From contig NZ_JACJPI010000058.1 in NCBI RefSeq assembly GCF_014695975.1, positions 186,001-250,000 on the forward strand: a DNA stretch of 64,000 nucleotides. Reading direction: 5' to 3'. Made by a program: the position numbers and the translations under genes. The stretch comes from Leptolyngbya sp. FACHB-321. Lineage in GTDB: Bacteria; Cyanobacteriota; Cyanobacteriia; Leptolyngbyales; Leptolyngbyaceae. Positions within the stretch are counted from its first letter, which is position 1. Every line of letters starts with the position of its first letter. The notes below the pieces were generated by a model. That model had not been told where the DNA came from. It was given only the letters and a program-made list of their open reading frames with translations, and ran no database searches. Shown here piece by piece: positions 1-64,000 of this stretch.

Positions 1-2
1 AA

Positions 3-83
3 CTACAGGCGATCGTTAATCTAGGTGGAATTCTGGGGTTTGTAATTGGGTTGCTCCAGAGTGGTGTGCTGCTGCTGCGCTAA
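3..83 (+). CDS. C-terminal fragment of a DUF445 family membrane protein
   Basis: The first 81 bases are an open frame that runs in from outside the window and ends at TAA (81-83). The 26 visible residues are very hydrophobic and include NLGGILGFVIGLLQ. That matches the way DUF445 (YjiN-type) membrane proteins end, with a final Gly-rich transmembrane helix of the form GG.LG..IGLLQ. The gene is convergent with the SDR gene, whose stop lies 40 bp away. Only the tail is visible, so the family call rests on this one motif. A different small-helix membrane protein is possible. Confidence 0.6.
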   Translation, partial: LQAIVNLGGILGFVIGLLQSGVLLLR

Positions 84-123
84 CCAGACGTCAGATTTTT
101 TAAGAAGTTCGGCTTCTAGGCAT

Positions 124-939
124 TTACCAGGGCAAGCGACTGCCATCCCAGGAGAAAAACTCGCCACTATCGCTTTCTTGAAGTTGATCAAGTACGGTAA
201 GCAATTGCTTGACGGTGCGATCGACGGTAAAGAGTTTTTCTGGCGGCACATGGCGCTGAAAGGGTTTCGATAGCTGTGTGTCGGTAGTGCCAGGATGCAA
301 GGTGACGACGATCGCTCGTGGGCAGGTGCGCTTGTATTCGATCGCGGTTGATCGCATGAACATATTTAACGCGGCTTTGGATGCTCGATAGCCGTACCAT
401 CCACCCACGTGATTATCACCAATACTGCCAATTTTTGCGGAAATAGTTGCTAGAACGGCGCGCTCGCTATGCTTGAGCAACGGCTGTACGTGTTTTGCTA
501 GCAGCACAGCACCAATGCTATTGACCTGAAAATAATGGAGCAGCTGATCAGTGTTGAGATGCCGCAAGCTTTTTTCGGGCTGCATTACGCCTTCATGTAA
601 CACACCGACGCAGTTGATGACATAGTGCAGGGCTGGGCTTTCTGCTTGAATCGCTTGCCTTACCGCAACAATTTGCGCTTCGTCTGTAATATCCATCGGC
701 AAACAACGGAGACGCGGATCGGCGATCGCCAATAGATCCGCTTGCGGGTTGCGGTAGGTGGCATAGAGACGATCGACCCGGTTTGCCTGCAAGAACTGTC
801 GCGCAAACTCTAACCCAATACCCTGACCTGCTCCAACAATCAGTGCTGCTTTGGGTGGACGATCGCTACTCAGATCCCCGACTTCTTCAAGAAGTTGGGG
901 ATCTGGCGATGTCAGGGAGTTGAAGCTAACAGCTGTCAC
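124..939 (-). CDS. SDR family NAD(P)-dependent oxidoreductase (C-factor-like)
   Basis: A 271-residue short-chain dehydrogenase/reductase of unknown substrate. The cofactor motif GAGQGIG is at residues 36-42 and the catalytic YRASK (YxxxK) at 183-187, after a Ser-containing segment near 166-171. The usual NNAG is changed to NCVG around 108-111. The YGYRASKAALNMF pattern resembles the CsgA/C-factor branch, but the substrate cannot be read from sequence. The start is GTG, and its last two bases plus one form the TGA of the upstream nitroreductase gene (GTGA overlap), so translation is probably coupled. No other good start exists before the Rossmann fold. Oddity: residues 12-23 are encoded by a palindromic dispersed repeat (871-905), so the N-terminal tail looks acquired. 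Confidence 0.85.
   Translation of the reverse strand: MTAVSFNSLTSPDPQLLEEVGDLSSDRPPKAALIVGAGQGIGLEFARQFLQANRVDRLYATYRNPQADLLAIADPRLRCLPMDITDEAQIVAVRQAIQAESPALHYVINCVGVLHEGVMQPEKSLRHLNTDQLLHYFQVNSIGAVLLAKHVQPLLKHSERAVLATISAKIGSIGDNHVGGWYGYRASKAALNMFMRSTAIEYKRTCPRAIVVTLHPGTTDTQLSKPFQRHVPPEKLFTVDRTVKQLLTVLDQLQESDSGEFFSWDGSRLPW
871..905. repeat. Palindromic dispersed repeat inside the SDR gene
   Basis: Two 17-bp arms (871-887 and 889-905) flank a single C. They are reverse complements except for one C/T difference, which still allows a G-U pair. The core is AGATCCCCGACTTCTT and its complement. This GATCCCCGACTT palindrome type is familiar as a dispersed element in many cyanobacterial genomes; that recognition is from memory, not a search. 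Here it lies in frame at the 5' end of a coding sequence. Confidence 0.75.
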
Positions 940-1595
940 GACACGTACTGTACCAACTGTTGAGCTGGGTAGCGTACTTTCGCCTGCGATGCACTTTTAT
1001 CATCCTCTGCTCGATAGCCTGCCGGACAAAGCACGACAGAGGCATAGCCTTGCTCTGTCAACCCTAAAATCTCATCGTATTTTGGTGGGTTGAAGCCTTC
1101 CATGGGGCAAGTATCAATGCCTAACAGAGCGGCGCTTGTCATAAATTGCCCTAACGCGATGTAAACCTGTCGCTTCGACCACTCATCAATATCAAGAGGA
1201 TAGGGAGGCTTAGCCATAAAGCCGTTGATTACCTTAGCGAATCCCTGCAAGTTTTCGATCGGCACCTGACGCACGTCCGCCATATTTTGCATAAAGCGAT
1301 CAACGTCGTCTGTATTCAAACCCTTTTTGAACGCTAGTACTACTAGATGGGATGCCTCAACGACCTGGGTTTGTCCCCAGCTATGCTCAAGTAACTGCTG
1401 ACGAGTTTCGGGGTTGGTGACGACAAAAAACTTCCAGGGCTGTAACCCAAATGAAGATGGAGCCAGAACTAGGCTCTCTATCAGGGCTTGCCAAACATCA
1501 GGCGTAATCGTCTTTGTCGAATCAAACTTTTTGGTAGCGTAGCGCCAATGTAGCTGTTGCAGTAATTGTTCGGTTGAAACGACAGCAGTACTCAT
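936..1595 (-). CDS. NAD(P)H-dependent nitroreductase family oxidoreductase
   Basis: A 219-residue FMN-dependent oxidoreductase of the nitroreductase (NfsB/YfkO-like) fold. The N-terminal HWRYATKKFD corresponds to the family's R(R)S.R.F FMN-phosphate site. It is followed by the PSSFGLQPWKFFVV segment, equivalent to PSS.N.QPW.F.V, which contacts the flavin. The C-terminal CPMEGFNP and VVLCPAGYRAEDDK segments are also typical. Length is normal for the family. Enzymes of this kind reduce nitroaromatics, quinones or flavins with NAD(P)H, and the physiological substrate is unknown. ATG is at 1595. The stop overlaps the GTG of the SDR gene, so the two form a two-gene redox operon. Confidence 0.88.
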   Translation of the reverse strand: MSTAVVSTEQLLQQLHWRYATKKFDSTKTITPDVWQALIESLVLAPSSFGLQPWKFFVVTNPETRQQLLEHSWGQTQVVEASHLVVLAFKKGLNTDDVDRFMQNMADVRQVPIENLQGFAKVINGFMAKPPYPLDIDEWSKRQVYIALGQFMTSAALLGIDTCPMEGFNPPKYDEILGLTEQGYASVVLCPAGYRAEDDKSASQAKVRYPAQQLVQYVS

Positions 1596-1657
1596 ATGTA
1601 TCGCTCTGTAAAGGCACCCCGATTATAGCGAACACAATCGTCTGAGCGTTGAATAAT

Positions 1658-2839
1658 CTAACTTAACGCCTCGAACTGTTGCCAGCAGAGGTAAAGCGCC
1701 CGTGGAACATGGAAGCAGCCTTTCCATTTGCCACCTTTAAGGTTTAAGAGAACTTCGCCACGACGATCGAGGTAGCCAAACCACTCTCCGTATTGAGGAT
1801 CAGCAAAGTGTGACCAGGTGTAGGTATGCAGTTTTTGATACCACTCCCAGCACGCCTCTCGTCCCGTCAGGCGATAGCTCATTGCCAGTGCTACCAGCGC
1901 TTCTAAATGCACCCACCAAAGCTTTTGATCCCATTCCAATTGCTGCGTCGGATGACCCTCTGCATCCATAAAGTAGTACAAGCCGTTGTATTCTTTATCC
2001 CAGGCGAAGTTGAGGCTATTAAGCACAACATCTACTGCCTGGTTAATGGTGTTGGTATCGTTACGACGCTTCGCAATATCCATCACAAACCACATTGCTT
2101 CAATGCCGTGACCCGGGTTGATGAGCCGTCCCTCAAACGAATCAACATGAGTACCGTCAGGCGCAACGTTTTCGTACATGAGTCCTCGATCGCCATCCAA
2201 AAAATCGGTCATGACTTCTTGAACCGTAGCAGCCAGAACTTCCTCTAACTGGTCGCTCGGCAACAACCAAGCCATTTCCAGAGATAAGTTGGCAAGAATC
2301 ATTGGCACTGCCAGAGATTTCAACGGACGGGTGCCAGGAAACGTTTTGTTGTAGCTTCCTTTGGGGTTGTCCTTGCGCCGGAGCACGTTGTTATACGCCT
2401 GCAACGCGACTTCTTTTGCCCAGTCTTCATTGGATGCCAGCGCATACTTACTAAATGCCATTGCCGCAAAGCAGTCAGAAAAGATGTTGTAAGGTTGCAC
2501 CAGTGGATTGCCCGCACGATCGAGCGCAAAGTACCAGTTACCATCCGCATCGCGCCCATGTTTGGCAAGAAAATTCGCACCATTTGCCGCAACTTTTAAC
2601 CAGTGGTCACGCTGCTCAGACTGGTTTTCAAGCTGGTTGTAGAGCATGGAGAACAGCCACACCTGACGGTTTTGCAACCAGATGAATTTGTCAGTGTCAT
2701 AGACTTTGCCAGCGCGATCGAGACAGGTAAAGTAACCACCTTTCTCCCAGTCGATCGAATGCTGCTCCCAAAACGGAATCACATCATCCAGCAGCGCCTT
2801 TTTATACTGGTTAGCCAGCCCCTTAAAATCTTTCTCCAT
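1658..2839 (-). CDS. N-acylglucosamine 2-epimerase (AGE/RenBP family)
   Basis: A 393-residue (alpha/alpha)6-barrel epimerase, expected to interconvert N-acetylglucosamine and N-acetylmannosamine. The two general-base/acid histidines of the family are visible at H244 ([10 protein letters not shown]) and H377 ([14 protein letters not shown]). Their 133-residue spacing equals that reported for the Anabaena enzyme (H239/H372). The length is also close to that enzyme (about 388). The ATG lies 10 bp after the hydrolase stop, so the pair is probably co-transcribed. Other AGE-family activities (mannose or cellobiose epimerisation) cannot be excluded by sequence alone. Confidence 0.88.
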
Positions 2840-2849
2840 GCCTCTACCT

Positions 2850-2877
2850 CTATTCCCGACTCCCTATTCCCGACTCC
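2850..2877. repeat. 14-bp tandem repeat spanning the hydrolase stop codon
   Basis: Two exact copies of CTATTCCCGACTCC (2850-2863 and 2864-2877). It is one of the short polypyrimidine repeats common in cyanobacteria. It supplies the TAG stop of the hydrolase gene and the last few codons before it. Confidence 0.8.
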
Positions 2878-3728
2878 CCAAGAAATTCTCGCATCAATTG
2901 ATTGACTAACTGCGGTTGTTCTTGCTGTACCCAATGGCTGCAATTGGGGATGTAGCGGATGCGGAAATCCTGCACGTATTTTTCGGTGCCGTAGGTCAGT
3001 TCTTTCCCCAAAGCCGCATCCGCTTCGCCCCAGATAAGTAGCGTGGGAACGGTAAGAATGCCCCAATCGCTGGTTGTTAAGCCTTGTTCGAACATATTGC
3101 GGTAATAGTTGAGTGTCGCCGTTAAGGTATCCCGTTTTGCGAACGCATTCTTATACGCCTCAATATCGTCATCGCTAAAGGTCGTTTTATCAACAGCCAT
3201 GCCTTTAAAGGCGGCTTCCAACACTTGAAAATCGTTTAACTGAATCAGTAATTCGGGCAAGATAGGAAGCTGGAAGAAAAAGATGTAAGCGCTACGGAGC
3301 AATTGCTGGGGCGTGCGTAATCCTTCAGCAAACTTGGCGGGATGGGGTAGATTCAGCACAATCAGGCGATCGATCAACTCTGGATACGCATAGGCAAACG
3401 ACCAGGCGATCGCGCCACCCCAATCATGACCGACTAAGACGCAGCGAGCGTAGCCCAAACCTTCAATCACACCTTTGATATCCTTGATAAATTCCGCCAT
3501 CACATAAGCAGACTGTGCTTCTGGCTTGTCGCTATCGTTGTAGCCACGCAAGTCTAACGCCACGACTTTGTGATCTCTGGCAAACTCTGGAATTTGATGT
3601 CGCCAGGAGTACCAGAACTCTGGAAAGCCGTGCAGCATCAGCATGAGCGGACCTTCGCCTTGAGTCACATAATGCAGCTTGATGCCGTTGGTGTGAATCG
3701 TGTCGTGGTGCCAGGATGCTTCAGACAT
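2850..3728 (-). CDS. Alpha/beta hydrolase, epoxide-hydrolase-like
   Basis: An alpha/beta-fold hydrolase of about 292 residues. [11 protein letters not shown] is the HGxP oxyanion motif of epoxide hydrolases. The nucleophile elbow GHDWGG carries Asp rather than Ser, as in epoxide hydrolases and haloalkane dehalogenases. The acidic residue lies in [11 protein letters not shown] and the catalytic His in [13 protein letters not shown]. The start is ATG 3728; the TTG six bases upstream is less likely. The last residues (ESGIGSRE) and the stop codon are encoded by a 14-bp tandem repeat, so the native C-terminus has been replaced or extended. It lies immediately upstream of the epimerase gene; the substrate is unknown. 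Confidence 0.87.
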
Positions 3729-3832
3729 AATCAATCGGGGGCTAACGGCTTGTGTTCAAGCGCAGTCTAACAACCGATCGCCCTTCGCAGACAGGAACTC
3801 AAGTAAGAAATCCCTTTTATTTGTCACTCTTT

Positions 3833-4759
3833 TTAGTTGGCAAGCTGCTGTAGCTTGCTGAGAGCACTTTTGTAAACCGCAGTTGTCGGATCGAGGACGA
3901 TCGCCTGCTGATACGCTGCCTGTGCTGTTTTTAGCTCTCCCTGCCGTTCTAGAATCACACCTAGACTGTAGTGGAAAGCGGCATTTTTAGGGTTGAGCTG
4001 TAAGGCTTTGCGATAGGCGACGATCGCTGACTCTAGTTTGCCCTGCATCGCAAAAATGCTGCCCAGGTCGCTGTATGCAGCTATGTAGCGAGGATCAAGC
4101 CGGATAACGTATTGATGGACTGCGATCGCCTCTTGTAATTTGCCTTGCTTTCTCAGCGCTACACCCAGATGGTTGTAAGCCAATATGTGCTTGGGATTGG
4201 TCTGAATGGCTTGCCGATACGCAGCGATCGCCTGACTAAACTGCTGCTGTTTGCTATAGAGATCACCAATATTGGTGTGTATAAACGCATAGGTTGGGTT
4301 AAAGGCAACTGCTTTTTGGTAAGCCGCGATCGCATCATTCGGTTTCCCCTGTTGCTCCAGCGCGAACCCGATGTTGTTGTAGGCAAAAGCGTAGCGAGCA
4401 TCGTGCTGAATGGCAGCCTTGTACGCCACGATCGCGCCATCTAGCGTCCCCTGTTTCTCTAGCGCCGACCCCAGGTTGTAGTAGGTGAACGCATCCTTAG
4501 GGTAAAAGCGCAGAGCAGTTTCATAGATTGCGATCGCCTCGCCCAATTTGCCCTGATCTTCCAGAGCAACGCCCCGCTCAACATAAGCATTGTAAGCAGT
4601 GGGGCTTGCCAACAACAGTAGCGTGGCTGCTAAAGTGCTACCCCCCACCAGCCAGTAGCGTCTGGTCCGGTGTGGGTTGGGCTGGTGCAATGCAGGAGCC
4701 GATCTGAAAAGAGTACGCTTTTGCGAAAGAATGCGCTGCACTGCCTGATAAAACGTCAT
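3833..4759 (-). CDS. Membrane-anchored TPR repeat protein
   Basis: A 308-residue protein. It has a basic cytoplasmic N-terminus, one transmembrane helix (about residues 36-54, GGSTLAATLLLLASPTAYNA), then about seven 34-residue tetratricopeptide repeats to the C-terminus. The repeats follow the A.YN.LG.AL..QGKL..AI.AY..AI.L.P consensus. TPR domains are protein-interaction scaffolds. The single N-terminal helix suggests the repeats sit on the periplasmic/lumenal face of a membrane. The specific partner cannot be inferred. The HIP1 octamer recurs through the gene, in step with the repeats encoding A-I-A. Confidence 0.85.
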   Translation of the reverse strand: MTFYQAVQRILSQKRTLFRSAPALHQPNPHRTRRYWLVGGSTLAATLLLLASPTAYNAYVERGVALEDQGKLGEAIAIYETALRFYPKDAFTYYNLGSALEKQGTLDGAIVAYKAAIQHDARYAFAYNNIGFALEQQGKPNDAIAAYQKAVAFNPTYAFIHTNIGDLYSKQQQFSQAIAAYRQAIQTNPKHILAYNHLGVALRKQGKLQEAIAVHQYVIRLDPRYIAAYSDLGSIFAMQGKLESAIVAYRKALQLNPKNAAFHYSLGVILERQGELKTAQAAYQQAIVLDPTTAVYKSALSKLQQLAN

Positions 4760-4843
4760 GCGATCGAGCTATTATGTTGCCCTGATTCTAACTGACACCC
4801 CGTGGCTCCACGTCCTAAGAAGTACGGAGAGACATTGAGAGAA

Positions 4844-7800
4844 TTAAGGTTGTTGCTTGCTTTGCATTAAGCGCACGATCGTCGCCACGAGGGTGTCTGA
4901 TTCTACTGGCTTGGACAGATGCTCTTGAAACCCTGCTGCCATTGCTTGCTGATAATTCACGTCTCCAGCATAGGCAGTGAGGGCAATCGCCAGCACTTGA
5001 CCGCCTTGCTCTGGCGGTAGGGTTCTTATTTGACGTAGCAACATATAGCCATCGGTAAGCGGCATACCAACATCACTAACCAAAACATTAGGTTGAAACT
5101 GGCTTAACGCAGTCAGTGCTTCATTTGCTGACGTGACCGCCTTAACAGTGGCACCATATTGCTCAAGTAGAAAGGTGATAAATGTACGTGCATCGGCATC
5201 ATCATCAACGACCAAGATCCGCACGTGCTGAAGGGGTCGATCGTGAAAGGTGATGCAGGAAGCAGCATTAGTTTCTGCTGGAGTGCTGCTGCCATTCTCT
5301 AGCGATGGTAGCCTAACCCTAAAGGTTGCCCCCAAGCCTTCACCAGGGCTGTCAACCTCGACTGTGCCGCCATGTAGTTCAACAAAGCGGCGGACGATCG
5401 CTAGCCCTAGCCCTAAACCACCAAACTTTCTGGTTGTGGCTGCTTCTGCTTGACGAAAATAGTCAAAAACATGGGGGAGAAAGTCTGGCGGGATACCCTT
5501 GCCCGTATCCGCGATCGTGATCTGAGCCTGACTCTCTAGTTGCTCTAGTCGAATTGCCACTCGTCCGTGAGACGGTGTGAACTTAACAGCATTGGACAAC
5601 AGATTCCAAACGATTTGCTGAAGCCGATTGGGATCGCCAGCAACAGGTTTTACGTCCGGTGCCAGCGCTATCTGCACCTGAATTGCTTTGGCTTCCGCTG
5701 CCAGACGCACCGTTTCGATCGCGGCTTGAATGACGGTTGCTAGAGCCACTGGGACAGCATCTAAGCTAATTTTGCCCTGCATAATCCGCGAAATGTCTAA
5801 CAAGTCTTCAACTAGTTCGGCTTGTAAGCGAGCGTTGCGTTCGATGACTTGCAACGCTTCTGTCGTTTGAACCTCGTTTAATTTGCGTGTTTGAAGTAGC
5901 CGCGACCAGCCCAGAATGGGGTTGAGGGGCGATCGCAGTTCATGCGAAAGGACTGCCAGAAATTCGTCTTTGATGCGATTTGCTTGTTCGGCAACTTCGC
6001 GGGCAACTTGTTCTTGTTTCAGACTGCGATTACGCTGCTGCTCCAGCCGTTTTTGGTCGTCAATATCAGTTGCAGTGCCAAACCATTTCACTACCTGTCC
6101 CTGCTCATCCTTCAGCGGGATCGCCTGGTGCAAATGCCAACGGTAAAAGCCATCAAGATGGCGTATGCGCCCTTCAGCACGGTAGTAACTGCCACTTTGT
6201 TGAGCTGTAACCCAGCGATCGCTGAGAGTTGGTATATCGTCGGGATGAATAACCGCTTGCCAACCCTCCAACTGAACCTCGGTAAGCGTTAACCCTGTAA
6301 AATCTACCCACCGTTGATTAACGTCGAGCAGCATACCCTTAGGTTCAGCTGTCCAAACCAATTGGGGAATGGATTCAACTAAAAACCGATAGTGCTCTTC
6401 GCTTTGACGTAGGGCGATTTCCGCCTGCTTTTGACGGCTAATATCCAGGTTAATGCCTGCCCAGTGAATGATTTCGCCACGTTCATTGCGAACTGATAAG
6501 CCTCGTGACAGGACAGGATGCCAATTGCCATCTACACCTCGAAAGCGATGTTCCCTATCCCAGGTGCCTTCTGTGCGAACACATTCTTTCCAGGCAGCGA
6601 TCGTCGATTCTGCATCATCAGGATGCAGCGCCTTGCTCCAGCCAAACTCAGAACACTGTTCTTGCGTCAGCCCAATCAGTTGCAGAAACGATTCGCTGGC
6701 ATAAAGATTACGCCCAGCCGGGTCGCAAACCCAGATGCCGTAGTCCAGCGTTTCGCCGATCGCCCGATACAGACTTTCACTCTCGCGCAGTTTCGTCTCT
6801 GCCTGCTGACGCTCAGTGATGTCACGAATGAGCCAACGAAGGCTAGTCACGCTGCCAGTAGAGTCATATACACAACCAACCGTTACCTCAGCCGGAAAGA
6901 GCTTCTTTTGTCGAGTTTGTAGCTGCATCGTCCAAGACTGCGGCTCTGGCTGTTCCACCTGCTGCCGTGTCGCTAAGTGATGAAGTCGATCGCGGTATAC
7001 CATCAGGTCTGAGCTGGCGATGAAGTTGAGCAACGGCTGCCCCAATAAGCTTGCTAGCTCGATCGCCAACTGGGTTCTAATCGCCTGATTTGCCTCCTGA
7101 ATTAGCCCCGCGACATCGGTGACTAGATAGCCGTCGGGTGCCAGGTTAAATAAATCTTGATAGCGTTGCTGTTCGGTTTGTAGCTGCTCATTCTGCCGTT
7201 GCAGTTCTTCTTCGGCGAGTCGCAGTTCTTCCAGCGTTGTTTCTAACTCTTCGTTGATGAGCGTTAACTCAGTATTCTGCTGTTCCAGATGGATCTGAGT
7301 CTCAAGTAGGCTAGTTTCAGCCTCTTTGAGGGCGCTGATATCCAGCACAAAGCTCATTACCGTTGCCTCATCTACCAGGGTAGAACCAGTGAGCACAGGC
7401 ACATGCGTACCATCCTTGCGGAGATATGTTGTTTCAAGCGGTGTAGCGTAGGCGATCGCGGTTGGTGGTTGCAACGGCTCATGCAGATTCAATGCTTCAG
7501 AGGGAGCGATTGATCGCCATTGCATACGTCCAGCACGCAAGTCTTCTAGGGTATACCCAAGACTCTGCAAAAACGTACGATTTGCTTCTACCAGTGTGCC
7601 GTTTAAGTCACTCGTGATGATGCCAATCAGGTTCGATTCTGCCAAGCGGCTAAAGCGCTGTTCACTTTGACGAACTAACCTTAAGCTTGCTTCGGCTTTA
7701 CGTTTAGCAGCCTGCAACTGTGAGCAGAGAAAAGTAATAAGAAAGGACACGAGCCAGAATGTTGCCACTTGCACCACCCGGCTGACACTAGGAAGCTCCA

Positions 7801-8071
7801 GTGAGTAGATCGGCTCGATGAAAAAGTAGACGCTGTAGAAAGTGGAGAGCGCGATCGCTAATAAGCCTGGTTTTATGCCGCCAGCCCAGGCGCTTACCGC
7901 CACTGCCCCAAAAAACAGCGTAAACACAAGTGGGTTTAGCAGTGGCCATAGTAGCTGTGTCAGTAAGAGCGCGATCGTTGCTGCTACAACTGCATTGCCA
8001 TAGTAAAACAGTTGAGAGCGCTGCACCCGGAACAGTCTCTGCAAGAAGCCCACTCTCATGTCATGCGTCAT
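4844..8071 (-). CDS. Multi-PAS hybrid sensor histidine kinase with receiver domain
   Basis: A 1075-residue membrane sensor. The order is: a KdpD-like (DUF4118-type) block of about four transmembrane helices at residues 20-120; a PAS domain (about 135-245); a coiled coil (255-305); three further PAS/PAC modules (about 305-680); HisKA with the phospho-His in VLSHELRSP (about 705-770); HATPase with [20 protein letters not shown] and [10 protein letters not shown]; and a C-terminal receiver with DDD acid cluster, LVSDVGMP phospho-Asp and the LSKP lysine. All catalytic boxes look intact. The signal is unknown; PAS domains may bind flavin, haem or small molecules. A 407-bp gap with overlapping palindromes separates it from the upstream GAF gene. 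Confidence 0.92.
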
Positions 8072-8478
8072 AGTCCTGCTTTGATTCGGGTTCCGTGCGG
8101 CATTTGCAAGCTGTCTTCAGGAGAGCGCTTGATAAACAGAAATTTATCAGGACCATAATCAGCCAGGCAAACGAAAGAGCGATGCAGGCTGCTTTCCTAC
8201 CTAAAGGTAGAGACAATTTTAGCGAAATAGGTAGATGTACACAATCAAAAACACCTTTGATCAGAAGGCATTAACGACTGTGCAGGAGGTTTATTGAATC
8301 TTCCTCAAACCAGAAAATGTTATTTTTCATACAGCCTAAATTCAGAGTGCGATCGCACTCGATCGGATACAGCACTGCCATGCCCGATCGAGTCTCTGCT
8401 CCATAACGCTTATGGTTCAGCGCAACATACGAACGCTTTTTAGCAACTGTGATGCAAGACGCACGATCAGGCGATACC
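8072..8478. other. Intergenic region with overlapping palindromes
   Basis: No coding sequence was seen. The notable structure is at 8345-8393. A perfect 16-bp palindrome GAGTGCGATCGCACTC (8345-8360) overlaps one arm of a perfect 10-bp inverted repeat (8357-8366 ACTCGATCGG with 8384-8393), which has a 17-nt loop. It lies 86-134 bp past the GAF gene stop and about 270 bp upstream of the hybrid kinase ATG. It could act as a terminator or an operator. There is no T-run. Confidence 0.5.
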
Positions 8479-9054
8479 CTATTGCGTCACTGGTGGCTTC
8501 ACTGCTGCCTTAACGTAAGCAACAGCGCTCGGTGTAATGGCTTGTACTACTTGCTCGATCGCTTCCTGTTCTGTCTGTGTCCAGTGCCGTGGCTGACCAA
8601 AGACGCTGGGCTGTAGGACACCCCAAAGCTGTCCTTCACAGCAAATGTGGGCATGAATGAGGGCACGATGCCCAAAATTTTCCTGCTCAAACTGTTTGTT
8701 TACAGTGTCGGCACTGGCAGCTTCTACATCGTCAACCACAATGGAAGGCTCTGTACGTAAAGCAGCAGCAAACATTGGATCATCATCAGGCAAGGACGGT
8801 GGCTCAAGCTTCCAGTCTTCGTCGTACACCGTTGGAATATCAGCATGGCGTACCCAGTAAAAAGGTACTTTGCCCAAGCGTGTATTTGGCTCTCGCAGAT
8901 AAAGAAAGCAGCGATCGCACGCCAAATAATCTCCAAGTGCAGGCATCAAAGCATTGAATAGCGTTTCGGGCGTTGAGGTTGTTGCCAGGACGTTAGCAAG
9001 GGAAGCAGGCAGGCGATCGAACTTAGACTTGAGCAATGGCTTATCCTCTGACAA
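8479..9054 (-). CDS. GAF domain protein
   Basis: A 191-residue soluble protein made almost entirely of one GAF domain. It has LFNALMPALGDYLACDRCFLYL at the first helix-strand, VDDVEAASADTVNKQFEQENFGHRALIHAHICCEGQLWGVLQP in the core, and the final helix TQTEQEAIEQVVQAI. It lacks the conserved Cys-His context of bilin-binding GAF domains, so it is probably a small-ligand sensor or a regulator without chromophore. It has no output domain and may work with the neighbouring hybrid kinase; that pairing is inference from position only. The start is TTG at 9054. Confidence 0.82.
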   Translation of the reverse strand: MSEDKPLLKSKFDRLPASLANVLATTSTPETLFNALMPALGDYLACDRCFLYLREPNTRLGKVPFYWVRHADIPTVYDEDWKLEPPSLPDDDPMFAAALRTEPSIVVDDVEAASADTVNKQFEQENFGHRALIHAHICCEGQLWGVLQPSVFGQPRHWTQTEQEAIEQVVQAITPSAVAYVKAAVKPPVTQ

Positions 9055-9135
9055 TATGTTTCGGCAACCACACTTTCTTGCTAATCAATCAATGATGGCA
9101 GTGTGGCTGACGCAAATGACAAGTGTGGTTATGTG

Positions 9136-9897
9136 CTAACTCAATGGATTCTCTTGCATTACTTCAGGAGCTTCCTTTACAAACGTCCATTCCAGTAGCT
9201 TGCGGGGCGCATGTTTTAAGGCTTCTACTAGTTGCTCGTTATCTTTAAAGGTTACTTGCGAGAGCGCTGTTGCTTCCACATTGACCGTAAAGCGATCGTC
9301 TTCAAAACACCAGGGCGTGACTGTCACCAAGCCGTTATCGCTTTGGATTACATAGTACCGTTGGCCATCGGGACCTTTGCTAATTTCTAACGCACGCTCA
9401 TCCATTGGTAGCTCTTGCTGACAAAGAATGAGTGAAAGGCGATCGCACCACTGCATAAATGCATAGGCACTATCGGCATCTTCTTGCGATATTGACAGGT
9501 CTTCACGCCACCGTGTCTGGTTTTCTAATTGTTCATCCAAAAAAGCATCGGCTTCAGCAGACGTACCACGCTTACTAGCGTTTAAGTGAGATTGATGCAT
9601 GGAGTTTAACAAAGCCACCCACCGCCCACGATACAAAGAACGCTCTATATGCTCCCGTAATGGTTCAAAAGAGCCGCCCTCATCCATCAAAAAGTCTTTA
9701 GGTGTTTTTGCTTCTGTCAGGTTGTCGTGTTCCCACTCTTTCTCTAGATCATCATGATGCGATATCGCTGCTACGGTTTCATAGAGTCGAGGGGGTGAAT
9801 CTTTACGTCGCCAATGCCCTGCTATTTGAGCGGCCAGCAAAGCATGAGCACGATGATAAATGATCTGCCAGCCGTTCTGAGTCTGATGAACAATCAC
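9136..9897 (-). CDS. DUF3891 family protein
   Basis: The chosen start is GTG 9897, giving a 253-residue protein that begins MIVHQTQNGWQIIYHRAHALLA. This matches the usual MIV....GW opening of DUF3891 proteins. An AGGAG lies 9 nt upstream of it; the longer frame from TTG 9927 has no such signal. Conserved-looking His/Asp positions (HRAHALLAAQIAGHW, SHHDDLEKEW, HQSHL, WCDRLSLI) resemble the metal-binding layout of HD-type phosphohydrolases. That resemblance is inference. Function is unknown. It is separated by about 80 bp from the GAF gene on the same strand. Confidence 0.8.
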   Translation of the reverse strand: MIVHQTQNGWQIIYHRAHALLAAQIAGHWRRKDSPPRLYETVAAISHHDDLEKEWEHDNLTEAKTPKDFLMDEGGSFEPLREHIERSLYRGRWVALLNSMHQSHLNASKRGTSAEADAFLDEQLENQTRWREDLSISQEDADSAYAFMQWCDRLSLILCQQELPMDERALEISKGPDGQRYYVIQSDNGLVTVTPWCFEDDRFTVNVEATALSQVTFKDNEQLVEALKHAPRKLLEWTFVKEAPEVMQENPLS

Positions 9898-10474
9898 AAG
9901 GACATTCTCCTGGTTAAACGTTGCCAAAGGTAAATCTTATCTGAGTTTGAACCCGCGATCGGCTCACTCAGCACGGTCTTAAACCATGTACAAATGTAAC
10001 GAAAGAGACCATTACTAATATCTACCAGGCGGCTGAATCATTTGATTGAGTTTGACTCAATGCCTTTTTATCACCCTTTTCTGGTTTGCTGTAACGTGCT
10101 GCTCAAGGCATCTCGTAGTTAAAACCACGACAACACGTTCAACCTTCGCTTATACGGCTTACAACAGCACCAGAGTAGTAATGCTCTAGATTCGTGAAAA
10201 CAAGGGAGAACGAAGCAGAAGCTTTTCCCTGCGTTGACATCTGGTTTGAGCACTTACCTTTGTTCCACTTGCAGCAGCAATGAGGTGGTAAAGCAGATCA
10301 CGTCGAAGCAAGCAAACAGATTGATGGTGAGTACCTGGGCGTAATTAAATAGTGAAAGTAATGTCCATAACAGCAACGATCACCTCGACTAACTTTACAG
10401 AGACGATCGCACGGTAACTTAGCTATAACTCTGGATTGTATATATCTCAGGTTTTACTATATAGACTCTTGCCA
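9898..10474. other. Intergenic region between sepF and the DUF3891 gene
   Basis: No credible ORF was seen. One terminator-like hairpin reads on the + strand: ATTGAGT-TTG-ACTCAAT (10045-10061), followed by GCCTTTTTA. No + strand gene precedes it, so it would end an unknown transcript or act as an operator upstream of the DUF3891 gene. Nothing else was recognised. Confidence 0.4.
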
Positions 10475-11002
10475 CTAGCTCATCTGAGACATACTGCCCC
10501 AAGCAGGTGCAGGTTGCGTGATCTGCGTAAATGGCATAGCTCCTCGCTGTGGTGCTGGGTGTGCTACAGACGGGTAGCTGCTGATCTGTACAAAGCTGGG
10601 CGTAAACAAGAAAATATGCTCACCAAGGCGCTCTTGGTGCCCGTCAATGGCAAACGCAGCACCAGCGACAAAATCAACGCAACGCTGAGCCGCGTCAGCA
10701 TCCATCAGGCTTAGGTTCAAGATAATCGATCGCCGCTCACGCAGAGCAGTCACCGCTTGGGGCATTTCCTCGAACGATCGAGGCTCCATCAGAAACATTT
10801 CTGTATGCACTGTCTTTCGGTTTGGCATACCCACTACATTGCTGGCATTGCTAGGCGGCATTGATTGCTGCATAGCATCCATCGTCTCTGAGCTGTAGTA
10901 GGCTGCGGGAGAGCCTTCTTCTTCGTACTCGTACTCGTACTCATTCTCGTCGTAGCGATCCTCGAAGCCAAACGAATCCCACACGCGCCGAAAGATATTC
11001 AT
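10475..11002 (-). CDS. sepF: Cell division protein SepF
   Basis: A 175-residue SepF homologue (Ylmf/Cdv2 in cyanobacteria). It is an FtsZ-bundling protein of the septal ring. The N-terminus MNIFRRVWDSFGFED is the membrane-targeting amphipathic helix. A very acidic Glu/Tyr-rich linker (DENEYEYEYEEEG) follows, then the conserved dimerisation/FtsZ-binding domain from about residue 65 (MFLMEPRSFEEMPQAVTALRERRSIILNL, DAAQRCVDFVAGAAFAIDG, IFLFTPSFVQI). The start is ATG 11002 with AGAGG about 10 nt upstream, rather than the in-frame TTG three codons earlier. Length fits cyanobacterial SepF. Confidence 0.95.
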   Translation of the reverse strand: MNIFRRVWDSFGFEDRYDENEYEYEYEEEGSPAAYYSSETMDAMQQSMPPSNASNVVGMPNRKTVHTEMFLMEPRSFEEMPQAVTALRERRSIILNLSLMDADAAQRCVDFVAGAAFAIDGHQERLGEHIFLFTPSFVQISSYPSVAHPAPQRGAMPFTQITQPAPAWGSMSQMS

Positions 11003-11011
11003 GACGACCAA

Positions 11012-11388
11012 CCTCTAGATTAGTTCATGTGTTCCATCTTAACCCGATTTGAGACCGAGCGTTATTTGTCGCTTCGTCTATCTCTGCAAGAAGATAGCTA
11101 ACTAGCAACGGCTAACCTGATTATTCTCTGTGTTCATTATGTATCGAAAACGCCTTCTTCATGTCCTCTTGCGAAAGAGCAAGCATTTGTGAAAATGCTT
11201 GATGCTGCTGTCGATCGCTCCGCCTTGCTCCGCGGGTCGATTGGGCTGTACATAAAGGGGAAGCGTAATGAATGTTATGGAGCCTGGTCTTGAGGGAACC
11301 GATACGTCTGTGTTTGTACTCTGTCCTATGCAGTTAACTAAGGCAAACGATTTGTACTGAATGAGCACAGGGTTACGTAGCCAATAGC
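11012..11388. other. sepF leader / ruvC-sepF intergenic region with two GNRA hairpins
   Basis: No gene is convincing here. The + strand carries two adjacent perfect stem-loops with GNRA-type tetraloops: CTCTT-GCGA-AAGAG (11166-11179) and AAGCATTT-GTGA-AAATGCTT (11181-11200). The GNRA loops exist only when read from the + strand, which would be antisense to the sepF leader. A small + strand RNA is possible but unproven. Confidence 0.4.
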
Positions 11389-11877
11389 CTAGTTTTGATA
11401 CCAAGCAGTGAGCGCGACGGCTAACCCATCCGCTGCGTCATCAGGTTTGGGAATTTGGTCTAGATGCAGTTCGCGCGTAACTGCTGTTTGCACTTGATGC
11501 TTGTCGGCATTGCCATAGCCTGTTAGCGCTTGCTTAATCTGTGCGGGGGTAAACTCCACATAGGGTACGCTGTATTGCGCCAGTACCAGCATCACTACAC
11601 CCCGCGCCTGTGCTACGGCGATCGTGTTGCCCATCCGGTAGAAAAAGAGTTTCTCGATCGCTACCAGATCTGGCTGCCACTGCTTCATCAGCGTATGCAA
11701 ATCGTCATGGATAATAATGAGGCGCTGCCCAATCTCCTTGCCTGCTGGAGTCTGCACCACGCCATAATCCAGCACAGACACCTGCGCTTCGGTGCTGCCT
11801 GCTGCCAGACCCGAACAAGCGATCGCACCAAAGCCTAACGTTGCCAGCCCTGGATCTAAACCAAGAATCTTTTGCAT
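11389..11877 (-). CDS. ruvC: Crossover junction endodeoxyribonuclease RuvC
   Basis: A 162-residue Holliday-junction resolvase acting with RuvAB in recombinational repair. The RNase-H-like acidic tetrad is visible: D8 in LGLDPG, Glu in VAIEKLFF (about residue 75), and D147 and D150 in [10 protein letters not shown]. The family sequence [21 protein letters not shown] and the NADKHQVQ motif are present. ATG 11877 is the natural start. It lies 93 bp downstream of chlI on the same strand. Confidence 0.96.
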
Positions 11878-11970
11878 AAAGTTAAGAGTGTTAACTTAAG
11901 GGTTTTAAGTTAAGCAGGAGACTCAAAACTTGATACTGTCGAGCGCAGTGGCACAAAGTGCTACTCAAAA

Positions 11971-13077
11971 CTATTCTCCGACCTCCAGCCCAAACACTTG
12001 ATTGAAGACCTTTTCAACCTTGTAGCCAGAGTCGATCGATTCTAGCGGATCTTTACGCAAACGGTGGCGCAAACAGAGAGTGACAACACGACGAATGTCC
12101 TGCACTGTCACTTCATCCCGACCTTCAAAGGCAGTTAACGCTTTAGCAGCACGGTTAGTTACAATGTCGCCTCGAAGACCGTCTACATCAAGTTCAGAGC
12201 AAACCTGAGAAATCTTGACACGCAAATCGTGGTCGATCGCCACCGTCTTCAGTCGCTCTTGAGCCAGCACTAGCCGCTGTTGCAATTCATCTTGCTGCGT
12301 TTGGCAGGCTTCCAGAAAGACCTGCGGATCTTGGTCAAACTCTGTCCGTTGCTCCACAATTTCGACTCGCAGCGCTGGCTCTTTCACCGTGCGAATTTCG
12401 GCGTGCATCCCAAAGCGATCAAGTAACTGAGGACGCAACTCGCCTTCTTCAGGGTTGCCAGAGCCAACGAGCACAAACCGTGCCGGATGCCGCACCGAGA
12501 TGCCTTCTCGCTCAACCGTGTTCCAACCCGAAGCGGCGGAATCGAGCAGTACATCCACTAAGTGGTCATCCAGCAAGTTGACTTCATCCACATACAAAAT
12601 GCCCCGATTTGCCTTCGCCAGTAGACCTGGTTCAAAGGCTTTTACCCCCTCTGAGAGCGCTTTTTCGATGTCGATCGTGCCGCACACACGGTCTTCCGTT
12701 GCACCTAGCGGTAGATCCACCATCGTAACTTTTTGCTTTGCTACAGGTACATCTAGCCCTTGTTCTACCTGCTGTCGCACCGCATCGCCCATCATCTCTA
12801 GGTCATGGGGATGGCTGTTGAACGGGTCATCTGCCACTACATCAATTTCGGGTAGCAGATCTGCCAGAGCGCGGATAGTGGTGGATTTGCCAGTACCACG
12901 ATCGCCCATAATCATTACCCCACCAATTTTAGGGTCAATGACATTGAGCAGCAGTGCCAGTTTCATTTCTTCCTGCCCGACGATCGCCGTAAACGGAAAC
13001 ACCGGACGACGACGGGTGGAAGTGGGCTGCACCGATCGACCATTTTCAGCTATGACGGGATTCGCAGTTGGACTCAC
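11971..13077 (-). CDS. chlI: Magnesium chelatase ATPase subunit I
   Basis: A 368-residue AAA+ subunit. With ChlD and ChlH it inserts Mg2+ into protoporphyrin IX, the committed step to chlorophyll. Visible features are Walker [11 protein letters not shown] (about residues 58-67), Walker [11 protein letters not shown], the long insertion with NTVEREG, the sensor region [21 protein letters not shown] with its Arg finger region, and the C-terminal helical lid ([14 protein letters not shown]). Length agrees with cyanobacterial ChlI. Its presence indicates an oxygenic phototroph. ChlD and ChlH are not in the window. Confidence 0.97.
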
Positions 13078-13185
13078 GGACTTACCTGATGTTAGTGAAA
13101 GCGAGTGGATTACAGTCTTTTATTGTGCCATAGAGGGGATGGAGGAAGGTAAAAGCAAGAAGGCAAAAGTAAAGCCTTCAATCCC

Positions 13186-13312
13186 TAGCGTTTAGCGTTC
13201 AGCCCTCAGCGTTTAGCGTTTAGCCTTCTGCCCTCTGTTCCCTTCCGCCTTTTGCCTTCTGCCTTCTGCCTCTTGCCTCCTGCCTTTCGCCTCCTGCCTT
13301 CTACTTTTTGTC
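13186..13312. repeat. Short tandem repeat block (GCGTTTAGC and CCTTCTG units)
   Basis: About 125 bp made of degenerate short repeats. First come repeated GCGTTTAGCGTTCAGCCCTCA-like units, then many CCTTCTG/CCTCCTG/CCTTTTG heptamers. The block fills the space between chlI and the cupin gene and runs up to the cupin 3' end. The same heptamer family appears at 15276-15312 and, inverted, at 57834-57873. Confidence 0.8.
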
Positions 13313-13699
13313 TTCTCCTGGATCATCACCAAACCGCGTAATGTCGTCCTCGCCTAGATATTCGCCGTTTTGCACCTCAATCATGACTAGAGGAATCACG
13401 CCAGGGTTTTCAACCCGATGGGGCGTACACATCGGCACATAGGTCGATTGCTTTTGTGTCAGGGTTGTTTCTTGACCATCGCAGATAACCTTAGCGGTGC
13501 CCGAAACAACGATCCAATGCTCGCTCCGGTGGTAGTGCATCTGGGTGCTAATGTGCTGACTAGGTGCTAGCTCAATCCGGTTAATGCGGTAGTGGTTACT
13601 TTCTTCTAGCAGCGTTACAGTACCCCAGGGTCGAGAGCGAACGGTGTCTGAGTCAGTAGGTGGCACGGAGGAGAGATCGTGATTGCCTTTTTCGCCCAT
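13301..13699 (-). CDS. Cupin protein, mannose-6-phosphate isomerase type II C-terminal-like
   Basis: A single-domain cupin of about 132 residues. It matches the C-terminal isomerase half of bifunctional mannose-1-P guanylyltransferase/mannose-6-P isomerase: SRPWGTVTLLEE, the metal-binding HYHRSEHWIVVSGTAKV, YVPMCTPHRVENPG and the terminal VQNGEYLGEDDITRF. This points to fructose-6-P/mannose-6-P interconversion for GDP-mannose supply, or a stand-alone regulatory cupin. I chose ATG 13699. An in-frame TTG at 13714 with AGGAG upstream and an ATG at 13732 are alternatives. The C-terminal DPGEDKK is encoded at the edge of the repeat block. Confidence 0.85.
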   Translation of the reverse strand: MGEKGNHDLSSVPPTDSDTVRSRPWGTVTLLEESNHYRINRIELAPSQHISTQMHYHRSEHWIVVSGTAKVICDGQETTLTQKQSTYVPMCTPHRVENPGVIPLVMIEVQNGEYLGEDDITRFGDDPGEDKK

Positions 13700-13799
13700 A
13701 ATCTTAGCTACCAAAATCCACACTCCTATCATGCCGGATTTTTAGTCGCTCTCATCAATACACCATGCCCTATAACCCTTAACTATCAAGGCTTACCGC

Positions 13800-14294
13800 T
13801 CATTTGCGAACGATTTCACGCTCTGGGGGTGGCGATGGCTTAAAGCTGGCAATGAGTAAACAGACGATGCCAACATTAATGAACGTATCTGCGATGTTGA
13901 AGATCGGAAAGCGAATCAACCGGAAGTCCAAAAAGTCGATGACTTCACCAACTAGAAAGCGATCGATCCCGTTACCCAGCGCGCCTGACAAGATAAACCC
14001 ATAGCCGACCTGCTCCCAGCGATTGAGCGTAAATCTTTTTGACCACGCCAGCACCATCAGTCCAAGGCTGACTCCCAGGGATAGCCAGCGCAGCCATACT
14101 GAACCGCCAGGAAAGATGCTGAAGGCTGCTCCGGGGTTTAACGCATACGTAAAGTGAAAGACGCCTGGTATAACCGGAATGGTGTAGTTCAAAATGGGCG
14201 GAAAGATGTAAGTGACGAACAGCACCTTGGTCAGGCGATCGAGCGCCAGTCCAACCAAAGCAGCAAGCCAAAAGAAGCGGTTTTTAAAGAACAT
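13800..14294 (-). CDS. lspA: Lipoprotein signal peptidase LspA
   Basis: A 164-residue, four-helix membrane aspartyl protease (signal peptidase II) that cleaves prolipoprotein signal peptides after lipidation. The catalytic Asp pair lies in GNGIDRF and FNIADTFIN. Other LspA hallmarks are ALDRLTK near the N-terminus and FALNPGAAFSIF-like (YALNPGAAFSIF). I chose ATG 14294; the upstream TTG adds six residues. It lies 64 bp downstream of bioY on the same strand. Confidence 0.95.
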   Translation of the reverse strand: MFFKNRFFWLAALVGLALDRLTKVLFVTYIFPPILNYTIPVIPGVFHFTYALNPGAAFSIFPGGSVWLRWLSLGVSLGLMVLAWSKRFTLNRWEQVGYGFILSGALGNGIDRFLVGEVIDFLDFRLIRFPIFNIADTFINVGIVCLLIASFKPSPPPEREIVRK

Positions 14295-14358
14295 TAAAAG
14301 CGACCAATGCAAAACTCATCACTCAACGCCCTCTCAGACTAGCAATCATCTCAGACTA

Positions 14359-14937
14359 TCAATAAAACATCAGTTGACGCAGTGTAAAGGCAAGGACCGT
14401 CACAGCACAGACGATCGCCAGTTGCCCTGGCAGCGGGTACAACGAATATTTCATCAACGACTGCTGCAACGGCAAGCCAGACTGGTTGACAAACCCTAGC
14501 CCATACATAGCCGCCAGGTAAAGCATACCTGTCACATGAATGCTCAGCAGCCCGCACAAGCAGCTAAAAGCGAGTGACTCTAGCTTGGCTGATGCTTTGA
14601 ATGCCAGATAGCCACATAGCCAAGCGCCGGGGATAAAGCCCAGAATGTATCCAAAACTGGGTTCCTTAAGGTAGCCCAAGCCACCACCCTGAGCGAACAC
14701 TGGAAACCAGGTCAACCCCAGCATGATGTAAGCGATTTGGGACAGAGCAGCCGCATTTTTACCGCCGAGGCACCCCACCAGCAAGGCTGCCCCAAACTGG
14801 TAAGTGACTCCTAACGAGTGGGTTTGATAGCCTATCGCCCCTAAAGATGGGGTCGTCATAAAGGCTTCCAAAAACGTACCCCCGATCGTCAGGATGAGAC
14901 CAATGAGCGCCCACAGCAATTCAGTGGAAAAAGCCAT
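14359..14937 (-). CDS. bioY: Biotin transporter BioY
   Basis: A 192-residue, six-helix S-component for biotin uptake. The family motif for the GP.GGYL.GF region appears as PSFGYILGFIPGAWLCG, and the N-terminal AALLVGCLGGKNAAALSQIAYIMLGL and the YxxG.P.. segments fit. BioY acts alone or with the EcfAT energising module, whose genes are not nearby. I chose ATG 14937; the frame can open at TTG 14946. It is probably co-transcribed with lspA. Confidence 0.9.
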   Translation of the reverse strand: MAFSTELLWALIGLILTIGGTFLEAFMTTPSLGAIGYQTHSLGVTYQFGAALLVGCLGGKNAAALSQIAYIMLGLTWFPVFAQGGGLGYLKEPSFGYILGFIPGAWLCGYLAFKASAKLESLAFSCLCGLLSIHVTGMLYLAAMYGLGFVNQSGLPLQQSLMKYSLYPLPGQLAIVCAVTVLAFTLRQLMFY

Positions 14938-15314
14938 GACGTGCAAAAGTAAAAGTGTAAAAGCAAACTTGCGGCAGAGTCCAAAATTTTACCGTCTGCG
15001 TTTTGCTTTTTAACAGCTTTATCTCTACTGACTTGCACTAAAAGGGCATTGTCTCCCTTACTTAACCTGGCAAAACTTATTTGCTAGCAGCACGTACAAG
15101 CGGTTGGTTTCTTGATGCTTAAACAGCGATCCTCCATTTGTGTCAGTTTTACAGCCCTTTACGCACGCAGATCATCATCCCTCACAGCTCATTAGTACAA
15201 GAGCCTGGCATATTGCAGAAACGGCTGTAACTACAGATAGCTAAGGCGAAAAGCAGGCAACTGAATTGCTTCTACCCTCCGCCTTCTGCCTTCTGCCCTC
15301 CGCCTTTCACCCTC
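14938..15314. other. Intergenic region between ntrC and bioY, with heptamer repeats
   Basis: No gene or recognisable riboswitch was seen. The left end is A/T-rich with repeated AAAAGTAAAAG-like words just upstream of bioY. The right end (15276-15312) holds CCTTCTG-type heptamer repeats directly after the ntrC stop. Confidence 0.45.
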
Positions 15315-16700
15315 CTACACGTAGGACGCGATCGTTTCGCGATATTGGCTCTTCGGTTTCACGCCCTTTAGTTCTGCCACCTTGTCTTTATCCTTGAAGA
15401 ATTGGATCGTTGGCGTACCGACAACGCCAGCCGCCTCAGCGATTTCAGGGTCTTGTTCGATGTCGATTTCGATGTAGTGAATCTTGCCATCAAACTCATC
15501 GACAACTTTGTTCAGAATCGGCTTAAGCGTATGGCAGGGACCGCATTGCGGGGAAGCATACTTGACCATGATCAGGCGATCGCTGGCATGATACAGCTTG
15601 CGCAGTGCGTAGCCTCCTTCGTGCCGGGTACGTTCCCCACTGAATTCGGTTTCTTGTTCGGCTTCTGTTTTCTTAGCAGTCGGTTCTGCGGCTGGCTTTT
15701 CAGAATCAGTCTGGTGAAACTCTTGAATCAGATGATTAACAGACAACCACCGTTCTGCCAGCATCGCTGCCTGGCAGCCTGTGCCCGCTGCTGTAATTGC
15801 CTGACGAAACTCGTGATCTTGCACATCGCCTGCGGTAAAGACACCTTCGACGCTGGTTTCAACCGAACCGGGCTTGGTGACGATGTAGCCCACATCATCC
15901 AGTTCTAGCTGTCCTTTGAAGAGGGATGTGTTGGGAGTATGCCCGATCGCGTAAAACAGCCCCTTGACGTGCAGCTCGCTCTCTTCGCCCGTCTTAGTGT
16001 CTTTCAGCTTGATCCCTTTCATGTGGTCTGCTTCACCAAACACATCCACGATATCGGTATTCCAGTGGATGGTAATTTTTGGGTTATTCAAGACACGATC
16101 TTGCATCGCTTTGCTGGCGCGCATCTTTTCGGTTCGCACTAGCATGTGCACGTGAGAGCCGTACTTCGTCAGATAAATTGATTCTTCGGCTGCCGAGTCG
16201 CCGCCACCGACAACTGCCAGTTCTGCCGATCGAAAAATGGGGGTAGCGCCATCACAAATCGCGCAGGCGGAGATACCGCGACTCCAAAATTGGCTTTCGC
16301 ACGGTAGTCCCAGTCGCTTGGCTGTTGCACCGGTCGCAATCACAATGCTGTGGGCAAGGACTTCGCGTTCATCCGATCGCACCACAAAGGGACGCTGGCT
16401 AAGATCAACCGATGTGACATCTTCAGTCACTAACTCTGCACCCCAGCGAATCGCTTGTGCTTTCATCCGATCCATCAACTGCGGTCCGGTGATGCCCTCT
16501 GGGAATCCAGGAAAGTTTTCAACTTCGGTGGTTGTCATGAGTTGCCCACCCGGCAAACCGCCCGCCTGATAGCCCTCAAACATAAAGGGCTTGAGGTTAG
16601 CGCGAGCTGCATAAATAGCTGCCGTATATCCGGCTGGACCGGAGCCGATAATCACTACATTTTCAACGGTTGGAGTGGTCATTGCCCTATACAAACTCAT
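15315..16700 (-). CDS. ntrC: NADPH-thioredoxin reductase fused to thioredoxin (NTRC)
   Basis: A 461-residue fusion of NADPH-dependent thioredoxin reductase and thioredoxin. FAD motif GSGPAG at 19-24; redox-active CAIC at C146/C149; NADPH motif VGGGDSA at 164-170; linker about 325-370; thioredoxin domain with CGPC at 386-389 and the cis-Pro GTPT segment. This architecture is known from chloroplasts and cyanobacteria. There it passes electrons from NADPH to 2-Cys peroxiredoxin and to biosynthetic enzymes, especially in the dark. The symbol follows plant/cyanobacterial usage and is unrelated to the nitrogen regulator NtrC. It is divergent from gcvT, with a 117-bp spacer. Confidence 0.95.
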
Positions 16701-16817
16701 AACGACTACGCTTAGTATAATCTATTTCACCCCTAATGCAACCCTTCCGTCATACACAGCCATAACAACCGGGTTTCCTTTAGGATTAAAAGTGTTCACG
16801 GCAAGGAAACAGAACTT
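16701..16817. promoter_or_regulatory. Divergent ntrC / gcvT promoter region
   Basis: This 117-bp spacer must hold both promoters. A clear -10-like TATAAT is on the + strand at 16716-16721, about 97 bp upstream of the gcvT GTG, with no good -35 hexamer. Ahead of gcvT an AAGGAAAC lies about 10 nt before the GTG. I looked for a glycine riboswitch and saw none of its conserved elements. Confidence 0.45.
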
Positions 16818-17960
16818 GTGACACCTCACGAAAACAAGGCAGCGATGGTGCCGGACATACCGCTGCCTCTGGCGCGGACCCCCCTCTTTGATGTTGGGAT
16901 TAGCCTCAAGGCGCGCATGACTGAGTTTTCTGGTTGGGAAATGCCCGTGCAGTACAGCGGCATTACCCACGAGCATCAGGCAGTGCGATCGTCGGCTGGA
17001 ATGTTTGATATTTCGCACATGGGCAAGTTTTTGCTGACGGGCGATCGCTTAGTAAACCAACTCCAGCGACTGGTGCCCTCTGACCTGAGCCGTTTGCAGC
17101 CCGGTCAGGCACAATATACAGTGCTGCTCAATGCCCAGGCAGGCATTATCGATGACCTAATTTTTTACTATCAGGGGTTGGATGCAGCGGGTCAACAACG
17201 CTGGTTTGCGATCGTCAATGCCGCGACACTGCTGAAGGACAAGACCTGGATGCTAGAACAGCTTGATCAGAGTCGGCTGACGTTTCAGGATCTTTCCACA
17301 ACGCATGTGCTGCTGGCAGTGCAGGGACCCGATGCCGTGAAGCACTTGCAGCCCTTTGTGCAGGCTGATCTAGCCCCAGTGCCAGCGTTTGGTCATTTGG
17401 AGAGCAACGTCTTAGGACAACCTGGTTTTCTGGCGCGGACAGGCTATACGGGTGAGGACGGTTTTGAAGTCATGGTCGAGCCATCGGTAGGGATAGAGTT
17501 GTGGCGATCGCTGCTTAATGCAGGCGTGACCCCATGCGGGTTGGGCGCTCGCGATACCCTGCGTTTGGAAGCTGCAATGGCGCTTTATGGTCAGGATATT
17601 GATGGCACGACGACACCGCTTGAAGCCGGTTTGGGCTGGCTGGTGCATCTGGACAAAGGGGACTTCATTGGGCGATCGGTGCTGGAGCAGCAAAAGCAAT
17701 CAGGCGTGCAGCGACGTCTCGTTGGGCTTCAAATGCAGGGACGCAACATTGCCCGTCACGGCTACCCAGTGTTTCACGATGGTCAGCCTGTTGGGGAGGT
17801 CACGAGCGGCACCCAGTCTCCAACCTTGGGTCACGCGATCGCGCTTGCTTACGTGCCTGCATCTTTGAGTAAACCGGGTCAGGCGATCGACGTAGAAATT
17901 CGCGGTAAACTTTATCCGGCTGTAGTGGTCAAAAAACCGTTCTACCGCCGTTTGCGATAG
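16818..17960 (+). CDS. gcvT: Glycine cleavage system T protein (aminomethyltransferase)
   Basis: A 380-residue tetrahydrofolate-dependent aminomethyltransferase. It releases ammonia from the aminomethyl-lipoyl H protein and forms 5,10-methylene-THF. Signatures: RTPLFDVGISLKARMTEFSGWEMPVQY, FDISHMGKFLLTG, ARTGYTGEDGFE and the C-terminal GEVTSGTQSPTLG and LYPAVVVKKPFYRR. Length is usual. GTG 16818 is preceded by AAGGA; ATG 16845 is an alternative. It is the first gene of gcvT-gcvH-gcvP, which recycles photorespiratory glycine in a cyanobacterium. Confidence 0.96.
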   Translation: MTPHENKAAMVPDIPLPLARTPLFDVGISLKARMTEFSGWEMPVQYSGITHEHQAVRSSAGMFDISHMGKFLLTGDRLVNQLQRLVPSDLSRLQPGQAQYTVLLNAQAGIIDDLIFYYQGLDAAGQQRWFAIVNAATLLKDKTWMLEQLDQSRLTFQDLSTTHVLLAVQGPDAVKHLQPFVQADLAPVPAFGHLESNVLGQPGFLARTGYTGEDGFEVMVEPSVGIELWRSLLNAGVTPCGLGARDTLRLEAAMALYGQDIDGTTTPLEAGLGWLVHLDKGDFIGRSVLEQQKQSGVQRRLVGLQMQGRNIARHGYPVFHDGQPVGEVTSGTQSPTLGHAIALAYVPASLSKPGQAIDVEIRGKLYPAVVVKKPFYRRLR

Positions 17961-17991
17961 CTGTCAGGCAAAATTGCTTTAAGGAGACGAC

Positions 17992-18381
17992 ATGACTTTT
18001 GACTATCCCGGTGATTTGAAGTACCTGGATTCGCACGAATATGCCCGTTTAGAGGGGGAGATTGCGACGATCGGCATTAGTGCTTTTGCCATTGATCAAC
18101 TAGGCGACATTGTGTTCTTAGAGCTGCCAGAGATGGGAGACGCAATCACAAAAGGTGAAAAATTTGGCACGGTCGAATCAGTCAAAGCCGTAGAAGACCT
18201 CAACTCTCCTGTTACTGGCACCGTTATTGATATCAACGCACCGCTGATTGAAGCACCAGAGCAGCTAGCCGACGACCCCTATGGTGAGGGGTGGCTGCTG
18301 AAGGTGAGAGTAAACGATCCAGGTGATGTCGATGATGCACTCTCGGCAGATGAGTATCGTCAGCAGGTTGAAGGCGTATGA
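17992..18381 (+). CDS. gcvH: Glycine cleavage system H protein
   Basis: A 129-residue lipoyl carrier shuttling the aminomethyl group from P to T protein. The lipoylated lysine is K65 in [27 protein letters not shown] and the C-terminal [10 protein letters not shown] are typical. AAGGAGA lies 7 nt before ATG 17992, a strong ribosome binding site. It is 31 bp after gcvT. Confidence 0.97.
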
Positions 18382-18653
18382 GGGGATACAAGGATGAGGG
18401 ATAAGGGATGAAGGCTAAATGTTCTGAGTTGGGCGAAAGGAGGGATGAGGAGCGTTTGAGTCAGCTCTGCTGACTGAATCTGACCTCTTAGCCTTTCGCT
18501 TGCCTTATTCCTTCTTCGGACTCACTGTTTTTACCTTTTCTCTGTCTCCCAGCGCTTTTTGCTCAGATATTGCAGAATATGAAAGTAGTCTGCCGTAGTG
18601 TGTAGCATTGCTAACTGCACCCGATCAAGCGCTACTTGTTCGCTACCCTCCTA
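18382..18653 (+). other. gcvH-gcvP spacer
   Basis: A 270-bp spacer between genes that are otherwise in order. Its left part consists of degenerate GGGATGAGGG/AAGGATGAGG repeats of the same purine-rich family as elsewhere in the window. A separate promoter for gcvP is possible, but no convincing -35/-10 pair was seen. Confidence 0.4.
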
Positions 18654-21600
18654 ATGCCAGAGCCGTCTATGTTAGAGCCTTCTCCGTCCCAACCCAGTGC
18701 GAGTGAACGCCAATCGGAGGTCAAGGGCACCGATCCGAAAACGGTCAGCGGCTCTACCCATCAGCCCTCATCCTTTAGTTCGCATCCCTTACTCAACCCC
18801 CTCGTTTACACTGATTCTTTTGTTGATCGCCACATTGGTCCGCGCGACAGTGATCTTGACCAGATGCTAGCTGCGATCGACTTCGATAGTCTCGAAGCTT
18901 TGATGGATGCAGCCATTCCGCGTGGGATTCGGCTACGGAAGCCATTGCGTCTAGAAGCTGGCAAAGCCGAATACGAGTTACTGGCAGCACTGAAGGAACT
19001 GGCGCAGGAAAACCATGTGTTCCGCTCTTTCATTGGCATGGGCTACTCCAACTGCATTACGCCACCTGTCATTCAGCGCAACATTCTTGAAAATCCCGGT
19101 TGGTATACCCAATACACGCCGTATCAGCCCGAAATTGCTCAGGGACGACTGGAGGCTCTGCTCAACTTCCAGACGATGGTGACAGATCTGACGGGGCTAG
19201 AAATTGCGAATGCCTCTCTGCTTGATGAAGCAACGGCAGCAGCAGAAGCTATGGCAATGAGCTACGGCGTAAGCAAGACGAAGGCAAATGCCTTTTGGGT
19301 TTCTGAAGCGTGTCATCCCCAAACGATCGCTGTTGTGCAAACTCGTGCCAGACCGTTGGGCATTGAGGTGTTTGTGGGCGACCACCGTACGTTTCAGTTT
19401 GATCAGCCCGTCTTTGGTGTGCTGCTGCAATATCCGGCAACCGATGGAGCCATCTACGACTATCGAGCATTCTGCGATCGCGCTCATGCTGCTGGTGCCT
19501 TAGTCACGGTAGCAGCCGATTTACTGAGCCTGACGCTGCTGGTGCCGCCTGGAGAATTTGGGGCTGACATTGCGATCGGCAACACTCAACGCTTTGGTGT
19601 ACCGCTAGGCTATGGCGGTCCTCATGCTGCCTATTTCGCGACGAAGGATGCCTTTAAGCGCCAGTTGCCGGGTCGCCTAGTCGGAGTTTCTAAAGACGTG
19701 CATGGCTCTCCTGCTCTGCGTCTTGCCCTACAAACCCGCGAACAGCACATCCGACGCGACAAAGCTACTAGCAATATTTGTACGGCGCAGGTGCTACTGG
19801 CGATCATGGCTAGTATGTATGCGGTGTACCACGGTCCCGAAGGTCTGCGGCGGATTGGCGATCGGGTCCATCAGCTCACAGTTATTCTGGCAGAAGGTCT
19901 GCGGCGGTTGGGTTACGCGCCCAGTGCCGAACCCTTCTTTGACACGCTGCGAGTGACCGTCCCCAATGGCAAAGCATCCGAAGTTATCCGGCGGGCACAT
20001 TCTCATAAGATTAACCTGCGGCAACTGGATGCTCACACCTTCACCATTTCTCTCGATGAAACCGTTTCATCGGATGATTTGCTGGCGCTTTTTCAGGTTT
20101 TTGCAGGCGCAGAAGTCACCCACTTTACTCCAGAAGACTTGCTGGCTGCTTCCTCCCGCTCCCTCCTTCCTGCATCGCTCCTACGGTCTACGCCTTACCT
20201 GACACACCCAGTTTTCAACACGTACCACTCCGAGACAGAACTGCTGCGCTATCTGCATCGCCTGGAGTCCAAAGACCTGTCGCTGACCACGGCGATGATT
20301 CCCCTTGGCTCCTGCACCATGAAGCTCAATGCCACGGCTGAAATGCTGCCTATTACCTGGACAGAGTTTGGGCAGATCCATCCCTTTGCACCGTTGGATC
20401 AAACCCATGGCTACCAGGCACTCTTCGGGCAACTGGAGCATTGGCTGGCAGAAATTACGGGCTTTGCTGGCATCTCGCTCCAGCCCAATGCAGGCTCTCA
20501 GGGCGAGTACACAGGGCTACTGGTGATTCGTCAGTACCACGAACAGCGGGGCGAGACGCACCGCAACATTTGCCTGATTCCGCAGTCGGCGCATGGCACC
20601 AATCCTGCAAGTGCAGTGATGGCAGGGCTGAAGGTAGTGGCAGTGGCGTGCGATCGTGATGGCAATATTGATGTTGCAGACCTGAAGGCAAAAGCCGAGC
20701 AGCATCGGGACAATTTAGCCGCGCTGATGGTAACGTACCCCTCGACGCATGGCGTTTTCGAGGAAGGCATTCAGGCGATTTGTGAATGTATTCATGCCAA
20801 TGGTGGGCAGGTGTACATGGATGGTGCCAACCTGAACGCGCAAGTTGGGCTGTGCCGTCCCGGTGATTTTGGCGCAGACGTCTGCCATTTGAATTTGCAC
20901 AAAACCTTTTGCATTCCTCATGGTGGGGGTGGTCCTGGCATGGGACCGATCGGCGTGGCAGCGCATCTGCTACCCTTTTTGCCCAAACATCCGATCGTCT
21001 CGGTTGGGGGCAAGCAGGGCATTGGTGCCGTGTCAGCCGCTCCTTGGGGCAGTTCCAGCATTCTGCCAATTTCCTGGATGTACATTGCGTTGATGGGTGC
21101 CGAAGGGCTTACCAAAGCGACGCAGGTTGCCATTTTGAACGCAAACTACATCGCCAAACGGTTAGAGGGGCACTACCCTGTGCTTTACAAGGGTAAAAAC
21201 AGTCTGGTGGCACACGAATGCATTCTAGACTTGCGCCAGTTCAAAAAGACGGCTGAAATTGAAGTGGATGATATTGCCAAGCGGCTGATTGACTATGGCT
21301 TCCATCCGCCTACCGTGTCGTGGCCTGTGGCAGGCACTATCATGGTAGAGCCAACCGAGAGCGAATCGAAGCAGGAGATTGATCGCTTCTGTGATGCCAT
21401 GATCGCTATTCGTGCCGAGATCCGCGCGATCGAAGAAGGCACAGTCGATCGCCAAAATAATCTCCTGAAGCAGGCTCCTCACACCGCCGCCGCGCTGCTC
21501 ACTGATCACTGGGATCGTCCCTATACTCGCGAGCAAGCCGCTTATCCAACCGCCTGGGCGCGCGACAATAAGTTCTGGGCAGCAGTGGGGCGCATTGACC

Positions 21601-21662
21601 AGGCGTATGGCGATCGTAATCTCGTCTGCACTTGCTTACCGATGGAGGCTTACGAGAGCTAG
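18654..21662 (+). CDS. gcvP: Glycine dehydrogenase (decarboxylating), P protein
   Basis: A PLP enzyme of about 1002 residues, single-chain (alpha-beta fused) type, as in cyanobacteria and mitochondria. It decarboxylates glycine onto the H-protein lipoamide. Visible: [13 protein letters not shown] near the N-terminus, [11 protein letters not shown], the first-half fold through about residue 450, the second half with [36 protein letters not shown] and the PLP lysine in [16 protein letters not shown]. The start is uncertain: ATG 18654 or 18669, or TTG 18636. The proline/serine-rich first 45 residues are not conserved. A perfect 11-bp hairpin (21682-21717) follows the stop. Confidence 0.97.
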
Positions 21663-21681
21663 GCAAGGCGAACTTTAGGCG

Positions 21682-21717
21682 GGGCAACCGCTCCCAATTT
21701 AGGAACAGCGGTTGCCC
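21682..21717. terminator. Bidirectional hairpin terminator after gcvP
   Basis: Perfect 11-bp stem GGGCAACCGCT (21682-21692) with AGCGGTTGCCC (21707-21717) and a 14-nt loop. It sits 20 bp past the gcvP stop, between convergent genes. There is no poly-T tract, so termination strength is uncertain. Confidence 0.65.
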
Positions 21718-21763
21718 GTATCGGTCTGGTGTCAGACGTGTTTTAGTCGGACGTAACAGTAGC

Positions 21764-22822
21764 TCAAGCCATAGCGGCTTCTGTATCCGTCAACATCTGC
21801 AAGCGAATCGTACGATCGCCGCCTCCTGTGAGGGCAGTTTCGATGATGTCACCGGATAACGGAGAAAGGCAACTCAAGAGCGATCGCAAATGAGGCGTAC
21901 TGGCACCGCTATCGAGATAGAGCCGTTCTGACAAGGCATTGAGGCGTTTCCAGGTGAGGTAGAGTTTTGTCACTGTCTGCTCAAGCTGGGCTGCATGGTT
22001 GACTAGATCGGCAGCGGAACTAAGGCAACCCAAACGGAGTGCTTCTTCGAGCGCCAATTCTAGATCTAGGGATGGGTTATTGAGCGCCTGCACGTTCGTC
22101 GCCGCTTCGAGATAGCGCCACAGGTAACGGGCTTCGGAGGTGGCTTGCTTCAGCGTATCTACATCGGGCGTTTCGGCAACCGCGTCGCGAATGGAGATTT
22201 GGTGGCTTTCTGGCAGCTTCTGCATTTCCTTCACTAGCGGAGCCAGGTATTTTGCCGGAATCGTGTGATCAGCCGCTTTCTGCTTGACTTCTGTGGGCAA
22301 CAAATCTGAGGTCATAGCAGTCCAGTCATCCGAAAGCTGACGGACTTCGCGACGAGTGATGCGATCGCCCCGATGCGCTGCATCGCTGACCATTTGCTGC
22401 ACTTCGGGAGCTGACTGCGCCGTTTCGACAAAGGCGCGTTTGCTAAACTGGTTGACATCCTCTGGCTCTAGATAGCCGCCATCCAGCAGCGTATCGGCGC
22501 TGTTTGCCAACTCAATCATTGAGTACGCTTGGCTTTTGCTGATTTCTCGGTCTTTCAGCCAGTTAAGAAACCCTGTGCCACGTCCATCGCCATGTCGCTT
22601 TTCGCGATCGCGCACTGCCCGCAAGATGCGCCCGCGCCAGATGTTGGTTTGTAGGTCGAAGCGATCGCAGACCTGCCATGCCTGCTCCACTTGCTCCTGA
22701 AAATCCAGTTCGGGGATTAGCTCATCTTCTGGGTCAGGCAGCCGAAAGTGCATATCGACATTCGGTTCAAAGGCTCTAGAAACGCTATGGATAGCGTCTA
22801 AACTTGGGGGTGCTTGTACCAT
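21764..22822 (-). CDS. Uncharacterised cyanobacterial protein with DUF3102/HTH-like region
   Basis: A 352-residue soluble acidic protein whose function I do not recognise. Residues about 60-110 (RGRILRAVRD, GTGFLNWLKDREISKSQAYSMIELANSAD) resemble the L..V...L..G.F..WL...I..S..TAY..M pattern of DUF3102 and KorB/ParB-like helical modules. A helix-turn-helix-like RGDRITRREVRQLSDDW follows near 150-168. The C-terminal half is helical (LVNHAAQLEQTVTKLYLTWKRLNALSERLYL). A DNA-binding or replication/partition-associated role is inference only. It is convergent with gcvP. No operon partner is visible. Confidence 0.75.
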   Translation of the reverse strand: MVQAPPSLDAIHSVSRAFEPNVDMHFRLPDPEDELIPELDFQEQVEQAWQVCDRFDLQTNIWRGRILRAVRDREKRHGDGRGTGFLNWLKDREISKSQAYSMIELANSADTLLDGGYLEPEDVNQFSKRAFVETAQSAPEVQQMVSDAAHRGDRITRREVRQLSDDWTAMTSDLLPTEVKQKAADHTIPAKYLAPLVKEMQKLPESHQISIRDAVAETPDVDTLKQATSEARYLWRYLEAATNVQALNNPSLDLELALEEALRLGCLSSAADLVNHAAQLEQTVTKLYLTWKRLNALSERLYLDSGASTPHLRSLLSCLSPLSGDIIETALTGGGDRTIRLQMLTDTEAAMA

Positions 22823-23129
22823 TAGCGTGCTCGGACGACAGTCGCATCATTATGGCACGCCTTGAGAGAGGCTGGGAAGAGAAGGAGGAATGTGTTTTTG
22901 CCTTTTCCCTCACAGATACTCTAGATCAAGATTCATTGGGGTTTAGAGGTGTACGATCGTGCCAACAGTTGCTTGTGTGCCCTAGAGGTGCTGGATGGAC
23001 AACGGCGCCCTTACAACAAACCGAATGTGACAAAACGTTGCTCTCCATAACTATCTGACGGATAACCTTATGAGTAGCTTTGGGACGGTATATCGCTCTT
23101 TGAGCATTTTTGAGTACCGCAAATAACCT
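22823..23129. other. Intergenic region
   Basis: About 307 bp between the 352-residue gene and the broken kinase gene. The 75- and 84-codon frames here have no ribosome binding site or recognisable sequence. Nothing else was seen. Confidence 0.4.
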
Positions 23130-23674
23130 TTATTTTGCGCGTTCTAGTTCGACAGTTCGGTAGAATTCTTTCACATGCTTAAGAGACTGAAGATGATGGA
23201 CCCGCTTGCTTTCCTTCGCTTTGTCCACATACTCTCGATACTTTGGCGTGAGCTTCTTATTGCATAGCCAAACCGTATAGTAACTGTTCAGCGTACCCTT
23301 CAAGAGCGGACTATTCTTAGGCCAATTTTCCGGTGGAACTAGAAAGCCTTTCAAGAATCGCTTTGTTACCCACCAATAGTGCTGGAGAACTGGCATATCT
23401 ACATATATTAAGGTGTCCGCAACCTCTAGTCGTTCCCATACCGTATCCAATGATCCATATCCATCAATGATCCATATCCATCAATGATCCATTGCTCTTG
23501 CTGGAGGAGTTGATCATGAGCAGCTTTATATTCTTCGTAGGGAACTTCTCCATCGCCAGGTTTATACTTCAAAAGGTCTAAAGCGACCATAGGCAAACCT
23601 GTTATTTCTGCTAAGCGTTTGCTGAGCGTAGACTTCCCGCCTCCAGCATTACCAAATACAGCAACTTTATTCAT
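23130..23674 (-). pseudogene. P-loop adenylate-kinase-like (FlaR/topology-modulation type) gene, frameshifted by a 17-bp tandem duplication
   Basis: The 5' part encodes MNKVAVFGNAGGGKSTLSKRLAEITGLPMVALDLL, with Walker A GNAGGGKST, and starts at ATG 23674 with AAGGAG six bases upstream. It runs to WIIDGYGSL and then leaves frame, ending at 23426. The 3' part (VWERLEVADTLIYVDMP to the stop at 23130) continues in the next frame. The break falls exactly on two identical 17-bp copies (23451-23467, 23468-23484). Removing one copy joins WIIDGYGSL to DTVWERLEVADT and gives an intact 175-residue protein, the normal length for this family. It is probably a small-molecule or nucleotide kinase. It is either a fresh mutation, a reversible switch or an assembly error. 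Confidence 0.88.
23451..23484. repeat. 17-bp tandem duplication (TGATCCATATCCATCAA x2)
   Basis: Two exact adjacent copies, followed by a partial third (TGATCCAT at 23485). The unit is 17 bp, so one extra copy shifts the reading frame of the surrounding kinase gene. This type of array is prone to replication slippage. Confidence 0.9.
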
Positions 23675-23689
23675 AGGCGGCTCCTTCAT

Positions 23690-24020
23690 GAATGTTGCTT
23701 TAAACTACTCTCCGGTAGTGAATTTTTACGGTTTAACTAACGGTAGACCAATAAACTCTTTCAGCGTCTAAAACAGATTCCAAGGGTTGTATTACCTTTG
23801 TGAATACTTTTGGATAATTGGTGGGAATAGCAGGTACACGAATGGCTGTGCCCACATTAATACCTCAGCTAGCTAACTATGTATTAAGCGTCACATCTGC
23901 TGGATAAAAGTCTAATTTTTCAGAATTATCTTGCAGAGCTACGGAACAATACTACTTCCTTAAGAAATTAAGAAGGGAAAGTTAAAGGCGGGACGTTTGC
24001 TTGGTGTTGTGCTTCAGAGG
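23690..24020. other. Intergenic region
   Basis: About 330 A/T-rich bases upstream of the kinase gene and downstream of the GTPase pair. A weak imperfect hairpin, CTTAA-GAAA-TTAAG, is near 23964-23977 and may end the GTPase transcript's neighbourhood. No gene was seen. Confidence 0.35.
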
Positions 24021-25562
24021 TTACAAACCTGGCAAGCCAAGCTGCTGGCTCAATTCCTGTCGCAGGCGGTAGATGATGGTGTTAGGTTCTAGCTGATTGA
24101 TAATGTCCTGAATGACGGTATTTGAGCCTTGCGGTCCCCAGCTACAGCCCTGTTCTAGATAGACCTGCACCGCGCGACCAACTGCGTAGGCTCCGTAGCC
24201 TGCAATGCCACCCTGGACGATCGCTGTCCCTGCATACGCCGAAAAACTGGTGGAGGTTTCGATCCCGGCGGCAGCAGCGGCAGCACTTTTACCCAGCCCT
24301 AGCAAGAGACCGCTGCCCAATTCAGACACAAGAAGGCTACCAGAGCTTAAGAAGATGGTTTGCCAAAGCTTGCGGGCTTCGTGGCGGGTGACGGGTAAAC
24401 CGTAGAGTTCCGACAGAGCGCGAATCATGGCGAGATCGGATACGGCTCCACCCAGGAGATCGACGACTGCGATCGGGTTGATGCCCACTGCGATCGCCTT
24501 GTAACGGGCAAACTTCCAGATCAGCGCCTCAGCGTCGGCATTGCGAACATCAAGAATTTTGCTTGCCAGTGCTGCCTCTGCGTCCCGTGCTTGAAACAAC
24601 GCATTTAGCGCTAGCAGCGTCCGTCCTTCCTGCCGCAGAATTGCCAGAATTTTGTGCTTCAGGCGATCGATTTCTACAGGTGGAGCTTCCCACTCATAAG
24701 TGATGCGACCATCTGGCGATTCAACCCGAATTTGTAGCGGAGCCGGATCAGCCGCTACCAAAACGATTTCATTTGCCGATAGCAAGCTCTGAAGTTTCAT
24801 GCCACCAACGTGCTTGGCGGCAAGCTGCTGTAGGTTTTGGTAGATCGCCTGTCGCGTTTGGTCAGGATAGAGATCGACTTTGTTAAACACTAGCAGCAGC
24901 GGCTTTTGTGCCTGACGCAAATCACAGAGCGCTTGATATTCAGTGCGTGTAATATCACCAGCGACGACAAATAGAATCAAGTCCGCCTGCCGCGCAATGT
25001 CCTGCGCCATTTTTGCCCGTGCCTGCCCGTCGATTTCATCCAGCCCTGGCGTGTCGATCAGTTCAACCGTGAGGCTCTTTGTATCAGAGGCTAGCGCCAT
25101 CGTGCCAACGGTCGTTGCAGCGCTCTCCACAGTGCCTCCTGGCGACCAATAGATCGATTGCGGTGCCTGAGTTACGCCGTTGAGCGGTCCAGTCGGCAGC
25201 AGCTTTTGACCCAGCAGCGCATTCAGCACTGCCGATTTGCCGCGACTGACCAAACCAAAGACAGCAACGCGAACCACCTGGCTTTCCAGCTTATTTAGCG
25301 TCACGGTCAGTTGCTCCAGGTCGCTGCGAAGCATTTCGCGATCGGTGCCGCTGGGCGATCGATTTTTGTCAGCTCGAAAGAACGCGTTGTAGCGAGTCAA
25401 TGCCTGCCGTAAACTGCTCCGGGCGCGGTTCAGGTACGATTCTTGCAGGTCAATGGCTGACCCCGATCGCGGCGTCTGGTCAGTTGGAGGCAATTCAGTT
25501 TGAGGCAATAGAGGTTGGGTCAAGGCTGGAAACCGAAAGACGAACGCTAGATCTATTCTCAT
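24021..25562 (-). CDS. Era-like GTPase with DUF697 C-terminal region
   Basis: About 513 residues. The GTPase domain has G1 GLVSRGKSAVLNALLG, G3 IDTPGLDEIDG and G4 FNKVDLYP, all canonical. A DUF697-type hydrophobic region follows (ARYKAIAVGINPIAVVDLLGG, then two Gly/Ala-rich segments likely to insert in a membrane). Such proteins resemble YcjX/EngA-like or small dynamin-like cyanobacterial GTPases; their function is largely unknown. The 5' end overlaps the upstream GTPase gene. ATG 25562 overlaps it by 68 bp, while TTG 25493, just after the upstream stop, would avoid overlap. The start is therefore unsettled. Confidence 0.85.
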   Translation of the reverse strand: MRIDLAFVFRFPALTQPLLPQTELPPTDQTPRSGSAIDLQESYLNRARSSLRQALTRYNAFFRADKNRSPSGTDREMLRSDLEQLTVTLNKLESQVVRVAVFGLVSRGKSAVLNALLGQKLLPTGPLNGVTQAPQSIYWSPGGTVESAATTVGTMALASDTKSLTVELIDTPGLDEIDGQARAKMAQDIARQADLILFVVAGDITRTEYQALCDLRQAQKPLLLVFNKVDLYPDQTRQAIYQNLQQLAAKHVGGMKLQSLLSANEIVLVAADPAPLQIRVESPDGRITYEWEAPPVEIDRLKHKILAILRQEGRTLLALNALFQARDAEAALASKILDVRNADAEALIWKFARYKAIAVGINPIAVVDLLGGAVSDLAMIRALSELYGLPVTRHEARKLWQTIFLSSGSLLVSELGSGLLLGLGKSAAAAAAGIETSTSFSAYAGTAIVQGGIAGYGAYAVGRAVQVYLEQGCSWGPQGSNTVIQDIINQLEPNTIIYRLRQELSQQLGLPGL

Positions 25563-27189
25563 CCAGCATACTAACTTCTTGACGTTCACCCAGCGCTTCA
25601 CTTAAGGCAACCACCGTTTTTAGGGGCAGACGTAAGGGTTCTGCTGGTGCTGTCGGTGTAGAGAGCGGCGGCAATGCCGTAAGCGGAGCCTGCTGGGATG
25701 CTGCTGGCGAAACAACTCGCTCCATTGCCTGCCAGACAAAGTTTTGCAGAAACGCCAACTGCTGATTTTTTTGGAAGACCGATTGCACAATTTGACTAAA
25801 ACGCTCGATCGCCAACGGGCTAGCCTCCGTAAGCGTGAGATTTGGCTCCTGAGCATCGAAATATTCAATCAGGCTCAAGCCAACAATACGGGTCAAGTAG
25901 GCAGCGCTGACGCCCTGGATGCAGCCACCAGCAACGTAGGTAAGGGCATTGACTTTTAGCAGGCTAGCGATCGCCTGAGTCGAAAGCTCTACCAGACCTA
26001 GCTTCAGGATCAGGCTACCCAGCGTTGTTGCCATTTTCTGCGCTTGCTGGAGCGAAAACTTTTGTCGATACAGCGTGCCTAAGTCAAGAATCATCTGAGC
26101 ATTGATTGCAGCCGTCGCCAGCACATCCAGCGTTGGGATTGGGCTAGCAAACGCCGCGCCTGCTGCCACCCACTGAAACTGTTCCACCACAGGCAATGCA
26201 CGGGTACGACGGACATCACTCAACACTGTTTTTGCCTGGGTTTTAAGAGTGACCGCATGATTGAGAGAGCTTGCTAGCACCAGTTGCTGGCTTTCTTGTG
26301 CCAAAATTTGCTCTAGCCGCTGTGTCAGATCAGTTAAAGCGGGCGGTTGTGCTTCTAGCCACTCCTTCACTGCCCCATCGGGCTGATGCTGCCTCACTTT
26401 GATGGGGTTGGGTGCAGCAGCGATCGTGACCACATCCCCAGCAGAGAGTACTGCCCCCATGTGCAGGCGGAGTTGCTCCAGGACTATTTGGCGATCGGTG
26501 GGCAGGTATTGATCCAGCTTGTTAAAGACCAGCACCGTGCGCTTGTTAGCAGCCAAGCGTTTTACAACTTGCAGTTCCGACTCGGTAAGGTCGCCTGTGA
26601 TCACAAACAACACTAAATCTGCCCCGATCGCCGCTTGCAGTGCCAAAAGGTCAGCAGTTAAGCCGATCGTTGTAGTCGCATCAAAACCAGGCACCTCAGT
26701 AAAATGCAGTGTTTGCGACACCTCGTTACCCCAGGCTGACTGCAACAACTGGCAGAGAGTGGTCTTGCCTGTGCCCTTTGCGCCCATCACGGCAATGCGA
26801 AGCTCCTCCCGATTCAGGTCGTTGGTCAGTTGAGCGACCTGGGACTGTAGTCGCGACACACGAGGCTGTGCTGCCGCGCAACTAACTTTCTCGGCTGGAT
26901 CATCAATCTCTGCTTTAAGGTGAGTAATCACCTGCTTGACCTCTGCCAGCGTTCGCTTCATGGTCGCAGAATCAACCATCAGCGGTGCTTGAGGGGTTGT
27001 TCGCTTCTGCTCTGACCGTTTGTTCGACCACTGCACACCAGCTGCGCCCAACAGCGCAAACACCGCATAAAGACCCCATTCGCCTGCAAGGTGATGGAGA
27101 ATGTCCAAACCCCCAGCGCTCAGTGCTAGCAGGCTACCGCCAACAAGAAGGGGACGTTGCATGAATAGGCGTTGCAGGTTCGCAGTCAT
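25495..27189 (-). CDS. DUF697-type GTPase, partner of the downstream GTPase
   Basis: About 564 residues. Two short hydrophobic segments lie near the N-terminus (residues 15-55). The GTPase domain has G1 GAKGTGKTTLCQLL and G4 FNKLDQYL. At G3 the expected DxPG Asp is Glu (HFTEVPGFD), a change at a Mg2+/switch II position that may lower hydrolysis. The C-terminal hydrophobic region (FQWVAAGAAFASPIPTLDVLA onward) parallels that of its neighbour. The overlapping order and shared layout suggest duplication and a heteromeric pair; this is inference. I chose ATG 27189; the frame also opens at TTG 27195. Confidence 0.85.
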   Translation of the reverse strand: MTANLQRLFMQRPLLVGGSLLALSAGGLDILHHLAGEWGLYAVFALLGAAGVQWSNKRSEQKRTTPQAPLMVDSATMKRTLAEVKQVITHLKAEIDDPAEKVSCAAAQPRVSRLQSQVAQLTNDLNREELRIAVMGAKGTGKTTLCQLLQSAWGNEVSQTLHFTEVPGFDATTTIGLTADLLALQAAIGADLVLFVITGDLTESELQVVKRLAANKRTVLVFNKLDQYLPTDRQIVLEQLRLHMGAVLSAGDVVTIAAAPNPIKVRQHQPDGAVKEWLEAQPPALTDLTQRLEQILAQESQQLVLASSLNHAVTLKTQAKTVLSDVRRTRALPVVEQFQWVAAGAAFASPIPTLDVLATAAINAQMILDLGTLYRQKFSLQQAQKMATTLGSLILKLGLVELSTQAIASLLKVNALTYVAGGCIQGVSAAYLTRIVGLSLIEYFDAQEPNLTLTEASPLAIERFSQIVQSVFQKNQQLAFLQNFVWQAMERVVSPAASQQAPLTALPPLSTPTAPAEPLRLPLKTVVALSEALGERQEVSMLDENRSSVRLSVSSLDPTSIASN

Positions 27190-27409
27190 AGCCAAAGATG
27201 TAGAGGTGCGGTCATCCAGAGCGGGCTACCGTTTGCACATAAACCTACAGATGACACCAGATTCACGACCTGGCACGCATCTCACACGTTAAATTGACGG
27301 TCCCTCTCTCATTCTATCGGGCATTGATCGGGTCAGAGCGATCGCTGTGAAATCAGGGCTGCAAAATAAAGAGTGCCTGTCAGCAACGGCTCCTTAAGCA
27401 AACGTAAGT

Positions 27410-28336
27410 TTAAAGCACCGATCGCCTCGCAATCCAGTCTTGCAAAATTGGGTTCACCAATGCTGGCGCTTCATCTTGAGGACAATGACCCACCCCTTCT
27501 AGCGGTATGAACTGCTCCACTTGAGGATAGTCGGCAAACGCTTTACCCAGCGCGATTGGCTCCCAGGGGTCAGCGTCGCCCCATAAGATAATCGCAGGGC
27601 AGGGCAGTTTCTCCAGCAAATCTTCTGGCAGCGGTCCTTGGGAGTAGCCTGTAAACGCGATAAATACTGCCGCTGCACCCACATCACTTGCAGGAGACAT
27701 CAGCAGATCCACCAGTTCATCCGTCACCATATCGGCATTGCGATACGCCTTCAGCAAAATTTTTCGTACTGTTGCAGGCTTAGCAAGCTGGTTAAAAAAC
27801 GTCTGACCCAGCCATTCATTCTTAAGCACACGCTGAAGGATCGGTGTGCCCATACGCTTAAACCAGGGTTGCGTTGCCCGACGACGATCGTGCAGCAGGC
27901 GCAGTGAACAATTTAATAAGGCAATCGATCGCCCAATTTCTGGATGATCTACCACTGCTTGCATCACGGCGATACAGCCAACTGAATTGCCGACCAAAAA
28001 AGCAGGCTCTCCAACAACTTCCTTACAAAAGTCTGTAAGCTGCTGTCCCCACGTTTCAAAGGTGTACTCCACCTGTTTGCCTAGTTTGAGTACACCTGGA
28101 GTCGGTTTTGCAGAACCACCAAAGCCAATGAGGTCGATCGCGTACACTCGGCAGCTTTCTGCTAGCACAGGTATATTCTTGCGCCAGTGACCGAGCGATG
28201 CCCCAAAGCCATGTACCAGCACAACGGCGGCTCCCTGTGTACCTTGAGCCTGATAGGTGATGGGAAAGCCTTGCCACATCCAGGTTTGAGTCGCAGTTGG
28301 AGAATTTGTCGGCGGAAGCGATGAGGAGACGGTCAT
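27410..28336 (-). CDS. Alpha/beta fold hydrolase
   Basis: A 308-residue serine hydrolase. Oxyanion motif HGFGASLGHWRKN, nucleophile elbow GNSVGCIA (Ser), acid in WGDADPWEP and catalytic His in GVGHCPQDEAP. The overall pattern matches plant/cyanobacterial esterase-like proteins near pheophytinase and MenH-type hydrolases. A role on chlorophyll or menaquinone-type substrates is possible but not shown by sequence. ATG 28336. No operon neighbour lies within 200 bp. Confidence 0.88.
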   Translation of the reverse strand: MTVSSSLPPTNSPTATQTWMWQGFPITYQAQGTQGAAVVLVHGFGASLGHWRKNIPVLAESCRVYAIDLIGFGGSAKPTPGVLKLGKQVEYTFETWGQQLTDFCKEVVGEPAFLVGNSVGCIAVMQAVVDHPEIGRSIALLNCSLRLLHDRRRATQPWFKRMGTPILQRVLKNEWLGQTFFNQLAKPATVRKILLKAYRNADMVTDELVDLLMSPASDVGAAAVFIAFTGYSQGPLPEDLLEKLPCPAIILWGDADPWEPIALGKAFADYPQVEQFIPLEGVGHCPQDEAPALVNPILQDWIARRSVL

Positions 28337-28809
28337 AGGATGAAGAGGGACGATGTTGCTTACCCTTATTCTGACAAACTTTGCTTTACAAAAATTGACA
28401 ATCTTAGGAGTAACCTAAGGTTTTGAGAGCGACTTAATTATTTCTGTTTAGACCTGAAGGACTGAGAGCATGGCTAAACAATGTGCCTCAGTTGTTTGAA
28501 TTGCTCACCCCTATCTTTTAGGAGATGAAGCGATTGGTTTCCATTTCTACCCTGAGAGTAGAACTCATGCACTCCTCATTTGATCATTGTTGGCTATGAA
28601 GACGCTATATATCTGGCTTGCTGTTTTACTCAGCTTGGTCAGCTACTGGGCTTTAGTTAACTTTCTTTTCTAAATACGCACACGTCTTAACTAAAAACGT
28701 TTGTTTAGAAAGCGCATCGCCTGCGATCGCTGCCCAACAGCGTTGCTTTTTCTATAGATAAGCAATGCTTCGTCTGTAGTGTCTTTACTCGCATTAGAAG
28801 GTTAAATAA
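28337..28809. other. Intergenic region with a possible 25-residue membrane peptide
   Basis: A 473-bp gap between divergent genes. It holds one candidate small ORF (28596-28673, listed separately). Nothing else was recognised. Confidence 0.4.
28596..28673 (+). CDS. Possible 25-residue single-helix membrane peptide
   Basis: An ATG-initiated frame of 25 codons encodes a peptide that is nearly all hydrophobic after MKT (YIWLAVLLSLVSYWALVNFL). It would form one transmembrane helix with a Lys at the N-terminus. Cyanobacteria have many such subunits of 25-40 residues in photosystem, b6f and NDH complexes, but I do not recognise this one. No clear Shine-Dalgarno sequence is present, so it may be chance. 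Confidence 0.25.
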   Translation: MKTLYIWLAVLLSLVSYWALVNFLF

Positions 28810-29091
28810 ATGGCAACCGATACAACGTCTGACGATCAAGGTATTCCAGATAATATTGCTCAAAATGCCGGAGCTAGAACAACTGCTGTTAATCATGATC
28901 CGTCAATTTCACTCAAAGAAGGGGAGAACGCAGCAGCAGGAGAAGGTCCAAACGCTTCTGGCGGTCCTGCCCCTAGCACAGCAGAGGAGCATGTTCCTGG
29001 TACCTCTAGCTCAGAGGCTACTGACCTTCCTACAGCAAATGTGCCTAACCCTGAAGCCTTGGAAGCTGATATAGCAGAGGAACGCTCTTAA
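28810..29091 (+). CDS. Small acidic disordered hypothetical protein
   Basis: 93 residues, rich in Ala, Glu, Pro, Ser and Thr, with no hydrophobic core, no Cys and no Trp. It is predicted to be disordered. AGAAGG lies 8-13 nt before ATG 28810. I recognise no family. The even codon use without stops across an acidic low-complexity protein supports a real gene, but that support is modest. Confidence 0.55.
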   Translation: MATDTTSDDQGIPDNIAQNAGARTTAVNHDPSISLKEGENAAAGEGPNASGGPAPSTAEEHVPGTSSSEATDLPTANVPNPEALEADIAEERS

Positions 29092-29287
29092 AGTGCAGGC
29101 ACTCCTGGAAAGCACAAACCTCTTCTTGCTGCTCCTGGCAGATTTGCTTAAGGTTTCTTTTGAGCGTGTAATACCAACTCAAAAAATGCTGCCTACAGCT
29201 TCCCGCGCTTGATCCTCCTCTATTGCCCTTAATAGAAGTCGCAGGCAGAGGGATTTTGCTTTGTAGCGTGTCAAAAGGGAATTAGTA

Positions 29288-30535
29288 TTACTCGTTTTCT
29301 GGCGATTGTGGTAGGACTGCTGTCACCTGAACCGTAACTTGACCCTGACCTAGCTGAAGGTCGAGTGTTTGTCCGGGTGCCACTGCCTGAGCCGTACGGA
29401 CGATCGCGCCATTTGCTCGTACTACTGCATAACCACGTTTGAGGACGGCTGCTGGGTCGAGCGTGGCTAGTTTTTGTCGGAGCGATTGACAGTGCTGGTT
29501 TGCCTGTTGAATTTGCAGCGCACTACCTTGCATCAAGCGTTTACGCATCCAATCAAGTCGTTGTTGCTCTTGCTGAAGCTTGCGATCGAGTCGCAGTTTG
29601 GACAGGCGATCGCCGAGCCGTTGCTGTTGCCGTTGTGCCGCTTGCAGGCGATCAGTAATAGTGTCTCTAAGCGCTACTACGCGCTCTTGATGTGCCGCCC
29701 GAAGGTCAGCTAGCTGGGGCACAGCTTGCTCTGCGGCAGCAGTGGGTGTGTGGGCGCAAACATCGGCTGCTAGATCTGCTAACGTCTCATCGCGCTGATG
29801 CCCAATTCCAGCAATGACAGGTATAGGGCACTCAGCGATCGCCCTGACTACACGCTCATCATTGAAGCACGCCATATCTTCGATCGCACCGCCGCCACGT
29901 GATAGAATTAGTACATCCGCTCTACCGTCTCGTCCAACGTGTCGAATGGCATTGCCGATCGAGACTGGAGCCTGATCACCTTGCACTAACGCTGGAGCAA
30001 ACAACACGTGCAAACCCGGATACCGTCGCCGCAACGTCCGCTGAATATCGCCCCATGCTGCTGCCTGCGGTGATGTAACAACCGCGATCGTTTGGGGATG
30101 TACTGGCAACGAGCGTTTGCGTGCTGGATCAAAGAGACCCTCTGCCTCCAGCCGCGATCGTAATTGGCGGTAGCGCAATGCTCGCAGACCTTCGCCTGCT
30201 GGTAAAGCCTGCCAGACAATGAGTTGATACTGCCCCCGTTGAGGATGCACATGGATTCGCCCTAGCACAATGAGTTGCTCTCCTTGCGCAGGCAGTGTCG
30301 TTAGTCGCTCTAGTTGACTGTTCCAAACCACACAACTGATGGCGGCTTTGGCATCAGGATCTTGCAGGGTAAAGAACAACCCACTGCGATAGCGGGTGGC
30401 GCTAGAGACTTCCCCTGTCACCCAAACTTGTTGGAGGTGGTTGTCTTGCTCCAGCAATGCCTGGATATAAGCAGTGATTCCTTCTACCGACAGCGCTGTA
30501 TCTGGTATCAATAAGTTAGGGAGATAGGAGGTCAT
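29288..30535 (-). CDS. xseA: Exodeoxyribonuclease VII large subunit
   Basis: A 415-residue XseA. It degrades single-stranded DNA with the small subunit XseB. The N-terminal OB-fold contains VWVTGEVSS and GLFFTLQDPDA. The catalytic core has TSPQAAAWGDIQRTLRRRYPG and the family signature LILSRGGGAIEDMACFNDE, followed by PVIAGIGHQRDETLADLAAD and HTPTAAAE. A long coiled-coil C-terminus follows, and the terminal KRGYAVVRANGAIV repeat is typical. ATG 30535 with GGAG upstream. No xseB was seen beside it. Confidence 0.96.
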   Translation of the reverse strand: MTSYLPNLLIPDTALSVEGITAYIQALLEQDNHLQQVWVTGEVSSATRYRSGLFFTLQDPDAKAAISCVVWNSQLERLTTLPAQGEQLIVLGRIHVHPQRGQYQLIVWQALPAGEGLRALRYRQLRSRLEAEGLFDPARKRSLPVHPQTIAVVTSPQAAAWGDIQRTLRRRYPGLHVLFAPALVQGDQAPVSIGNAIRHVGRDGRADVLILSRGGGAIEDMACFNDERVVRAIAECPIPVIAGIGHQRDETLADLAADVCAHTPTAAAEQAVPQLADLRAAHQERVVALRDTITDRLQAAQRQQQRLGDRLSKLRLDRKLQQEQQRLDWMRKRLMQGSALQIQQANQHCQSLRQKLATLDPAAVLKRGYAVVRANGAIVRTAQAVAPGQTLDLQLGQGQVTVQVTAVLPQSPENE

Positions 30536-31019
30536 TGTATGTAATTTGGAGGCTTGCTAATGGCATTAATACAGTTCTACCAGCGTTTTCTTGGCATGGC
30601 AGCTTGAGCAACGGCAGCAAGATCGTTAAGGAGTTGTGAAACGATCCTACTTACCATTCATCTCTTTTAGACTAGCCAAACTTGATGCCTTGCGATAGTA
30701 CACTTGCCCTCTACTAATCGCCGTCTGTAAGCAGTTCACGGCTGACCAGTTAGCATAGAATGCCTCTAATCCCCGATCGCGTCCTAAACTATAGACTCTG
30801 CATCAGTCATGTTTTTTCAACTAATGGCTCGACTGACAGCTAGCCTAACCAAGCTGTCATAGCAATGCTTGCTGGCATCGGTCATCCTGAAGGACAAAAG
30901 CCTTTCCCTCTACAGTTGGGTATGTAGAATTGCAATTGCTAACTGCCATAGGGTTCGTTGTCTAAAGGCTTTGATCTCTCTCCCTCTCTCCGCTTTACTA
31001 AATCCGCACTGAGGCGCTC
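30536..31019. promoter_or_regulatory. Divergent xseA / recA upstream region
   Basis: The 484 bp hold the promoters of both genes. I searched by eye for a cyanobacterial LexA box and for direct -35/-10 hexamers. I saw no convincing LexA site. The last 40 bp before recA are pyrimidine-rich (CTCTCTCCCTCTCTCC). No ORF was seen. Confidence 0.4.
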
Positions 31020-32096
31020 ATGGCTACTAAAACTGATAACTCCGACAAGAACAAAGCCTTAAACCTCGTCCTAACTCAGATTGAGCGTAACTTTGGCAAA
31101 GGCAGCATTATGCGTTTGGGTGATGCGACCCGAATGCGAGTCGAAACGATTTCTACCGGAGCGCTAACGCTGGATCTTGCCCTCGGTGGCGGTCTTCCTA
31201 AAGGTCGGGTAATTGAAATTTATGGTCCCGAAAGTTCAAGCAAAACGACGCTAGCGCTTCATGCCCTTGCAGAAGTTCAGAAATCAGGCGGGATCGCTGC
31301 CTTTGTGGATGCTGAACACGCTCTTGACCCGGTATATGCTAAAGCACTTGGGGTTGATATCGACAATCTACTCATCTCTCAGCCTGATACAGGTGAGGCA
31401 GCGCTCGAAATTGTTGATCAGTTGGTGCGATCGTCTGCGATCGAAATCATTGTCATTGACTCCGTTGCAGCGTTAGTGCCCCGCGCTGAAATTGAAGGTG
31501 AAATGGGTGATTCTCACGTTGGTTTGCAAGCACGTTTAATGAGCCAAGCCCTGCGAAAAATTGCGGGCAACATGGGTAAATCGGGCTGCACAGTCATCTT
31601 CATCAACCAATTGCGGCAAAAAATTGGTGTTACATATGGTAGCCCCGAAACCACGACTGGTGGTCAAGCACTCAAGTTCTATGCCTCCGTCCGTTTGGAT
31701 ACCCGCCGGATTCAAACCCTTAAAAAAGGGACAGACGAATTTGGCATTCGGGTCAAGGTGAAGGTTGCTAAAAACAAAGTTGCGCCGCCATTCCGCATTG
31801 CTGAATTTGATGTGATTTTTGGTAAAGGCATCTCTACGATCGGCTGTCTCGTTGACCTTGCCGAAGAAACAGGCGTGCTGGTTCGTAAAGGAGCCTGGTA
31901 CAGCTATGGCGGCGAGAATATCAGCCAGGGTCGCGATAACGCTATCAAATATATGGAAGAAAAGCCTGAGGTTGCCCAAAAAGTTGAGGAAGAAGTGCGC
32001 CATAAGCTAGAAATTGGTGCCGTTGTCTCGGCAAACTCGGTCGCCCCGGCTGAGGTGGACGACGAAGACGATGAACTGCTCGACGACGATGAATAA
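31020..32096 (+). CDS. recA: Recombinase RecA
   Basis: A 358-residue RecA. It forms ATP-dependent filaments on single-stranded DNA for strand exchange and SOS induction. Walker [10 protein letters not shown] (about residues 66-74), Walker [13 protein letters not shown], loop 2 with the signature [22 protein letters not shown] (abridged as positions about 195-216), and a very acidic C-terminal tail ([12 protein letters not shown]). Length is standard. It is convergent with the FHA gene, with only 18 bp between stops. Confidence 0.98.
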
Positions 32097-32114
32097 AGGC
32101 AGTCAGTGAAGTGC

Positions 32115-32927
32115 TTAGTTGCGGTTATCTGGTGTAGGGCGGTGCATAAATCTGTCTAAAATGTCCGCCTGCTCGGTCATGCTAATAGGGTAAGGTAGTG
32201 GCTCTGGCGGCAGAGCCTTACCGGAACCTGGCGATCGTAGGAAAATAGATGTCTCTTTTGCATCAGCGGTCAGTGGTTTTTCCCAGTCAGCGGAGGGATA
32301 AGGCAACCCAGACTCTGTAACCGTTGAATCATTCGTGCTGCTGTGGTACGTGTGCCGAGCGTCATTCACCTGATTGATCAGGTTATCTGGCAGTGCCTCC
32401 GCTATTTTGGGTTTGTGGCAGATAAAGAACGTAAATGCAAGACTGCCCAGACGAATTTGATCGCCATCTTTGAGCAAGACGCAGTGCTGCACAGGTTCAC
32501 CATTAACAAAGGTACCGTTTGTACTTTTGAAGTCAATCAGGTAAAAGCCTTGATCTGCAATATGTTGAATTGCAGCGTGACGACGAGACAGGCGCTTATC
32601 TTGGATTGATAGTGCCATTTTGCGATCGCGCCCGATCACCCAAATGCTTTGAGGTTGCAGCACCGATTGCGTCTTGCCATTAAGTAAATTTGTAACAATG
32701 CGAACCTGTTGGTCCTGTACAAAGCCCTGCACATACTGCAAGGCGGTGTGCTTACGTGACTTTGTGCCAGTATTTTCTAAATCCAGGATTTCATCCAACA
32801 GGCTGCGATGATGCTCATAAAGCTTCAAAAAGACGCGGTATAGCCCCAAGCGCTGCTCCAGCTCGGCATTGCCAGAGGCATTCAGCACTTGTGAAGAGTA
32901 TTCAGCCAATGATTGTGAATCGAGCAT
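32115..32927 (-). CDS. FHA domain protein
   Basis: About 270 residues. An N-terminal helical region (about 1-90) is followed by a forkhead-associated domain (about 92-165) with WVIGRD, LSRRHAAIQ and STNGTFVNG. These include the Arg, Ser, His and Asn residues that bind phosphothreonine. The C-terminal 100 residues are Pro/Ser-rich and probably disordered. It is expected to read Ser/Thr-kinase phosphorylation. ATG 32927 is preferred to the TTG four codons upstream. Confidence 0.85.
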   Translation of the reverse strand: MLDSQSLAEYSSQVLNASGNAELEQRLGLYRVFLKLYEHHRSLLDEILDLENTGTKSRKHTALQYVQGFVQDQQVRIVTNLLNGKTQSVLQPQSIWVIGRDRKMALSIQDKRLSRRHAAIQHIADQGFYLIDFKSTNGTFVNGEPVQHCVLLKDGDQIRLGSLAFTFFICHKPKIAEALPDNLINQVNDARHTYHSSTNDSTVTESGLPYPSADWEKPLTADAKETSIFLRSPGSGKALPPEPLPYPISMTEQADILDRFMHRPTPDNRN

Positions 32928-33845
32928 AGCTAACCCCAAATGTAGGCAGTGTGAGACCGAAGCACTTTTCTCTCACAATTTAAGACGGGCGCTTGAACGT
33001 GCAGCACTAGACAGATGGATGAGCATTATTAGTAAAGCGTCTGTCTCGACTGAGAGCATTGCTTGCCTCCATATCTTCTTTCATCCTAGTGTCCAAAGCG
33101 GTTTGATGACCGTTGAAGGGCAAGCATTGTTGGCAGACACTTTGGTTGTAGATACTCTATGCAAGAGTTTTTGTCAGCGTTCTGTCGATAAAGGCAAACT
33201 CTGGCTAGCGCTGCCAGAAACTAACCCCCGTTTCTACCTTAGAGTGCCCATCTTGAAGACATAACCGCATGATCACTGGATTACTGCCATACTTTTCTAC
33301 TGCTCTACGTGCGTACTATGTTGCTCCTACCTCTTAAGTATGAAAAGTGCTCCTACCTCTTAAGCATGAAAAGTGCAAAAACTTAGTAAGATTTAAGCTA
33401 TTAATTGCGTTTGAAAAGTCCTCTTTTATGGCTCAGGCAGCGGATCTTAGCTTTGATGCTACAGTGCTGTGGGATGTAGTGCATACAATTGATAACCGCT
33501 ATATTTAATAAAGTGATGATGGTTTCTATCAGCACTTGAACGATCTTAGATTGACTGTAGTAGTGGTTGTTAAAGTCATGATTACAGAGTAGTAAGGTTG
33601 GCCTTTGCTTCGGTACGAAACTGTCATACTTAGAGGTCTGGTGCATTGGCGAAGTTTGCTGGATGAGTACGTTAGCTTTCACTGGGTGTAAAGGCTTAAA
33701 TGCTTGGTTTGTTACGTGAAATCAGCGCATCTACTGAAAATTACGTTGCTTTCTGTAATTGCTCTTGTCGTACGTTCGGTCTTTGGGCTAGGGGACGCGA
33801 GCGCCTTTTAGTGGTCGCAACGGCAGAGTTTTTTTGGTGCTTACC
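32928..33845. other. Long intergenic region with a 26-bp tandem repeat
   Basis: About 900 bp between the FHA gene and the next hypothetical gene. Frames of 93-131 codons exist but lack ribosome binding sites, and their products look like random translation. The only clear structure is the tandem repeat at 33323-33374. Confidence 0.45.
33323..33374. repeat. 26-bp tandem duplication
   Basis: Two adjacent 26-bp copies (33323-33348 and 33349-33374) beginning GCTCCTACCTCTTAAG. They differ at one position (T/C). The sequence is noncoding. Confidence 0.85.
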
Positions 33846-34442
33846 ATGTTGTTTACTTCACCAGAGGACGATAGAGCCTTTGTGCCTATTGAACTTTCTC
33901 AAGAGCCGCCTGGCTTAACCGCAGGCTATCAAAGCAACTTGGAGCGTGATCCAGCATCACCCATAGCTGCAACGGCAACGATAGCCTCAAAGCTCTTGGC
34001 AGGCGATCGCTATGAGATGCCAGTCAGCCGATCAGTTGTGCAGCCTTCGTCCTTAGTGCAGTCACCCCACCATCAAAGTGCCTCACTAAAAAATACGAGC
34101 CTGCCAGAAACTGATCTAGATGGACTCTACGCCTTGCGGCAGGTCGCAAAACGGCAGACAGTAAGGCGACCACAACCGAATAAGTGGAGCAGGGTTGCCT
34201 TACCCACCTCGCCTGATAACCTGAAGGATAGTGAGTCGTTAGGTAGCTATGCGGCACCGCTGTCACCCCTTAGAGAGCGAGACATTTTAGCGCTGGCTGC
34301 ACTGTTTCAGCGAGATGATATGTATGCGATCGAAGCTGATGTGAAACACAAGCTACTGTCGCTCTTGCCAGAACCCTGTTGGGACGATGATACCTTCGCT
34401 TTTTTAGGTAGCAGTTTCTCGTCAAGGGTTGAAGACAGTTAG
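33846..34442 (+). CDS. Hypothetical protein
   Basis: About 198 residues of unknown function. The first 150 residues are Ser/Pro/Gln-rich and probably disordered. The last 50 look folded: PLSPLRERDILALAALFQRDDMYAIEADVKHKLLSLLPEPCWDDDTFAFLG, a short helical segment with an acidic end. ATG 33846 is chosen over the TTG four codons earlier. I recognise no family. No transmembrane segment or signal peptide was seen. Confidence 0.6.
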   Translation: MLFTSPEDDRAFVPIELSQEPPGLTAGYQSNLERDPASPIAATATIASKLLAGDRYEMPVSRSVVQPSSLVQSPHHQSASLKNTSLPETDLDGLYALRQVAKRQTVRRPQPNKWSRVALPTSPDNLKDSESLGSYAAPLSPLRERDILALAALFQRDDMYAIEADVKHKLLSLLPEPCWDDDTFAFLGSSFSSRVEDS

Positions 34443-35253
34443 GCAGTCTACGCCAAGCAGAGAGAAGTGTTAGGCAGTCAGTCGTTCATTGCGTCGGCTT
34501 GCTGAAAGCACTAGGAGTGCTCGAGCGTTAAAAATTTGCTCAACTGTTTCGTGATCTCTAGTCAACTTTTAATCTCTTTTTGACGTTTCGCAAGAAAGTG
34601 ATGAATGGAGGTGTATGGTGATGCCACGCCTTGAGTGCGAGGCTATGCATCTTCATCAAAAGGGTAAGCGCAGCGGTCTATAAACTCACCGTTGGGTCAC
34701 TTGCGATCGCCCATTTATCACTCACTAGTTGTCTTATGCTTCAACAGTTTACATTCAGCTTTAACCAGGTTGATCGTCATTCCAGATCCCGATAACCTAA
34801 AGCGTTAGCTCCTGTAGCGATCCTATCTGGATCGTGAGCAAGGATTCCACTGGAGTTCTTGCTCACAAAGCCTCTCAATCTCACAACTGATTTATGACTG
34901 CTTATGGACTTATGACAATTTTTAGCTCCTACGCCTAGACAGCGGCTTCAGGCATATGACGTTGAGCGATTCCTGCTTTACCTGAAAAGCAAAGGTCTGC
35001 TTATCTATCAATGGATAGACCTTTACAGATGGCTATATATAAGGTTTTTAACACGATAGTTATGGTTAACATTAAGTGATAAGGAAAGCTTTGTTATCGC
35101 TCCATTAAGAGCTTCAAAGTTGCAGTAGATACGTATTTCTACTGCAATACTTTCTTTTATTTAGTCTTTATGAAGCGTAAAGCTGACTTATGGGCTTGAA
35201 AGTAAAAATAATTACAGAATAAGTAAGAGACTGGGCTCCTAAATTTAAGACTG
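34443..35253 (+). promoter_or_regulatory. 811-bp leader of the ethylene-receptor-like kinase gene, with three inverted repeats
   Basis: No ORF. Three inverted repeats: GTGAGCAAG/CTTGCTCAC (34834-34842, 34858-34866); AAAGGTCT/AGACCTTT (34991-34998, 35017-35024); and TTGCAGTAGA/TCTACTGCAA (35120-35129, 35138-35147). The last is a perfect 10-bp stem with an 8-nt loop followed by a T-rich tract. It could be a terminator or attenuator 107 bp before the ATG. Confidence 0.5.
35120..35147 (+). terminator. Perfect 10-bp hairpin followed by T-rich tract
   Basis: Stem arms 35120-35129 and 35138-35147, loop TACGTATT, then TACTTTCTTTTATTT. It resembles a Rho-independent terminator or attenuator upstream of the kinase gene at 35254. 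The T-tract is interrupted by C. Confidence 0.5.
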
Positions 35254-37869
35254 ATGATAAGCATTAATCGAAATACCCTGAGTTATGGTGCAACGGCATT
35301 CATTGTTGCCCTCCTACTCCTGCTGGTCTTTCCGGGATGGTGGAACGCCCTTTTAGCAGTCAACGGGTTTATTCCTCATGGGCATTGCTATTTGTGGAAG
35401 CCAGGGCTGGTATGGCTCCATGTCCTTTCAGATTCGTTTATTGCCCTTGCCTATGTTGCTATTTCGGCAACCCTGGCTTACCTGGTTTACAAGACTCGCC
35501 GAGAGATTCCCTTTCACTGGATGTTTTTGGCGTTTGGCTCCTTCATTATTGCTTGTGCCAGTACCCACTTCATGGATGTGTGGACGTTATGGCATCCGAC
35601 TTATTGGCTTTCGGGAGTGTTAAAGGTGATTACGGCGATCGCCTCTGTCACTACAGCCTTTATCCTTCCCTTTCTCGTTCCCCAAGCGTTAGCTCTGGTC
35701 GAGTCTGCCAAGCTTTCAGAAGAACGGCGATCGCATCTGGAAGCGGCTAACCATAAGCTAGAGGCAATGAACGAGCAACTTAAGGAGGTTGACCAACTCA
35801 AGACGCAGTTTTTCGCCAATGTTAGTCACGAACTCCGAACGCCGCTTGCCCTAATTCTGGGACCTATTGAGAAACTGCTCAAACATGGAGCACTGAGCCA
35901 GGAGCACCAGCATGATTTAAAGATTGTCGATCGTAATGCTCGCCTATTACTCAAGCAAGTCAATGATCTCCTTAATGTCTCTAAGTTGGAGGCAGGTAAG
36001 ATGGCACTACACTCTACGCAAGTTGATCTGGCTCAACTGGTGCGCCTTACTGCCGCGAACTTTGATGGCTTGGCACAAGAAAAGAACATTGCCTTAACTA
36101 TTGATGCACCAGAATCTTTGCCTGCTGAAATTGATGCCGCAAAAGTACAGCGAATTCTACTTAACTTGATTTCCAACGCGTTCAAATTTACACCTAATGG
36201 TGGCATCATTTCTTGCACGCTGGAAAGCAATCAAGCTGAGATGAATGCTGCCGACGGTGGTTCCACCAACTTGCCAGTCCAGGCCGATCGAGCCATTCTT
36301 TCTGTTCGCGATAGCGGTCCGGGTGTTTCGGCTGCTTTACGGGAAACGATCTTTGAGCGGTTTAGCCAGGGGGAGGGGGGCACAACCCGTCGCTTTGGCG
36401 GCACTGGTTTAGGCTTGGCGATCGCAAAAGAATTCGCCGAGCTACAAGGCGGCACCATTGGTATAAGTGATGCACCCGAAGGCGGCGCACAATTCACTGT
36501 TGAGTTACCTTTGCTAATGCCGTCTGGCAGCAGCATTACTGCTTCAACCACTGAGCTGAATCAGGGTGAAGAGATCGCAAACCAATTAGTCGAAGAACTC
36601 CGGACGGTTGCGCCAATCGACTCCAAGCTTCAGGCACCAGCAGTCGGCAAACCGTTAGTGCTGGTAGTGGAAGACAATCTAGAAATGAATCAGTTCATCA
36701 CCTCAACGTTGGCATCTGAGTATTGCACTGCTACTGCTGTCAATGGACAAGAGGGCTTGGAGCAGGCGATCGCGCTCAAGCCTGATTTAATCCTGAGTGA
36801 TGTGATGATGCCTTACCTCAGCGGTGCTCAGCTTGTGCAACAGATTCGGACTTACCCAGAGTTGGATACGACTCCAGTTGTGATGCTCACTGCCAAAGCT
36901 GATGATGAACTGCGGGTGCAACTGTTGCGCCAGGGCGCTCAAGACTACCTGATGAAACCCTTTTCGGTTGAGGAGTTACAGGCGCGAGTTGGTAATTTAA
37001 TCGCAGTGAAGCGAGTGCGTGACTTGTTGCAACAAGAGCTTGCCAGCCAGAGTCACAGTTTAGAAGCGCTGGTAGAAGAGGTGAGCTTGCGGCGACGAGA
37101 GCTACAAGTTGCCCTGAATGCGCTTCAACATCAGGCTGAGGAACTGGAGCAAGCCAACCGTTTGAAGGACGAGTTTTTAGCGATCGTCTCTCATGAACTT
37201 CGTACGCCCTTAAACTCTATTCTGGGCTGGGCGGAAGCATTGCGGACTCACCAGTTCGATGCAATCATTACTGCCCGTGCGTTAGAAACGATCGAGCGCA
37301 ATGCCCGCTTGCAGACTCAACTGATTGAGAATCTGCTCGACATCTCCCGTCTACTGCGTGGAAAGCTGCTGCTGCAAAAGCACCCTATTCCTCTACGCGC
37401 AGTGGTTGCAGCGGCGATTCAAACGGTGCAACCAAGCGCTACAGCTAAGTCAATCCGCTTAGATGCTTACTTAGATGAGACGGTAGGGCAAGTCTCTGGT
37501 GACGGCGATCGTCTGCGACAGTTAATAGAAAACCTGCTCTCGAATGCGATCAAATTCACTCCACAAGGTGGGCAGGTTGAGATCCGGTTGGCGCAGCAGA
37601 ACAATGAGGCGGTGATTCAAGTTAGCGACACGGGACAAGGAATTCGGGCAGAAGCTCTCCCCTACATCTTCGACTACTTCCGCCAAGCGGATAGTTCAAC
37701 CACGCGTCAACATGGAGGTTTGGGCTTAGGGCTAGCAATCGTACGGCAACTGGTCGAGTTACATAATGGTGATATTCAGGTAGAGAGTCAGGGCGAAGGA
37801 CAGGGCGCTACCTTTACAGTTGTTCTGCCATTAACCACAACCACAGCCCCACCTGTCTATTTGCGTTGA
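35254..37869 (+). CDS. Ethylene-receptor-like double histidine kinase (ETR1-type sensor, HisKA-HATPase-REC-HisKA-HATPase)
   Basis: 871 residues. Residues 12-145 contain an extra first helix and the three-helix ethylene-binding domain. The residues required in ETR1 are all present: Asp60 and Tyr67 (as D25/Y32), and Cys101 and His105 (Cu ligands C65/H69) in [10 protein letters not shown]. Two kinase modules follow. The first has H191 (NVSHELRTP) with HATPase to about 420; then a receiver with D515 (LSDVMMP) and MKP lysine; then a second HisKA with H646 (IVSHELRTP) and HATPase to about 860. Synechocystis Slr1212 is the known cyanobacterial ethylene receptor. No GAF or PAS lies between sensor and kinase. 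It converges with the next hybrid kinase gene. Confidence 0.92.
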
Positions 37870-37980
37870 CGGATGTTGGTCAGTTGTCTGCAAAGTCCTT
37901 GTCTGCAAAGTCGTTGACTTTAGCCAATGGCGACAAGTGGGATCACTCGTGCCACCCAAAACTAAGGTAGTCACGAGCAA

Positions 37981-40900
37981 CTAAGCTGATTGACTAAGAC
38001 TTGTGATCGTTGCAACGAGTTCAGTTGGATCGATCGGCTTACTAAGATGGCGCTGGAATCCGGCAGCAAGAGCCTTCTGCTGGTTTATTTCCCCTGCATA
38101 GGCGGTAAGGGCGATTGCCTTTGGTAACAGGTTACTGGCAGCAAGCGGCTCTCCTTTCTCTGCAAATTGAGCGATCACGTGCTGCATCAGCGTATAGCCA
38201 TCCATCATAGGCATCCCGATATCACTGATCAGCACATCAACCTCTGTCTTCTTTAATGCCTCCAGTGCTTCTACAGCAGATGCGGCTGAAACAACCATTG
38301 CACCTGCATCCTCCAGGATAAAAATTACTAACTCACGGGCATCAGTTTCATCATCTACCACCAACACTCGAACACCTTCTAAAGGATGTGAGGCAACATC
38401 GGCAGGCTGAAGGCTCTTTGTCTCACTATTTACCTGTCTAGCTTGATCCTTCATTAGCGGTAGGTGGACCGTAAACGTGGTTCCCTGCCCTTCGCCGGAG
38501 CTTTCTACATGAACCGTACCGCCATGCAGTTCAACCAATTGCCGTACGATCGCCAAACCCAGGCCCAAGCCACCAAACTGACGAGTGGTTTTACTGTCTG
38601 CTTGACGAAAGCGATCGAAGATATAAGGAAAAAACTCTGGTGTGATGCCTTTGCCAGTGTCGGTGACAGTGATTTGAGCATAAGAGTGATGAGTGGATGG
38701 CTGATCTACACTCCCACCCACCCAATTCTCCACGTTCCCATGCTCGACCTGCTCTAACCGCACCTCGACTCGTCCGCCGTCTGGGGTAAATTTGATCGCA
38801 TTCGCTAGCAGGTTCCAAACTACTTGCTGTAAACGGCTGGCATCCCCTGCAACGTATCCCACCTTTGGGGCAAAGTAGGTCTGAATCTGCATTGCCTTCG
38901 CTTCTGCCGCTAGGCGCACAGTCTCCATTGCGGCTTCAATCGTAAACTTCAAGTCTACTGGAGCCACATCAAGGATGAGTTTGCCACGTAAAATGCGGGA
39001 AACATCCAGTAAATCTTCAATGAGCTGCGTTTGCAATTTGGCATTGCGTTCAATTGTTTGCAAGCCACGAGCCAGAGTGGCAGGGTCGTGCTGCTGTTTT
39101 TGTAAGAGCGTTGACCAGCCCAAAATGGGATTAAGCGGAGTACGCAATTCGTGGGAGAGCACTGCCAAAAATTCATCTTTCACCCGGCTTGCCTGTTCTG
39201 CCTCTGCTCTAGCACTGCGCTCTGCCTCGTACAATTGAGCGCGGAAGATTGCCTGAGCACACTGACGGCTAAGAGTGAGCATAAACTCGCGATCGTCCTG
39301 GCTGAGTTGCTTGAACTGTTTGAAGGAAAGCGACAGCCCTCCCACCGCTCTGCCGTCAACCATTAAGGGCAGCGAAATCCATGCCTGGAAGGGAAGACTC
39401 TTGTAGATTTCTGCTAAATGAGGATAGCGGGCAAGGCGTTCCGCTAGAGGCTCTGACCAAACAGGCTGCTTATTTCGTACTGCGTCCGCTAAGGGAAAGG
39501 GTGCAGTGAGGGGAAATTGCCGATGGCTTTCTACTGGATTTACGGCATACCCGACTGCTTGCACAATTTCCAAAACGGTTCCATCCGGGCTTAGAAGTGC
39601 CATGAGTGCTGCATCTGCTTCTAGAGCCGCAGTGCTTTGCTCTACAATCACCGCCGCTACTTGAACGGGTGTCAGAGATTCTGAGAGGGCGGCTGTCACC
39701 ATTTGTAAGCGAGTCGTGCGATCAGCAGCGGTTTCAGCCGCTTGCTTTGCCTGTTGAGCGGTGTGATAAAGGTACGCGTTGTCAATGGCGATCGCGGCTT
39801 GACGCGCCAAATCTTGAGCTAGAGCAAGATCTGTGAGGCTATAGCGGCGATTTGATTCAGTAAACACAAAAGAAATGCTGCCTAAAACTCGTCCACGCGC
39901 TTGCAGTGGGGTAATAATGCACGACCTTAAGCCGACACTTTGCAAGATTGCTAGATACTCAGGATTCAATACAGTCGCCGTGAGTTGTTCATCGGTAATG
40001 TCGATCGCAATTTCACTTTGCCCGCTTTTCATGACCTGAGAGATGCCATACCCATCATCTAAGTGCCTGGGGAAGCGTTGTGCTAGTTCCCAACCCAACT
40101 GCACCTTATCGGGATTGGCATGCGCAACTGCAACACGACTAATGGTGCCATCATCATTCAATAAATCTACAGAACACCAGTCTGCGAAATAAGGTACGAC
40201 TAACTTGGCAACGCTTTGAAGCGTTTGTTCATAATCCAATGACGATGCCAGTGCTGTACTGACATCAACCAAAAAAGCCGATCGTCGCTGCTCCGTTTCA
40301 GCTTCCAGACGAGCCGTTTGTTCCTGAGTTTGCTCTCGAATTAGTTGGGCACGTTCCTCTGCAAGGCTTAAGCGAACGGCTTCTGCTTGTTTGCGATCGG
40401 TGATGTCGTGCATAACCACCACTGCGCCCTGTTTATTGCCTTGAGCATCAGCAATGCTTTGCCCACTGCTGAGCAAGGTTCGCGTCATTCCTGCTTTGGG
40501 GGCAATCACCATCTCAACGTTGGCAACGGTTTCTCCCTGTAAGGCACGAAACAGCGGAATCTCGTCTTTAGGCATCCGCGTTTTGCCGTCCGGCAGATAC
40601 AAGTCATAATATTCTGCCCACTGGTCAGGGGGGAGCGGTTGCTCTGGTAGTCCATGAAATCTTCGTGCTGACCGATTAAAGAGCGTTAAAAGTCCATCGG
40701 CGTTACAGGCGACAATACCTGCCTGCACGTTATCTAGCAACACCCGCAGCATTTCTTGTTCTTTTTGCAGGGCAGCTTCTGCTTGCTGGCGATCGACAAT
40801 TTCTAGTTGAAGGCGTTGGTTTACTTTAGACAATGCAGTCGTTCGTTGTTCTACCTGGCGCTGCAACTCTTGCTGCACTTGTTGCCGGGCAACCTCCGCT

Positions 40901-41907
40901 TGTTGGCGCTCCAATTCAGTAGCAATCCGCAGCGCAAAGATAGTCAGTAGAGACTCTACAAGCTGAAGATTGATTAAAGGTTTGCTGTCCATGATGCCCA
41001 GCAGCCCAAGCGGTGTACCTGCCGAGTCAAAGAATGGAATTGCCGCGTAGCTCTCTACCCTGAAAGGGGCTAGCAGCGGCGCTTGAGGAAACTGCGCTTG
41101 CACGCCATCGGGATAGCAACACAACTTTTGTTTTTGAATCACCTGCCAGCAAGGTGTGTCGCGCAGTAAGTACTCAAAGTTGGCAATGATTTGACCGTTG
41201 GCGCAGGCAGCGATCGTCTTAATAGCATCCCGGTTTGCCCCATCCACCAGACCAATGTAGGTGTAATCTATCCCCAAAGTTTTGGTGAAATGTTGTACCA
41301 GAGCCGAGAAGAAAGCTTCACCCGTGGCAACAGAAACCCCCTGCGTGATTTCTAACAATGCTGTATCAAGCTGGGCGACTTTGCGAGCTGCCAAGCGTAG
41401 CTCTAGTTCATCCATCACCATTGCAGCAAGATCGGACAACACAGCTTGCTGCTCGTCAGTTAACGTCGTGCGTGGTTGAGTATCGAACAAACAAAGGGTA
41501 CCGAGGTTAAAGCCATCCTGAGTTAGTAAGGGTGCACCTGCATAAAACCGTAGACCAGGTTCATTCTGCACAAAGGGGTTGCAAAGGAGGCGATCGTCCT
41601 GGCGGGTATCGGGAATAACTAAAACGTCGCTGGAATACAGTGTCAGACTGCAAATAGTGGCATCTCGCTGCACTTCTTGGATATCAAAACCGTAAGCCGA
41701 CTTGAACCAACCCCGCGACTCATCAACTAAGGAAACGAGCACGATCGGCATCCCAAACAAGCGTGCAGCTAAAGCAGTAATGCGATCAAATGCTGCTTCC
41801 GGCGGTGTATCAAGAATGTTGTACCGTCGCAATGCTTTTAAGCGTTCCGCTTCATGAGTAGGCAAAGGAACCGAGGGTAACGGAGGTTCTGGTAGTGGTT
41901 GAGTCAT
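37981..41907 (-). CDS. Multi-GAF/PAS hybrid sensor histidine kinase
   Basis: 1308 residues, no transmembrane helices, so cytoplasmic. Order: GAF (about 35-175, RRYNILDTPPEAAFDRITALA), second GAF (190-340), coiled coil (340-390), PAS (395-515), third GAF (555-730, SLDYEQTLQSVAKLVVPYFADWCSVD), fourth GAF (745-915), HisKA with [16 protein letters not shown], HATPase with NLLANAIKFTP, DTGKGITPEF and [10 protein letters not shown], and a C-terminal receiver with ISDIGMPMMDGY and SKP. None of the GAF domains shows an obvious bilin-attachment Cys. Kinase and receiver share high similarity with those of the 4844-8071 gene, suggesting a common ancestor. ATG 41907 is chosen over TTG 41922. Confidence 0.93.
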   Translation of the reverse strand: MTQPLPEPPLPSVPLPTHEAERLKALRRYNILDTPPEAAFDRITALAARLFGMPIVLVSLVDESRGWFKSAYGFDIQEVQRDATICSLTLYSSDVLVIPDTRQDDRLLCNPFVQNEPGLRFYAGAPLLTQDGFNLGTLCLFDTQPRTTLTDEQQAVLSDLAAMVMDELELRLAARKVAQLDTALLEITQGVSVATGEAFFSALVQHFTKTLGIDYTYIGLVDGANRDAIKTIAACANGQIIANFEYLLRDTPCWQVIQKQKLCCYPDGVQAQFPQAPLLAPFRVESYAAIPFFDSAGTPLGLLGIMDSKPLINLQLVESLLTIFALRIATELERQQAEVARQQVQQELQRQVEQRTTALSKVNQRLQLEIVDRQQAEAALQKEQEMLRVLLDNVQAGIVACNADGLLTLFNRSARRFHGLPEQPLPPDQWAEYYDLYLPDGKTRMPKDEIPLFRALQGETVANVEMVIAPKAGMTRTLLSSGQSIADAQGNKQGAVVVMHDITDRKQAEAVRLSLAEERAQLIREQTQEQTARLEAETEQRRSAFLVDVSTALASSLDYEQTLQSVAKLVVPYFADWCSVDLLNDDGTISRVAVAHANPDKVQLGWELAQRFPRHLDDGYGISQVMKSGQSEIAIDITDEQLTATVLNPEYLAILQSVGLRSCIITPLQARGRVLGSISFVFTESNRRYSLTDLALAQDLARQAAIAIDNAYLYHTAQQAKQAAETAADRTTRLQMVTAALSESLTPVQVAAVIVEQSTAALEADAALMALLSPDGTVLEIVQAVGYAVNPVESHRQFPLTAPFPLADAVRNKQPVWSEPLAERLARYPHLAEIYKSLPFQAWISLPLMVDGRAVGGLSLSFKQFKQLSQDDREFMLTLSRQCAQAIFRAQLYEAERSARAEAEQASRVKDEFLAVLSHELRTPLNPILGWSTLLQKQQHDPATLARGLQTIERNAKLQTQLIEDLLDVSRILRGKLILDVAPVDLKFTIEAAMETVRLAAEAKAMQIQTYFAPKVGYVAGDASRLQQVVWNLLANAIKFTPDGGRVEVRLEQVEHGNVENWVGGSVDQPSTHHSYAQITVTDTGKGITPEFFPYIFDRFRQADSKTTRQFGGLGLGLAIVRQLVELHGGTVHVESSGEGQGTTFTVHLPLMKDQARQVNSETKSLQPADVASHPLEGVRVLVVDDETDARELVIFILEDAGAMVVSAASAVEALEALKKTEVDVLISDIGMPMMDGYTLMQHVIAQFAEKGEPLAASNLLPKAIALTAYAGEINQQKALAAGFQRHLSKPIDPTELVATITSLSQSA

Positions 41908-42771
41908 GAATCGGATTAGCAAGCAACAATAGCTAACGGTTAGAAATAAGAGCAGACATCAATCCTAGCCAGTTTCTTTTGTTAAGGAAGCGTGCATTGT
42001 GCTTAATGACGTGCTTACCCTGCGTTATGCTTCTAGCTCTACAGGTCTTGCAAGTGACGTTACCGCAGGGTGCTAACTGCCTACTGGCTTGCTCCTGGTT
42101 AGGCACAGATCGTAAGCAGCAGATCTATAAATGGAACGTGTGACATTGGTAGATGAGACAATGCAACGAAGCTAGAGGTAAAAGTGCAGCCGTTGGTGTT
42201 GAAGCCGACAGCTAGTGTTGGAACCGATCTTACGATCTTTGGAGTTGTCGGTTCTTACGCTATTTGGCTGACTCAGGTTTTGGAATACCCTGAAACGTAA
42301 TATCTATACGAGCACCATGAGCAATCAAGCCCATTTTCACTAAGTGAGTATGAACCCGTCTAGCCTGAGATGCGACAGGCGAAGCATAAACTGTCACCAC
42401 ACGTAACGATCGCTGTACAGGCGATCGAAACGGTGTCTATTTCAAAAATGCTAAACCGATGCTGAAGCTCGGCAACGGATATTGTAAGTTGCGATCGGTT
42501 CAAGCCAGACTCTTACTGGGCTTGGTACAAGCACGTTGCCTTACGCAGACTCGATCGCGCAGCGAAAAACTAGTCCAGCTATGACAACGCTCTAGCGGTT
42601 GAACCGACTGTTGAAGAGCTTGGACCAATTGCAGTAACGCTTTTAATCCCCTGAGTTTGCTGGAAGCAGCGTCAGCAAGATATGTCAAGGCGAAATACAG
42701 CTATAAGCCTAAGCTGTTTGAACTAAACAACTTAGGCTTACAACCAGATAAAAATAACGATCGTAAAAAGA
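41908..42771. other. Intergenic region containing degraded coding sequence
   Basis: 864 bp upstream of the large kinase gene and downstream of the tRNA. Between 42260 and about 42690 the minus strand looks coding, but in changing frames (listed separately). The rest (41908-42259) shows no gene. Confidence 0.45.
42260..42690 (-). pseudogene. Possible decayed gene of unknown family
   Basis: The minus strand gives protein-like translations in successive frames, each closed by a stop. Near 42520-42688: LKALLQLVQALQQSVQPLER. Near 42400-42480: LTISVAELQHRFSIFEIDTV. Near 42260-42436: LRVVTVYASPVASQARRVHT and, further on, GARIDITFQGIPKPES before TAG. The last part has the V.VYASPV.SQA..V...L...G pattern that recalls a SPOR-like module. 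No single frame has a good start. I read it as a frameshifted remnant, with low certainty. Confidence 0.35.
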
Positions 42772-42853
42772 TGCGGATGGCGAGACTCGAACTCGCAAGG
42801 GCTATGCCACACGCACCTCAAGCGTGCGCGTATACCAATTCCGCCACATCCGC
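42772..42853 (-). tRNA. tRNA-Leu(GAG)
   Basis: 82 nt, class II tRNA. The acceptor GCGGATG (42853-42847) pairs with CATCCGC (42779-42773), discriminator A at 42772. The anticodon stem CACGC/GCGTG encloses the loop TTGAGGT, anticodon GAG. There is a long variable arm, and a T-arm with GTTCGAGTC. CCA is not encoded. The D-loop GGTATACGC fits Leu tRNAs. Confidence 0.95.
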
Positions 42854-43183
42854 ACAAGCTGGCTTCCAAAAACCAGTCTCTTCTAAGCAACGTCTCTGAG
42901 TCTGATGTTTCTGATTAAAAAACCTTCAACATCAGGTAACACAGCAAGCCACTCGACTAAGAATGACTCAACTGGCGCAAACTTGAGGTTTGGTTTGCTT
43001 TGAGACTTACTCAGCATAGCAAAAAGCGGTCCGAGGTTTGCGATCGTGGCACTAAATTTGTTGAAAGTATTTGGGAACTAATCAACAGTCGATCAGTTCT
43101 ATGCAGAAGTAGATGTCTAAGCAACGATAAAAGGATACGCTACGAGAAATTTGTCTTGGGTCTACTCGTCGGGAGCAAAGCCT
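42854..43183. other. tRNA-Leu / methyltransferase intergenic region
   Basis: 330 bp between divergent genes. It contains an inverted repeat CTGATGTT/AACATCAG (42902-42909, 42928-42935), which lies upstream of the tRNA. GGGAG just before GTG 43184 is the likely ribosome binding site of the methyltransferase. Confidence 0.4.
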
Positions 43184-44131
43184 GTGGTGTTACGCAAACA
43201 GATCGGTTTAGGAGTGATGGGAGCGGTCGTCAGCCTATCGCTTGCCTTTCTTGGAGGGAGTGAGCGCACTGCAACGATCGCTCAAACAGCGCCAACCCCA
43301 ACCCCTACAGAAAATCCTATTCCTATCAAACCAGATGTGCCCTATGTGCCAACACCCGAAACGGTTGTCACAGAAATGCTAAAGCTAGCAGGTGTGAGCC
43401 GTGAGGATGTAGTGTATGACCTCGGCTCTGGCGACGGTCGGCTAGTGGTTACAGCCGTTAAAGATTATGGTGCCCGACGTGGGGTAGGGGTAGATATCAA
43501 TCCAGGGCTAGTGCGCTTAAGTAATGAGAATGCACAGAAAGCAGGAGTGAGCGATCGCGTTCAATTCCTCCAGCAAGATCTCTTTCAAACTAACCTTCGT
43601 GATGCCAGCGTGGTAACACTTTACCTACTGCCTGAAATCAATTTGAAGTTGCGCCCCAAACTCTTAAACGACCTACGACCCGGCACCCGTCTTGTCTCCC
43701 ACGCTTTCACAATGGGCGACTGGAAACCAGATAAAACGGTTACTGTTCCTGCAAGCGCTGGCTCTTCGTTGCCACGCAATATCTATTATTGGGTTGTCCC
43801 TGAACGTGTTGCGGGCGACTGGCAGGGACGGGTCGAATTTGCGCCTGGTCGCAGCCAACCCTATACCTTGCGGTTTACACAGCAGTTCCAGCAGGTGAAG
43901 GGCGATGCGATCGCGGATGGCAAGAAGTACAGCATCCCCAACATTACGCTGACGGGCGATCAACTCTCATTTAGCCGCGCTGAAAAAATCCAGGGACAGC
44001 AAGGCGCTATTCAATTTAAGGGACGCATTGAAGGCGATACGCTTAAAGGTACTGCAAGCGTTAAGTGGGGTCCTTTAGCACGAAACTTCCCGATTGTTGC
44101 TAAACGCAGCACTCAAGCAACCAAGTGGTAA
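43184..44131 (+). CDS. Exported SAM-dependent methyltransferase-like protein
   Basis: About 315 residues. An N-terminal signal peptide or anchor (KQIGLGVMGAVVSLSLAFLG) is followed by a Thr/Pro-rich linker. A class I methyltransferase core lies at about 60-200: motif I VYDLGSGDGRLV, motif II GVGVDINPGLV, motif post-I VQFLQQDLF, and LYLLPEINLKLRPKLL. The C-terminal 110 residues form a beta-rich domain of unknown role (QGRVEFAPGRSQPYTLRF). Methyltransferases on the periplasmic side are odd because SAM is cytoplasmic, so the core may be anchored in the cytoplasm or no longer catalytic. GTG 43184 has GGGAG about 8 nt upstream; TTG 43151 is an alternative. Confidence 0.82.
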   Translation: MVLRKQIGLGVMGAVVSLSLAFLGGSERTATIAQTAPTPTPTENPIPIKPDVPYVPTPETVVTEMLKLAGVSREDVVYDLGSGDGRLVVTAVKDYGARRGVGVDINPGLVRLSNENAQKAGVSDRVQFLQQDLFQTNLRDASVVTLYLLPEINLKLRPKLLNDLRPGTRLVSHAFTMGDWKPDKTVTVPASAGSSLPRNIYYWVVPERVAGDWQGRVEFAPGRSQPYTLRFTQQFQQVKGDAIADGKKYSIPNITLTGDQLSFSRAEKIQGQQGAIQFKGRIEGDTLKGTASVKWGPLARNFPIVAKRSTQATKW

Positions 44132-44196
44132 CTAGGAGCACGATCGCCCCTTAAGACGCTGGTGGAGTTACAGCAGTTTTTGTGCCAGTGATTTAG

Positions 44197-44226
44197 TGGG
44201 TTGCTAAATGCGTTGTGTTTTTAGCA
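44197..44226. terminator. Weak hairpin between the methyltransferase gene and dnaB
   Basis: TGCTAAA (44202-44208) pairs with TTTAGCA (44220-44226). Flanking GTGGGT and CCCA extend the stem with one bulge. It lies between convergent genes and could end transcripts from either side. Confidence 0.35.
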
Positions 44227-44295
44227 CCCATCAACTCCATTACTGCATAGTGATGGCTCCACTTACCTTGATCCAAGCACGCTTTGATGCTGCCT

Positions 44296-45648
44296 CTAAG
44301 TGCGATTTGGCGCTGCTAAGTTGCGGAACTGAGTAAACTGCGACTCAAACAGAAGTTTGACGGTTCCAGTTGGGCCATTCCGATGTTTCGAGATGATGAC
44401 TTCCGCGATACCCCGATCGGGCGTGTCAGGGTTATAGTACTCATCGCGGTAAAGCATCATGATCAGGTCAGCATCTTGCTCGATTGCACCTGATTCGCGC
44501 AAGTCAGACATCATTGGTCGCTTATTGGTGCGCGACTCGACGCTACGACTCAACTGGGAAAGCGCTATGACGGGCACACTAAGTTCTCGTGCCAGTCCTT
44601 TAAGCGCACGTGTAATGCGTGACAGCTCTTGCACCCGATTGTCGCTACCGCCATCCATTAACTGTAAATAGTCCAGCAAGATTAAGCCGAGCGCACCACC
44701 CTGTTCAGCCTGAAGTCGGCGTGCCTTCGATCGGATCTCAGTGATGCTGATATTCGGCGTATCGTCGATAAACATTGGTAGTTGCGACAGAGTGCTGATA
44801 GCATGACCCAGCGGCTCCCATTCATTTTGGCTCACACGCCCTGCCCGTAGTCGACCACTTTCAATCCGCACCTCACTGGCTAGCAATCGCTGAACCAGTT
44901 GTTCTTTCGACATTTCCAGGCTAAAGACGGCAACAGGTAACTTGTGAAAGGCGGCGATATTACGGGCAACGTTCATCGTAAAAGATGTTTTGCCCATCGA
45001 CGGTCGCCCCGCTACGATAATGAGATCAGAGCGCTGAAAGCCCTGAGTCATCGCATCTAGATCATAGAAACCGCAGGACAACCCAGGCAACACCATGCCC
45101 AGCGATCGGCTCTCAATATCTGAAAAAGTGTGCGTCAAAATATCGGACGCTGCCATTAAGCCTTGCTGCGGGCGATCTTGCGTCACACCAAACAGCTTTT
45201 GCTCGGACTGATCAAGTATTACTTCTAGATCATTGGATGTGTCGTGCCCCAAATGTGCAATCTCGTTGCCCGCCTTGATCAGCTTACGGCGCATATACTT
45301 GTCCATCACCAGTTGAGCATACTGGTCAATGTTGACAGCGCTCACTGTGCGATCGATTAACTGTGCCAGCTTACTTTGCCCGCCCACCTTTTCGAGAAGA
45401 CCACGATCGATCAACCAGGATGTAATGCTCATCAAATCTGTAGGGCTGCCTTGTCCTTGCAGCACCAGAGCAGCGCGATAAATTTCTCGGTGAGCACTCA
45501 AGTAGAAGGCATCGGGATGAAGCAAATCTGCAACCCGATTGACACCCTCTGGGTCTAGCAAAATGCCGCCCAGAATTGATTCTTCAGCATCAATGTTCTG
45601 AGGCGGCAGGCGATCGCTAAAGGCTTGGAAATTGAGTTCCTGAACCAT
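44296..45648 (-). CDS. dnaB: Replicative DNA helicase DnaB
   Basis: A 450-residue hexameric 5'-3' helicase that opens the replication fork. The N-terminal domain begins LPPQNIDAEESILGGILLDPEG. The RecA-like motor has Walker A GRPSMGKTS, Walker B LILLDYLQLM, and the conserved QLSRSVESR and MMLYRDEYY. The start is ATG 45648 (MVQELNFQAF); the 28 extra codons upstream to 45732 are nonconserved. No intein interrupts it, unlike many cyanobacterial dnaB genes. It is downstream of rplI, the usual bacterial pairing, with 240 bp between. Confidence 0.97.
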   Translation of the reverse strand: MVQELNFQAFSDRLPPQNIDAEESILGGILLDPEGVNRVADLLHPDAFYLSAHREIYRAALVLQGQGSPTDLMSITSWLIDRGLLEKVGGQSKLAQLIDRTVSAVNIDQYAQLVMDKYMRRKLIKAGNEIAHLGHDTSNDLEVILDQSEQKLFGVTQDRPQQGLMAASDILTHTFSDIESRSLGMVLPGLSCGFYDLDAMTQGFQRSDLIIVAGRPSMGKTSFTMNVARNIAAFHKLPVAVFSLEMSKEQLVQRLLASEVRIESGRLRAGRVSQNEWEPLGHAISTLSQLPMFIDDTPNISITEIRSKARRLQAEQGGALGLILLDYLQLMDGGSDNRVQELSRITRALKGLARELSVPVIALSQLSRSVESRTNKRPMMSDLRESGAIEQDADLIMMLYRDEYYNPDTPDRGIAEVIISKHRNGPTGTVKLLFESQFTQFRNLAAPNRT

Positions 45649-45888
45649 AAGAAACAGAGACGGCAACAATATGTTGGAGAAGTAACCCACACATCCAGCA
45701 TGGCTCACTTCACTATACAGGGAAGACCGCACTTGCTCTACTACATGTAGCGTTGCTTAACGCTCGCTCAAGACTAAAACGCTAAGTGTAGTGAAGTGTT
45801 AGCATAGGCAGACGCTAACGTATATTTAGTACCTGCGTACTATTATAGCAAAGCCAAACTCCCTGGACAACCGCCTTGAGCTGACGCT

Positions 45889-46347
45889 CTAGCTAGCAAC
45901 AACCTGAATTTCAACCGTTGCGGTAACGTCAGGATGCAGCTTGATATCTGCCTTGTAAGAACCAAGCTTGTGAATATCGGGTAGCGTAATACCACGGCGA
46001 TCGACCTCTTGCTGAGTCGTCTGCAAAATTACATCAGCGACATCCTGGTTGGTTACAGTACCAAAAATCGCCTCATTTTCGCCGACCTGCTTGGCAATGA
46101 TATAACTTGCCACAGCTTGCAAAGCTGCTCTGCGCGTTTCTGCTTCCTGCTTTTCTTCCAGCAAGCGCACCCGCTCTAACTCTCTGCGCCGCTCGACCTG
46201 CTTCAAGAGACCAGGAGTCGTGCGCGCCCCAATGCCTTGCGGAATGAGATAGTTGCGAGCATAGCCAGGAGCGACTTCAACCAGATCTCCTGCTTTACCC
46301 AACTTACTTACATCTTTACTGAGAACTAACTGTACGCGCTTTGCCAT
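45889..46347 (-). CDS. rplI: 50S ribosomal protein L9
   Basis: A 152-residue large-subunit protein binding 23S rRNA. It has the family N-terminal motif [24 protein letters not shown], a long connecting helix ([25 protein letters not shown]) and a C-terminal domain ending [19 protein letters not shown] lies just upstream of ATG 46347. It is first in the rplI-dnaB pair. Confidence 0.97.
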
Positions 46348-46932
46348 AACCTTCCCTTCGCCGCAATCTTTCTAAATTTCTAAGGTGTAAAAACCCACAG
46401 AAATACAATACTACCCCATGAAAGAGTGTTCGCTCTACAGTTTTGTTGAGAATGAGTGAAGAGATTTAGCTCAAGTTATGCCTTACTTAAAAATGCTTGG
46501 GCAAACTATCTGCATGCTAGGAGTCTAACCTGTCCCCTTGCCTGCTAGAGAAGAGAGCCGGAAAGGGTCGTGAAAGCTGTTTTTAGAGTGGGAGGAGCTT
46601 CTCTACAGCAGGCAGCGATGGCATTCAAGGTCAATTGCAAGATTGAGAGAAGCAGAAAAAAATTAGTTTGAGTGCCTGGAGTCCCGCGCTCCGTATTAAT
46701 GTGTTCTTTCCTGCATGACTTTCTGGAGTACACAACTATCGCTACTTCACCATCACTCAATCTCGTGATGTTCTATTTCTTTTGAGGGAAGTGTTAGCAG
46801 CCGAGTCGTTTTACGCTAAGTTTGTATAAAGCTATCAAATTTTGTTGATCGCTGGCACGTTTATTGAATCGCTAGAACTGCCCCCGGCTCCCTGTTTATT
46901 TGAATGGGTACTGGATTCCAGAAAATTGAGCC
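46348..46932. other. Divergent region upstream of rplI and the TPR-FHA gene
   Basis: 585 bp with no supported gene. The 71-codon frame near 46545-46760 looks random. No strong hairpin or known operator was seen. Confidence 0.4.
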
Positions 46933-48012
46933 ATGCTTGATACCGGTCAACTTCAACTCAGTGGTGATGCTCTTCTGTGGTTTAGACAGGGACTAGCAGC
47001 GGCTGCGACTGAAGCCTACGAGCGAGCCGTAGCGCATTATGATCGCGTCATTGCTATTAGACCCGATTTTTACGAAGTTTGGTACGAACGTGGTTTGTCT
47101 CTCGAAAAGTGCGGTTCTTATCTAGAAGCGATCGCCAGTTACGATCAAGCGCTCAACCTGCGACCTAAAAGTGAGGTGTGCGTCCAGATCTGGCATGACC
47201 GTGGTAACGCCCTGCAGTACGGTCTGGGGCGCTATACTGAAGCGATCGAGAGCTATGATCGGGTATTACAAATTAACCCACGTCACGAGCACACATGGCA
47301 GAGCCGTGGCAACGCGCTGCTATATGGGTTAGACCAACCGACTCAAGCGATTGCTAGCTACGATCGCGTACTGCACATTAACCCAGATAACTCTTTAGCA
47401 TGGCGCAACCGTGGCAATGCACTCATTGAGTTGCACCGTTACGTCGAGGCGATCGCTAGCTATGATCGTGCCCTCGCTATTAAGCCAGACGATGATGTTT
47501 CTTGGCACGCTCGTCACCTTGCCTCTGAGCGCTCAGGGCTAAACTATCGACCACCCACTACTCACCCAGCCTGGTATGGCGCTGGCTTTAGCGACTCACG
47601 AACGTTTGTGGAAGGCGATTTGGATAGCAGCGCGACGTTTGCACCGATGTCCGATCGTGGTATTCAACCGTTTCTGGGGCGTCGGAACGAGTCAATTTTG
47701 GTTGTTGAAGACGAGCGAGGCAAGCGAGACATCACTTTGGATCGCGATCAGTATCAAATTGGGCGTGATCCGCAAAGCGATATCTGCCTCCACTCTCAGT
47801 TTGCCTCTCGTCATCACGCGATCCTGACAAAGGTTCTTAAAGAAGATGGCAGCTATGGCTACCAGATTACCGATGGCGACCTGGATGGAAAGGCAAGCAC
47901 CAATGGGTTGGTGATCAATGGTCAAAAATACCGGACGTGGGAGCTGAAGCCAGAAGACGTAATTGTTTTTGGTCCCAAAGTGCGGGCAACCTATCGTCGC
48001 TCTTCTCTTTGA
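46933..48012 (+). CDS. TPR-FHA protein
   Basis: 359 residues. About five tetratricopeptide repeats (about 10-195) carry the AIASYDRAL.I.PD..AW..RGNAL consensus. A disordered linker follows, then a C-terminal FHA domain (about 270-345) with YQIGRDPQ, SRHHAILTK and STNGLVING. The pairing suggests a scaffold that binds phosphothreonine proteins. It is the second FHA protein in the window. ATG 46933 follows a GAGCC stretch with no strong ribosome binding site. Both domains are common in cyanobacteria, and the exact role is unknown. Confidence 0.86.
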   Translation: MLDTGQLQLSGDALLWFRQGLAAAATEAYERAVAHYDRVIAIRPDFYEVWYERGLSLEKCGSYLEAIASYDQALNLRPKSEVCVQIWHDRGNALQYGLGRYTEAIESYDRVLQINPRHEHTWQSRGNALLYGLDQPTQAIASYDRVLHINPDNSLAWRNRGNALIELHRYVEAIASYDRALAIKPDDDVSWHARHLASERSGLNYRPPTTHPAWYGAGFSDSRTFVEGDLDSSATFAPMSDRGIQPFLGRRNESILVVEDERGKRDITLDRDQYQIGRDPQSDICLHSQFASRHHAILTKVLKEDGSYGYQITDGDLDGKASTNGLVINGQKYRTWELKPEDVIVFGPKVRATYRRSSL

Positions 48013-48050
48013 AGCCCTCTAAACATTCTTAAAACAATAAGCTTTGATTG

Positions 48051-49319
48051 CTAGGAACGATAGACGGGAAGTGTGAAGTGGAAACAACTGCCCGTGTTGG
48101 GCGTCGAGTCTACCCAAATCTGACCATAGTGCGATCGGATAATGCGCTGACAGAGCGATAGCCCGATGCCATAGCCGTCTTTTGCCTCATCGCGTTCGAG
48201 CCGGAAGTGCTCTTCAAAGATGCGATCGCGATTTTCTTTAGGGATGCCCGGACCATTATCGCAGACGCTAACCTGTACTTTTTGGGTGGTGCGATGAAGG
48301 ATTGAAACGGCAACCGAGCCGCTGACAGGCGTATATTTAATGGCATTATCAAGCAAATTAACCAAAACCTGACGGACTCGCTCGCTGTCGGCATACACGT
48401 GAGGCAAGTCAGATGGAAGATCTTGCTCAACGCGTTGTAACTTTGCCTGAAAACGATCGCGAAGAGACTCTAAGACCTCAACACAAAGCTGTCCCAGGTT
48501 CATCTTCTGAGGCACAATGCGTAGTTCAGCGCCGGTACCACGTGCTGCCTGTAGAATATCAGTAATCATGTGATCGATCGCGCGCGTCTGTGTCCGAGCG
48601 TGCTTTAAAAGCTGTGCAGTAAGGGTAGGGGTTAGCCGTGAAGACCAACCATCAGTAATACTGTGTCCCATCTCCAGGGTTTCCATGGCGATCGACGCAG
48701 CAGTAAGTGGGTTACGCAAATCGTGCGCCAGCATGGCGATAATTTCATCCTTAAAGCGAAGCTGATGCTCAAGCTCGGCTTTTTCTTGCTTCAGGCGAAA
48801 GACATCGTCGGTTAGCTCAATAAGTTCTGCCGAGCGGGCGATCGTCTTCAGGGCGCTGATTGATTGCTTGGTAGCATCTATCCCAACGTCCGGCGAATTG
48901 GCTACTAAGCCACGTTCAATCGCAATATTTACTCTGGGATCTTCATTCTCTTGTGTTCGGTGGTCTTCCCCAAAGACTTGCTGAGAGTTAGTATTCACCA
49001 GATAATTCTCTACAGAGCGTTGCCAGTAAGACCACCAATGCTGCAATTGGGCAACTAGATCACTGCCTGCCAGCGTTTGCTGCGGAGCAGGATGAAGTTT
49101 GATCAACGCTGGAGTTGCTACAAGCCGAAAGTGTTCAGCCAGATAAGGCTGCTCGCTCACGTCAATGACTTCTAGCTCAAAGGGGTAGCCCGCTCTAAGG
49201 TTTTTGAGCGCCTCACGCACTTGCCGAATGCGTTCTCTTGAGGTCGGACGTTTATCAATAAACAGCAAGAGCTGTAGGGGCATTTCGTTGCTGGGTTGCT
49301 TCTCAGAAAATGCCTGCAT
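48051..49319 (-). CDS. sasA: Circadian-clock histidine kinase SasA
   Basis: 422 residues. The N-terminal KaiB-like thioredoxin fold (about 12-95, [23 protein letters not shown] abridged) binds KaiC. A linker of about 100 residues follows, then HisKA with [21 protein letters not shown] (His in AHDLRNP), and HATPase with [18 protein letters not shown] and GYGIGLSLC. SasA autophosphorylates when bound to KaiC and passes phosphate to RpaA, linking the clock to transcription. ATG 49319 is the usual start (MQAFSEK); ATG 49337 adds six residues. kaiABC and rpaA are not in the window. Confidence 0.95.
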
Positions 49320-49337
49320 ACCATCTTGTTCCAGCAC

Positions 49338-49738
49338 TTAAAACAAATAAAGCTAACTTGCTCTTGACTTTAATTTGGACTAAACCTTAAGAAATTCAAT
49401 TAATTCGCTTGAATCTCTACTCTCTAGATTACCCTAATACCTTTAAGTTCTAACGGAATCAATCTAGCTACTGTCAGAGGCTTGAGCGCTTTCTAGCCAA
49501 GAAATGAGCTAAAAATTGGCACGCTTGATAGGAGCACACAGGCATTTCCTATAGCAGTCGAAGCGAACGTTAGGACAGACATAAACCTTGAAACTTCTTT
49601 TAAGCAAAGGTTTCGATTTATCCCTTATCCTTCATCCTTTTGCCATACCACAGCAGTAAATTTTTGAGCATGGCAACATAGTAAACGTCTACAAGATGAA
49701 CGCTTTAGACTGCTAGCGTAGCCATGTTGCCTTACCCA
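49338..49738. other. Intergenic region between sasA and the ABC gene
   Basis: 401 bp, no ORF of interest. It contains one TTATCCCTTATCCTTCATCC-like polypyrimidine stretch near 49618-49640 and is otherwise A/T-rich. No promoter could be assigned with confidence. Confidence 0.35.
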
Positions 49739-51424
49739 TTACAGTCTTGCAAGGAGTGGGGCTGCTTGCAGTAGCGCCTGTGTATAAGGATGCTGTGGGC
49801 GCGTAAAAAGATCTTGAGTGGCACCCAACTCAATAATTTTGCCAGCTTGCATCACGGCAATGCGATCGCAGAAAAAGCGCGCGACCCACAGATCATGCGT
49901 AATGAACAAGTAGGTTAGGTTGAATTCATCTTTGAGGTCTTGCATGAGCGCTAAAACTTGCGTCTGCACACTGGCATCTAGCATACTGACTGGTTCGTCG
50001 CAGATCAGTAATTGCGGACGTGTGATGAGGGCACGAGCGATCGCCACACGCTGCTGCTGCCCACCCGAAAGCTGTGCAGGATAACGATCGTAAAACGCTG
50101 TCGCTGGACTCAAGCCTACCCGTTCCAACATTTCCAACACCTGGGCTTTCGCGGCTTGGGGATCAGCCAATTGGTGAATCCGTAGCGGGTCTGCAATGCT
50201 TTCCCCCACCGTCATCATTGGATTCAAGCACGCATGAGGGTCTTGAAACACCATTTGCATTTGCCGTCGCTGTTGCTGCATAGCAGTTCGCGATAACCCG
50301 ACTACGTTTTGCCCCAAAAACTCGACTTTGCCGGCTGTGGGATGAATCAACTGCAAAATTGTGCGCGACAACGTACTTTTACCGCAGCCCGACTCGCCAA
50401 CCAAACCCAACGTTTCACCTGGATAAAGATCCAGAGTCACACCGTCTACAGCCTTAATTGTTTGGTTCGTCTTCGAGAACAGTTGCGCGATCGGGTTTTG
50501 CTCCAAGGTGTAGTGCTGGATAAGATTATCAAGGTGGAGGAGGGGCGTCGGAAGAGGGGCGTTATGAGTCGGGTCTACCACTTGCTGCCCTTTGTCTACG
50601 CGCTCCTCTCTTTCTCCTTTCTCCAAATCAACGGCTTGCAGATGGAGTGCTGCCTTCAGCAGCGATCGCGTGTATTCATGCTGAGGCTGCTTTAATACTG
50701 TTTGAGTGGCACCTGTTTCGACAAATTTGCCGCCGTACATAATGGCAATGCGATCGCAATACTCGCCAATCATCGCTAGGTCGTGAGAGATGATCAGCAG
50801 TGCCATTTGCCGCTCAGCACAAAGACGTGTCAGTTCGCGCAAAATCTGGGCAGAGACGGTCACATCCAAACTGGTGGTTGGCTCATCCGCCACGATGAGT
50901 TTAGGATTCAGCAGTAGCGCCAGAGCGATCGCCACTCGTTGCCGCATCCCACCGCTAAACTCGTGGGGGTATTGTGACCAGCGACTCGCAGGTATGTTGA
51001 CCGCTTCTAAGGTTGCGATCGCCTGTTCTTTTGCCTGTCGCCGTGAAAGTTGAGGCTGGTGCGATTGCAGCGTTTCCAGGCAGTGATCGCCGATCGTCAT
51101 TAGTGGATCAAGCCGCGTCATGGGGTCTTGAAAAATCAACGCAACGGCTTCGCCTCGAAAGCGCCGTAACGCTGCTGTCGAAAGGTCAAACACAGATTGC
51201 CCTGCAAAAGTGACATGCCCTTCGATTTGGGTATCTTCGGACAGTAACCGCATGGCAGCTCGACCCAAGGTACTTTTGCCGCATCCTGACTCGCCAACTA
51301 ACCCCAATTTTTCGCCTGGATTGAGGGTAAACGACACATCATCCACTGCCCATGCGATCGCTTCCGATCCACGTTGAGGATACGCGACCCGCAAATGTTC
51401 AACCTGAAAGAGAGCGTTTGTCAT
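49739..51424 (-). CDS. Fused dipeptide/oligopeptide ABC ATPase (DppD-DppF type)
   Basis: 561 residues with two complete nucleotide-binding domains in tandem. First: Walker A GESGCGKSTLGRAAM, signature SGGMRQRVA, Walker B LIVADEPTTSLDVT. Second: Walker A GESGCGKSTLSRTIL, signature SGGQQQRVA, Walker B LLICDEPVSMLDAS. Each has the oligopeptide C-terminal region with ATQTVLKQPQHEYT or ATQDLFTRPQHPYT. It powers peptide or nickel import. In most bacteria these are separate DppD and DppF proteins. No permease or binding-protein gene lies beside it. ATG 51424 is preferred over TTG 51451. Confidence 0.93.
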   Translation of the reverse strand: MTNALFQVEHLRVAYPQRGSEAIAWAVDDVSFTLNPGEKLGLVGESGCGKSTLGRAAMRLLSEDTQIEGHVTFAGQSVFDLSTAALRRFRGEAVALIFQDPMTRLDPLMTIGDHCLETLQSHQPQLSRRQAKEQAIATLEAVNIPASRWSQYPHEFSGGMRQRVAIALALLLNPKLIVADEPTTSLDVTVSAQILRELTRLCAERQMALLIISHDLAMIGEYCDRIAIMYGGKFVETGATQTVLKQPQHEYTRSLLKAALHLQAVDLEKGEREERVDKGQQVVDPTHNAPLPTPLLHLDNLIQHYTLEQNPIAQLFSKTNQTIKAVDGVTLDLYPGETLGLVGESGCGKSTLSRTILQLIHPTAGKVEFLGQNVVGLSRTAMQQQRRQMQMVFQDPHACLNPMMTVGESIADPLRIHQLADPQAAKAQVLEMLERVGLSPATAFYDRYPAQLSGGQQQRVAIARALITRPQLLICDEPVSMLDASVQTQVLALMQDLKDEFNLTYLFITHDLWVARFFCDRIAVMQAGKIIELGATQDLFTRPQHPYTQALLQAAPLLARL

Positions 51425-51538
51425 GGCATAAGCCGTCAGTGTAGTAAGCAATTAGCGTTCAGCTACTTTACCAGTTGTACGCCATGACAGCCGGATTGAC
51501 AGGCTAATTGCTCCTAGCTGACGGCTGATCGCTCACCG

Positions 51539-52099
51539 CTACTTGTCACATCGTCGCATTAGGTAAGCGACACCAAAATCACCATTGGGATGCTGTTTTA
51601 AAACGTCAGCCAACTCAAAAATTTGTGCCGCCAGTTCGGCTCCTAGTTTATCGATCGTGGCGCGACGTTCCTGAGCCAACTGCTCTCGTTCGCGTGTGCG
51701 CGTTTGCCACTCTCCCAAAAACATCTGGTCAATTACAGTATGTAGCGACAGCGTTTGCAGCGTGTTCCATTCGCCACGATCGCACCAAATGCCTTTACAG
51801 TTCGGGCATCGCTCGACATAAAACGGTGTTTTGGCACTTACCTTCGCCCTTGCTAGATAAGCATTACATTCAGGGCAGAGTGCCGCCCGTGCATCGAAGG
51901 GCGATCGGTCAACATTCATTTCCAACGCTTGATCAATGAGCGCAGAGAGACTTTCCGTCAAAGGTTGCTGCACCTGCCAACTTTCGTACCCAGCGCCCGG
52001 AATCCAGACACCCTCACATTCTGGGCAATGGTGAGCCGCTAACTGAGCCGCCAACTGACTTTCCACCAAACTTACTTGCTTATCCTTTGGGCACTGCAC
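51539..52099 (-). CDS. Zinc-ribbon (zf-TFIIB) protein
   Basis: 186 residues with two zf-TFIIB-type zinc ribbons. The first is CPKDK...HHCPECEGVWI (residues 3-32). The second is CPECN..RCPNCKGIWCDRGEW (about 82-118). The C-terminal helix TREREQLAQERRATIDKLGAELAAQ is a coiled coil. It is a probable nucleic-acid or protein-binding protein of unknown role, found in many cyanobacteria. GTG start at 52099. Confidence 0.82.
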   Translation of the reverse strand: MQCPKDKQVSLVESQLAAQLAAHHCPECEGVWIPGAGYESWQVQQPLTESLSALIDQALEMNVDRSPFDARAALCPECNAYLARAKVSAKTPFYVERCPNCKGIWCDRGEWNTLQTLSLHTVIDQMFLGEWQTRTREREQLAQERRATIDKLGAELAAQIFELADVLKQHPNGDFGVAYLMRRCDK

Positions 52100-52270
52100 T
52101 GGCGCTCTCTCCGCTTCAACCGATCCCTTCTATTTAACCAAGCAAGGGGCAGTCTTTTAGCTTTTGCATAAGGAAATTGGCAGAGGCAATGGTGCGATGC
52201 AGGCTGAAGTCTAACAACGAATGCACCTCTTCTCCCCTCGCGTCCCCTGCTCTCTCACCCCCTTACTCCT

Positions 52271-52666
52271 TCACTCCTCACCCTTCTCCTCCCCTCCCAG
52301 CAGTGCCTCACAGTAGCGTTGCAAAGTGCTAAGGCGATCGCACACCTGTTGCTGCCGTTGCAACGCTGTAGCTGCTTGCTTCGCTGCCTGCAAAAAAAGT
52401 ACATCCATTCCTAGCAACCGAAGCTGCTTATCCATCTCTACTTGGTACGATTGCACCCACTGCTGCGTTGTCGTCGAGAAGGTATCTGTTGACAAACTCA
52501 AAAGCTGCTCGTGAAAATACTGTTGCAAGGCTGTGACTTCGGACCGTAGCATTAGGCTGTTGGCATTAGGTGAAACCGCCCTCTGCTGCACCTGCTGTAG
52601 TGTTTGCTTAAATGCTTCATAGCGCTGCTGTTGAGCCGACGGTAAGGCTTTCTCTTCCTTTCTCAC
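52271..52666 (-). CDS. PatD-like small helical protein
   Basis: 131 residues, wholly helical and Gln-rich. The pattern ...YF.EQLLSLSTD.F.......SY..E.DKQLRLLGMDVLFLQAAKQAAT..QR...V.DRL..L.RYC.ALL resembles cyanobacterial PatD, which limits heterocyst frequency in Anabaena and also occurs in species without heterocysts. The match is from recognition, not a search, so I leave the symbol blank. GTG start at 52666. The 3' end lies in a CT-rich repeat stretch. Confidence 0.5.
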   Translation of the reverse strand: MRKEEKALPSAQQQRYEAFKQTLQQVQQRAVSPNANSLMLRSEVTALQQYFHEQLLSLSTDTFSTTTQQWVQSYQVEMDKQLRLLGMDVLFLQAAKQAATALQRQQQVCDRLSTLQRYCEALLGGEEKGEE

Positions 52667-53052
52667 TGTTGCACCTGTAAGTTCATGTAAAGAATTCTGT
52701 CCTTTTTGCTAGGATAGATGGTACATAGAAATTAAACCGTTGAGAGCAGGGCACTCTTCAGGTTCTCGTCTTTTAGCTACAGCCGTTAGTTGTAGATCGG
52801 AAAGAAAGTTATAACCCTTCCGTATTTAGCGGCTCTACTACAAGCAACATTTGTAAGCTCTATATTTATCAGCGCTGTAAGTTCGATGCAGGGATACTTG
52901 TATCCTATTTTTGATTTCAAACTTTTGAGAGGTTTTTTCTTACTGCCTAGATGTTTTCATTAAGCTGCAATCTGTATTGAGCAGCACACTGTGCAGTAGA
53001 ATCAGCCAGTATAACGAGCCTTTTGAGCCTTTCGACCTCTGAGCTTGACAGT
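52667..53052. other. Upstream region of the RelA/SpoT gene
   Basis: 386 bp of A/T-rich DNA between divergent genes; promoters of both lie here. No operator or hairpin was clear enough to call. Confidence 0.35.
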
Positions 53053-55329
53053 ATGCACCTAACCGTTCCCGCCTCTTCCACAGCATTTGATCTTCCTGTT
53101 TGGCTAGAAGAATGCTTCCAAGCGCGGCGATCGAGCGCCGATGCTACAGCATGTGATGGCACCAATGCCGATGCTGATCTAGTCTGTCGAGCTTTTGAGT
53201 TTGCGTATCAGCTTCATGAGGGGCAATACCGTGCCTCGGGTGAGCCTTACATCATGCATCCTGTTGCAGTAGCTGGGTTGCTGCGAGACTTGGGTGGTGG
53301 CGGTGTCATGATTGCTGCTGGCTTCTTACATGATGTAGTCGAAGATACAACCGTTACGGCTGAAGAGTTAGGCGCATTATTTGGTGAAGAAGTTCAACTG
53401 CTAGTTGAAGGTGTTACTAAGCTTTCAAAATTTAATTTTTCTAGTAAAACAGAGCGGCAGGCAGAAAACTTTCGTCGTATGTTTTTGGCAATGGCGCAAG
53501 ATATTCGCGTTATTGTCGTCAAACTAGCAGACCGTCTGCACAATATGCGGACGTTAGAGCACTTACCCGATGCAAAGCGCCGTCAAATTGCTCTGGAAAC
53601 ACGCGAAATCTTTGCTCCCCTTGCTAATCGTTTAGGGATTGGTCGCTTCAAATGGGAACTGGAGGATTTAACCTTCAAATACTTAGAGCCTGATTCCTAT
53701 CGGCAAATTCAGGGACTGGTGGCTGAAAAGCGGGTCGATCGCGAAACAGGGCTGGCTCAAACCGTCGATCGCCTCAAACAACGCCTGGATCAAACAGGGC
53801 TTGCTTACGCTGATATTAGTGGTCGCCCCAAGCATCTGTATGGCATCTATCAAAAGATGAAGCGGCAGCAAAAGGATTACAACGAAATCTACGACGTTGC
53901 AGCGATTCGGCTCATTGTAAGCGCTAATGATGACTGCTATCGCGCTTTAGCCGTTGTCCACGATATGTTTCGTCCGATTCCGGGTCGATTTAAGGACTAC
54001 ATTGGCTTACCCAAGCCTAACCGCTACCAGTCATTGCATACTGTTGTTATTGGCAGTTCAGGGCGTCCTTTAGAAATTCAGATTCGGACGCTGGAAATGC
54101 ACCAAATTGCTGAATATGGGATTGCTGCTCACTGGAAGTATAAAGAAACGGGCAGTAGCAGCACCCAGCTGACAACGACTGATGAGAAATTTACTTGGCT
54201 GCGGCAATTACTAGATTGGCAAAGCGACCTCAAAGATGCCCAAGAATATCTAGAGAACATCAAGGATGATCTCTTTGATGGCGATGTTTATGTCTTTACT
54301 CCTCAAGGCGATGTTGTATCACTCAGTCGTGGCGCAACGCCTGTTGATTTTGCCTACCGCATTCACACGGAGGTGGGCAATCACTGTGCTGGAGTGCGGG
54401 TAAATGAGCGCATGACCACGCTGGATACACCGCTCAAAAACGGCGATATTGTTGAGGTTCTGACGCAGAAGAACGCCCGTCCTAGCCTTGATTGGCTTAA
54501 CTTTGTGGTGACACCGGGTGCACGAAACCGCATTCGTCAATGGTACAAGCGATCGAACCGTGAAGAAAACGTCGATCGTGGTCGAGAAATGTTAGAGAGA
54601 GCCTTAGGCAAAAATGGCTTTGAGGCGCTCTTAAAATCAGCACCAATGCAAGCCACAGCTGAACGATGTAACTACCACAGCGTTGAAGATTTGCTAGCAG
54701 CGCTGGGCTATGGAGAAGTCACCCTCAACCTTACACTCAACCGCTTGCGCGAAGCAGTTAAAGCACAACAACCTTTAGAAAAGCTCTCAGAGAGTTTGAG
54801 TGCCTCGATCCAAGAGCTTCCTGTGCTGCCAACAGGGGCTAAGATTTTGCCGTTGCAGTCATCTAGCAAGTCCCCCATTATTGGTGTGGAAGGACTGCTG
54901 CATCATATTGCAGGCTGCTGTACGCCAGTTCCTGGTGAAGCCATCATTGGGGTTGTAACGCGGAGCAGTCGCGGCATTTCCATTCATCGCAATAGTTGTC
55001 CTAACGTTGAACTTATTCCTGGCGATCGTCTCGTTCCTGTCAGTTGGAATACAACTGACCAGGACCATGGTCGTCCTCAAACTTATCCTGTTGACATTCA
55101 AATTCAGGTGATCGATCGGGTTGGTGTACTAAAAGACATCTTGTCGCGTTTGACTGATAACAATATCAACATCCGTAATGCTCAGGTTAAAACCTACCCT
55201 GCTCAAACTGCGACGATCGATCTAGGTATCGACATCCGCGACCACGATCAGCTTGAGCGCACTTTTAGTCAAATCAGAAAACTGAGTGATGTGCTTAACC
55301 TACGCCGCTTAAGCCAATTAGAGGGTTAA
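53053..55329 (+). CDS. Bifunctional (p)ppGpp synthetase/hydrolase
   Basis: 758 residues, standard RelA/SpoT length. HD hydrolase domain (about 45-195) with HPVAVAGLLRDL and FLHDVVEDT. Synthetase domain (about 230-345) with GIYQKMKR, YQSLHTVV and EIQIRTLEMHQIAEYGIAAHW. TGS domain with DVYVFTPQGDVVSLSRGATPVDFAY. C-terminal zinc-finger/ACT with GCCTPVPGEAIIGVVTRSSRG and a regulatory ACT fold. The hydrolase HD and synthetase residues look intact, so both activities are expected. It controls the stringent response. ATG 53053 is chosen; TTG 53023 is an unlikely upstream start. Confidence 0.96.
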   Translation: MHLTVPASSTAFDLPVWLEECFQARRSSADATACDGTNADADLVCRAFEFAYQLHEGQYRASGEPYIMHPVAVAGLLRDLGGGGVMIAAGFLHDVVEDTTVTAEELGALFGEEVQLLVEGVTKLSKFNFSSKTERQAENFRRMFLAMAQDIRVIVVKLADRLHNMRTLEHLPDAKRRQIALETREIFAPLANRLGIGRFKWELEDLTFKYLEPDSYRQIQGLVAEKRVDRETGLAQTVDRLKQRLDQTGLAYADISGRPKHLYGIYQKMKRQQKDYNEIYDVAAIRLIVSANDDCYRALAVVHDMFRPIPGRFKDYIGLPKPNRYQSLHTVVIGSSGRPLEIQIRTLEMHQIAEYGIAAHWKYKETGSSSTQLTTTDEKFTWLRQLLDWQSDLKDAQEYLENIKDDLFDGDVYVFTPQGDVVSLSRGATPVDFAYRIHTEVGNHCAGVRVNERMTTLDTPLKNGDIVEVLTQKNARPSLDWLNFVVTPGARNRIRQWYKRSNREENVDRGREMLERALGKNGFEALLKSAPMQATAERCNYHSVEDLLAALGYGEVTLNLTLNRLREAVKAQQPLEKLSESLSASIQELPVLPTGAKILPLQSSSKSPIIGVEGLLHHIAGCCTPVPGEAIIGVVTRSSRGISIHRNSCPNVELIPGDRLVPVSWNTTDQDHGRPQTYPVDIQIQVIDRVGVLKDILSRLTDNNINIRNAQVKTYPAQTATIDLGIDIRDHDQLERTFSQIRKLSDVLNLRRLSQLEG

Positions 55330-55783
55330 ACTCTGCGGTATTAATAGAATAAACAAAACTAGGAGTGCTCAAAACTTGGGGCTGGCATCTAACTTCACAT
55401 TTTCCCTAAGTAGATTTACGGATGAGTGGACTAGTGCAAATGTTCTTAATTTTGCAGGTTGCTAACACTCTTCATCGTTGCTCTTGAGCAATCACAAGGC
55501 TCAGATTGTGGCGTGAGGTAGCTTAAAGTTTAAACAGCAACTGTGGTTTAATTGAGTTTGTGTGATTCAAGTCACAACACCTCTGTGGTTGTTACGGATA
55601 CGATTGAGAGCCGTAGGGCGTAAAGTTGCGTCTAAAGGCAGTTGTTGAACATTTTGTTCAGGATTACAACGTACCGTTCTATATTTTTTAGTAATAGAGC
55701 CAATAACGCTGACTAGCACCCTCAGCGCTTTCTAGACAGTGCTATTTTGACCCCCTATCTCTGGGCATGGGAGTTCTACCGCC
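55330..55783. other. Intergenic region upstream of the 430-residue gene
   Basis: 454 bp. It contains a perfect CRP-type palindrome at 55561-55576 (listed separately), 208 bp upstream of the next GTG. No ORF or terminator hairpin for the RelA/SpoT gene was clear. Confidence 0.45.
55561..55576 (+). promoter_or_regulatory. Candidate CRP/SyCRP1 binding site
   Basis: TGTGATTCAAGTCACA is a perfect TGTGA-N6-TCACA palindrome, the consensus of E. coli CRP and of the cyanobacterial cAMP receptor SyCRP1. It lies 231 bp after the RelA/SpoT stop and 208 bp before the start of the 430-residue gene. A match to all ten fixed bases is unlikely by chance in an intergenic region this small. Function is untested. 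Confidence 0.6.
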
Positions 55784-57076
55784 GTGAGTACCTGGACACC
55801 CAACTTTCATCGTCCGATCGACCAGTCAGAGCAGCAGCTATATGACCACTTGCTGCGATTGGTGCAATCTGAGCTACCTAGTCAGTTGATTAGTCGCTTT
55901 CGGGCGTTGTTTATTGATGGTGTTGGTTATCCCGATGCTGAGATTACCGCAGCGATCGACAAAATTGCTACATCCAAAGCGGCTGAACAAGAGTTTCGGT
56001 TCGTGTTGAATCGTTGTTGTCATATTTTGATCAATCGTTGGCAAACTCGCCCTCAACTTCAAGCGGCTATCCCAGAGTTGGTTGCTCTCTTTGAAGCGGC
56101 TCCAACTAGGAGCATCACTGAATATTCCCGTTCGCGTTCGATCCGACGAGTGCGCGAGCTGGTTAAGGGTTTTGTCGATAGTGAACAGTTTGTGACCCTC
56201 CGCCGTTTGTCTCAGGTGATGAGCCAGACGGGCGACCTGCATCATCCGCCCGCTCATGAGCCGATTGGTGCGCTCATTCGACGTTATCCTTACCTTTATG
56301 AACATTGCCTGCTGACAGAAGGCAGTACCTACGAGCAGCAGCAGACAATTCGACAGCTTCAGGCAAAAGCACAGCATCAGTATGAAGTTGACCTATCCCA
56401 ATATGTCACTTATCAGGTAAGGCGATCGCAGTGTGATCAGGATGCTCTGTCCTTGCCAGCGCATCGTATTCTTCAACCAGTAAAGAACCCAACGCTGTTA
56501 ACTGACCAACAGCTATGTAGTGCCTTGAAGCAATTTGCGGGTAAATCTCAAGGTGCTGGCACTTACCGCGATTCAGCCCAACGATTTCTAACTCACACTA
56601 ATCAAGCGCCATCTTACCAATCGTTTAAGGATGACCTTTACCAATACATTACGGTTTCGGTTGATTCAGAATATGGTAGACGGCAGTTCAACAATCAGCT
56701 TTACAACCAACTCAAAAACACGCTGCCAGAAAGCCATAATCAAAAGTTAAATGACTTTCTTCTAGTCCGAACCTGTAGCCAGTTGCTGAATTTTCTTGTC
56801 GTTGAAAGCCCCCAAAAACCAAATCATTTTGTTTTTGTTGATCTCATCTCTAACATCGGTTCAACGTTAACGACTGGGCTATTACTCAAAATTGTGCTGA
56901 TCTGTCGCAAAGTAAAGCCATGTTTGGAAAAGCGCTTCTCAATTTTGTTTAACCATTATGAACTGTGCCGCCGCGATGGTGTGCAGTGGCTAGTCGAAGC
57001 GATGGAAACCCTCAACTTAGCGCTGAGTACCAACTTTAGTACGATCGATCTTTCGTTTGTGAACCAGATTGCTTAA
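55784..57076 (+). CDS. Uncharacterised 430-residue protein
   Basis: 430 residues, soluble, mostly helical, no signal peptide, no recognised motif. The N-terminal 145 residues (QLYDHLLRLVQSELPSQLISRF, ILINRWQTRPQLQAAIPELVALFE) and the central region (YPYLYEHCLLTEGSTYEQQQTIRQLQAKAQHQYE) appear folded. A Lys/Arg-rich stretch ARSRSIRRVRELVKG occurs near 118-130. GTG 55784. Similar long proteins occur in other cyanobacteria, but I recall no function. It lies downstream of the candidate CRP site and may be cAMP-regulated. Confidence 0.75.
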   Translation: MSTWTPNFHRPIDQSEQQLYDHLLRLVQSELPSQLISRFRALFIDGVGYPDAEITAAIDKIATSKAAEQEFRFVLNRCCHILINRWQTRPQLQAAIPELVALFEAAPTRSITEYSRSRSIRRVRELVKGFVDSEQFVTLRRLSQVMSQTGDLHHPPAHEPIGALIRRYPYLYEHCLLTEGSTYEQQQTIRQLQAKAQHQYEVDLSQYVTYQVRRSQCDQDALSLPAHRILQPVKNPTLLTDQQLCSALKQFAGKSQGAGTYRDSAQRFLTHTNQAPSYQSFKDDLYQYITVSVDSEYGRRQFNNQLYNQLKNTLPESHNQKLNDFLLVRTCSQLLNFLVVESPQKPNHFVFVDLISNIGSTLTTGLLLKIVLICRKVKPCLEKRFSILFNHYELCRRDGVQWLVEAMETLNLALSTNFSTIDLSFVNQIA

Positions 57077-57412
57077 CTTCAAAGCATAGGGAGACGACAG
57101 AGCTGATTCAACGTCTGAATGAGAGCGCTGAATATTTGAACACGCTGCTTAAGAAACTCAACACGAGCGTTGAGTACTTGAACACAAGCTTCAGGATTTC
57201 TAATGCAGTAGTGTAAGGACGCGGGAGCAGCAACGGGTTAAGGCACAGGGGATTTTCTGTGTCTAGGTACTTATGGTTTAATTTTCGTTAAGATACACAA
57301 CAAGCAACGGGTAGGCATTCGAGATGCAATCGATTGCTCGTTAACACTATTGGCTTGCTGTCTTTGCTTTGACACGAGCCGTTCTACATAAGCTTTCTAT
57401 GTGGGCTTTGGT
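57077..57412 (+). other. Region with a coding-like heptad stretch without a start codon
   Basis: Just after the 430-residue gene stop, the frame 57097-57216 reads TELIQRLNESAEYLN, then TLLKKLNTSVEYLN, then TSFRISNAVV before TAA. The two LN.S.EYLNT units look like a duplicated coiled-coil segment. The frame opens only after a TAG in the preceding gene and has no ATG, GTG or TTG near its start. The rest of the region holds no gene. Confidence 0.35.
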
Positions 57413-57796
57413 ATGTTTGACCTTTTCCCGTTTGATCTTCACTTAAGCGCGATCGCGATCGCTGGTACAGGCTTATGGTCACTGTCGCTGTATCTAGGGC
57501 TGGCAACTACTAGCGACTGGGTAACACATCAGCTTAACCGCTGGTTTAATTTTGCTGAGCGATCGCTCTACACGTCGACCGAAGAATTTGAGCGCACCCG
57601 CAAAGGCAGAGAGGCACAAAATGCTTTCTACGCTTCTATTTTTAGCATTGTGCCCTTTCTTCTAGCTGGAGCCTTATGCAACTACGGTGTAGAGCTAACG
57701 CTGGGTCGCAGTTGGGCAATTAGTGTAGGAATGCTTGCCTGCATCGGTTGTGGTATCTATGAGTTGGGACGACGGGATGGGCAGGGGATGGAGTAG
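57413..57796 (+). CDS. Small membrane protein of unknown function
   Basis: About 127 residues with three hydrophobic helices: SAIAIAGTGLWSLSLYLGL (about 11-29), AFYASIFSIVPFLLAGALC and WAISVGMLACIGCGIYELG. A charged cytoplasmic-type segment (RWFNFAERSLYTSTEEFERTRKGRE) lies between the first two. I recognise no family. ATG 57413 is used; GTG 57401 would add four residues. Similar short membrane proteins exist in cyanobacteria. Confidence 0.65.
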   Translation: MFDLFPFDLHLSAIAIAGTGLWSLSLYLGLATTSDWVTHQLNRWFNFAERSLYTSTEEFERTRKGREAQNAFYASIFSIVPFLLAGALCNYGVELTLGRSWAISVGMLACIGCGIYELGRRDGQGME

Positions 57797-57833
57797 TCAG
57801 AAGGCAGGCTTCCTAGAGCGTCAGCCGACGGGA

Positions 57834-57873
57834 GGCAGAAGGCAAAAGGTAAAAGGCAGAAGGTAAAAGAAGA
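57834..57873. repeat. Purine-rich heptamer repeat (AGGCAGAAGG units)
   Basis: Repeated AGGCAGAAGGCAAAAGGTAAA-type units. This is the reverse complement of the CCTTCTGCC family at 13186-13312 and 15276-15312. It lies directly after the small membrane protein gene. Confidence 0.75.
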
Positions 57874-57935
57874 TTGGGAGCTGGAAGTTGCGGGGCAGAG
57901 CTAACTCAAAACTCAAAAATTTTATCCTTCATCCT

Positions 57936-59783
57936 TCAATCCTGTTCGTCATTTACAGCGTTATGAGGTGAAGGCAGCTTACCATCAGCAACGTGCGGTG
58001 GGTCCGATGAATTGCGGAACCAGAGCGACTGTTGCGGCAACCCGATCGCAATACCTTCGTCATCCAGCGATCGCTTCAACCGACGACGAAACTCGCGGGC
58101 AACATTCCATTGCTGTAGCGGCAGGGTTTTGATCCACACTCGCAGGGTAATGCCATTGTTACCAATATCATCTACTCCTAAGACATCTGGTGGTTCGGGG
58201 ATTTTGTCTTTCCATGCCAGATCATTAGTCATGTCTTCGCCAACCTGTTTGACGACTGTAATCGCTCGATCAACATTCGCGTCGTAGGCGATCGTGATGC
58301 CTAGGTCAACTCGTGACCAATCCTTGGAGAGGTTCTCGACCACCGTAATCGAACTGTTGGGAATGGTAATCAACCGTCCTTCGGAGTTACGGAGTTGGGT
58401 AATGCGGAGGTTTAAGGATTCTACCAGCCCAGTGGCTTTGCCAATTTGGATGACATCCCCCACAGCGTACTGATCTTCCCAAAGAATAAGCAAGCCGTTG
58501 ATCACATCCTTAATCAAGTTTTGAGAGGCTAAGGAGAGTGCTAAGCCCAAAATGCCCGCACCTGCAAGTACTGGACCCAGTTCAACGCCCACAATAGAAA
58601 GCGAGGTGAGAATGCCTGTGCTGATCCAAACGGTGGCAACAAGGCTCCGCAGCACCCGTGAAAACGTAGTAATACGCTGTGCCAAGCGTTGAGACGTATC
58701 CGGCGGGAGAAGTTCGTTAGCAGTGAGTGCATTAAAGAAGCGATCGATAAACGTGTCGCTTACTCGAATAAGAAGGTAGACGGCGATAACGATCCCCAAG
58801 ATTTTGAGTGGACCTGACAGGATGAGCGACTGTAGCCATCGGGTATAGGGAAACAGCCCCAAAATAATGAAAAGACCGCCTAACCAAATGCTTAACTGCA
58901 TCACTTGCAGTAGCCGGCGCTGTACATCATTTAGCGATCGCTGCCGCCGTTGCTTGATTTGCTCGCGCACAATTGCCATTGCTGCTGTGCTGGTAGGATC
59001 GACCACGGTGGATGACTCGATCGCTGCATGAGCTTGAGCCACTAACTGCTCTCGTTGTGCCTTGATCCAGCGCTGTACTAATGCCAAAATGCCGCTTACT
59101 GCTACTATGCCGAGTGCAAGCTGCCCTGCCACTGAGCCTTGTCTCATCAACGATTGAGGTTGGCGTTCCTGTCGGGCGACCGTTAGAGCGTCCCTAATAA
59201 TTTGGATGAGTTCGGTTGCTCGTTGTTCAGGGTCTTGCGCCTGAAGTTGGGCATCCAGTGTTGTTACTGTCATCAGATAGCGGGTTCCGATCGAGATAAC
59301 AGGCAAGCGACTTTGTTCATCCACTGCCGCTTTTACATCCAGCGTTTTAGGTTCAGCAGTGTTTTTGGCAATCCGGTTCAGTGTTTCCTCAATGTTCTTG
59401 ACTCGTTCTTTGATCGGCGGTGTACCAGCGGACTGAGTACCTGCCTGAGTCGTGACATTAGGCGCAGCGATCGTAAACAGGGTTCGTCCATCTAATTTGA
59501 CATCTGCCGTGGCGATCGCGGGCGTGGCACTGGCTACACTTGGCACAGGAGGTTTAGGTGCTTCAAGTTTAGGCGCTTCAAGTTTTGGTACTTGAAGATG
59601 AGGCGGCACTACATTCTGCCCGAAGCCGCTTGATCCCGCTAGAACAATCAGCGCTGCCGTCAGCAAGCCGAGTCCAAAATTAACGACTTGCCAATGATGC
59701 CTAGTGAATGGAAGGGCATCTGGCAGTATACGGAAGACTCTAGCTTTAAGCAGGTTTAGAGTGCGATTTACGTACAACGGCAT
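57936..59783 (-). CDS. MscS family mechanosensitive channel
   Basis: 615 residues. N-terminal membrane helix (about 30-50). A Pro/Ala-rich external region (about 60-215) with repeated LEAPK/LEVPK-like pieces. Five further helices (about 215-410). The pore helix and beta domain follow, with GILGLALSLASQNLIKDVINGLLILWEDQY and GDVIQIGKATGLVESLNLR (abridged), then NLSKDWSRVDLGI. A cytoplasmic C-terminal domain ends the protein. It opens under membrane tension to release solutes. It is longer than E. coli MscS (286), like the larger YnaI/MscK-type channels. ATG 59783. Confidence 0.92.
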   Translation of the reverse strand: MPLYVNRTLNLLKARVFRILPDALPFTRHHWQVVNFGLGLLTAALIVLAGSSGFGQNVVPPHLQVPKLEAPKLEAPKPPVPSVASATPAIATADVKLDGRTLFTIAAPNVTTQAGTQSAGTPPIKERVKNIEETLNRIAKNTAEPKTLDVKAAVDEQSRLPVISIGTRYLMTVTTLDAQLQAQDPEQRATELIQIIRDALTVARQERQPQSLMRQGSVAGQLALGIVAVSGILALVQRWIKAQREQLVAQAHAAIESSTVVDPTSTAAMAIVREQIKQRRQRSLNDVQRRLLQVMQLSIWLGGLFIILGLFPYTRWLQSLILSGPLKILGIVIAVYLLIRVSDTFIDRFFNALTANELLPPDTSQRLAQRITTFSRVLRSLVATVWISTGILTSLSIVGVELGPVLAGAGILGLALSLASQNLIKDVINGLLILWEDQYAVGDVIQIGKATGLVESLNLRITQLRNSEGRLITIPNSSITVVENLSKDWSRVDLGITIAYDANVDRAITVVKQVGEDMTNDLAWKDKIPEPPDVLGVDDIGNNGITLRVWIKTLPLQQWNVAREFRRRLKRSLDDEGIAIGLPQQSLWFRNSSDPPHVADGKLPSPHNAVNDEQD

Positions 59784-60092
59784 ACAGTTCTCTAGCGTAC
59801 AGCCAAGGCTATCAAGTTAGTGTTAGTCATCCTGGCGGAATGACTACGTACCTACATTAGTTTGCTCTGTCGCTGAACCATCCAACTAAGGGAAGATTGA
59901 CTAAAGCATCGCTTTCTCAACTAAAGTCAGGTTTTGATTACTCACCCGTTGCTTTTGTCGGGTTAGAACGCGCTCTAGCTTCTATGATGAACGAGGCATT
60001 TTGTAAGTATGGTCAAACGGGAAACACCATTGACCATTCGCGTTGCTTGGCGGCACAAGCCTATTCACTGAATCCTTTCTCCTACCGGCACT
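59784..60092. other. Divergent region between mscS-like and cation exchanger genes
   Basis: 309 bp. A 68-codon frame (59897-60103) runs into the exchanger start and looks spurious. No operator was recognised. Confidence 0.35.
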
Positions 60093-61187
60093 ATGTCAAT
60101 TAAGAACCTTGTTTCTCTGGGCTTGTTAGTCTTTATCCCCATCTCTGTTGCGGCAGAGCATTTGGAATGGGATGCGCTCATAGTCTTCATTACCTCTGCG
60201 ATCGCCATTGTGCCGCTTGCTATCTGGCTTAGTACAGCGACAGAAGAGGTTGCGGTAGCAACAGGACCCTCGATCGGTGGCTTGTTAAATGCTGTGTTCG
60301 GTAATGCTACTGAATTAATTATTGCTCTCTCGGCGCTGCGAGCAGGTTTGCTCGACATCGTAAAAGCCAGCATTACAGGCACGATTATTAGTAACCTGCT
60401 TCTGGTCATGGGGCTATCTATGTTCCTGGGGGGATTACGCTACAAAGAGCAAGAATTTCAGCCGATCGTGGCACGGGTTAGTGGTTCGACTATGACGCTG
60501 GCGGTAACGGCGATCGTCCTACCCGCTATGGTCATTTCAACCTCGAATGTAGTGGATCAGGTGACTATCAGCCGCCTTTCGATTACGGTGGCAGCTGTGC
60601 TAATTGTGGTCTACGCGCTGACCCTACTGTTTTCGCTCAAGACCCACAGCTATCTCTACGATGTCGGCATCGTGGAACTAGAAGAGGGTACCGCTGAGGC
60701 AGCCGGCGCACACGCGCCACACAAGCCAAATTTACCTCTCTGGATTGGAGTGCTACTCATCGCGACGATCGCTGTTGCTTTTGAATCCGAGATTTTTGTC
60801 GGTGCCGTCGAAGAAGCAACCAAAGGGCTAGGCTTAACGCCACTCTTTACAGGTGTAATCTTGCTGCCCTTGGTCGGTGGAGCCGCAGAGTACGTTACAG
60901 CGGTACGAGTCGCTATGAAAAATAATATGGATTTGTCTGTTTCGGTGGCAATGGGGTCAAGTTTGCTAGTTGCCTTGCTAGTGGCACCCATTTTGGTCTT
61001 GGTTGGGCAAGCGATCGGGCAGCCAATGGACTTAAGCTTTAACCTGTTTGAAGTCGTTGCAGTAGTGATTGCAGTGGCGATCGCCAACCTGATTAGCCTT
61101 GATGGACGTTCCAATTGGCTGGAAGGCGTGCTGTTGCTGGCAACCTATACAATTCTTGGAGCCGCATTCTACTTTCATCCAGCATGA
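60093..61187 (+). CDS. Calcium/proton antiporter (CAX, CaCA superfamily)
   Basis: 364 residues, eleven predicted helices. The two alpha repeats are visible: GPSIGGLLNAVFGNATELIIAL in the first half, and PLVGGAAEYVTAVRVAMKNNMDLSVSVAMGSSL in the second, which carry the conserved Glu residues for Ca2+. An acidic loop (EEGTAEAAGAHAPHKP) separates the halves. It exports Ca2+ in exchange for H+. ATG 60093. The second-repeat GNAAEH motif is altered to GGAAEY. Confidence 0.94.
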   Translation: MSIKNLVSLGLLVFIPISVAAEHLEWDALIVFITSAIAIVPLAIWLSTATEEVAVATGPSIGGLLNAVFGNATELIIALSALRAGLLDIVKASITGTIISNLLLVMGLSMFLGGLRYKEQEFQPIVARVSGSTMTLAVTAIVLPAMVISTSNVVDQVTISRLSITVAAVLIVVYALTLLFSLKTHSYLYDVGIVELEEGTAEAAGAHAPHKPNLPLWIGVLLIATIAVAFESEIFVGAVEEATKGLGLTPLFTGVILLPLVGGAAEYVTAVRVAMKNNMDLSVSVAMGSSLLVALLVAPILVLVGQAIGQPMDLSFNLFEVVAVVIAVAIANLISLDGRSNWLEGVLLLATYTILGAAFYFHPA

Positions 61188-61427
61188 GGGGGAAGCAACA
61201 AATCTCTTTCATTCTGGTTATTCTAGATTGACAGATGGCTTCATTTGCTTTCACCACGTCTTATACTCCGAACTCAGAATTCCAGGACTATAGCGTATCT
61301 TGATGAAAAACCTTTATCAGCAATAGTTTGGGTGAGTTCAGCTATCAAGAGATCAAATCTCTACAGCCTAGAGTGGCATATTCTCGTGAAGGCATAAACG
61401 TCAAAATTTAGACTAAAACAGCCCTGG

Positions 61428-62585
61428 CTATACGCTGGGGCTAGTGGCTGAGTCAGTCAAATGCTCCAAAATCATTCGGGCTCGTTGATTAGCAACTTTT
61501 TCATAGGTAAACTCTGCCGCTCTTTGCGAAGCATTGCGACCAAGCTGATGTCTCAAATCTGGGGAGGCAGCAAGTTTTTGGATGATCTCAACCCAGGCAT
61601 CTCGATCGAACTCAGAGCGGATAAAACCATCAACGCCATCCCGCACAATTTCTCCGCCACCCATGGGAGAGACCAGCATCGGTAAACCATGAGCCATTGC
61701 TTCATAGCTTACTAAGGGGCTGCCTTCCTCCAAACTAGGGAAGGCAAATAAGTCCGCGTCCTGGTAGAAAGTAGAGATATTGTTCACGTAGGGTTGGTGG
61801 ATAATATCAGGACGGCGCAGCCAATCTTGACAAACTTCTGCGATCGCGGGTTCCATCTCTCCACACAGAATCAATTTCCCCTTGATTCCTGAACGAACAT
61901 ACGCATCCATCAACAGGTGAGCACCCTTACGAACGCAGACCGTACCGACAAAAAGAATCGTAAAGGGTCGATCGACAGCTTTTGGTGCAGGGCTTTGATG
62001 AAGCAAATCTGGAAAGCGACTGGGACACCACCCATAACTGCTGAGTAATAATTTCTCGGCTGGTACGCCAGCGTCTAAAAAGCTTGATCGCACGTGCGGA
62101 CTAGGGCAGAAAATGAAGTCAGCTAGCTTGGTTTCTTCCAACTCATCCTGTACCGTTTGATCAGTCGTGGGATGTCGAGGTCCAAGCCCTAACCGAATAT
62201 ATTCACTATTCATAACTGATTTGGTAAAACCAGTGAAACAGTTGATTCGCTCTATGAATATTGGTTTCCCCTTGCTTTTCACCTTTCTGATCGTTGCCAA
62301 AGAGAACCCCGGCCACAAATAGGCAGCATCAAAATGTTTTAGTGCCTGGAGATAGCGCCATTCGGTCATAGCATCATTGGCACGCAAGCGAAACACAAAG
62401 GGTCTGATTAAGTTAGGGATAGCCTTGACCACATTGGAGCGCTCAACGTTGGGATCACAGCTTGAGACAAGGCAGGTAAACTGAACAGGAACCTCAACTT
62501 CTGGACGGCAAAGGGATAGAAAGATATGGCTAATTGCCCGATTAGAAGCATAGGTAAGGTAAGAACTAAGAACACGTAGCATCAT
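61428..62585 (-). CDS. Glycosyltransferase family 4 (GT-B) protein
   Basis: About 385 residues, GT-B fold. N-terminal half with SCDPNVERSNVV and a Ser/His-rich acceptor region. C-terminal half with ILFVGTVCVRKGAHLL (start of the donor domain), LFAFPSLEEGSPLVSYEAMAHGLPMLVSP with its E-x7-E motif, GGGEIVRDGVDGF and SQRAAEFTYEKVANQ. It probably builds an exopolysaccharide or glycolipid; the donor and acceptor are unknown. ATG 62585 is used; TTG 62594 would be the longer start. Confidence 0.9.
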   Translation of the reverse strand: MMLRVLSSYLTYASNRAISHIFLSLCRPEVEVPVQFTCLVSSCDPNVERSNVVKAIPNLIRPFVFRLRANDAMTEWRYLQALKHFDAAYLWPGFSLATIRKVKSKGKPIFIERINCFTGFTKSVMNSEYIRLGLGPRHPTTDQTVQDELEETKLADFIFCPSPHVRSSFLDAGVPAEKLLLSSYGWCPSRFPDLLHQSPAPKAVDRPFTILFVGTVCVRKGAHLLMDAYVRSGIKGKLILCGEMEPAIAEVCQDWLRRPDIIHQPYVNNISTFYQDADLFAFPSLEEGSPLVSYEAMAHGLPMLVSPMGGGEIVRDGVDGFIRSEFDRDAWVEIIQKLAASPDLRHQLGRNASQRAAEFTYEKVANQRARMILEHLTDSATSPSV

Positions 62586-62752
62586 CACCCCCAAGATGTA
62601 GAGTAAATAAATATAGAGACTTGCAATGAAATAGCTGCAAAATGCAGAGAGAACATCTTGAGATCGATGTAGCCTTTGCTCTGTATGATTCTACTTCGGT
62701 TGCCCCAAGCCTTAAACGACTGCCTAACGATCATAATTCTTTAATGATCCCT

Positions 62753-63367
62753 TTAGCCTTTAACCCGTCTCAAGAACCAGAGACTAAAGCAACTGAAGGC
62801 TAAGATCGTACCGCCTATTTCAGATGGCTCTGGGACAGCGGCACTATTGCCATAAGTGACGGTACCCGCTAGAGTACCGCTATTGAAGTTGTCCGTCGCA
62901 CCAACATAAAAGAGTTCCCGAAAGATGCGAAAGCCAAGCTCATCTTGTGAAGCTTGAGATGGCGATGGGACGACCAAAAAGTCGAGTCCTAGCAGCCTTC
63001 CATTTGAGAAAAAGGCAACCGGGTAGTCATAAAGATAGGCATCACTACCGTAGTTCAGGTCGTTTTTCTGTGTATGAAGCTTGCTTAAGAAGTTAAATTC
63101 TAAGGTGAGGCTTCCTGGTGCAGCAGAGACATATTCGCTACCGATTCCCGTTAAATTAGCGTTGTCGTAGGTGAGGCTACCGTATTCAGTAGCACCATTC
63201 ATCAAGCCGTGACTTTCGTAGGCAGCGCTAGTAATTTGAACGGTAAAGTTATACGTAATGCTAAAGGCCTGGGCAGGCTTGAGCACTGTAACAGAGCCAA
63301 GGGTGAAAATGCCTGTGATCGTTGCCCAAAGAGGCTTGAGAAGAGTTTGAGCCATCGTTTTATTCAC
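62753..63367 (-). CDS. PEP-CTERM sorted exported protein
   Basis: 204 residues. Signal peptide (MAQTLLKPLWATITGIFTLGSVTVLKPAQAF), a beta-rich domain, and the C-terminal sorting tag VPEPSEIGGTILAFSCFSLWFLRRVKG: VPEP motif, hydrophobic helix, basic tail. Such proteins are processed by exosortase and anchored to or released from the envelope. No exosortase gene is in the window. The start is GTG 63367, or ATG 63355. Function is unknown. Confidence 0.87.
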   Translation of the reverse strand: MNKTMAQTLLKPLWATITGIFTLGSVTVLKPAQAFSITYNFTVQITSAAYESHGLMNGATEYGSLTYDNANLTGIGSEYVSAAPGSLTLEFNFLSKLHTQKNDLNYGSDAYLYDYPVAFFSNGRLLGLDFLVVPSPSQASQDELGFRIFRELFYVGATDNFNSGTLAGTVTYGNSAAVPEPSEIGGTILAFSCFSLWFLRRVKG

Positions 63368-64000
63368 AGCAAGCTTGGCAAGGTGAGCGTTTTGTTTTGT
63401 ACAAAACGACTTTTATTAAGCAGAACATAGGTTTATGTTCTACTAGCAGGTGTCCTGAGACTCAAAGTTAAAACTGGTAAGTTCATCAATTCAGTCGTGT
63501 TTGCAATTAATGCTTAGTGAAGACGCTTGGTGAAAGTGTGCTCGATGAAGGCTGGGTGTTTAGACACTTCAGAGCGTGAATCCTAATCCCTCTGTTGGTA
63601 AATTATCTAATTCTCGATCGCCTTGCCTAGTGCAATTACGGAGACTTCACAAGCTAGCACTGGTTAAAATCAAGAAGTGCTCTGGCAAATGATTGAACTG
63701 TGTGGATTTACAGAGTTCCGGTTGCTTCCTGTTCCTGTTTTTAAGCGCTAGTACTTTATAAAGGCAGCATAAAGAAATGTACGAAGGAGAACCCTCTCAA
63801 CCGTCAACATCAAAGGCAAGATGCCGTGGGTAAAGGAGAAAACCAAAGGAGACAAAATAAAAGCTAGCGAGACAGATATTGAGAGGGTTCATGTCTTGTA
63901 ATTGTCTTATGCATAGAGACTACTAGCTGGTGAGTCTCTCTTCTGATAGACGTTGCAGACGTTGAGCGAATGGCGAACTGCGCTTGCTAGCTCAAGCCAA
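63368..64000. other. Terminal intergenic region containing a 102-nt inverted-repeat element
   Basis: No gene was found in 63368-64000. A perfect 12-bp inverted repeat is present at 63789-63800 (GAACCCTCTCAA) and 63879-63890 (TTGAGAGGGTTC), with 78 nt between the arms. See the finding for interpretation. Confidence 0.5.
63789..63890. repeat. 102-nt element bounded by perfect 12-bp inverted repeats
   Basis: Arms GAACCCTCTCAA and TTGAGAGGGTTC enclose a purine-rich 78-nt interior with a small internal CATC/GATG hairpin near 63808-63823. It could be a folded RNA or a miniature inverted-repeat element. No flanking target duplication was found. Confidence 0.6.

What the first reader, a model, noticed from the sequence alone, without database searches (positions are those of the whole stretch)
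23426..23689. Exact 17-bp tandem duplication that breaks, and could restore, a P-loop kinase gene
The frameshift falls on two identical 17-bp copies. Removing one makes an intact 175-residue protein with the normal sequence across the join (WIIDGYGSL-DTVWERLEVADT). Short exact tandem copies of this kind revert by replication slippage, so the locus could be a phase-variable on/off switch rather than a dead gene. An assembly artefact is also possible.
Basis: seen in the sequence. Interest (0 to 1): 0.7.

Follow-up and report, generated by a model that had tools for sequence, protein, structure and literature searches.

The report
17-bp duplication breaking a kinase gene
In this cyanobacterium a small, horizontally travelling kinase gene appears to have been knocked out recently by a 17-letter stutter of its DNA; it could in principle heal itself, but nothing found here shows that the cell uses it as a switch.

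Summary
In detail: a 17-bp unit stands 2.65 times in perfect tandem at 23448-23492 and throws the minus-strand gene 23130-23674 out of frame, leaving a P-loop fragment (stop at 23426) and an open C-terminal fragment (23130-23450). The gene is an adenylate-kinase-like P-loop kinase. Of 87 homologous genes with both halves, 0 carry the duplication. A close relative, L006, holds a 10-bp direct repeat at exactly this spacing, the only one of the 87 with one at this site: the microhomology that would seed such a duplication. The half behind the frameshift is not decayed (dN/dS 0.08-0.18, as in relatives), so the break is recent. The gene is patchily distributed, sits in a ~730-bp block shared between unrelated neighbourhoods, and 4 of 87 homologs are broken in other ways, so loss is ordinary for it. 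Verdict: a recent, probably single-event slippage duplication in a dispensable, laterally acquired gene. Reversion is mechanistically plausible; selected phase variation has no positive support; assembly error cannot be excluded without reads.

The parts
23448..23492 (-). 17-bp unit in 2.65 perfect tandem copies (23448-23464, 23465-23481, 11 bp of a third at 23482-23492); site of the +17 frameshift
23426..23674 (-). 5' fragment of the kinase gene (82 aa from the likely start at 23674, 87 aa from the upstream ATG at 23689): P-loop GNAGGGKST, first strands up to IIDGYGS, then an out-of-frame tail and stop
   Evidence: start inferred from AAGGAG at 23682-23687 and from relatives
23130..23450 (-). 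3' fragment of the kinase gene (106 aa open frame), up to 87-91% identical to the C half of the closest relatives, no further stops
23682..23687 (-). Shine-Dalgarno-like AAGGAG, present at the same place in 6 of 12 relatives aligned
   Evidence: seen; function inferred
23053..23784 (-). Block of DNA (gene plus about 75 bp downstream and up to about 110 bp upstream) shared at 80-87% identity with other cyanobacterial genera, with unrelated DNA outside it

Best explanation
A recent loss-of-function allele made by one microhomology-seeded slippage event. The single-copy gene already held an 11-bp direct repeat at 17-bp spacing, an accident of its coding sequence (a 10-bp version is shown for a close relative; for this lineage it is inferred). 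Misalignment of the nascent strand by one repeat copied 17 bp, which is not a multiple of 3, and so split a laterally acquired, dispensable adenylate-kinase-like gene into a P-loop fragment and a C-terminal fragment (the split is shown, the mechanism inferred). The N fragment keeps the P-loop and the first strands but loses the later strands, the conserved WVTKR helix and the rest of the fold, so it is expected to be inactive (inferred from the model of a relative). The same repeats make loss of one copy, and so restoration, possible at a low frequency (inferred from precedent); nothing indicates that this has been selected as a switch.
For: Array and frames. 0 of 87 homologs with both halves carry the duplication. 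L006 (lowest dS to the window at the N half) has ATGGATCATT twice at spacing 17 at this site, its longest direct repeat within 100 bp; the window has 11 bp in the same register. The C half is not decayed: window versus 12 relatives dN/dS 0.08-0.18 behind the break and 0.05-0.22 before it; six pairs among the relatives give 0.08-0.15 and 0.05-0.10. Conserved-site changes: 1 in the window (G46D), 0-2 in the others. Loss is common: 4 of 87 homologs broken (L003, L034, L045 by TGG-to-TGA, L013 by several frameshifts). Patchy distribution: 11 of 42 genomes of the order, this one included, have a match at E<=1e-20. Lateral movement: shared block with unrelated flanks, neighbours at other places in congeners, copies on conjugative plasmids. 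No second copy in this genome.
Against: Absence of decay is equally expected if the gene is switched back on often, or if the duplication is an assembly or sequencing error. No read data and no second strain of the species were available. The seeding repeat is seen in one relative only; the ancestral state in this lineage is inferred. Dispensability is inferred from patchiness and from broken homologs, not tested.
Confidence: 0.72

Rival explanations
1. A phase-variable contingency locus: the 17-bp array gains and loses a unit often enough that populations hold both ON (1 or 4 copies) and OFF alleles, and this is selected.
For: Exact array with 28 bp of self-homology at period 17; an undecayed 3' half; single-copy ON form known from relatives. 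Precedents for reversible short tandem duplications in coding genes: passages of PMC4022640 citing Waite et al. 2001 and 2003 on pneumococcal capsule genes (primary papers not read), a 16-bp duplication in Cryptococcus SOG2 that reverts by excision, MTDs in fission yeast ssp1 as told by the review PMC13207564 (passages; the primary paper was not held).
Against: 0 of 87 homologs show the expanded array and 1 of 87 has the seeding repeat, so the repeat is not maintained. The product is an intracellular nucleotide-kinase-like protein, of a kind not usually phase-variable (general knowledge). Broken homologs are broken by changes that do not revert by slippage. Two-to-three-copy arrays probably switch slowly: PMC4022640 puts reversion of a 9-bp insertion at no more than about 1e-5.
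Confidence: 0.1
2. Assembly or sequencing artefact: the organism has one copy and the contig is wrong.
For: Draft assembly in 91 contigs; relatives are uniformly single-copy; the half behind the break looks fully constrained.
Against: The array (45 bp) is shorter than common short reads, the locus is unique in the genome (one match), and no other mid-gene frame-breaking exact tandem duplication was found in 776,352 bases of the assembly, so the assembly is not visibly prone to such errors.
Confidence: 0.13
3. A split but working gene: the N fragment and a C fragment started at the internal TTG (23450) are both made and associate, or ribosomes reinitiate.
For: The C frame opens with TTG about 22 nt before the N frame's stop, an overlap that could allow coupling; both halves look constrained.
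Against: No relative has a split form (in 86 of 87 homologs both halves lie in one frame, the exception being the decayed L013); no ribosome-binding site was recognised by eye before the TTG; constraint is explained by recency.
Confidence: 0.05

Closest known systems
Spontaneous short tandem duplications in pneumococcal capsule genes (Waite et al. 2001, 2003; seen only as citations in PMC4022640)
   Same: Short exact tandem duplication inside an ORF causes a frameshift and can be lost precisely
   Different: There, by title and citation, both alleles and their switching were observed; here one assembled allele only, in a cytosolic kinase-like gene of a cyanobacterium
Microhomology-mediated tandem duplications (MTDs), fission yeast ssp1 (review PMC13207564, passages read), and the 16-bp SOG2 duplication of Cryptococcus (PMC3464208, passages read)
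   Same: A short segment (for MTDs one between two short direct repeats) is duplicated, breaks the frame, and can revert by loss of one copy
   Different: Eukaryotes with observed revertants; no reversion shown here
NCBIfam NF005994 / PRK08118 'DNA topology modulation protein'; RefSeq 'adenylate kinase' on cyanobacterial plasmids
   Same: Intact relatives match over nearly the full profile (E about 1e-22); RefSeq names the plasmid copies adenylate kinase
   Different: Score 79 bits against a curated cut-off of 215; function untested

Membership tests
Phase-variable (contingency) locus by tandem repeat | Repeat tract with unit not a multiple of 3 inside the ORF | tested here: met
   17-bp unit, 2.65 copies, frame broken
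Phase-variable (contingency) locus by tandem repeat | Copy number varies between strains or relatives, or the repeat is maintained | tested here: not met
   Relatives only: 0 of 87 homologs expanded; seeding repeat of 10 bp in 1 of 87. Same-species strains were not available
Phase-variable (contingency) locus by tandem repeat | Both ON and OFF alleles occur within a population | not testable with these tools
   no reads
Microhomology-mediated tandem duplication | Duplicated segment is bounded by a pre-existing direct repeat in the single-copy form | tested here: met
   L006: 10 bp at spacing 17 at the same site; the window's register gives 11 bp. For the window's own lineage this is inferred
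Microhomology-mediated tandem duplication | Reverts to single copy | not testable with these tools
   needs culture or reads
Recent pseudogene | Frame broken, homologs intact, little further decay | tested here: met
NF005994 DNA topology modulation protein (equivalog) | Score over the curated cut-off (215 bits) | tested here: not met
   79 bits for two intact relatives; 57.5 and 21 bits for the two window fragments
Adenylate-kinase-like P-loop kinase fold | P-loop and fold similar to adenylate/NMP kinases | tested here: met
   Model of relative L026, pLDDT 83.0, pTM 0.78; 9 of the 10 best PDB matches are adenylate kinases, adenylate-kinase-like proteins or a gluconokinase, E about 1e-5 to 5e-6, TM 0.4-0.6: fold class met, close kinship not shown

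The most novel reading that the evidence does not exclude
The coding sequence of this kinase accidentally contains a slippage-prone repeat, and populations of this cyanobacterium hold a standing mixture of active and inactive alleles by gain and loss of the 17-bp unit: a slow reversible switch on a horizontally acquired nucleotide-kinase-like gene.
Probability: 0.1. Interest if true: 0.5.

Novelty: new member of a known kind. Interest (0 to 1): 0.2.

Why it matters
It is a clean natural example of how a chance 10-11 bp repeat in a coding sequence can seed an exact, frame-breaking and potentially reversible duplication in a bacterium, with the presumed precursor visible in a relative. It also reminds annotators that such a gene is broken by one possibly revertible event. 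It does not change any general view.

Tried and rejected
Integron cassette or mobile-element ends around the shared block: only two 9-bp palindromes in the two flanks searched, no Rfam match at E<=1, the stretch 23000-23140 occurs once in the genome; rejected. Phage carriage: 4 distant matches (27-29% identity) among 50,697 phage records and none confirmed among viral contigs. Deep decay of the 3' half: rejected. A tendency of this genome or assembly to such duplications: not seen in the sampled part. The other two arrays with a frame-end signature are at a boundary between two different genes (2850-2878) and at the 3' end of a methyltransferase-like ORF (L161:11177-11199). Promoter and terminator scan: 3 promoter-like sites against 2.3 expected, no terminator; uninformative. 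Solved structures by sequence: weak matches with the N fragment, none with the alignment profile at E<=0.01. Pfam: no family over its cut-off. Literature on cyanobacterial reversible duplications: (12 of 16 papers listed) brought none with a bp tandem duplication in a cyanobacterium in its listing; brought no closer case in their listings; PMC4748119 was opened and is unrelated (passages); PMC10530614 gave general slippage background only (passages). A search on the FlaR name was swamped by unrelated words.

Full report
What is there. The window lies in a 6.7-Mb draft genome of 91 contigs. On the minus strand a 17-bp unit is repeated 2.65 times without a mismatch at 23448-23492. The frame that begins with a P-loop runs through it and stops at 23426; the frame that continues the protein is open from 23450 to 23130.

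What the gene is. The fragments match NCBIfam NF005994 over adjoining parts of the profile, far below its cut-off; two intact relatives match it over nearly the full length at about 79 bits against a cut-off of 215. RefSeq calls the plasmid copies adenylate kinase. A model of relative L026 (pLDDT 83.0) resembles adenylate-kinase-like proteins in the PDB at TM 0.4-0.6. In that model the strand at 67-70 ends with the WIID motif, just before the break; the strand at 87-91, the helix at 95-111 with the conserved WVTKR, and all that follows are missing from the N fragment.

Is the duplication shared? Of the 102 loci are other genes with both halves (see Tried and rejected for what was dropped). None has the duplication. 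In 86 of 87 the two halves are in one frame; the exception, L013 in G009, is a decayed copy. Only L006 has a direct repeat of 7 bp or more at period 17 at this site, ATGGATCATT. In the window the same register gives 11 bp on either side of the unit. So the single-copy form probably carried the seed, and one slip by one register gives exactly what is seen. Repeats of 11 bp or more at periods 12-40 are not rare in this genome: 39 rows in 376,352 bases, parts of multi-copy arrays included, so the seed is ordinary; the duplication is the rare step.

How old is the break? Against 12 relatives the half behind the break has dN/dS 0.08-0.18, the half before it 0.05-0.22; six pairs among the relatives give 0.08-0.15 and 0.05-0.10. 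From the three-way distances of window, L006 and L026 (arithmetic by hand) the window's own branch carries about 6 nonsynonymous and 13.5 synonymous changes behind the break (ratio of rates about 0.12), and 4 and 5 before it (about 0.23). One change hits a position kept in at least 97% of homologs (G46D); homologs have 0-2 such changes. There is no sign of relaxed constraint, so the event is young compared with the divergence from these relatives, or the gene is often restored, or the assembly is wrong. These three cannot be told apart without reads.

Is loss unusual for this gene? No. Three homologs have a TGG-to-TGA stop inside an otherwise whole gene (L003 in the same genus, L034, L045) and one is decayed (L013): 4 of 87. 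In the order, 11 of 42 genomes, this one included, have a match at E<=1e-20. The gene sits in a block of about 730 bp that is 80-87% identical in G007, G035, L026, L027 and L030 while the DNA on either side differs from genome to genome. In congeners the two neighbouring genes lie apart, for instance about 81 kb apart on one contig in G003, and no congener has a copy closer than 61% at the N half, whereas other genera reach 88-93%. Copies are on conjugative plasmids of Acaryochloris and Pseudanabaena. This is a gene that comes and goes.

How likely is a switch? A tandem array of this kind can contract: a 16-bp duplication in Cryptococcus SOG2 was excised in revertants under selection (PMC3464208, passages); a pneumococcal study reckons reversion of a 9-bp insertion at no more than about 1e-5, citing Waite et al. 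(PMC4022640, passages). So the allele is probably revertible at low frequency. That is a property of any such mutation and not evidence of a selected switch; the repeat is not kept in relatives, and no expanded form was found in them.

Base rate. In 776,352 bases of this genome (40 stretches including the window, about 12% of the assembly, mostly from one contig) 21 rows of exact tandem duplications of unit 10-100 were found; three have one frame closing and another opening next to them, and only this one lies within a single recognisable gene. Five further rows with non-triplet units of 14-19 bp do not show that signature.

Verdict. Ordinary in kind: a recent tandem duplication, probably seeded by microhomology, that has frameshifted a dispensable, laterally moving kinase gene.

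Noticed in passing
window 23053-23784: The kinase gene with about 75-110 bp on each side forms a block shared with other cyanobacterial genera at 80-87% DNA identity, with unrelated DNA outside; no element ends recognised. The gene appears to move alone.
   Followed up: partly
L003 (G005), L034, L045: Three homologs have TGA in place of a conserved tryptophan codon in an otherwise whole gene; in L034 and L045 it is the same tryptophan, the first of WWVTKR. Recurrent nonsense at one site or coincidence.
   Followed up: partly
window 2850-2878: 14-bp unit in 2.07 exact copies at the 3' end of a 294-aa hydrolase-like ORF, between it and a 393-aa ORF.
   Followed up: partly
window 33322-33376: 26-bp unit in 2.1 copies (96%) in a stretch without an ORF of 70 aa or more.
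   Followed up: no
window 13183-13302, 15269-15306, 18378-18419, 57833-57869: Arrays with period 7, 14 or 21, like the short heptamer repeats known from cyanobacteria (recalled).
   Followed up: no
L161:11505-11808: QTQAQLEQTQNQL-type repeats (units of 42 and 84 bp) in the C-terminal part of a methyltransferase-like ORF of the same genome.
   Followed up: no
window 24021-27195: Two neighbouring GTPase-like ORFs of about 526 and 566 aa; the pair is kept in congeners G001-G004, but in another place relative to the 352-aa ORF at 21764-22822.
   Followed up: partly

Follow-up and report, generated by a model that had tools for sequence, protein, structure and literature searches.

Ethylene binding by ETR1 of Arabidopsis (AtETR1) requires seven residues, namely D25, Y32, I35, P36, I62, C65 and H69, as listed in two reports (PMC6682694, PMC11819568), and P36 is likewise named as essential in a third (PMC6586836); for P36 these reports draw on earlier mutagenesis, which they cite. 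The three-helix membrane sensor of ETR1 is followed by a GAF domain, a histidine kinase and a C-terminal receiver (EBD-GAF-HK-REC). Sensors of this type are also carried by bacterial histidine kinases, including SynEtr1 (Slr1212, UirS) of Synechocystis, with a cyanobacteriochrome before its kinase (EBD-cyanobacteriochrome-HK), GeiEtr1 and GeiEtr2 of Geitlerinema, which have all seven binding residues (PMC6682694), and AzoEtr1 of Azospirillum brasilense, whose gene adjoins that of a stand-alone receiver (PMC11819568). TodS of Pseudomonas putida, a soluble protein with a PAS sensor before each of its kinases, represents the transmitter-receiver-transmitter (TRT) kinases, and TodS/TodT is the studied case, in which phosphate passes from the first kinase (HK1) to the receiver, to the second kinase (HK2) and then to a separate regulator (PMC4321377, PMC3018481). 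Loci of the TRT-R type are a recognised phosphorelay geometry (PMC3018481), and since two transmitters were found in 51 of the 4650 hybrid kinases surveyed there, an output of this kind is rare but known. The gene described here would join an ETR1-type sensor, whose ligand is most simply ethylene, to a TodS-type serial relay, a reading that we hold with slightly more confidence than doubt, judging from sequence comparison and from the analogy with TodS.

The gene was found in a 64,000-nucleotide stretch of the Leptolyngbya sp. FACHB-321 genome (contig NZ_JACJPI010000058.1, positions 186,001 to 250,000), hereafter the window, in whose numbering all positions of the gene are given. An open reading frame with an ATG start at 35254..37869 (+) encodes 871 amino acids, and its full-length homologues are 62-82% identical to it. 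Pfam places an ETR1_N domain (PF25487) at residues 52-148 (35407..35697), with a score of 121 bits against a curated cut-off of 27 and a match to profile positions 2-97 of 97. It is followed, all on the plus strand, by a first HisKA domain at residues 183-248 (35800..35997) with the phospho-acceptor His192 in the motif SHELRTP, a first HATPase domain at residues ~294-420 (36133..36513), a receiver at residues 469-579 (36658..36990) with the acidic pair E473/D474, the acceptor D516 and K568, a second HisKA domain at residues ~639-703 (37168..37362) with the phospho-acceptor His647, and a second HATPase domain at residues 749-861 (37498..37836). The N, G1 and G2 boxes are intact in both HATPase domains; the kinase and receiver assignments also draw on orthologue comparison, and those of the first HATPase and second HisKA domains on local profiles. 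The reading frame and Pfam therefore agree with a preliminary description of this DNA, made from its letters alone, on the position of the gene and on its domain order of sensor, HisKA-HATPase, receiver, HisKA-HATPase.

Between the third membrane helix and the first HisKA domain lies a helical linker of 34 residues (35698..35799) without a PAS or GAF domain, and Pfam found no match to either domain anywhere in the 871-residue protein. The presence or absence of PAS and GAF domains was judged from Pfam runs only; the local PAS and GAF profiles used in our wide survey are rough, with both over-calls and under-calls. The preliminary description had pointed to this direct connection of sensor and kinase and to an output unlike that of ETR1 or Slr1212, and both points are borne out by Pfam, although the former feature is not unique, a paralogue in the same genome (L058) likewise having neither domain by Pfam. 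The protein differs from ETR1 in having no GAF domain and in the location of its receiver between two kinases, and from SynEtr1 and GeiEtr1/2, which have GAF, PAS or cyanobacteriochrome domains and one kinase, in having none of these and two kinases; where the photoreceptor SynEtr1/UirS has a cyanobacteriochrome GAF, Pfam leaves only the 34-residue linker. AzoEtr1, also a bacterial ETR1-type receptor, differs in its PAS domain, its one kinase and its full set of seven residues. The protein stands apart from the TodS family proper as well, having no PAS match by Pfam and a membrane-embedded ETR1_N sensor. In the AlphaFold2 model (mean pLDDT 87.7), helices at residues 50-81, 88-113 and 117-181 correspond to three membrane helices running into the kinase. 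When the sensor model was used in a fold search of solved structures, nothing matched at E <= 0.001, and a sequence search for a solved structure of any sensor relative returned none.

Two features precede the sensor domain and distinguish the protein from ETR1, both being common to other cyanobacterial receptors. The first is an extra hydrophobic helix at residues 10-33 (35281..35352), modelled by AlphaFold2 as helices 6-25 and 27-34, and the second is a PHGHC motif at residues 41-45 (35374..35388). In an alignment of 128 bacterial sensor domains, Cys45 of this motif is invariant (128/128) and His42 nearly so; a single N-terminal cysteine may serve dimerisation (PMC6682694).

We aligned the sensor with an ETR1 reference sequence, in which the seven positions were verified by count. 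The equivalents of the seven residues are D60 (35431..35433), Y67 (35452..35454), I70, S71 (35464..35466), I98, C101 (35554..35556) and H105 (35566..35568). Cys101 and His105 align with Cys65, a copper ligand, and His69 of the copper site, to which Asp60, the counterpart of Asp25, also belongs; the spacing from Asp to Tyr (7) and from Cys to His (4) is that of ETR1, as the preliminary description had stated for these four residues, and the Tyr-to-Cys spacing is 34 versus 33 in ETR1, owing to one additional loop residue. The copper-site Asp, Cys and His and the Tyr are invariant among the orthologues. However, its claim of a complete set of required residues was wrong, since six of the seven are kept and the position of P36, essential in ETR1 (PMC6586836), is occupied by Ser71 (TCG), as in every orthologue. 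The alignment thus supports an ETR1-type sensor domain with conserved copper-site residues, and because the copper site is among the residues left unchanged, ethylene binding is plausible, if unproved.

The serine is a property of a lineage. Among 107 aligned rows including ETR1, the motif reads DYIPICH in 70 and DYISICH in 22, and in the alignment of 128 sequences (A2) the P36 position holds Pro in 91 and Ser in 33. In a tree computed without the P36 column, 31 of the Ser sequences, including the protein of the window, form one clade (SH-aLRT 99), and 91 of the 97 bacterial sequences outside it have Pro. A kinase-receiver-kinase output is present in, or consistent with the record of, 27 of the 31 members; the others comprise two GAF-kinase-triple-receiver proteins, one PAS-kinase and one truncated record. 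Two Ser-type relatives, at L116:2022-5183 (+) and L182:8737-12642 (+), have a GAF domain, one kinase and three receivers in series.

These data bear on the strongest alternative, namely, that the copper site has lost ethylene binding and serves a different small ligand (some other gas or alkene, or else copper status itself), in a re-shaped pocket with the relay unchanged, which we regard as possible and yet less probable than the ethylene reading. It is favoured by the requirement for P36 in ETR1 (PMC6586836) and by the presence of Ser71 in all 31 members of the clade while the third codon base varies freely (TCA/TCC/TCG/TCT); Pro was never regained, though it is one transition away. This codon pattern would point only weakly to selection on the serine, because the clade represents one historical event, and a change may also become fixed within one clade by neutral processes. 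Side chains at positions 68, 72, 75, 93, 130 and 133 are also smaller in the Ser clade than in Pro-type domains, and since several residues near the site in the sequence are smaller there, the ligand may differ; we take these bulky-to-small changes as a lead for a re-shaped pocket. On the other hand, the copper-site residues and the equivalents of I35, I62 and S98 are kept in nearly all members, and a small residue at the P36 position may be tolerated in this background. To our knowledge, P36S itself has never been assayed. A wider form of this alternative, in which a whole lineage of ETR1-type copper sensors was re-tuned to a non-ethylene ligand and given its own kinase-receiver-kinase relay and a dedicated receiver, seems to us rather unlikely, though it would fit the sequence pattern. 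The protein would be an atypical ethylene receptor, or else it would sense a different small molecule. If ethylene is bound, the seven-residue rule is too stringent a predictor of ethylene receptors in bacteria; otherwise, the ETR1-type domain family has ligands beyond ethylene. The clade thereby offers a natural test of P36, with the copper site untouched and one essential residue swapped throughout.

By its domain order the output would be a TRT kinase as in TodS, with HisKA-HATPase, receiver and HisKA-HATPase in a single chain and the catalytic residues intact; among 22 orthologues His192, Asp516, Lys568, His647 and the N, G1 and G2 boxes are kept. The second kinase belongs to a large paralogous family with at least 11 other copies in the same genome at 49-62% identity, which suggests that a kinase end widespread in cyanobacteria was added to a hybrid kinase. 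A stand-alone receiver of ~130 residues lies upstream of the kinase gene and in the same orientation at 11 orthologue loci, a few tens to ~800 bases from the kinase frame, so that these loci resemble a TRT-R set, and also the AzoEtr1 locus with its neighbouring receiver gene (PMC11819568). The neighbouring receivers are 70-86% identical to one another while the remaining neighbours differ between loci, and apart from the stand-alone receiver no conserved neighbouring genes were found at the orthologue loci. In the class-wide sample the receiver is adjacent in 10 of 15 kinase-bearing genomes, versus 1 of 35 and 3 of 75 for Pro-type sensor genes used as a control in the same search. This receiver is likely the fourth member of the relay; it has no output domain, unlike the DNA-binding TodT. 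The output of the Ser clade would then be a complete relay with a nameable fourth member. Roughly half of the orthologue loci whose upstream sequence is long enough have no receiver, and none stands beside the gene in the window, where tblastn also gave no match to a decayed receiver upstream; a true orthologue of the partner receiver was not found in this genome, the best candidate being 62% identical and unlinked.

Because the TRT order is that of TodS and a receiver gene lies beside many orthologues, a serial His-Asp-His-Asp relay appears likelier than phosphorylation of the receiver from either side, which the preliminary description had envisaged. In that scheme two independent kinases would phosphorylate the internal receiver from both sides, making it an integrator or sink instead of a relay step. 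The scheme is possible in principle, the two kinase modules and the receiver being catalytically intact, and the lack of an adjacent receiver gene in the window agrees with it, but TodS, the studied protein of the same order, runs serially (PMC4321377) and many orthologues have a conserved separate receiver beside them; we therefore consider it unlikely.

Under the ethylene-and-serial-relay reading, Asp60, Cys101 and His105 would hold Cu(I), to which a small hydrophobic ligand would bind within the membrane, the simplest candidate being ethylene; both steps are suggested by conservation. Binding would alter the helix that leads directly into the first HisKA domain and so change autophosphorylation of His192. 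By analogy with TodS, the phosphate would then be transferred to the internal receiver (Asp516), next to the second kinase (His647) and finally to a separate response regulator. This last component would be the upstream stand-alone receiver in many relatives, and in this genome it would have to be an unlinked one.

Within the protein, conservation is highest in the sensor. Over 22 orthologues its mean pairwise identity is 82% and 50 of its 97 positions are invariant, whereas the kinase and receiver domains reach 65-78% and the linker preceding the receiver 30%; the sensor is under selection. That it merely anchors the protein in the membrane or dimerises it and binds no ligand, a reading favoured by the loss of one essential residue (P36), is very improbable, because its conservation, copper-site residues included, exceeds that of every other part of the protein, for which an anchor would have no need.

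We found full-length homologues with the same domain order, at 62-82% identity, in ~24 cyanobacterial genomes, both relatives of its own family and members of other cyanobacterial families, and the same core order in two Verrucomicrobia. An assembly chimera or a chance fusion was also considered and is ruled out by the recurrence of the full-length order in these ~24 genomes. In the class-wide sample a full-length copy is present in 14 of 390 genomes, with a split copy in one further genome, and the six other species of the same genus have none (0/6). Named genomes, scanned in addition, contributed Filamentous cyanobacterium CCP2, Myxacorys, Pantanalinema, several Leptolyngbya, Phormidium tenue, Nodosilinea, Symplocastrum, Coleofasciculus, Microseira and Planktothrix, and yielded variants with PAS or GAF domains between the receiver and the second kinase. 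Since ETR1_N occurs widely in cyanobacteria (45 of the 146 genomes sampled across the phylum, with up to nine or more copies per genome and six in this one), there is nothing exceptional about the sensor type in this phylum, and the unusual part is the output. No description of this subfamily was found among the open-access papers searched.

Several individual loci are also worth recording. In Cyanobacteria bacterium RM1_2_2 (L164/L074, contig JAAUQT010000114.1) the orthologue is split within the receiver into frames of 519 and 396 residues, which may reflect gene decay or a fault in the assembly. The convergent neighbour of the gene in the window, at 37981-41922 (-), encodes a multi-sensor hybrid kinase of 1313 residues with GAF and PAS regions, whose kinase is ~62% identical to the second kinase described here; the pairing is not conserved elsewhere. 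Two further ETR1_N kinases of the same genome lie head to head at L061:4149-6794 (-) and L061:7608-11081 (+), and in one of them the position of Tyr32 is occupied by Ser (DSIPICH).
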